DNA from: a virus
IMG/VR virus record: IMGVR_UViG_3300042465_004991
Span: 1-20,461 of that record
Reading direction: 5' to 3' (one strand)
DNA length: 20,461 bases
Part shown: positions 1 through 20,461 of the stretch, one piece after another
How positions within the stretch are numbered: the first letter of the stretch is position 1
Layout: each line of letters opens with the position of its first letter
The notes under the pieces: model-generated
Told to the model about the DNA's origin: nothing
Database searches by the model: none
Seen by the model: the letters and a program-made list of their open reading frames with translations, nothing else
Position numbers and translations under genes: made by a program

Positions 1-28
1 GGCTTCTGTAGTTCAAAAGGGAGCCTCC

Positions 29-340
29 TCAATCTGATGCAGCACGTTTAAATTCTTCTTGCACCAGCGGGCCAGCGACTTGGGTTCCAATTGTGTAAAC
101 GGCCACGTCGGGTACGGGTCCGATGGCTTCAAAGAGACGGGCTTCTTTCCCACATGGACCCCGGGTTCGGTTGTCGATGCAGGTGCCGATTCCTTTGGAG
201 CCTTTTTGCGGGTTGGCGGTGCATCGCATGACCAAGTTGCCAGAGTAGATGCGAGCACTGTCTTGGCTCGGTCGGTAATGCTTACATCTCTTACAGAGTT
301 CACGATCCTTGTCCCATGTGTACTGCGGCAGGACGAACAT
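29..340 (-). CDS. Small cysteine-rich protein, probably zinc-binding
   Basis: A 103-residue protein of unknown function. It shows two clusters of cysteines: CKRCKHY near residues 16-22 and further cysteines at about 40, 54 and 63, an arrangement typical of a small zinc ribbon. The ATG at 340 has AAGGA eight bases upstream. The gene overlaps the end of the upstream gene by 41 bp, more than the usual 4 bp here, so the start could lie further in. It is the last complete gene of the leftward operon in this window. Its codons GTT TAC ACA carry one copy of the dispersed GTTTACAC octamer (93-100). The zinc role is inferred from cysteine spacing only. Confidence 0.6.
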   Translation of the reverse strand: MFVLPQYTWDKDRELCKRCKHYRPSQDSARIYSGNLVMRCTANPQKGSKGIGTCIDNRTRGPCGKEARLFEAIGPVPDVAVYTIGTQVAGPLVQEEFKRAASD

Positions 341-572
341 TCTCTTGGTCCTTGATTTGCTGCTCTAGTTGTTTAACTCGTTCGTAGGCGCACATGTAGT
401 GCTCCGGCCCTTGCGCCCAACAGTCATGGTGGTGACTGCCGATCTGGTTGATGTAGTCGGTGATCTCTTTGGCCAGTCTGTCCCCGTCCAGGGTGAGACG
501 GCCTTCGGGCGTGACGGTATCAACTCTACGCAAGAGTGCATGGCAGCGCATGAGAAGGGTGATGTGCTTCAT
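300..572 (-). CDS. Hypothetical phage protein
   Basis: A 90-residue protein that I do not recognise. It is mostly predicted helix, with a His/Cys patch (GSHHHDCW, about 45-52) that could hold a metal. The ATG overlaps the stop of the upstream gene as ATGA, with GAGGAAG just before it, so the two are probably translationally coupled. It belongs to the early leftward operon of small accessory proteins. Confidence 0.6.
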   Translation of the reverse strand: MKHITLLMRCHALLRRVDTVTPEGRLTLDGDRLAKEITDYINQIGSHHHDCWAQGPEHYMCAYERVKQLEQQIKDQENVRPAAVHMGQGS

Positions 573-838
573 TTCTTCCTCAGTCGAATCAGTTCGTCCA
601 ACATCCGCTCCATCTGGTCTGCGGCGTGTAAATGGAACGGGCTGATGGGGATGTTGTTTGCGAGGGTTCTCATCATGCCGATGGTGACGCGAATGGAGCG
701 TTCAGATACGGGCATCTTGGGTTTAGGTTCCCTAGCCGCCTGTATCTGCGCCAGTATCTCGGCCCCGCGCTTGCGGTGGTACTCCCGCTCTTCCTTGGTC
801 TGCTTAGACTTCTGGTTTGCGTTGTGGTCGCCGCTCAT
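569..838 (-). CDS. Hypothetical basic helical protein
   Basis: An 89-residue, strongly charged and mostly helical protein of unknown role. A longer frame runs to 874, but the ATG at 838 is preferred: it overlaps the upstream stop as ATGA and has AAGGGGGC seven bases upstream. That ribosome binding site lies inside the coding sequence for the upstream gene's C-terminal ARGQ. The C-terminal half (HLHAADQMERMLDEL) may be an amphipathic helix. Confidence 0.6.
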   Translation of the reverse strand: MSGDHNANQKSKQTKEEREYHRKRGAEILAQIQAAREPKPKMPVSERSIRVTIGMMRTLANNIPISPFHLHAADQMERMLDELIRLRKK

Positions 839-1113
839 TGCTGCCCCCTTGCTCTGATGGCGGCGGCGCAGCAAGAGGCCAACATTGCTTTTTCTAGCAA
901 ATCTGGCCCTAAAGTTTTATGCCATTGCTTATGTACGCTTGTTTCAAATTCATCACACACCTTCGCACACGCCTCACGCTCGGCAGCGGCAACAAGGCGG
1001 GCGAAGCGTCTCATAAACAACCATGTTGCTTTGTCCCACTTAGTCATGTGGAGGACGAATCCGGTTTTAATTCCTGCCTCCCGCACCATGTGTTCGATGT
1101 CGTCGCGGGTCAT
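835..1113 (-). CDS. AEREACA-type small phage protein, paralogue 1
   Basis: A 92-residue protein of unknown function. It carries the pattern AAEREACAKVCDE in the middle and ends in AAAIRARGQQ. The next two upstream genes share this architecture, so the three look like tandem duplicates. The start at 1113 (MTRDDIEHM) has AAGGGGGAAGGA before it and an ATGA overlap; the frame extends upstream, but those codons duplicate the neighbour's territory. The family looks like hypothetical proteins I associate with Burkholderiales phages, but no biochemical function is known to me. Confidence 0.65.
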   Translation of the reverse strand: MTRDDIEHMVREAGIKTGFVLHMTKWDKATWLFMRRFARLVAAAEREACAKVCDEFETSVHKQWHKTLGPDLLEKAMLASCCAAAIRARGQQ

Positions 1114-1503
1114 TCCTTCCCCCTTGCTCTGATCTGATCGGCCAACACTGTGCGTGGGCAACCGTTGCATCTCCAGTTCTCCGCGATGTCTGCACACGCT
1201 TCACGCTCGGCGGCAACAGCGTTTAACTGTGCATGCAGAGACTTGTTGGTCAGTTCGTCAATCAACTTCTCAAACTTTTCACGCTCGGCTGCTACGCCAC
1301 TCGCATACCCATCCTCCCATGCGTTTTGGGATTGAATCCTTGGGTGGTCTAACGCATTGCACAGGGTGTTCTCCCATGCGAGGAATGATCCAGATGGCTT
1401 CTTCATTCCTGCCCCCTTGCTCTGATTCGGTTAGCACACCACTTTGCGGCGTTCCAGCCCGGTTCCTCACACACCTTCGCACACGCCTCACGCTCGGCAG
1501 CGG
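953..1503. repeat. Direct repeat shared by two tandem paralogues
   Basis: Positions 953-989 and 1467-1503 are the same 37-base sequence in direct orientation. It encodes the conserved AEREACAKVC stretch on the minus strand. A shorter, diverged version lies near 1192-1211. The copies come from duplication of neighbouring genes and could allow recombination that deletes one of them. Confidence 0.8.
1110..1406 (-). CDS. AEREACA-type small phage protein, paralogue 2
   Basis: A 98-residue member of the tandem family. It contains AAEREKFEKLIDE near residue 40 and a second copy, VAAEREACADIAE, near 69-81, so it appears internally duplicated. It ends in QIRARGKE. The ATG overlaps the upstream stop (ATGA) and follows AAGGGGGCAGGA. 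The middle is likely coiled coil. Function unknown. Confidence 0.65.
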   Translation of the reverse strand: MKKPSGSFLAWENTLCNALDHPRIQSQNAWEDGYASGVAAEREKFEKLIDELTNKSLHAQLNAVAAEREACADIAENWRCNGCPRTVLADQIRARGKE

Positions 1504-1636
1504 TGACAAGGGTGGCGAAGCGTTCAAGGTATGGTGTCAGGTCGTGCCCTTCCACCCAAGCGGAAGCACAGCCGCCGTCCCAATCACAAACAAGTTTTGC
1601 CTCGATTGCCAGTCGGATGATGGTGTCACGATCCAT
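1403..1636 (-). CDS. AEREACA-type small phage protein, paralogue 3
   Basis: A 77-residue member of the family with TAAEREACAKVCEE followed by CANRIRARGQE at the end. The open frame extends to 1825, but the added part lies opposite the next gene and is compositionally odd, so MDRDTIIRLA at 1636 is chosen. GGAAGG lies upstream. It overlaps the 3' end of the upstream gene by 11 bp. Thirty-seven bases (1467-1503) are identical to paralogue 1 (953-989), evidence of recent duplication or gene conversion. Function unknown. Confidence 0.65.
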   Translation of the reverse strand: MDRDTIIRLAIEAKLVCDWDGGCASAWVEGHDLTPYLERFATLVTAAEREACAKVCEEPGWNAAKWCANRIRARGQE

Positions 1637-1853
1637 TTTGTTTCGCCTTCCATTCAGCCACAGCCTTATCACGCGCTTTGATGATCTGCCCAGCACAGTC
1701 ATCACACATCTCAGCCGAGTACCCGATCTGGTAGGTGTACTGGTTGGTCGGCCTTGGGAACACCCCATTGAGGTAGTTGGTGCAGTCGTAATTCTGTTCG
1801 GTGCACTCCTTGCCGCACAAATCACAGATCACTTTGTAGGACAACTTGATCAT
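1626..1853 (-). CDS. Small zinc-binding protein with two CxxC knuckles
   Basis: A 75-residue protein with CDLCGKEC near residues 10-17 and CDDC near 50-53, the spacing of a four-cysteine zinc site. The region between holds several tyrosines and the C-terminus is a charged helix. The ATG overlaps the upstream stop as ATGA and follows AGGGGGACGAA. A nucleic-acid or protein-binding adaptor role is plausible but not shown. Confidence 0.65.
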   Translation of the reverse strand: MIKLSYKVICDLCGKECTEQNYDCTNYLNGVFPRPTNQYTYQIGYSAEMCDDCAGQIIKARDKAVAEWKAKQNGS

Positions 1854-2122
1854 TTCGTCCCCCTGTCTTTGAGTTGCCCCGGTTCAGGTGCCAACAGGAA
1901 GGCATCTAGCAGCGGGGTGCCCCATGTGTACTTTTCTTTCGGCTCCATCAACTGGTCTTGCAGCGCATCCCTGTAGCCTTCGTAGTGAGCCATCCATATC
2001 CACCCTTCCATCTTCTTGGTGCGGGGCTCAATGACCCCATCCTTGACCTTCTGAAGGAACTGCTCCTTGCAGGTGTTGGCGTACTTGGCCGCTTTGATGT
2101 GGATGACTTCTTGCGGGGTCAT
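1850..2122 (-). CDS. Hypothetical phage protein
   Basis: A 90-residue soluble protein that I do not recognise. It contains several tryptophans and tyrosines around GWIWMAHYEGYRDAL (about 41-55). Start ATG 2122 follows a purine-rich AAGGGGGGCAGGA and overlaps the upstream stop as ATGA. Part of the leftward operon of small accessory genes. Confidence 0.6.
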   Translation of the reverse strand: MTPQEVIHIKAAKYANTCKEQFLQKVKDGVIEPRTKKMEGWIWMAHYEGYRDALQDQLMEPKEKYTWGTPLLDAFLLAPEPGQLKDRGTK

Positions 2123-2331
2123 TCCTGCCCCCCTTGCTGCTCTTCTTTCAACTCGCGAATGATTCTTGCCATGTTTTGGAAGGCAAGGTCGCGTTGAACG
2201 GCGGGATCATGCTCCGCAAGCGCGGCGCGGAGGGCGGTAATGGCATCATTGAGATAGCCTGCGTGTGGCAACTCATCGACTGCGCCCGTCATCGCCTCAA
2301 GCGCCTGCTGCGCTGCTTCTCTCAAACTCAT
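2119..2331 (-). CDS. Hypothetical small helical protein
   Basis: A 70-residue acidic helical protein (MSLREAAQQALEAM...) of unknown function. The short N-terminal pattern of LREAAQQALEAL followed by ITALRAALAE is common among small phage hypotheticals. The ATG at 2331 overlaps the stop of the upstream 39-codon gene as ATGA and is preceded by GGGGGAT. A longer frame to 2430 is rejected because it covers that gene. Confidence 0.65.
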   Translation of the reverse strand: MSLREAAQQALEAMTGAVDELPHAGYLNDAITALRAALAEHDPAVQRDLAFQNMARIIRELKEEQQGGQE

Positions 2332-2447
2332 ACCATCCCCCACAAGTAAGTGATCAGGACCGCCGCCACCACGAATGGGGCGAGAAACACTACAACCAGG
2401 GCAGCAAGCAGCCACGCCACGGCAAGCCAATCAGCCAACCATTTCAT
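2328..2447 (-). CDS. Tiny membrane protein (39 aa)
   Basis: A short gene encoding 39 residues: MKWLADWLAVAW, then a nearly continuous hydrophobic stretch (about 11-36) ending LWGMV. It should form one inner-membrane helix. AAAGGA lies five bases before the ATG, and the stop overlaps the next gene as ATGA, both supporting a real gene. It is one of a run of small membrane proteins between 2328 and 3119. Role unknown; lysis, superinfection exclusion or host-membrane modulation are possible. Confidence 0.6.
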   Translation of the reverse strand: MKWLADWLAVAWLLAALVVVFLAPFVVAAVLITYLWGMV

Positions 2448-2456
2448 AGGTGTCCT

Positions 2457-2564
2457 TTAAACAAGCCAGATGACAAGGCACAGCACGATGACGAACAGCA
2501 CGAAGGCAAAGATTGCCAACAGCGCAACGTCATCGAGCCCATCCTCTAAGGTTTTGCGATCCAT
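2457..2564 (-). CDS. Tiny membrane protein (35 aa)
   Basis: A 35-residue protein: a short charged N-terminus (MDRKTLEDGLDD) followed by one hydrophobic helix (about 13-35). Its TAA stop lies inside a TTTAAAC motif and the following AAAGGA serves the next gene. There is no clear Shine-Dalgarno before the ATG, and it overlaps the upstream gene by 19 bp, so the start may be reached by translational coupling. Smallest and least certain gene of the membrane cluster. Confidence 0.45.
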   Translation of the reverse strand: MDRKTLEDGLDDVALLAIFAFVLFVIVLCLVIWLV

Positions 2565-2746
2565 GCGATTGCGACGATCAAGCCCAAACAAATCCAGACT
2601 GCCGCGCCGAGGGAAAGGCTGTGCTTCCTTCCCCCCAACAGGGCAGACTGAATCCTCGTTTCCTCGTAAGACAGGGAACGAAGGGGCGGCTGATAAGCAC
2701 ACCCGATCTTCAGCCCCGTCTTAGTCGTGTAGCACGGCGTCTTCAT
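2546..2746 (-). CDS. Small protein with C-terminal membrane helix
   Basis: A 66-residue protein with a polar N-terminal two thirds and one hydrophobic segment near residues 46-63 (AAVWICLGLIVAIAW). The ATG at 2746 overlaps the upstream stop (ATGA); the open frame runs to 2836 but would cover the neighbour. Topology suggests a tail-anchored inner-membrane protein. Not recognised. Confidence 0.55.
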   Translation of the reverse strand: MKTPCYTTKTGLKIGCAYQPPLRSLSYEETRIQSALLGGRKHSLSLGAAVWICLGLIVAIAWIAKP

Positions 2747-2904
2747 TTGAACCACAGGTAGATGCCATGCAGGATGCCGATTGGGAAGAGCAATGCTCCT
2801 GCAATCAGGAATCCCCATAGACCTTCTGCGAAGCAAGTGAAGACGTGGTTAAACCAAGCGGCAACACTCGTCACGATGATTGCGATGACAAACCAGTTAT
2901 CCAT
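2743..2904 (-). CDS. Small two-helix membrane protein (53 aa)
   Basis: A 53-residue protein with two hydrophobic segments (about 4-20 and 29-48) separated by a short loop containing FNHVFTCFAEG. GAGG lies six bases before the ATG at 2904. A hairpin in the inner membrane is likely. It lies among other membrane genes and may act with them, but no family is recognised. Confidence 0.6.
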   Translation of the reverse strand: MDNWFVIAIIVTSVAAWFNHVFTCFAEGLWGFLIAGALLFPIGILHGIYLWFK

Positions 2905-2912
2905 GTGGCACC

Positions 2913-3119
2913 TCAAATGCTGAACGGGCAGTACGATGTAAACACCCTGCGGATGTGGTAGGTGCATTGGAAGTCAGCACAGTAAGTGCCAACATACCTA
3001 GCGCCCTCACGGGTCTGGATGAAGTCGCAACTGACCAGGGTTCCTGCCCGAGCCTGCACCGTCGCCGGGGCAGTGATTGCAGAGACGCAGATAGCAAGCG
3101 TTGAAAGAATGTGTTTCAT
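2913..3119 (-). CDS. Small exported protein with signal peptide
   Basis: A 68-residue protein starting with a classic signal peptide: MKH, a hydrophobic core (about 4-17) and a VQARA cleavage site near residue 25. The mature part of about 43 residues has four cysteines, suggesting two disulphides in the periplasm. The start overlaps the upstream stop as ATGA. A periplasmic phage protein in an early operon could act in superinfection exclusion or envelope modification; this is inference from the signal peptide only. Confidence 0.65.
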   Translation of the reverse strand: MKHILSTLAICVSAITAPATVQARAGTLVSCDFIQTREGARYVGTYCADFQCTYHIRRVFTSYCPFSI

Positions 3120-3328
3120 GTTTCTGTTTCCTCTCGATAACCAATCATGGCCTCGCCGCGCCAGAATCCATCAGGCCGCAAGACCATCCCTTTAGCGATC
3201 ATCTCTTCGTCCGTCATGCATCGACGGTTAACACCGTGATCGCCGGTCCGGTGTTTATCAAATGCCCCGTTGGAGTTGAAGTACCGTTTACATCCCCGAC
3301 ACTGGTTCCGGGCTCCGTTCAACTTCAT
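3116..3328 (-). CDS. FDxHR-type zinc-binding phage protein
   Basis: A 70-residue protein with CRGCKRYFNSNGAFDKHRTG (about 10-29), then RRCMTDEEM, GM and FWRG. This order is typical of a small family found in many phages, in which CxxC and His/Cys residues probably hold one zinc. Its biochemical role is not known to me. GGAG lies seven bases before the ATG at 3328. It overlaps the upstream gene by 41 bp. Confidence 0.75.
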   Translation of the reverse strand: MKLNGARNQCRGCKRYFNSNGAFDKHRTGDHGVNRRCMTDEEMIAKGMVLRPDGFWRGEAMIGYREETET

Positions 3329-3629
3329 CGTTCTTCTCCATCAGGGCAGTTTCAAGGTCAGTATTGATCAACTCCGCAAAGGACTTGCCCGATGGGAATC
3401 GCATCTCTGCCGCCTTGTTGCCGGAGACAACAGCCATAGCCTTCTGAAGACCTGCGTTGTAGCCATCGACATAGGGGGCGTTGGGCGCGATCCTCATGTC
3501 AATGGCCTCTCGTATCAGGTGACTCATGGGCACACGGCTCTTGGTGGAGAACTTACGCATCCTGGCGTACTGATCCTCCTCGATGTAAGCCATGAACGGC
3601 TTGAGTGGTGGCTTCTTAGAAGGGGTCAT
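3288..3629 (-). CDS. Ribbon-helix-helix (CopG/Arc-like) DNA-binding protein
   Basis: A 113-residue protein. Residues about 11-47 (PFMAYIEEDQYARMRKF...SHLIREAIDMRI) match a ribbon-helix-helix: a short strand, then two helices with MSHLIREAID as the second. Such proteins bind DNA as dimers and usually repress promoters. The tail (about 50-113) is of unknown function. AGGA precedes the ATG at 3629. It is one of three likely DNA binders in this operon and a candidate to recognise the GTTTACAC or CTAG-centred sites, which is untested. Confidence 0.65.
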   Translation of the reverse strand: MTPSKKPPLKPFMAYIEEDQYARMRKFSTKSRVPMSHLIREAIDMRIAPNAPYVDGYNAGLQKAMAVVSGNKAAEMRFPSGKSFAELINTDLETALMEKNDEVERSPEPVSGM

Positions 3630-3999
3630 TGTTTTCCTCGTATCGTTTAACCATCTCGTCGAACCGTTCCTGCGCCATCTTGTTGCCGTTGAGTTCGGAT
3701 CGAGACTGGATGCCAAGGTAGCCGCACAAAGACTCGACTGCCTCCTCTTCATTCTTGACCACAAGGAACTCCCAGAAGGCCTCTCGTTTACACAAGATAG
3801 CGGCCTGTTGGACTCGGTTGTTATATGGCGTGGGTGACTCGTCGTCCTGAATCCTCACAAGGGCACAGCCGTAGCGTGCCCCCACGAAGTCCCGCATGAG
3901 TTCCACTGGAATCTCATCCGGGTGGATGGACAGGGTCAAGATGAACCCTGTCCTGTCCTGCTTCAGTGCGACCTTGCGTGCTTCAAATTGCAGGGCCAC
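3616..3999 (-). CDS. Conserved hypothetical phage protein
   Basis: A 127-residue protein. The N-terminal block ALQFEARKVALKQDRTGFIL...SIHPDEIPVELMRDFVGARYG resembles conserved hypotheticals seen beside phage recombination genes; function unknown. The frame opens at a TTG at 4032, but GTG 3999 has GGAGGG five bases upstream and matches the usual family start, so it is chosen. It overlaps the upstream HTH gene by 17 bp. The codons TGT AAA CGA near 3790 carry a GTGTAAAC copy. Confidence 0.7.
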   Translation of the reverse strand: MALQFEARKVALKQDRTGFILTLSIHPDEIPVELMRDFVGARYGCALVRIQDDESPTPYNNRVQQAAILCKREAFWEFLVVKNEEEAVESLCGYLGIQSRSELNGNKMAQERFDEMVKRYEENNDPF

Positions 4000-4396
4000 G
4001 GGAACCCTCCGCTCTTGCACAACGGTGCTCAAGGTAGGCGATGATGATGGTCAGTTCCTCAATCTCCCGCTTGAGGCCGTCCACGATATTTGCGTGTTCG
4101 CTGACAGAGCGGCGCAGGTTGTCCAACTCGGGGTCACGCTTGACTGGCGGGACTGCCAGAGGTGCAACCACCTTACGGGGACGGCCCAACTTGCGCTTGA
4201 CCTTCGGGCCGCGCTTCTCCTCCTTCAGCACGTTGTAAACATATTGAAGGTTGACGCCCAAAGCATCGGTGATCTGCTTGGCAGATGCGCCAGGATTGGA
4301 CAAGCGATAAGCCAGGATGGCGTTGCGCTTTGAGGTTGCAACCGTGGGGGCCGGGGTGTTGACCGGGGTGTTGATGGTGATGGTGTCGAGTGACAT
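3983..4396 (-). CDS. HTH protein with AT-hook and coiled coil
   Basis: A 137-residue likely DNA-binding protein. Residues 37-58 (ASAKQITDALGVNLQYVYNV) form a helix-turn-helix, basic residues follow, and GRPRK at 71-75 is an AT-hook core. Residues about 90-125 are heptad-like and probably a dimerising coiled coil. GGAG lies nine bases before ATG 4396, with TTTAA in between. Combining a sequence reader, a minor-groove AT binder and a dimeriser suggests a regulator or DNA organiser. Target unknown; an AT-hook protein would suit AT-rich sites such as GTTTAAAT. Confidence 0.65.
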   Translation of the reverse strand: MSLDTITINTPVNTPAPTVATSKRNAILAYRLSNPGASAKQITDALGVNLQYVYNVLKEEKRGPKVKRKLGRPRKVVAPLAVPPVKRDPELDNLRRSVSEHANIVDGLKREIEELTIIIAYLEHRCARAEGSRGPAI

Positions 4397-4412
4397 GAGT
4401 TAAATCTCCAGA

Positions 4413-4697
4413 TTAAAAAGGCACATCTTCTTCGTCCACATCCTTGCGGGAGGGTTGACCCTCGCTCTTCGGGATGAAACGATCCACTGCAAGGGACAGG
4501 TAGGTCGTACCTGTCTTGGTCTTGCGCTTCCAACCATTGATCTTGAAGACGTAGTAACCGTCCTCTGTCTTCTGGACCTTGGTCATGTCCTTGACGTCAA
4601 TGGCAATCTCTCCCCAGTAGTCGGGTGACTTCTCGTTCCTCTTGGATTGAGATGCCATCAGGCGGCCGGAATCTTTGCGGTGTTCAAAATCAGCCAT
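4413..4697 (-). CDS. Putative single-stranded DNA-binding protein with SSB-like tail
   Basis: A 94-residue protein lying directly after the annealing protein. The middle (about 24-75) alternates short hydrophobic strands, compatible with a small OB-like fold. It ends DVDEEDVPF, closely matching the acidic DDDIPF tip through which bacterial SSB recruits partner proteins. The SSB role is inferred from that tail, size and neighbours; the fold itself is not certain. Start ATG 4697 follows AAGGA and overlaps the upstream gene by 8 bp. Confidence 0.6.
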   Translation of the reverse strand: MADFEHRKDSGRLMASQSKRNEKSPDYWGEIAIDVKDMTKVQKTEDGYYVFKINGWKRKTKTGTTYLSLAVDRFIPKSEGQPSRKDVDEEDVPF

Positions 4698-5361
4698 TTG
4701 CTTTTTCCTTTGCTTCTTTGAATTTGCCGAGAACGATCTCGTACAGGTCGGGCATCTTGACTTTCATCTCATCGATCTGCCCTTGGTTGGACTTCCAGTA
4801 GGACTTGAGGTCTGCCCCCGTCTTCTGGATTTCCAAATACTCAACCAGGGTGTTGGCGAAGAGGGTCATGTTGGCCTTCTCCTGCGCGGTCATCCCTTGC
4901 TTCTTTTCTTCCTTCACCTCCTCCTTCTTCTCCTCCTTGGCTTCGGTCTGGTCAAAGTCCAGGGGCAGGTCTTCACCTGCGTAGACATTTAAACCAAGGC
5001 CGAACATTCCCAAGCACTTGGTCAAGCAACGCATGATGGCGGTGTTGACCTGGAAGGCGTCCGGGGTCTGGATGGGTTGGTTGCGGTGGTTCATCACCGG
5101 GAGCCAACAGGTGCGGGTGTTGCCTCCCATCGTGACGCCGACCCAGACCATGCCCGTACCGTTTACATCCATGTACGGCTTGCCTTCGAAGGTGTGGACA
5201 TGGAAGTTGGCGGTTGGGTCTGCCTTGAGGGCGCAGGCCCAGGCATGAGCCCATGACAGGTAGGTCAGTCCCTGCTTCTGCTCGGTGAAATCTTTGACCT
5301 TGAGTTTGAGCAGTTCATGCTCAATGGGGGGCTTTTCAGGTGTGCTCAATTGGTTCTCCAA
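4690..5361 (-). CDS. DUF1071 single-strand annealing protein
   Basis: A 223-residue recombinase that should pair complementary single strands during phage recombination, working with the exonuclease encoded two genes upstream. The DUF1071 block is clear: GLTYLSWAHAW (about 35-45), FEGKPYMDV, CWLPVMNHRN and AFQVNTAIMRCLTKCLGMFG, then GLNVYAGEDLP near 138. The C-terminal third is lysine/glutamate rich and helical. No ATG is available near the N-terminus; TTG 5361 opens the frame, but TTG 5349 has GGAG six bases upstream and is a reasonable alternative. It overlaps the upstream gene by 26 bp. Confidence 0.8.
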   Translation of the reverse strand: MENQLSTPEKPPIEHELLKLKVKDFTEQKQGLTYLSWAHAWACALKADPTANFHVHTFEGKPYMDVNGTGMVWVGVTMGGNTRTCWLPVMNHRNQPIQTPDAFQVNTAIMRCLTKCLGMFGLGLNVYAGEDLPLDFDQTEAKEEKKEEVKEEKKQGMTAQEKANMTLFANTLVEYLEIQKTGADLKSYWKSNQGQIDEMKVKMPDLYEIVLGKFKEAKEKANG

Positions 5362-5719
5362 TCATCTTCTTGGTTGTAAAGAGGTCCTTGTGTTGCGGGT
5401 GCTTGGCCTTCCACAGTCGTGCGTAGAAGGCGATGTAGTCGTTGCTGATCTTGAAGTCTTCTCCTGTTGTGACGATGTTCACCTCCCATCTGATTCGATT
5501 GATGATGAGCCAGTGGCTGATCTTCTTCCTGCCCTTGGCGACAGCCTCCATGCTGAAGCGTTCGAAGTACTGCCAGACCTGAGGGTTGGCCTTGTGCCAC
5601 TCCCACCACTCCTTCTTCTTCTGCTCAAACAGCAGACTTTTGGAACTGCTCACACCATGCGGCAACCCCGCAATAGTTTCCTGTGCATCGCTTTGGTTCT
5701 CCGGGTCGAACCTCGACAT
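5336..5719 (-). CDS. Conserved hypothetical protein of the recombination operon
   Basis: A 127-residue protein lying between exonuclease and annealing protein. The core (about 38-120) is rich in aromatic residues: WWEWHKANPQVWQYFERFSM, then KISHWLIINRIRWEV, NDYIAFYARLW and HPQHKDLF. Similar proteins sit beside recombination and replication genes in many phages and plasmids; their activity is unknown to me. The ATG at 5719 has a strong GGAG but makes a 95-bp overlap with the exonuclease. GTG 5653 is an alternative start just before the conserved part. Confidence 0.65.
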   Translation of the reverse strand: MSRFDPENQSDAQETIAGLPHGVSSSKSLLFEQKKKEWWEWHKANPQVWQYFERFSMEAVAKGRKKISHWLIINRIRWEVNIVTTGEDFKISNDYIAFYARLWKAKHPQHKDLFTTKKMIGEPIEHT

Positions 5720-6482
5720 AGCCTTTCTCCTTTGCGGCCAGTTCGTTGGCCTCTTCGATGTTCTTGAACACCCGGATGGCGGTCTTCCTGCCATCCCTCT
5801 TCACTGCGTAGGTGGTCTCGGACTGCCACCTTTCTTCAGGGGAACACTCGGGCAGCGGCTCCCCAAAGTCGTGAGACACCTTGGCGTTGCGGTGCATCTC
5901 CAGGCGGTGCCGGATGAAAACCTCAGCCGTCACGCTGTCCCACATCGGTATCTCAAGCATCTGAATGGGAGCGGCGGGGTAGCCCTCGCGGCTCTCGTGG
6001 CGGTTGAAGTCCCGGATCAGGGCGCAGATGCGGAGGCCCACAACCTTCTTGCGCTTGACCGTCTCGACCAACCACTTGTAGACATTGAGTTGCTGCTCCC
6101 ACTCGGGCTTCTCGTTCATCACGGCCCAGGCAGAACAGAACTTGTAGTCGGTGATGACCACGCCGCCATCCTCCTCGGACTGGAGGTCGATCTGACCCGA
6201 CACGGTCACCCCATCCAGTTCCGCAAAGATGCGCTCCTCGGTCACATGGCCATCAGTCTGCCCCCGCTCCATGACCACATGGAGGGCTGAACCAAGCATC
6301 TGCCACATCAGATCAGTGACATCCGTCTCGATGGCAGAGTCGTACTGTTCGCGCAAACGGCGCACCCTCGGAGGAGAAAGCAACTCGGTGGCGCTGTACT
6401 GCGAGCCGCCCTTGCTGTAGTATTCCCTTGTCGCCAAGGTCACCAGTGTCTGAGGGACACCGAACTTGTTGGTTACTTTCAT
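5625..6482 (-). CDS. PD-(D/E)XK exonuclease, Cas4/RecB-like
   Basis: A 285-residue nuclease expected to resect double-stranded ends for the annealing protein. Visible motifs are a histidine in LGSALHVVME (H68), Asp in SGQIDL (D99) and the catalytic DYK (D112-K114), followed by WEQQLNVYKWL, the QxxxY element of RecB-family nucleases. Three C-terminal cysteines (266, 271, 277) resemble part of a Cas4/AddB iron-sulphur site; the fourth ligand may be C116 or another. Start ATG 6482 has no clear Shine-Dalgarno but lies about 30 bases after a predicted promoter. First gene of the leftward operon. Confidence 0.8.
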   Translation of the reverse strand: MKVTNKFGVPQTLVTLATREYYSKGGSQYSATELLSPPRVRRLREQYDSAIETDVTDLMWQMLGSALHVVMERGQTDGHVTEERIFAELDGVTVSGQIDLQSEEDGGVVITDYKFCSAWAVMNEKPEWEQQLNVYKWLVETVKRKKVVGLRICALIRDFNRHESREGYPAAPIQMLEIPMWDSVTAEVFIRHRLEMHRNAKVSHDFGEPLPECSPEERWQSETTYAVKRDGRKTAIRVFKNIEEANELAAKEKGYVEVRPGEPKRCTGNYCGVAAWCEQFQKSAV

Positions 6483-6509
6483 AGACGATTGAGAGGCATC
6501 GCGTTGAAC

Positions 6510-6944
6510 ATGGGAACAGACGATAGCACCATCTGGAACGGTGGTCAAGCACTAGTGCAAATTATTTATGGGGAGCCTGCATCCAAGGCCAACCAGAGGC
6601 GTGTTGTGAAGATCGGGGGGATGGCCCGTCTGATCAAGAGTCAGAAGGCGCTGAACTACTCAGATGTGTTTAAAGCCCAGGCCAAGCCCATCAGCCCGCT
6701 GATCGAGACGGATGTCCGGGTGACCATGCACATCTTCTATGCGTCCAGGCGTCCTGACCTGGATGAGTCCCTCATCCTGGACCTGCTCCAGGGGGTGTTC
6801 TATGTGAATGACCGTCAGGTCAAGGAGAAGCACATCTACTGGGGCCTGGACAAGGAGAACCCCAGGGCAGAGATCATCGTGGATGTCCTGCCAATCCCCG
6901 AAAAAAAGGCCCGCAAGAGGCGGGCCGCAAAGGAGGAGATTTAA
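6510..6944 (+). CDS. RusA-like Holliday junction resolvase
   Basis: A 144-residue endonuclease that should cut four-way junctions and trim branched phage DNA. The RusA signature is clear: SRRPDLDESLILDLLQGVFY (about 79-98) followed by NDRQVKEK, giving acidic residues at D83, D85, D91 and D101. The C-terminus is a basic tail (KKARKRRAAK). The start is uncertain: ATG 6510 is used, but the family similarity begins at VQIIYGEP, and GTG 6555 would free the overlapping leftward promoter. It transcribes away from the recombination operon. Confidence 0.8.
   Translation: MGTDDSTIWNGGQALVQIIYGEPASKANQRRVVKIGGMARLIKSQKALNYSDVFKAQAKPISPLIETDVRVTMHIFYASRRPDLDESLILDLLQGVFYVNDRQVKEKHIYWGLDKENPRAEIIVDVLPIPEKKARKRRAAKEEI
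6520..6548 (-). promoter_or_regulatory. Leftward sigma70-type promoter for the recombination operon
   Basis: On the minus strand TTGACC (6548-6543), a 17-bp spacer, then TATCGT (6525-6520). Transcription would start near 6513, about 30 bases before the exonuclease start. It overlaps the 5' end of the rightward RusA frame and lies directly beside the GCACTAGTGC palindrome (6549-6558). Confidence 0.5.
6549..6558. promoter_or_regulatory. CTAG-centred dyad, possible operator
   Basis: GCACTAGTGC is a perfect 10-bp palindrome abutting the -35 of the leftward promoter. Relatives occur at 7493-7504, 13455-13464, 15596-15605, 15619-15628 and 16761-16770, all outside conserved coding parts and mostly in predicted promoters. 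The set looks like binding sites for one dimeric regulator, which is not identified. Confidence 0.45.
6901..6926 (-). terminator. Leftward intrinsic terminator inside the RusA gene
   Basis: Read on the minus strand: GGCCCGC, loop CTCTT, GCGGGCC, then seven T's. This is a canonical rho-independent terminator facing left, embedded in the last codons of the rightward RusA gene, where it encodes KKARKRR. It would stop minus-strand transcripts entering from the right and insulate the leftward operon promoter. Confidence 0.7.
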
Positions 6945-7156
6945 ACACACTGCGAACCAGTCAGCCCGCACCCAAAGTGTACTCCAAAAGGCACCTTGGT
7001 GTTGGGAAAAATGCAACTCCGCGAAAAGTCCTGGAAACAGTTAACCTGTTGATTTCAAACAGATATTTTGGTTGTTTAAACTTCAAACACGCCCCTCCCG
7101 GACCAACTTTGGCTTCCCATTATGGGTGGAGTCTTGTGGTCTTCTTCGAAGGGGTA
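6945..7156. other. Non-coding stretch after RusA
   Basis: No convincing gene. It starts with an orphan ribosome-site-like GGAGGAGATTTAAACAC with no start codon after it. It contains an inverted repeat AACAG-TTAAC-CTGTT (7036-7050) and the only perfect GTTTAAAC palindrome of the window (7074-7081). It is more AT-rich than its surroundings and may carry regulatory sites for the following promoter. Confidence 0.5.
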
Positions 7157-7184
7157 TTGACAGGCACTACTGATCTGGTAAAGT
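7157..7184 (+). promoter_or_regulatory. Rightward sigma70-type promoter
   Basis: Consensus TTGACA (7157-7162), a 16-bp spacer and TAAAGT (7179-7184) preceded by TGG, an extended -10. The expected transcript starts near 7191, just before the structured RNA. No start codon with a ribosome site follows until 7563, so the first product is RNA. Confidence 0.6.
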
Positions 7185-7190
7185 GCGAAC

Positions 7191-7304
7191 ACTGCTTGTG
7201 TGGCAACGGGCAGAGAGAACCGCTAAGTCAGACTCCGACCCCGTAAGGGGTACTCCCTCCACTAAGGGATGTTGCCACCGGGGTCTGTCTTAGCGGTTTT
7301 TTTT
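7191..7304 (+). ncRNA. Structured small RNA or transcription attenuator
   Basis: About 114 nt from the predicted start to a run of eight T's (7297-7304). A 10-bp stem AACCGCTAAG (7218-7227) pairs with 7289-7298, continued after one mismatch by CAGAC (7229-7233) with GTCTG (7283-7287). Inside lie a hairpin ACCCC-GTAA-GGGGT (7238-7251, GNRA loop) and CCCT/AGGG (7255-7268). GTGGCAAC (7200-7207) can pair with GTTGCCAC (7271-7278) within the loop, forming a pseudoknot. With a good promoter and intrinsic terminator it may be a free small RNA, or a leader attenuating the downstream operon. No known family is recognised. Confidence 0.6.
7218..7304 (+). terminator. Branched intrinsic terminator of the small RNA
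   Basis: The closing stem AACCGCTAAG/CTTAGCGGTT followed by T8 is a strong rho-independent terminator. Its long loop contains two small hairpins, unlike a simple terminator, which is why a regulatory structure is suspected. Confidence 0.65.
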
Positions 7305-7562
7305 CGCCCGTACTCCGCACGACAGCAGGGGCCGCAAGTGGGGCTGCTCGGAAGGAAACCGCGACACGGTACGCCGCAAGGCTAGGGGGCAGTTCCCGAA
7401 CAATCCGTGGGGCTCGTCGTATCCACAGGCCCGGGGGATCACTCTGTGATCATGTGGATGTCCCTTCGGGGATGGTGCAACCTCTTCCTCCTCGTACTAG
7501 TACGGGGTAGGGGGAGTCTTGGGTGCAACGCCCCGTAAGGGGCGATTTACAGGAGATTTAAC
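7305..7562 (+). other. Hairpin-rich untranslated region before the alpha-CTD operon
   Basis: About 258 bases without a credible gene but dense in potential RNA structure. Elements include AGCAG/CTGCT around a GCAA loop (7324-7349), GCC-GCAA-GGC (7373-7382), ATCCACA/TGTGGAT enclosing GATCAC-TCT-GTGATC (about 7431-7459), a UUCG-capped CCC/GGG (about 7462-7471), the palindrome CGTACTAGTACG (7493-7504) and CGCCCC-GTAA-GGGGCG (7529-7544). The last repeats the hairpin at 7239-7250. The stretch ends in GGAGATTTAAC before the next ATG. It may be a long structured leader or a second RNA. Confidence 0.5.
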
Positions 7563-7814
7563 ATGACAAGAATGCAGCAAGCATACGAAGCCCTCCTCGA
7601 CAACCTTGAAGAGGAGATGGAGCATTTGCAGGAGAAGATCGACAGCGAAATCATTGCCATCGATCTCCTGTTGGAATTCATCTTGGACCACCACGGGCCC
7701 AAGGTTACGAAGGAGTTGGCAGCAGCCATCGAGAAGAAGGGCGGCAAGGACCTCGTCGACTTCGTGGGCGACAAGTGCTATGAGCGTGGCCTTGATCTGG
7801 TGGAGGCAGCATGA
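7563..7814 (+). CDS. Small acidic helical protein
   Basis: An 83-residue, strongly acidic, almost entirely helical protein; the first part (LLDNLEEEMEHLQEKIDSEI) is coiled-coil-like. I do not recognise a family. GGAG lies eight bases before the ATG with TTTAA in the spacer. Its stop overlaps the next start as ATGA, coupling it to the alpha-CTD-like protein. A partner or DNA-mimic role is possible but unsupported beyond charge. Confidence 0.65.
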   Translation: MTRMQQAYEALLDNLEEEMEHLQEKIDSEIIAIDLLLEFILDHHGPKVTKELAAAIEKKGGKDLVDFVGDKCYERGLDLVEAA

Positions 7815-8161
7815 GCAACATCGGGATCGATGAGAAGGAATTCGAAATCCTCAAGGTTGTCCTGGCGGCACATCCGACATGGACTGCCGAGTCCGTCCAT
7901 GCCTTCGTTGCCAAAGTGCTTGAGCCGTACCGTCCCAAGCCTGTTGAAGACAAGTTGGAGTGGCCCATCGAGGTTCTGGGTCGGTCGCGCCACTTCACTA
8001 TGCGCCTGAGGAACATCCTCCTGGCAGAGGGTGCCTACACCCTCGGGGATGTCCTGAAGATGCGGGAAATCGAATGGCTGAAGACGCCCAACATGGGCAG
8101 GAGGTCTTTAAACGATCTCAAGGAATGTTTGGCCATCCACGGTTTGACACTGCGTACTTAA
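7811..8161 (+). CDS. RNA polymerase alpha-subunit C-terminal-domain-like protein
   Basis: A 116-residue protein whose second half (about 51-116) matches the alpha-CTD of bacterial RNA polymerase: PIEVL, then MRLRNILLAEGAYTLGDV, WLKTPNMGRRSLNDLK and HGLTL. The residues E. coli alpha uses to bind promoter UP elements are kept: R265 and N268 correspond to R65 and N68, and G296, K298, S299 to G96, R98, S99. The N-terminal 50 residues are not alpha-NTD, so it cannot assemble as a normal alpha subunit. It may bind DNA or contact sigma/activators to redirect host transcription. Coupled by ATGA to the preceding gene. Confidence 0.75.
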   Translation: MSNIGIDEKEFEILKVVLAAHPTWTAESVHAFVAKVLEPYRPKPVEDKLEWPIEVLGRSRHFTMRLRNILLAEGAYTLGDVLKMREIEWLKTPNMGRRSLNDLKECLAIHGLTLRT

Positions 8162-8214
8162 CAGATTGCCCAAGAGGCCCGAACCATCTACGATTCGATG
8201 ATCAGGAGACGATC

Positions 8215-8463
8215 ATGCCAATGCTCAAGAGGAACTACAAACAAGAATACAAGACCGCGATGGCGCGGGGTGAGCATGATGATCGGATGGAACGCCAACG
8301 GGCTCGTCGGGCTCTGGACAAGAAGGGCGTGGCACGCAAGGGCAAGGATGTTGCCCATGTGAAAGCCCTCTCAAAGGGCGGCTCCAACAAAGATGGCTAC
8401 CGCCTTGAGCCTCCCTCCAAGAACCGCAGTTTCAAACGGAACCCTGATGGATCAATGAAGTGA
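8215..8463 (+). CDS. HNH-endonuclease-like small phage protein
   Basis: An 82-residue basic protein. The C-terminal part, VAHVKALSKGGSNKDGYRLE followed by PPSKNRSFKR, matches the HNH core (H..alsKGGs.....l) of a small protein family common in phages, often beside replication genes. The usual DVDH is DVAH here, and the third metal ligand is not evident, so catalysis is uncertain. AGGAG precedes the ATG at 8215. Its TGA overlaps the GTG of the primase-helicase as GTGA. Confidence 0.7.
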   Translation: MPMLKRNYKQEYKTAMARGEHDDRMERQRARRALDKKGVARKGKDVAHVKALSKGGSNKDGYRLEPPSKNRSFKRNPDGSMK

Positions 8464-10142
8464 TTCAATTCGATGACTTCCCGGGAGAGACCTCCCGGAT
8501 CGTCTGCCCCTTCTGCTCTTCGTCGCGCCGGAAGTCTCGTTTAAAGGAGATGACCCTGACGAAGCAGTCAGACGGGGCAGTTTTGTTTTATTGCCACCAT
8601 TGCGATGCAAACGGGGCAGTCCAACCCGAAAGAAGGCAGGAGATTAAATTGTCAGCAGTCCCCCAACCAAAGATTCTGGAGAACGCACTCCAGGGTCCTC
8701 ACTATGAGTACCTCCAGAGCAGAGGCATCTCGAAAGAAACCGCAGACAAGTACAAGTTGTTTGCAGGCCGTAAGTGGTTCGCCCGTCTAAACAAGGAGGC
8801 AGACTGCATCGGCTTCCCGTACTTCCGTGACGGGGCCTTGGTTGGGGTGAAGTACCGATCCTTCCCTGATAAAGATTTCACGCAGGAGTCCGGCGGCGCT
8901 CACGACTTCTTCGGTTTGGACAACATCATCCCTGACCGTCCCATCGTGATCGTTGAGGGGGAGATCGATGCACTGACCCTCCACGAATGTGGCGTAGACA
9001 ATGTCCTGTCCGTCCCTGGCGGGGCACCCGTGAAGGTGGCAGACGGTAAGGTTCTGCCCTCTGAAGACAAGAAGTTTGCGTTCGTATGGAATGCGCGGGA
9101 GGTCCTGGAGAAGGCCCCGTACATCATTCTTGCGACTGACCAGGATGCACCAGGGCAGGCCCTCGCGGAGGAGTTGGCACGGCGCATCGGGAAGGACAAA
9201 TGCCGAGCGGCCAAGTTCGATGCCAAAGATTTAAATGAGGTCTTCAACGACCCCTCACGGGAGGGTACTACTCTCATCCACGGAATCCTCGCCGCCGCGC
9301 AGCCATACCCAATCGCCGGTCTGTCCGACGCAGGCACCTACGCTGATCGTCTAAACGATCTGTTCAGCAAGGGCACGGGCAAGGGATTCAGCACGGGCTA
9401 CCAATCCCTGGACACGATCTACACCATCGCGCCGGGGCAGTTGAGTGTGGTCACGGGCTACCCCTCGTCGGGCAAGTCCAACTTCGTTGATCAGATCATG
9501 GTCAACCTCGCACGGGACCATGACTGGAAGTTCGCGGTCTGCTCGTTTGAGAATCAGCCTGAGATACATATCTCGCGCCTGATGGAAATCTACACACGGC
9601 TGCGCTTCTTCGAAGGGGCAGACCGCATGACCCCCGCGCAGATGGAAAAGGCGTTCAAGTGGGTCAATGAACACTTCCTCTTCATTGATTCCAACGGGGA
9701 GGAACCCAACACCCTGGACTCCATCCTGGAGAGGGCGCGTGTTGCGGTTAAACGCATGGGCGTGCGGGGTTTGGTGATCGACCCCTACAACTACATCGAG
9801 TTGGACCGCAGGGATACAACCGAGACAGACGCCATCAGTCAGATGCTGACCAAGGTGCAGAAGTTCTGCAAGGCGCATGAGGTGCATACCTTCTTCATCG
9901 CCCACCCATCCAAGATTCAACGCAGCGGGACAGAGCAGCCAAGGCCGGACGGGATGTCCATCTCAGGCTCGATGGCGTGGTGGGCCAAGGCCGACTGCGG
10001 GGTGACAGTCCACAGGCAGACCGACCATGTGGAGATTGCCATTTGGAAATGTAGGTATCGGTGGGTCGGGACACAGGGGGAGACCACCCTGATCTTCAAC
10101 AAGACCGCAGGCACCTACTCGGAAGACCTCGACAAGTTTTAA
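8460..10142 (+). CDS. Bifunctional DNA primase-helicase (T7 gp4/Twinkle-like)
   Basis: A 560-residue replication protein. The N-terminal zinc finger is CPFC (16-19) with CHHC (45-48), needed for primer-site recognition. The TOPRIM domain shows VIVEGEIDALT (about 162-172) and the DQDAPG metal site near 226. The C-terminal RecA-type helicase has Walker A GYPSSGKSN near 333-341, Walker B GLVIDPYNY, HPSK, then the GSMAWWAKAD hexamer-type motif. Length fits the family. It starts at GTG 8460, overlapping the HNH-like gene. It probably drives phage fork movement; the origin-like site is near 17 kb. Codons such as CTA AAC and GTT AAA create further TAAAC motifs. Confidence 0.9.
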   Translation: MIQFDDFPGETSRIVCPFCSSSRRKSRLKEMTLTKQSDGAVLFYCHHCDANGAVQPERRQEIKLSAVPQPKILENALQGPHYEYLQSRGISKETADKYKLFAGRKWFARLNKEADCIGFPYFRDGALVGVKYRSFPDKDFTQESGGAHDFFGLDNIIPDRPIVIVEGEIDALTLHECGVDNVLSVPGGAPVKVADGKVLPSEDKKFAFVWNAREVLEKAPYIILATDQDAPGQALAEELARRIGKDKCRAAKFDAKDLNEVFNDPSREGTTLIHGILAAAQPYPIAGLSDAGTYADRLNDLFSKGTGKGFSTGYQSLDTIYTIAPGQLSVVTGYPSSGKSNFVDQIMVNLARDHDWKFAVCSFENQPEIHISRLMEIYTRLRFFEGADRMTPAQMEKAFKWVNEHFLFIDSNGEEPNTLDSILERARVAVKRMGVRGLVIDPYNYIELDRRDTTETDAISQMLTKVQKFCKAHEVHTFFIAHPSKIQRSGTEQPRPDGMSISGSMAWWAKADCGVTVHRQTDHVEIAIWKCRYRWVGTQGETTLIFNKTAGTYSEDLDKF

Positions 10143-10147
10143 ACGCA

Positions 10148-10185
10148 GGGTAAAAGTTCTTATGCCCGCGTAAGAATTTTTACCC
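10148..10185. terminator. 15-bp inverted repeat after the primase-helicase
   Basis: GGGTAAAAGTTCTTA (10148-10162), an 8-base loop, and its complement (10171-10185) with one G-T pair. It starts six bases after the primase-helicase stop. Uridines in the 3' arm (ATTTTT) make terminator action for the rightward operon possible, although no T-run follows the stem. Confidence 0.5.
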
Positions 10186-10219
10186 AGCCCGCGTGCTGGA
10201 GTGCGTTTAAATCAAACAG

Positions 10220-10258
10220 CGCCGAGGTCCAGTTAGCAATCCGCCGAGGTCCAGTTAG
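10220..10258 (+). repeat. 17-bp direct repeat, two copies
   Basis: CGCCGAGGTCCAGTTAG occurs at 10220-10236 and 10242-10258, starts 22 bp apart, about two helical turns. A partial inverted match ACCTCG follows near 10266. The spacing is that of iterated protein-binding sites. Confidence 0.7.
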
Positions 10259-10360
10259 TTATCTGAACCTCGTGCATCTGCGTTTAAATTCATCCTCCAC
10301 GAATAAATGTACCCGTTGCGTTTAAATGTATCGATCTGAATTGCATCTAAAGCGGGGGGA

Positions 10361-10394
10361 CTTTTATAATCGCACTGATGTGCGATTATAAAAG
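10361..10394. promoter_or_regulatory. Perfect palindrome containing TATAAT on both strands
   Basis: CTTTTATAATCGCAC (10361-10375), loop TGAT, and the exact complement (10380-10394). Each strand shows a TATAAT. No matching -35 was found in either direction. It could be a cruciform-forming site, an operator or a bidirectional terminator. Confidence 0.55.
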
Positions 10395-10508
10395 CAGCCA
10401 GGGGCTCAGGATTTGAGCTATGCGTGTAAACGCAAGAACCGTACAGAAGAGACAGAAGAAGCGGGCTGTGCGTGTAAACGCTTAACGCGACACAAACACT
10501 GGCCAAAG

Positions 10509-10531
10509 AAAAGGGGCCCTGAGGCCCCTTG
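10509..10531 (-). terminator. Leftward terminator of the 10.5-16.7 kb operon
   Basis: AAGGGGCC-(loop)-GGCCCCTT hairpin lies immediately after the last leftward stop codon at 10532; on the minus strand it is followed by TTTTCTTT. Position and strand fit the end of the VWA/MoxR-containing operon. Confidence 0.65.
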
Positions 10532-10753
10532 TCATTTCTTCGAATAGAACACTGCGGTGTTCAGTGTCCTGAACCTGCCCTGCGGAATTGGCACCCGCTC
10601 AGGCAACATCTTCCACAGCCTCCACTGTCCGTCCCAGGTGATGTATCTCTGACCCGGGGGGACAAACCCCTCGTGGTTGATCAGTTGGATGTCGGGGTGC
10701 TTGTAGGTTTCCTTGAGGAACAGCGGGTCTCGGTTGGTCACTGCGTAGATCAC
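10532..10753 (-). CDS. Hypothetical small protein
   Basis: A 73-residue soluble protein of unknown function, with HEGFVPPGQRYITWDGQWRLWKM in the centre. GTG 10753 is chosen because it overlaps the upstream stop as GTGA and has GGAGG five bases upstream; the frame also opens at GTG 10765. It is the last gene of its operon, directly before the terminator. Confidence 0.6.
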   Translation of the reverse strand: MIYAVTNRDPLFLKETYKHPDIQLINHEGFVPPGQRYITWDGQWRLWKMLPERVPIPQGRFRTLNTAVFYSKK

Positions 10754-10869
10754 CAGGGCCTCCACACAAGCAGGTCCATCAGCAGCACGGCGATGGCGAA
10801 GGCATAGGCCACGATGTAGACAACCAACATGGTGCCTGCCTGTGCTCGTTCTTCAATGTGTTTGTCCAT
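10750..10869 (-). CDS. Tiny membrane protein (39 aa)
   Basis: A 39-residue protein: a short charged N-terminus (MDKHIEERAQAG), one hydrophobic helix (about 14-35) and VWRPW at the end. An in-frame ATG three bases upstream (10872) is equally possible, with GGGGGT before both. The stop overlaps the next gene as GTGA, which supports it as a gene despite its size. Its location suggests an inner-membrane accessory protein. Confidence 0.55.
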   Translation of the reverse strand: MDKHIEERAQAGTMLVVYIVAYAFAIAVLLMDLLVWRPW

Positions 10870-11086
10870 CATCTACCCCCATGATGTCGGTGTTCTCAAA
10901 GGTGAAACTGACATTGCGAAGCAACTCAGTGCGCGGGACATCGAACTGCTTGCAGTACTGCACAAGCATCGAGGCCAGGGCAGACATCACATCGTTTACA
11001 TCACATTCCTCGTGCTGTTCTGCGTAGGTGTTGATGACGGTCTGCAATACATGGCACAAAGCCACGACATGACTGTGCGGGTTCAA
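10853..11086 (-). CDS. Hypothetical helical protein
   Basis: A 77-residue protein with three cysteines and predicted helices (ALCHVLQTVINTYAEQH, DVNDVMSALASMLVQYCKQF). I do not recognise it. TTG 11086 has GGAGG seven bases upstream and overlaps the preceding stop as TTGA, so a TTG start is likely. Overlaps the downstream membrane gene by 17 bp. Confidence 0.6.
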   Translation of the reverse strand: MNPHSHVVALCHVLQTVINTYAEQHEECDVNDVMSALASMLVQYCKQFDVPRTELLRNVSFTFENTDIMGVDDGQTH

Positions 11087-11328
11087 AATGCAGCCTCCTC
11101 AGTCTTGGGGCCAACCGCTGCATCAAGGGTCAGGACATCAGGGTTGCGCGTGATGTCATCGATCATGCGCTGAAGCAGGGCAACCATCTGCCCAGGGTAC
11201 TCAGTGCCCAGGCAGGCATCACTGAATCCCATGATGGACCCATCGGGGTTGTAGAAGGTCTCCTTGATCTCAACCCACGGTTCCATATCCAGGCCGTGAT
11301 TGATCTGCACCAGTCGATGGTTCCACAT
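11083..11328 (-). CDS. Small conserved phage protein
   Basis: An 81-residue protein with the order MWNHRLV, ETFYNPDGSI, then a helix ALLQRMIDDI. Small phage proteins of this shape (MWNYR...YYNDDGSI...) are familiar as hypotheticals with a likely alpha/beta fold; no function is known to me. ATG 11328 has GGAGG seven bases upstream and overlaps the upstream stop by one base (TGATG). Confidence 0.65.
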   Translation of the reverse strand: MWNHRLVQINHGLDMEPWVEIKETFYNPDGSIMGFSDACLGTEYPGQMVALLQRMIDDITRNPDVLTLDAAVGPKTEEAAF

Positions 11329-11627
11329 CACGCCACCTCCAAAAGTTCATCGGGGACATCGACCTCATCGCCAAGGCGGGAGGCCACATAGCATCGCATG
11401 GCGGCGACCAGTGGAGATGAACCACTGGCCTGGGCGCTGCCATAGATGGTTGCAACCCAGGGGTGAGCCGGGAGCGGTTGGCTATTGATGCATATCTCCT
11501 GCTCCTCAATGATCGGGCCACCTTGCGCCCAGTCGCTTGAGTACCGGGTGTATCGGCTTGGGGATTCGCCTTCACACACGCACACCATCCAGTCGAGCGC
11601 GGCTCCAGTCAGTTCACTTGTCTTCAT
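11328..11627 (-). CDS. DUF2591 (NinX-like) phage protein
   Basis: A 99-residue protein with the features of DUF2591: MKTSELTGAALDWMV at the N-terminus, YSSDWAQGGPIIE (about 29-41), then SPLVAAMRCYVASRLGDEV near the end. The family is named after P22 NinX; its role is unknown. The sequence before the ATG is GGGGGTGTAAAC, so a GTGTAAAC motif lies directly between ribosome site and start codon. Confidence 0.85.
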   Translation of the reverse strand: MKTSELTGAALDWMVCVCEGESPSRYTRYSSDWAQGGPIIEEQEICINSQPLPAHPWVATIYGSAQASGSSPLVAAMRCYVASRLGDEVDVPDELLEVA

Positions 11628-11629
11628 GT

Positions 11630-11851
11630 TTACACCCCCACCATATCCAGGATGTTGATCGCCAAGTCACGGGCTTGCTGCGCGGACATGGTGGTGTACC
11701 GATACGCACCGACCCCAACCGTGATGTTCAAGGTCTTATCCTTCTCGGACGCCCAGGGCTTGCTATCGCGCCACACAACCCATACCGGATCGCCATCGGC
11801 GTTCACGCCAACACGGCGGGAGAGAAGGGCTTCAACTTGATTGGTATCCAT
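11630..11851 (-). CDS. Hypothetical small protein
   Basis: A 73-residue protein of unknown function, probably alpha/beta (VWVVWRDSKPW, then SAQQARDLAINILDMVGV). Its leader AGGAGATTTAAACAATG is identical to that of the MoxR-like gene. Its TAA stop is part of a GTGTAAAC motif two bases before the next ATG. Confidence 0.65.
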   Translation of the reverse strand: MDTNQVEALLSRRVGVNADGDPVWVVWRDSKPWASEKDKTLNITVGVGAYRYTTMSAQQARDLAINILDMVGV

Positions 11852-11879
11852 TGTTTAAATCTCCTGAGTGAAAAGGCGG

Positions 11880-13415
11880 TCACGCCGCCAACTTGATCTG
11901 GGTGAACACGGCCTCACCCAACTGGCTGATATTTCTGATGGTGATGGCCTGGGAATAGATGTCGCTCACGCTGCACCCGATACCCACGCCGATCACGGTC
12001 ACGCCCAGTGCCTTGGCAGACTGGCACAGGCCACGGACATCATCGATGAACCCACGGCCATCAGTCAGCACGAAGATCACACGGCGGCGCTCAGGACGGG
12101 CGAGCAGGGATTCCAGGGCCAAACGCACAGCGCCCCGGTCATTCGTGCCACCACCGGAACCCACGCGACTCAGGACATCACGCACCTTGCTGCGGTTGGT
12201 GGTCCAGGGCAGGGCAACAGAGGCCGAGGAACCGAAGGTGATCAACTGCACCTGAACCTCGGCGTTGATCAGGGAATCTGCCAGGGCATAGGCCACTGAG
12301 CAGGCATCACCCAGGGCACCGCACATTGAACCCGAGCGGTCGATCAGGATGGACACCGCACTGTCGATGCCATCAACATCATCACGGCGTTGGAACAGGC
12401 GGTCATCACCCCGGTGCAGGGATCGCACATTGAGGGAACCGGAGCGGCGACCCGGTGTAAACAGGGTATGCCCGGAGTTGTCGAACAGGCGGCGCACCTC
12501 ATAGCGAAGCCGCGCAGGCACATTGATCGAGATGTCGTAGACCGAATGGCGGTACAGGTGCATACCGTCCTGGGATACATCATCATCAGCAGAATTGCCG
12601 CCGCCCATCTCGGGGCTCACGCCGACAGAGGGCTCGACCTCGGTGGAGTCCATCGAGGCTGATGCTTTCTGTGCGTTGCCAACATCCTGGCCGCTCGATC
12701 CCTGGCCATCGCCCTGGCCTTGATCGCCCTGGTCACCCTGTTCACCCTGGCCATCATTGGACGGGTTGCTTTGGTTCTCGATGTTCTTCAGTTGGTCGAA
12801 CACCCACTGGGCGATGCTCAAGGTGTCGTGGGAATTGTCGGCAGCATCGATGCGGCGCGAGGCTTCCGCGAAGATAGGTTCCAGGCCATTGGCCAGGGGC
12901 ACAGGCTTGGCGTAGCGGCGACCATAGATCGCCAGGGCGAAGGGATACTGGCGGGGGTCTGCCCAGTCGGTGACCTGGGCCAGGGCTTCCTCCACCATCT
13001 GCCCGACAAGGTTGGTCAGCACCGACTCGATGTTGCCCGTCACCCGGTTGGCAATGCCACGGCGCTCGATCCAAATGTCCTCGACCGCATTGTGTAAACG
13101 GTCGATGTACGGGGCGCCGGAGCGGGGGCCAAAGTCGGTGTACATCAGGTGCAGCGCCTCATGCAGCACGAACCCCACATACCGGACAAACAGGGCACGG
13201 GATACCTTGGCCTCATCCTTCACAGCAGCCAACTTCATATGGCCCCGTTCGTTTACACAGGCAGTGGGGATCGACTCCCAACTCACCTTCAACTGAACAT
13301 GGTCAGGCATCATGGGGCGCAGCGACTGGGCCAGGGTGGCAATGGCGCGGCGCAGTTCCCACCCATACACGAAGGGGCGGCGGGACAGTCCGACAATGAA
13401 TGAATCCTGGTGCAT
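11880..13415 (-). CDS. VWA-domain protein with N-terminal HExxH metallopeptidase-like domain
   Basis: A 511-residue protein. The N-terminal domain carries GFVLHEALHLMYTD with HEALH at 85-89, a zinc-peptidase-type HExxH, as in VWA-like predicted metallopeptidases. Residues about 213-247 are a Gly/Gln-rich linker. The C-terminal VWA domain (about 353-505) keeps the full MIDAS: DRSGS (359-363), Thr in GGGTND (424) and LTDGRG (D452). Such VWA proteins commonly partner MoxR-type ATPases; one lies directly upstream. Start ATG 13415 follows AGGAG, with its own predicted promoter. Whether the peptidase site is active is not known. Confidence 0.8.
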   Translation of the reverse strand: MHQDSFIVGLSRRPFVYGWELRRAIATLAQSLRPMMPDHVQLKVSWESIPTACVNERGHMKLAAVKDEAKVSRALFVRYVGFVLHEALHLMYTDFGPRSGAPYIDRLHNAVEDIWIERRGIANRVTGNIESVLTNLVGQMVEEALAQVTDWADPRQYPFALAIYGRRYAKPVPLANGLEPIFAEASRRIDAADNSHDTLSIAQWVFDQLKNIENQSNPSNDGQGEQGDQGDQGQGDGQGSSGQDVGNAQKASASMDSTEVEPSVGVSPEMGGGNSADDDVSQDGMHLYRHSVYDISINVPARLRYEVRRLFDNSGHTLFTPGRRSGSLNVRSLHRGDDRLFQRRDDVDGIDSAVSILIDRSGSMCGALGDACSVAYALADSLINAEVQVQLITFGSSASVALPWTTNRSKVRDVLSRVGSGGGTNDRGAVRLALESLLARPERRRVIFVLTDGRGFIDDVRGLCQSAKALGVTVIGVGIGCSVSDIYSQAITIRNISQLGEAVFTQIKLAA

Positions 13416-13439
13416 CTCGATCTCCTGTTGGTGCGAACA

Positions 13440-13469
13440 ATTGTACCGTGCGGGGTGCTAGTGCGTCAA
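13440..13469 (-). promoter_or_regulatory. Promoter before the VWA gene with overlapping dyads
   Basis: On the minus strand TTGACG (13469-13464), an 18-bp spacer and TACAAT (13445-13440), starting transcription near 13433. The spacer contains GTGCTAGTGC (13455-13464), and a hyphenated repeat GCGGGGTG-N12-CACCCCGC (13450-13477) overlaps it, which suggests repressor control separate from the MoxR gene. Confidence 0.6.
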
Positions 13470-13483
13470 CACCCCGCCCACTA

Positions 13484-14926
13484 TCACAGTGCAGCCTGCA
13501 ACTCAGCCTCATTCACCTCGGCGGTGAAGATAGCCTCGATGGCAAGGGTGGACTCGGCGGGTTGGGACGCTGCCACGGTCAAGTCCCAGGCGCGGCGCAC
13601 CCCGAGGGTGGGCATGGCGCGAACCCAGGCCATGACCTGACGGATCGAGGGCGCATCGATCACCTCACCCGTCTGCACCTTGGCACGGGCGGTGGTGACC
13701 ACCCGCATGGCCAGGGTTGCCAGGGCGGGGTTGCAGCCAGTGTGCTTGACCACCGCCTCGATCTCGCGCTCCAGGGGCAGGAAGGTGAAGGGCACCTTCA
13801 GTGCGAAGCGGTCGAGCAGGGCAGGGTTCATCACCCGGGTGCCCACATAGCGGCCCGAGGTATCGCCGTTCCCGCCAGTGTTGTCAGCCACAAAGCACAG
13901 GGCACCAGGGGCAGCAGCCCACACTGCGCCGCCGATGTTTACACGGCCATTTGGTTCGAGCAGGCCGTTGAGGTAGGCCAGTTCGCCAGGGTCACAGTTG
14001 GTGATCTCATCACAGAGGGTGATCGAGCCCGGGGTCGAGCAGAATGACCGCAGGAAGGGGCCAGGGACAAACCCAGTCGAGCCACTGGTCAGACCTTGGG
14101 CACCGATGAACTCTTCCACGGTGGTGAACTTGTGGAAGTTGATGCGTGTAAACGCACGGCCAGTACGGGCGGCGAACTGTCGGGCGGTCTCGGTCTTTCC
14201 GGTGCCCTTCTCGCCACCCATCCACACATTGGCGCGGATAGCCTGGGCGGTGATCAGGGGCGCGAGGTTGGCCTCAGTCCAAATGAAGGTCTCATCGATG
14301 GCGGGTGCATCAGGGTGACCCCACAGATCAACCATGATGGGGTTGCCACGGGTATCCCGGACATCGACCCCAAACACAGCCCAGGCGGTGTCCTGGCCAA
14401 CAGGGGCAGCACTGGCAGCGACAACAGCGGCCTGGGCTTGATTGGCCTCGGCAGCGGCTTTGATGGGGCCGAATGCTTCTGCCACCTGCTTGGCGATGGC
14501 GCGTTCCACTGCGGCCTTCTGCCCCTTGGTGCTGACCACAGCGGCCAACTCGCCCTGGGTCTTGGTCAGGGTCTCGGACAGTCCGGCCACACTGGCCTTC
14601 AGGGTCTGCACCTGGGCGGTGAGGGTATCGGACTGGGTCTTGGCCTCCAGTGCCACCGCCTCGGCACGGCCTGCGGCAGCAGCCACCGCAGTGTCCACGG
14701 TAGGGGCAGAGGGTGCCGCCTGGGAGCGGCCAACCGGATTGCCCAGGCCACGGTAGGACTGCACATTGCCCAGGGTGGTGCGGTGCGCCACGATTTCATC
14801 GCGCAGGGCGGCGATGCACTGGGCCTTGGTCATGGCCATCGGGTTGATCCCCACGCCGAGTGCGGCGGCGTACAGGTCGGGGCCGTTCATCTTGCTGAGT
14901 TCGATGGTGATCTGTGCAGCGTTCAT
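13484..14926 (-). CDS. MoxR/CobS-like AAA+ ATPase
   Basis: A 480-residue ATPase. The first 180 residues are Ala-rich and coiled-coil-like (about 80-175). The AAA+ core follows: Walker A GGEKGTGKT (237-245), Walker B SITLCDE (301-307), a sensor VADNT near 350 and an arginine in ALLDRF. The substrate-loop shape (GFVPGPFLRSF) and the adjacent VWA gene fit the MoxR/CobS group, which remodels proteins or inserts cofactors together with a VWA partner. The leader is AGGAGATTTAAACAATG. The gene contains GTTTACAC in two different frames (V-N and F-T). Confidence 0.85.
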   Translation of the reverse strand: MNAAQITIELSKMNGPDLYAAALGVGINPMAMTKAQCIAALRDEIVAHRTTLGNVQSYRGLGNPVGRSQAAPSAPTVDTAVAAAAGRAEAVALEAKTQSDTLTAQVQTLKASVAGLSETLTKTQGELAAVVSTKGQKAAVERAIAKQVAEAFGPIKAAAEANQAQAAVVAASAAPVGQDTAWAVFGVDVRDTRGNPIMVDLWGHPDAPAIDETFIWTEANLAPLITAQAIRANVWMGGEKGTGKTETARQFAARTGRAFTRINFHKFTTVEEFIGAQGLTSGSTGFVPGPFLRSFCSTPGSITLCDEITNCDPGELAYLNGLLEPNGRVNIGGAVWAAAPGALCFVADNTGGNGDTSGRYVGTRVMNPALLDRFALKVPFTFLPLEREIEAVVKHTGCNPALATLAMRVVTTARAKVQTGEVIDAPSIRQVMAWVRAMPTLGVRRAWDLTVAASQPAESTLAIEAIFTAEVNEAELQAAL

Positions 14927-14958
14927 TGTTTAAATCTCCTATGGAAGGGGTACTATCT

Positions 14959-15552
14959 TCAGGCGAGAACCATCTTGGTGTTGTCGAGGGAACAGACCGG
15001 GAGACCCTTGTCTGCCCATACCTTGGTCAGCCGGATGGTGTAGCCGCAGCAGGGGCACACAGCCTTGAGCAGGCGGGTGGTTTGCTTCTTGGCCTGCCCC
15101 ATCTTCAGGTGGGCATGAGGGTAGGTGCCCAGGCCATCGATGATCGACTGATAGGCCGCATCGAAGCCGGGGGCGTGGACGGTGGCCTTCCACCCCTTGG
15201 AACTGCCAGGGGCCAGGAACACCGCAGAGGCGGCGGTCTGAAAGGTGATGCCGTGATTCATGCACCCCGGCAGGGTATGCACCAACTCATGGATCAGCAC
15301 TTGCATCACCTCGCGGGGATCGTCCAGGACGGGGGAGACCATCACCTCATAGTGCTGATCAGCAGAGGCAGCAGAGGCGAAGCACTGGCCAACAGCGCCG
15401 GAGCGGGAGGCGGTGGAAGGGAAGCCGCAGGTCACCCGGATTTTGTCGGTCAACTTGTGACCCACGGCATCGAACAGGGGACGCACCTCATCGATGGCGG
15501 CGAGCAGCCACTCTTCGCGGGTGGGGAACAGGGGGGCGGTGGTGGTGTTCAT
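14959..15552 (-). CDS. SprT-like zinc metallopeptidase
   Basis: A 197-residue predicted protease. VLIHELVHTLPGCMNHGITF (about 86-104) supplies HELVH with a third histidine at 100, the SprT arrangement. The C-terminus has a zinc ribbon: C166, C168/C169 and C187 around CPCCGYTIRL. Eukaryotic Spartan relatives cut proteins crosslinked to DNA; bacterial SprT roles are poorly known. It is transcribed just before the MoxR-like gene (32-bp gap), with AGGAG before ATG 15552. Confidence 0.85.
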   Translation of the reverse strand: MNTTTAPLFPTREEWLLAAIDEVRPLFDAVGHKLTDKIRVTCGFPSTASRSGAVGQCFASAASADQHYEVMVSPVLDDPREVMQVLIHELVHTLPGCMNHGITFQTAASAVFLAPGSSKGWKATVHAPGFDAAYQSIIDGLGTYPHAHLKMGQAKKQTTRLLKAVCPCCGYTIRLTKVWADKGLPVCSLDNTKMVLA

Positions 15553-15589
15553 CTCAATCTCCTGGGGGTTTGTGCAAACAGTGGGGTGA

Positions 15590-15628
15590 ATTGTCGGGCT
15601 AGTGCTTGCGTTTGAACAGTGCTAGTCC
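15590..15628 (-). promoter_or_regulatory. Possible promoter with two CTAG-centred dyads before the SprT gene
   Basis: Minus-strand GACAAT (15595-15590) may be a -10; the upstream TTCAAA (15616-15611) is spaced 15 bp, rather short. GGGCTAGTGC (15596-15605) and GTGCTAGTCC (15619-15628) have centres 23 bp apart, about two turns, flanking the would-be -35. Promoter strength is doubtful, but the paired dyads look like operators. Confidence 0.4.
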
Positions 15629-15647
15629 CTACAGATTGGTCGGGTAT

Positions 15648-15818
15648 TCAGTACAGGGTGGGGGGCTCACGGCCCCACTCGCGGATGTAGGCAAGGCGGT
15701 AGGCATCGCGCTTGGCCTTGGCCTCGCGCTTCTGACGGCGGTCTTCCATGAAGATCAGGAACAGACCGAATGCCAGGACGGCGGCGGCGATGGACAGTCG
15801 AAGGTAGAACGGGTGCAT
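15648..15818 (-). CDS. Small membrane protein with basic tail (56 aa)
   Basis: A 56-residue protein: MHPFYLRLS, a hydrophobic helix (about 9-24), then a strongly basic helical part (EDRRQKREAKAKRDAYRLAY) and a short tail. AGGAG lies seven bases before the ATG. It is probably an inner-membrane protein with a cytoplasmic basic tail that could touch nucleic acid. Not recognised. Confidence 0.6.
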   Translation of the reverse strand: MHPFYLRLSIAAAVLAFGLFLIFMEDRRQKREAKAKRDAYRLAYIREWGREPPTLY

Positions 15819-15842
15819 GGTGGGTCTCCTGATTTAAACGGT

Positions 15843-16013
15843 TCAGTCCTTGTAGATGGCGAGCCAGACCAAGGCTTCCCTGCGGGTGGCGCACTCGCGC
15901 ACGGTGCGGTCGCCCACCTTGACCACCCACTCGATGAGCGGGGTGGTGCGGTGGTTATAGGTCTCGCGCCTGTACAGCGCGGCCTTGCCAAGGGTCTGTT
16001 TGAGTTCGATCAC
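15843..16013 (-). CDS. Hypothetical small basic protein
   Basis: A 56-residue protein with a strand-rich middle (PLIEWVVKVGDRTVREC) and a C-terminal helix (TRREALVWLAIYKD). GTG 16013 is chosen because GGAG lies seven bases upstream; TTG 16028 also opens the frame. Function unknown. Follows the 58-residue gene closely. Confidence 0.55.
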   Translation of the reverse strand: MIELKQTLGKAALYRRETYNHRTTPLIEWVVKVGDRTVRECATRREALVWLAIYKD

Positions 16014-16024
16014 GGGGCCACTCC

Positions 16025-16201
16025 TCAAAGGTTGTCGATGATGGTCAGGACTGTGTAAACGCGAACCCCGCGCCGGGCCAGTCGCCTCGCGTCATGGGTG
16101 ATGCCAACCTTGGCACCCTTCAGGGTTTTGTATTGCTTATCCGTCTCGGCCCACAGGTAGCCGAGGCGGTTGCGGATCAGGGTCACGGACTGGGTTTTCA
16201 C
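16025..16201 (-). CDS. Hypothetical small basic protein (58 aa)
   Basis: A 58-residue basic protein (MKTQSVTLIRNRLGYLWAE...LARRGVRVYTVLTIIDNL) of unknown function. GTG 16201 has AGGAG seven bases upstream. Codons GTT TAC ACA (V-Y-T) carry a GTTTACAC copy (16053-16060). The stop lies just beyond the start region of the next gene, as in the rest of this operon. Confidence 0.55.
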   Translation of the reverse strand: MKTQSVTLIRNRLGYLWAETDKQYKTLKGAKVGITHDARRLARRGVRVYTVLTIIDNL

Positions 16202-16225
16202 AGGGGGCTCCTGGGTTGGTGCGGG

Positions 16226-16264
16226 GATCGCACTGGTCTGCCGCCGGGACAGACCGCTGCGATC
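16226..16264. repeat. Inverted repeat between small genes
   Basis: GATCGCA-CT-GGTCTG (16226-16240), a 9-base loop, then CAGACC-GC-TGCGATC (16250-16264): 13 base pairs around one 2x2 mismatch. It lies in the only longer gap (16202-16279) of this operon and could act as a processing hairpin or weak terminator; no T-run follows on either strand. Confidence 0.6.
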
Positions 16265-16279
16265 AGCAGCGGGGGTCGG

Positions 16280-16489
16280 TCAGAGGCTTCTGCCACCACC
16301 CTCCCCAGTGACAAGTTCGAACAGGCCGAATGCATCTTTGTAGTAAATCTCGACCTTGCGGGGGGCCTCGAAGTCGGTCGAGGGACGCTCGGCTATCTGA
16401 CGCAGGGCATCCTTCTTGGTGCGGGCCACTATGTTGTAGGCAGGGTGGTCATCGGATTGCTCTGCGATCCATACGGTGAGTTTTGCCAT
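16280..16489 (-). CDS. Hypothetical small protein
   Basis: A 69-residue protein with a compact alpha/beta look: MAKLTVWIAEQSDD, a helix TKKDALRQIAE, then KVEIYYKDAFGLFELVTGE. This resembles small phage proteins of unknown role. AGGAG lies seven bases before ATG 16489. Confidence 0.65.
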   Translation of the reverse strand: MAKLTVWIAEQSDDHPAYNIVARTKKDALRQIAERPSTDFEAPRKVEIYYKDAFGLFELVTGEGGGRSL

Positions 16490-16506
16490 GTTGGTCTCCT
16501 GGGTGA

Positions 16507-16710
16507 TTAAACGGATTCGATGGTGATTGCGGACTCGATGGCGTCTATTGCTGCCTGGACTCGGCGCGACTGGCGGTCGATGATGGCCTTGACCACTTCA
16601 GACTGGCCGTGCTTCCGAAGGTCTTCAGCCAGTTGATGTTGGCGATCCCAAAGGGCGATCAGGGTCTCCTGGGCGATTCCCAGGTCGAGGGTGATAGTGG
16701 CTTGGGTCAT
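16507..16710 (-). CDS. Hypothetical small helical protein
   Basis: A 67-residue mainly helical protein (MTQATITLDLGIAQETLIALWDRQHQLAED...). It is the first gene of the leftward operon that begins at the origin-like region. ATG 16710 has AGGAG eight bases upstream; the frame extends to 16764 but the added residues overlap the promoter. Not recognised. Confidence 0.65.
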   Translation of the reverse strand: MTQATITLDLGIAQETLIALWDRQHQLAEDLRKHGQSEVVKAIIDRQSRRVQAAIDAIESAITIESV

Positions 16711-16754
16711 GGTCTTGGCTCCTGGTTGTGCAGCACCGTGCTGCGATGGATCGA

Positions 16755-16784
16755 AGTATTGCACTAGTCCAACCGTTTACACAA
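16755..16784 (-). promoter_or_regulatory. Possible leftward promoter beside the origin
   Basis: Minus-strand AATACT (16760-16755) with TTGTGT (16784-16779) 18 bp upstream is a weak sigma70-like pair. The spacer holds GCACTAGTCC (16761-16770), and the -35 overlaps a GTTTACAC copy (16775-16782). Weak hexamers suggest an activator is needed; confidence rests mainly on position. Confidence 0.35.
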
Positions 16785-16891
16785 GTGCCAGTGGCACTAT
16801 CGCTTACCCTGATGGGTATTTATCCAGTACTGGACGGATATACAGCCGGGGGGTCGGGCTGAAGACATATCTATATAGTTGCCCTGCCGAA

Positions 16892-16909
16892 GGTTAGTAG
16901 GGACTAACC
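16892..16909. promoter_or_regulatory. GGTTAG-N6-CTAACC dyad, copy 1
   Basis: GGTTAGTAGGGACTAACC, an 18-bp dyad next to the first DnaA box. The same arms and spacing recur at 17037-17054. Probably a binding site for a dimeric phage or host protein. Confidence 0.65.
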
Positions 16910-17034
16910 AAATCTGTGGATAAGGCTGTGGATATGTGGGGATGGGGCTGTGGATAAGTGTCGGGTGGTGCCTTGGTATGGGTTGCCCTGAGATGTCCAG
17001 GGACTGCCACATTTGCACAGGTTATCCACAGGTT

Positions 17035-17056
17035 TTGGTTAGCAAGCACTAACCAA
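17035..17056. promoter_or_regulatory. GGTTAG-N6-CTAACC dyad, copy 2
   Basis: TTGGTTAG, six bases, CTAACCAA: an extended version of copy 1 with 8-bp arms, lying among the right-hand DnaA boxes. The two copies are 145 bp apart and bracket the centre of the origin-like region. Confidence 0.65.
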
Positions 17057-17107
17057 GTTGTCCACAGGCTTGTCCACAGGTTATCCCCAGAGTTATCCAC
17101 AGATGGG

Positions 17108-17137
17108 TTGACGGCGGGGGCGTTTACACCGCAGAAT
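17108..17137 (+). promoter_or_regulatory. Possible rightward promoter for the packaging genes
   Basis: TTGACG (17108-17113), an 18-bp spacer and CAGAAT (17132-17137). The spacer contains GTTTACAC (17122-17129). The small terminase gene starts about 55 bases downstream of the predicted start site. Confidence 0.45.
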
Positions 17138-17196
17138 GCGAACAGGCTGGACGCCCATACAGTATGGGGTTCTGTACAGGTGGAAGGGGTGAGACC

Positions 17197-17853
17197 GTGA
17201 CAAGGGTACTGAGGGAAGACTACGAGCGGCTGCTTGATGAGGCCGGAGATGATGCCGAGAGGGAAGTTGACGAGGCTGCCCTCGAAGAGACTATCGCGGC
17301 GCGGCTCGCAGCACTAGCAGAGGACGGCCAGGACATAGGCGAAGCCGAACAGGCAGCGGTTACCGCAGAAGGGCCATCACTGCGTCCCGATGGTCAGGTG
17401 GTAGGAATAGCAGAAGGAAAGAGCAGACCACTCACCAAAGCACAGATAGCCTTTGCCCAGGGAGTGATAGAGGGGAAGAGCAGAGTCCAGGCATACCGGG
17501 ATGCCTACAACAACACCACCGCCCAAACATCAACCATCGGAGCAGCAGCCACAAGGCTGATGAAAGACCCACGCATCAAACGCATGGTCGAAGCAGGATG
17601 GGAAGAGACCCAGGAAGCACTGGCTGATGACATACAGGCCACGAGAAGGTATGTGGGACGCGCACTGGTGGCATTGAGCAGAGGCGGGAAGCAGGAAGGC
17701 ACTCGCCTGCGTGCCCTAGAACTCCTGGGCAGAACCGCAGGGATGTTCCGTGACGCACAGGAACAGAAGCAGGCACCAGTCACCGCAGAGCAACTACGCA
17801 AGGAACTCGCGGGACACCTGCGCCTCCTCAGCACTGTGCAGAAGAAGGCATGA
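17197..17853 (+). CDS. terS: Terminase small subunit
   Basis: A 218-residue protein likely to recognise phage DNA for packaging. The first 60 residues are very acidic. Residues about 80-130 (LTKAQIAFAQGVIEGKSRVQ, then AYRDAY, AAATRLMKDPRIKRMVE) match the helix-turn-helix of the Terminase_2 group. The C-terminal half is helical and probably oligomerises and contacts TerL. GTG 17197 has AAGGGG upstream; ATG 17164 in frame lacks a ribosome site. Unlike most phages, two small genes and a 307-bp gap separate it from the large subunit. Confidence 0.75.
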   Translation: MTRVLREDYERLLDEAGDDAEREVDEAALEETIAARLAALAEDGQDIGEAEQAAVTAEGPSLRPDGQVVGIAEGKSRPLTKAQIAFAQGVIEGKSRVQAYRDAYNNTTAQTSTIGAAATRLMKDPRIKRMVEAGWEETQEALADDIQATRRYVGRALVALSRGGKQEGTRLRALELLGRTAGMFRDAQEQKQAPVTAEQLRKELAGHLRLLSTVQKKA

Positions 17854-18160
17854 CGCGAGAGAGGGGGTACTGGTCTCGGAGAGCAAGCACTGGCGCGGGT
17901 TGCAGCGTGGTGCGTGTGCGGCCTGTGTAAACGCCTGGGCTCCCCGTGCAAACGCATGGGCCTGGGTGCGCGACCCCACCGTGGTGGCACCCCCCGCTGT
18001 GTGCAAGTGACCACCCTCCGCTCGTATACGCTCAAATCCACTCTCGCAAATACCTCCCCACAGAAACCCCCCCTTGTCACGCCAAAAGCCCACCCCCCGG
18101 GGGGTATATAAATTTTGGAAAAGAGTTTACACGAACGAGTGTTTCTGTTTAAATCCTACC
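17854..18160. other. Non-coding gap between TerS and the TerL operon
   Basis: No credible gene. It contains GTGTAAAC (17925-17932), GTTTACAC (18125-18132), GTTTAAAT (18147-18154), C-rich tracts and the palindrome CCCCCCGGGGGG (18093-18104) followed at once by TATATAAATTTT (18105-18116). The last element could be the -10 region of a late promoter; no -35 is seen, so a phage activator may be needed. A packaging recognition site here is possible but only by position. Confidence 0.5.
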
Positions 18161-18331
18161 ATGCTCAAAGACTACGCGTACCCCACGATGAAGGCAGAAC
18201 GTGCTTTGAAGGACTTGCACGACGCTGTGTTGGATAAGGATTTGGAGAAGGCTCTGGAGAAGTCCAAAGACGCTGCGAAGTGGATTTGGGAGATTCAGGA
18301 GGCTTTGGTTGAGATGAAGGGTAAGGGATGA
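18161..18331 (+). CDS. Small helical protein (56 aa)
   Basis: A 56-residue charged helical protein (MLKDYAYPTMKAERALKDLH...) of unknown function. No Shine-Dalgarno is visible before the ATG, so it may rely on an AU-rich leader. Codon use changes here (more GCT, TTG, GAG/AAG) compared with TerS. Its stop overlaps the next gene as ATGA. Confidence 0.55.
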   Translation: MLKDYAYPTMKAERALKDLHDAVLDKDLEKALEKSKDAAKWIWEIQEALVEMKGKG

Positions 18332-18576
18332 GACCTCGGCAGAAGATGACTCCTCAGTGGGAGAAGGTGCTGAGGTTTATCAGGGCGTACCTGAGGATTC
18401 ACGGGGTGTCTCCGTCTTACGCCGTGATGGCCCAAAGTTTGGGATTGAAGTCCCGAGCCAATATGCACAGGATCGTGACGAGGCTTGAGGAGGAGGGGCA
18501 CTTGGAGAAGAAGCCCCGGAAGTTCTACGCGATCAAGGTGGTAGATCGATCCGTGAAGGATGTTGCTTCCCTATGA
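18328..18576 (+). CDS. LexA-type winged-helix DNA-binding protein
   Basis: An 82-residue protein equal to a LexA N-terminal domain without the peptidase half: WEKVLRFIRAYLRIHGVSPS (11-30), YAVMAQSLGLKS and a recognition helix ANMHRIVTRLEEEGHLEKKP (about 44-63). It should bind DNA but cannot undergo RecA-stimulated self-cleavage. It lies between TerS and TerL, coupled by ATGA to the gene before and overlapping the TerL start, so it may regulate the late genes or compete with host LexA. Confidence 0.75.
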   Translation: MRPRQKMTPQWEKVLRFIRAYLRIHGVSPSYAVMAQSLGLKSRANMHRIVTRLEEEGHLEKKPRKFYAIKVVDRSVKDVASL

Positions 18577-20110
18577 GAAAAAACCGCAGGTTTTGTATAG
18601 CGAGGTACTCCGAGTGAGTCTGTTGTCTCAGAAGGAGACTGCTCAGTACTTGTCTATTGTGGACAAGGTTCCTGAGAAGGAGAGAGTGAAGATCAAGCAA
18701 CTTCTGGAGTTTGACCGTGTCCAGAGGTGCCAGGAGTCCTTTCTCTTCTTTGTACAGCAGATGTGGCCTGTCTTTATCTCAGGTAGGCATCACAAGATCA
18801 TGGCAGATGCCTTTGAGAGAGTCGCAAGGGGGGAACTTAAACGGCTGATCATCAACATGCCGCCCCGCCATACCAAGTCGGAGTTCGCCTCTTACCTGCT
18901 CCCGGCGTGGTTCCTTGGTCGGTTTCCTCAAAAGAAGATCATCCAGACTGCCCATACGGCTGAACTGGCAGTTGGATTCGGACGCAAGGTACGTAACCTT
19001 GTCCAGTCTGACCACTATCAGAAGGTTTTTCAGACCAAACTGTCCTCCGACTCAAAAGCGGCAGGCCGTTGGAACACGGAACAGGGCGGAGATTACTTCG
19101 CTATCGGTGTTGGAGGTGCTGTAACGGGTAAGGGCGCTGACATCCTGATCATTGACGACCCTCATTCGGAGCAGGAAGCCAAGCAAGGCAAGCCGGAGGT
19201 CTATGACGGGGTGTATGAGTGGTACACATCCGGCCCGCGTCAGCGTTTACAGCCTGGGGGAAGCATCATTATCGTGATGACCCGGTGGGCCAAGCGTGAT
19301 CTGACGGGGCAGATTCTCAAAAATTCAGGAAAAGATGGTACGGATGACTGGGAAGTCATTGAATTTCCCGCAATTCTTCCGTCCGGGAACCCTCTTTGGC
19401 CCGGATTTTGGAAAAAAGACGAGTTGGAGGCCATCAAGGCCGAGATTCCGGTCGGGAAGTGGGAGGCTCAGTACCAACAGAACCCCACTTCCGAGGAAGG
19501 CGCGATCATCAAGCGCGAGTATTGGCAGATTTGGCACGACGAGGACCCCCCGTCCTGCGATTACGTCATTCAGTCCTGGGATACGGCCTTCGAAAAGCAC
19601 AACCGGGCAGACTATTCAGCCTGTACGACCTGGGGAGTCTTCTACCGGGAGAACAAAAACGGGGAAATGAAGCCCAACATCATCCTTTTGGACGCCTTCA
19701 AGGACCGGATGGAGTTCCCGGAACTCAAAGAGAAGGCGATGGAGATGTGGAAGGAGTGGAACCCCGACACTCTGATCATCGAAAAGAGGGCCGCAGGCGC
19801 TCCCTTGATCTATGAACTGAGGAAGGCGGGTATCCCGCTGTCCGAATACACCCCATACAAGGGGCAGGACAAGATCGCCCGGGTCAATTCCATTAGCGAT
19901 TTGTTTGCTTCCGGGGTAGTATGGCGACCGGAAAAGAGGTGGGCAGAGGAAGTTGAAGAAGAGATGGCTTCATTCCCAAACGGGGACAACGACGACCTCG
20001 TGGACTCCTCATCCCAGGCCCTGATGAGATTCAGGCAAGGCGGCTTCATCACCATCGACAGTGATGAGAAAGATTACCCTGTGCAGCCCCGTAGGGTTGC
20101 GTACTATTGA
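18560..20110 (+). CDS. terL: Terminase large subunit
   Basis: A 516-residue packaging motor and nuclease. The ATPase domain has a TerL-type Walker A, NMPPRHTKSEF (about 99-109), and Walker B ILIIDDPHSE (about 195-204), followed by the coupling motif VMTRWAKRDL. The RNase H-like nuclease shows QSWDTAF (D341), LIIEKRA (E408) and GDNDDLVDS (about 475-483). The start is uncertain because GAAGG directly touches ATG 18560. Length is normal. The sequence has few copies of the dispersed motif (one GTTTACAG). Confidence 0.9.
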   Translation: MLLPYEKKPQVLYSEVLRVSLLSQKETAQYLSIVDKVPEKERVKIKQLLEFDRVQRCQESFLFFVQQMWPVFISGRHHKIMADAFERVARGELKRLIINMPPRHTKSEFASYLLPAWFLGRFPQKKIIQTAHTAELAVGFGRKVRNLVQSDHYQKVFQTKLSSDSKAAGRWNTEQGGDYFAIGVGGAVTGKGADILIIDDPHSEQEAKQGKPEVYDGVYEWYTSGPRQRLQPGGSIIIVMTRWAKRDLTGQILKNSGKDGTDDWEVIEFPAILPSGNPLWPGFWKKDELEAIKAEIPVGKWEAQYQQNPTSEEGAIIKREYWQIWHDEDPPSCDYVIQSWDTAFEKHNRADYSACTTWGVFYRENKNGEMKPNIILLDAFKDRMEFPELKEKAMEMWKEWNPDTLIIEKRAAGAPLIYELRKAGIPLSEYTPYKGQDKIARVNSISDLFASGVVWRPEKRWAEEVEEEMASFPNGDNDDLVDSSSQALMRFRQGGFITIDSDEKDYPVQPRRVAYY

Positions 20111-20118
20111 GGACCAAT

Positions 20119-20461
20119 ATGGCAACCAATATCGACCCGGCAATGGTTCCCCTTCTCCCAGAAGAGATGGGAGATGAACCAATGGTTGAGATTGAAATTG
20201 AAGACCCCGAGTCTGTCAAGATCGGGATTGGCGGGGTAGAGATTGAATTGGAGCCGGGTCGGGAGACCGCCGAAGACTTCGATGCCAACCTCGCCGAGTA
20301 CATGGACGAGGGGGACCTCCAGGGGCTTGCCTCTGATCTGATCGGTCTTGTAGATGCGGACATCAACTCCCGCAAAGACTGGGCAGACATGTACGTCAAG
20401 GGACTTGAAGTCCTGGGCATGAAGTACGAAGAACGTGCTGAACCCTGGCTTGGAGCCTGTG
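20119..20461 (+). CDS. Portal protein, 5' part only
   Basis: The first 114 residues of a gene cut by the window edge. After an acidic leader (MVEIEIEDPESVKIGIGG...), the stretch NLAEYMDEGDLQGLASDLIG, SRKDWADMYVKGLEVLGMKYEERAEPW matches the start of large portal proteins seen in some podovirus-like and related phages. GAGGA lies six bases before ATG 20119, nine bases after TerL. Order TerL-portal is standard. The portal forms the ring through which DNA enters the head. Confidence 0.75.
   Translation, partial: MATNIDPAMVPLLPEEMGDEPMVEIEIEDPESVKIGIGGVEIELEPGRETAEDFDANLAEYMDEGDLQGLASDLIGLVDADINSRKDWADMYVKGLEVLGMKYEERAEPWLGAC

Follow-up and report, generated by a model that had tools for sequence, protein, structure and literature searches.

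The window analysed here, by which we mean the whole 20,461-bp IMG/VR virus record, belongs to a freshwater tailed phage whose large terminase matches the terminases of 023Pt_psg01, HTVC027P, DSL-LC04 and HTVC023P (51–59% identity). Its left side carries early and replication genes, including a Sak annealing protein, a PD-(D/E)XK nuclease, RusA, a primase/helicase (the only replisome gene found in the window) and an AAA_5 ATPase accompanied by a VWA protein, and its right side terS, a LexA-like winged-helix protein and terL. Between a leftward gene and terS, in a divergent position, lies an array of DnaA boxes. No phage-encoded DnaA gene was found, and Rep, partition or integrase genes, as would accompany plasmid-like replication, were not recognised among the ORFs scanned in the window, which is a fragment. 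A hint as to the host comes from two related contigs binned into one Burkholderiales MAG, one of them with an 80% terL match; since binning is weak evidence, the host is left open. On the minus strand, 11880–13415 and 13484–14926 encode a VWA/CobT-like protein adjoining the AAA_5 ATPase, a chelatase-like pair.

The DnaA-box array and the terS promoter

The features of the locus are as follows.

8460–10142, plus strand: primase/helicase (phrog_239; Toprim and DnaB_C domains)
16507–16764, minus strand: small divergent (leftward) ORF left of the array, from the ORF list; no PHROG match
16892–16909: dyad GGTTAG-n6-CTAACC left of the array, a possible operator; arms kept in the closest relative (L008), loop changed
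16915–17101, left three boxes minus strand, right six plus strand: DnaA-box array, four perfect and five one-mismatch boxes in 187 bp
16915–16923, minus strand: perfect box TTATCCACA (DnaA-box scan)
16927–16935, minus strand: near box ATATCCACA, one mismatch, 12 bp pitch to the preceding box
16949–16957, minus strand: perfect box TTATCCACA (DnaA-box scan)
17011–17019, plus strand: near box ATTTGCACA, one mismatch
17022–17030, plus strand: perfect box TTATCCACA (DnaA-box scan), 11 bp pitch
17035–17056: second dyad, TTGGTTAG-n6-CTAACCAA, lying within the array and with a left arm that is not conserved in L008
17058–17101, plus strand: four-box tandem run TTGTCCACA, TTGTCCACA, TTATCCCCA, TTATCCACA with gaps of 2–3 bp (near boxes starting at 17058, 17070 and 17081, perfect box at 17093)
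17108–17137, plus strand: sigma70-type terS promoter (−35 TTGACG at 17108–17113, 18-bp spacer, −10 CAGAAT at 17132–17137)
17138–17144, plus strand: conserved discriminator GCGAACA directly after the −10, from the comparison of relatives
17197–17853, plus strand: terS, small terminase (phrog_51, E 1.4e-11)
18560–20110, plus strand: terL, large terminase (Terminase_6C)
Copies of the octamer GTTTACAC (start and strand): 93−, 3786+, 10424−, 10472−, 11628+, 12455−, 13092−, 13251+, 13937+, 14146−, 16053−, 16775+, 17122+, 17925−, 18125+

The four perfect boxes (16915−, 16949−, 17022+ and 17093+) are the only matches to TTWTNCACA in the 20.5-kb window, and their clustering exceeds chance: shuffling of the window gave an expectation of 0.80 strict boxes per shuffle, with none of 100 shuffles reaching four, and the best 190-bp cluster scored 17 (4 perfect), compared with a maximum of 5, or one perfect box, in 300 third-order Markov windows. 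The tandem pairs of the window are spaced 11–12 bp start to start, equivalent to gaps of 2–3 bp. An initial annotation had listed four perfect and four near-perfect boxes within about 190 bp in a converging arrangement; the perfect boxes and the opposed halves are as described there, but five one-mismatch boxes were found, and the left boxes point left and the right boxes right, making the arrangement divergent. The AT-rich flank to which it drew attention is not special, as a 40-bp stretch of equal or higher AT content occurs in 74% of random windows of the same size.

What that annotation missed is the sigma70-type promoter immediately to the right of the array, with a predicted terS transcription start near 17144. 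Translation of terS probably begins at GTG 17197, judging from the RBS and from L008, which has an ATG in the corresponding position. In most relatives a −10 hexamer and the conserved discriminator follow the last box. In 65% of loci a match to the −10/discriminator consensus TATAATGCGAACA at 10 or more of 13 positions lies no more than 120 bp from the array, as opposed to 1% of random windows, an enrichment which is somewhat optimistic because the consensus was picked after viewing the same loci. Of 37 loci, 28 have a box overlapping the core promoter (−38 to −6). No box of the window reaches the core promoter, the closest one spanning −51 to −43, and L012, L026 and L064 have their promoter-like site at a distance of 67–98 bp. 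Boxes thus placed at or near a predicted sigma70 promoter are what would be looked for in a promoter regulated by DnaA. A 5' hairpin in the terS leader, apparent by eye in several relatives, was discarded as a candidate element, with folding z-scores being mixed and, in the window, positive.

Conservation among related phages

Eighty IMG/VR loci were collected by terL homology, of which the 42 extending 1.8 kb or more beyond the 5' side of terL were used, an array being counted where two or more perfect boxes fell within 260 bp. A DnaA-box cluster is present in 38 of these 42 loci, about 1.1–1.7 kb upstream of terL and just before terS, and perfect boxes are almost absent from the remainder of the 4.5 kb upstream of terL. 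The four exceptions consist of three named relatives (L085–L087) that lack the array and one locus (L016) with one perfect and several near boxes. The number, order and orientation of boxes vary across loci, even between close relatives; because the location is kept while the layout varies, it seems to be the presence of DnaA sites, not a fixed geometry, that is selected.

Neighbouring boxes across the loci form 93 tandem, 17 convergent and 13 divergent pairs, and boxes on the same strand are pitched at 11 bp (26 cases) or 12 bp (15 cases). This dominant tandem pitch corresponds to the gap of 2–3 bp that E. coli DnaA prefers between paired boxes in vivo, as determined by ChIP-seq (PMC11317965).

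Comparison with the closest relative, L008, locates the changes. The promoter and 5'UTR (17105–17163) differ at 0 of 59 positions as opposed to 13.9% within terS, and the array region at 13 of 213 as opposed to 25% in the intergenic part to its left. Inside the array, a single change falls in 81 bp of box sequence and 12 in the other 132 bp, and that single change (17060, A in L008) turns TTGTCCACA into TTATCCACA, an improved box. Taken at the level of sequence, the comparisons show a conserved DnaA-box array coupled to the predicted terS promoter in the clade of the window. Given this conservation, the DnaA-preferred spacing and the preservation of boxes relative to L008, there is strong support for regarding the array as a genuine cluster of host-DnaA-binding sites through which host DnaA would be engaged.

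Two GGTTAG-n6-CTAACC dyads at the locus had also been overlooked. In the intergenic regions of L036, L046, L055, L059, L064 and L012, dyads GTCTTATATAAGAC or GTCTTCTATAAGAC adjoin DnaA boxes and occupy the place of GGTTAG-n6-CTAACC in the window; they are possible operators of a phage regulator. An 82-aa protein encoded between terS and terL (18328–18576) has a LexA-type DNA-binding domain and no peptidase domain, and is a candidate regulator of the dyads or of the promoter.

The octamer GTTTACAC, two copies of which the initial annotation placed outside the array, is indeed found there, but as part of a dispersed family with 15 copies in the window (0.68 expected), on both strands and within as well as between genes; it was rejected as a component of the array and treated as a separate feature, although one copy (17122–17129) falls in the spacer of the terS promoter. 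Three relatives (G006, G008 and G009) carry 19–27 copies of it, where about 3 are expected, together with 37–49 copies per ~64 kb of the palindrome GTTTAAAC (roughly 5–7 expected). G005, L035 and the named relatives of pelagiphage type have both motifs at about the expected frequency or not at all. The palindrome was rejected as a marker of a Burkholderiales host, as Burkholderiales genomes are not rich in it.

Arrays in other phage lineages

A scan of viral contigs for three copies of TTATCCACA separated by gaps of 2–3 bp returned at least 120 stretches, of which 80 loci were analysed. The statement that most tailed phages show no such array agrees with the three nearest named relatives, but among environmental phages arrays are not rare. 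Among the matches listed, 25 contigs, mostly from other lineages, carry both the triplet and a recognisable terL, their terL proteins forming about eight blast-level clusters; two seed proteins for this set were picked because of their proximity to arrays, and the search may have overlooked some terL genes. The array lies 5' of terL in all 25 and within 2.5 kb upstream in 20 of them, again among the matches listed, the placement on the 5' side being partly trivial because structural genes fill the downstream side of terL. Five of the contigs share a near-identical terL and two more are 94% alike, so that about 20 are independent, 15 of them with the array near terL. For the first 20 contigs, 18 arrays fall within 2.5 kb upstream, where random positions in the same contigs would give 5.1, and none of 2,000 permutations reached 18. 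Overlap with a promoter was not supported as a rule in these lineages, in which it is an inconsistent feature.

In T5-like phages arrays occur in the terminal repeats and in T7-like phages near the genome ends, those of the T7-like Berlinviruses being flanked by terL and the early genes. They are also found within 100 bp of the genome end in Arthrobacter phage Seahorse (terL starts at 599) and next to the replication initiator gene in several microviruses. In one of the latter, the single-stranded DNA phage PQ006258.1 (microvirus bajarodmic 162; L088:1782–1836), five perfect tandem copies of TTATCCACA at a pitch of 11–12 bp adjoin the initiator gene. Two contigs from a different phage lineage than the window have especially dense arrays, each in about 440 bp upstream of terL: 17 boxes, 12 of them perfect, near position 314 of L178, and 14 boxes, 10 of them perfect, near position 12850 of L128.

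Role of the array and comparison with known systems

We tentatively favour the view that the element, which lies at the early/late boundary of this freshwater tailed phage, is a control region where host DnaA binds and acts on the terS promoter; a DnaA-box array set on that promoter, at that boundary, would seem a better description of it than an origin. This is favoured by a location that stays fixed while box order and orientation turn over, by the lack of a phage DnaA and by the arrays within 2.5 kb upstream of terL in several other lineages; the core promoter free of box overlap in the window counts against it, as does the fact that origins, too, typically have a promoter within the array. 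Host DnaA would bind the tandem box pairs and control the terS/late promoter reading into terS–terL and the late genes, most likely by repression, as with E. coli mioC and dnaA, since boxes cover the spacer or the −10 in most relatives. With the nearest box of the window lying upstream of the core promoter, repression by an upstream complex and activation would both be possible there, the sign of the regulation being something that sequence cannot reveal. As free DnaA is limited, phage replication, supplying about nine boxes per copy, might then titrate it and alter late-promoter activity, which would tie the packaging genes to genome copy number. In E. coli, DnaA represses mioC and dnaA, and plasmids carrying boxes titrate it (PMC5835720). 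A broader proposal, that in several unrelated lineages of tailed phages DnaA serves as a genome-copy counter, holding the terminase or late promoter until titrated so that packaging would begin at a set copy number, is in our opinion unlikely.

The main rival, a serious one whether alone or together with promoter control, is that the array is a DnaA-dependent phage origin, which host DnaA would open, with the phage primase/helicase or host DnaB being loaded and host Pol III copying the DNA; we regard this as rather doubtful. Four array-bearing relatives of 63–65 kb (G005, G006, G008 and G009) encode the phrog_239 primase/helicase and no detectable polymerase of family A, B or C, and such phages probably depend on the host polymerase because they have no detectable one of their own, whereas the array-less named relatives HTVC027P, 023Pt_psg01 and DSL-LC04 have PolA and lack phrog_239; this correlation, however, amounts to one clade-level contrast. 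The array is also the only strict DnaA-box cluster in these genomes and is intergenic between divergent genes. The initial annotation, which spoke of a chromosome-like origin, was borne out with regard to host-DnaA sites but not with regard to an origin: a search of the array region for an AT-rich unwinding element found none, and the GC-skew check that it had proposed finds the minimum to coincide with the array in a single one of the four near-complete relatives, G005, whose 31-bp end repeat is the sole sign of completeness among the four, and elsewhere in G006, G008 and G009. Skews at four-fold sites follow the gene strand with no leading/lagging switch, making GC skew uninformative as an origin marker, and box geometry differs even between close relatives, contrary to what would be expected of an orisome.

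The remaining explanations are considerably less probable. An array acting as a decoy, soaking up host DnaA and blocking initiation on the host chromosome with no local role in cis, would be served by many consensus sites per genome at high copy late in infection, and the ability of box arrays to titrate DnaA is well established (PMC5835720; PMC12371093). A pure decoy could sit anywhere in the genome, yet the array lies just upstream of terS in the clade and near terL elsewhere; we therefore consider pure titration, which the initial annotation had raised, improbable, and titration is retained as a step in the proposed promoter control. About equally improbable is a packaging or DNA-entry element near a genome end, with DnaA acting at the entering end or at pac. 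Sites of the pac or cos type often lie near terS, and the positions of the arrays in T5-like phages, Berlinviruses and Seahorse would fit such an element, as would the injection stop of T5 (PMC13250531). Near-identical contigs (L005–L007), however, begin at different distances from terL, on which grounds a fixed terminus near the array was rejected, and the conserved promoter would be left unexplained. That the boxes are a chance or compositional cluster devoid of function is barely conceivable in the face of the simulations, the conservation in relatives and the preserved boxes.

To our knowledge, previous accounts of DnaA boxes in phages concern mainly lambda and T5. The clade examined here, a large one of environmental phages, has retained such an array on its terminase promoter while the layout of the boxes has turned over, and this placement recurs elsewhere. 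If promoter control is the correct reading, host DnaA would regulate the late programme of the phage, linking packaging to genome copy number or to the replication state of the host, and the array would provide a sequence signature for late promoters or origins in uncultured phages.

Among known systems, bacterial oriC arrays share the clustered TTATCCACA boxes, the 2–3 bp tandem spacing and the use of both orientations, but the array in the window lacks their AT-rich unwinding element, conserved geometry and consistent skew minimum. The datA locus and other DnaA titration loci are likewise dense clusters that can in principle titrate DnaA (PMC5835720, PMC12371093), unlike the array of the window in that the latter has a fixed promoter-proximal place. 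In T5, DnaA boxes and inverted repeats are similarly found in a phage control region, that of the injection stop and terminal repeats (PMC13250531 and works cited there), but T5-like arrays lie in the terminal repeats and that of the window flanks terS and a late promoter. At lambda pR and pO-ori, phage DNA is bound by host DnaA close to promoters with an influence on replication, an earlier example of DnaA exerting promoter effects in the vicinity of an origin; lambda, however, has two DnaA-box-like sites downstream of pO and its own O and P initiators (PMC3985674), in contrast with the window, where nine boxes adjoin terS and no initiator was recognised. The mioC and dnaA promoters of E. coli resemble it in having DnaA boxes at a sigma70 promoter, with repression set by box occupancy and free DnaA (PMC5835720), and differ in that they serve chromosomal housekeeping genes, where the window has a phage terS/late promoter and more boxes.
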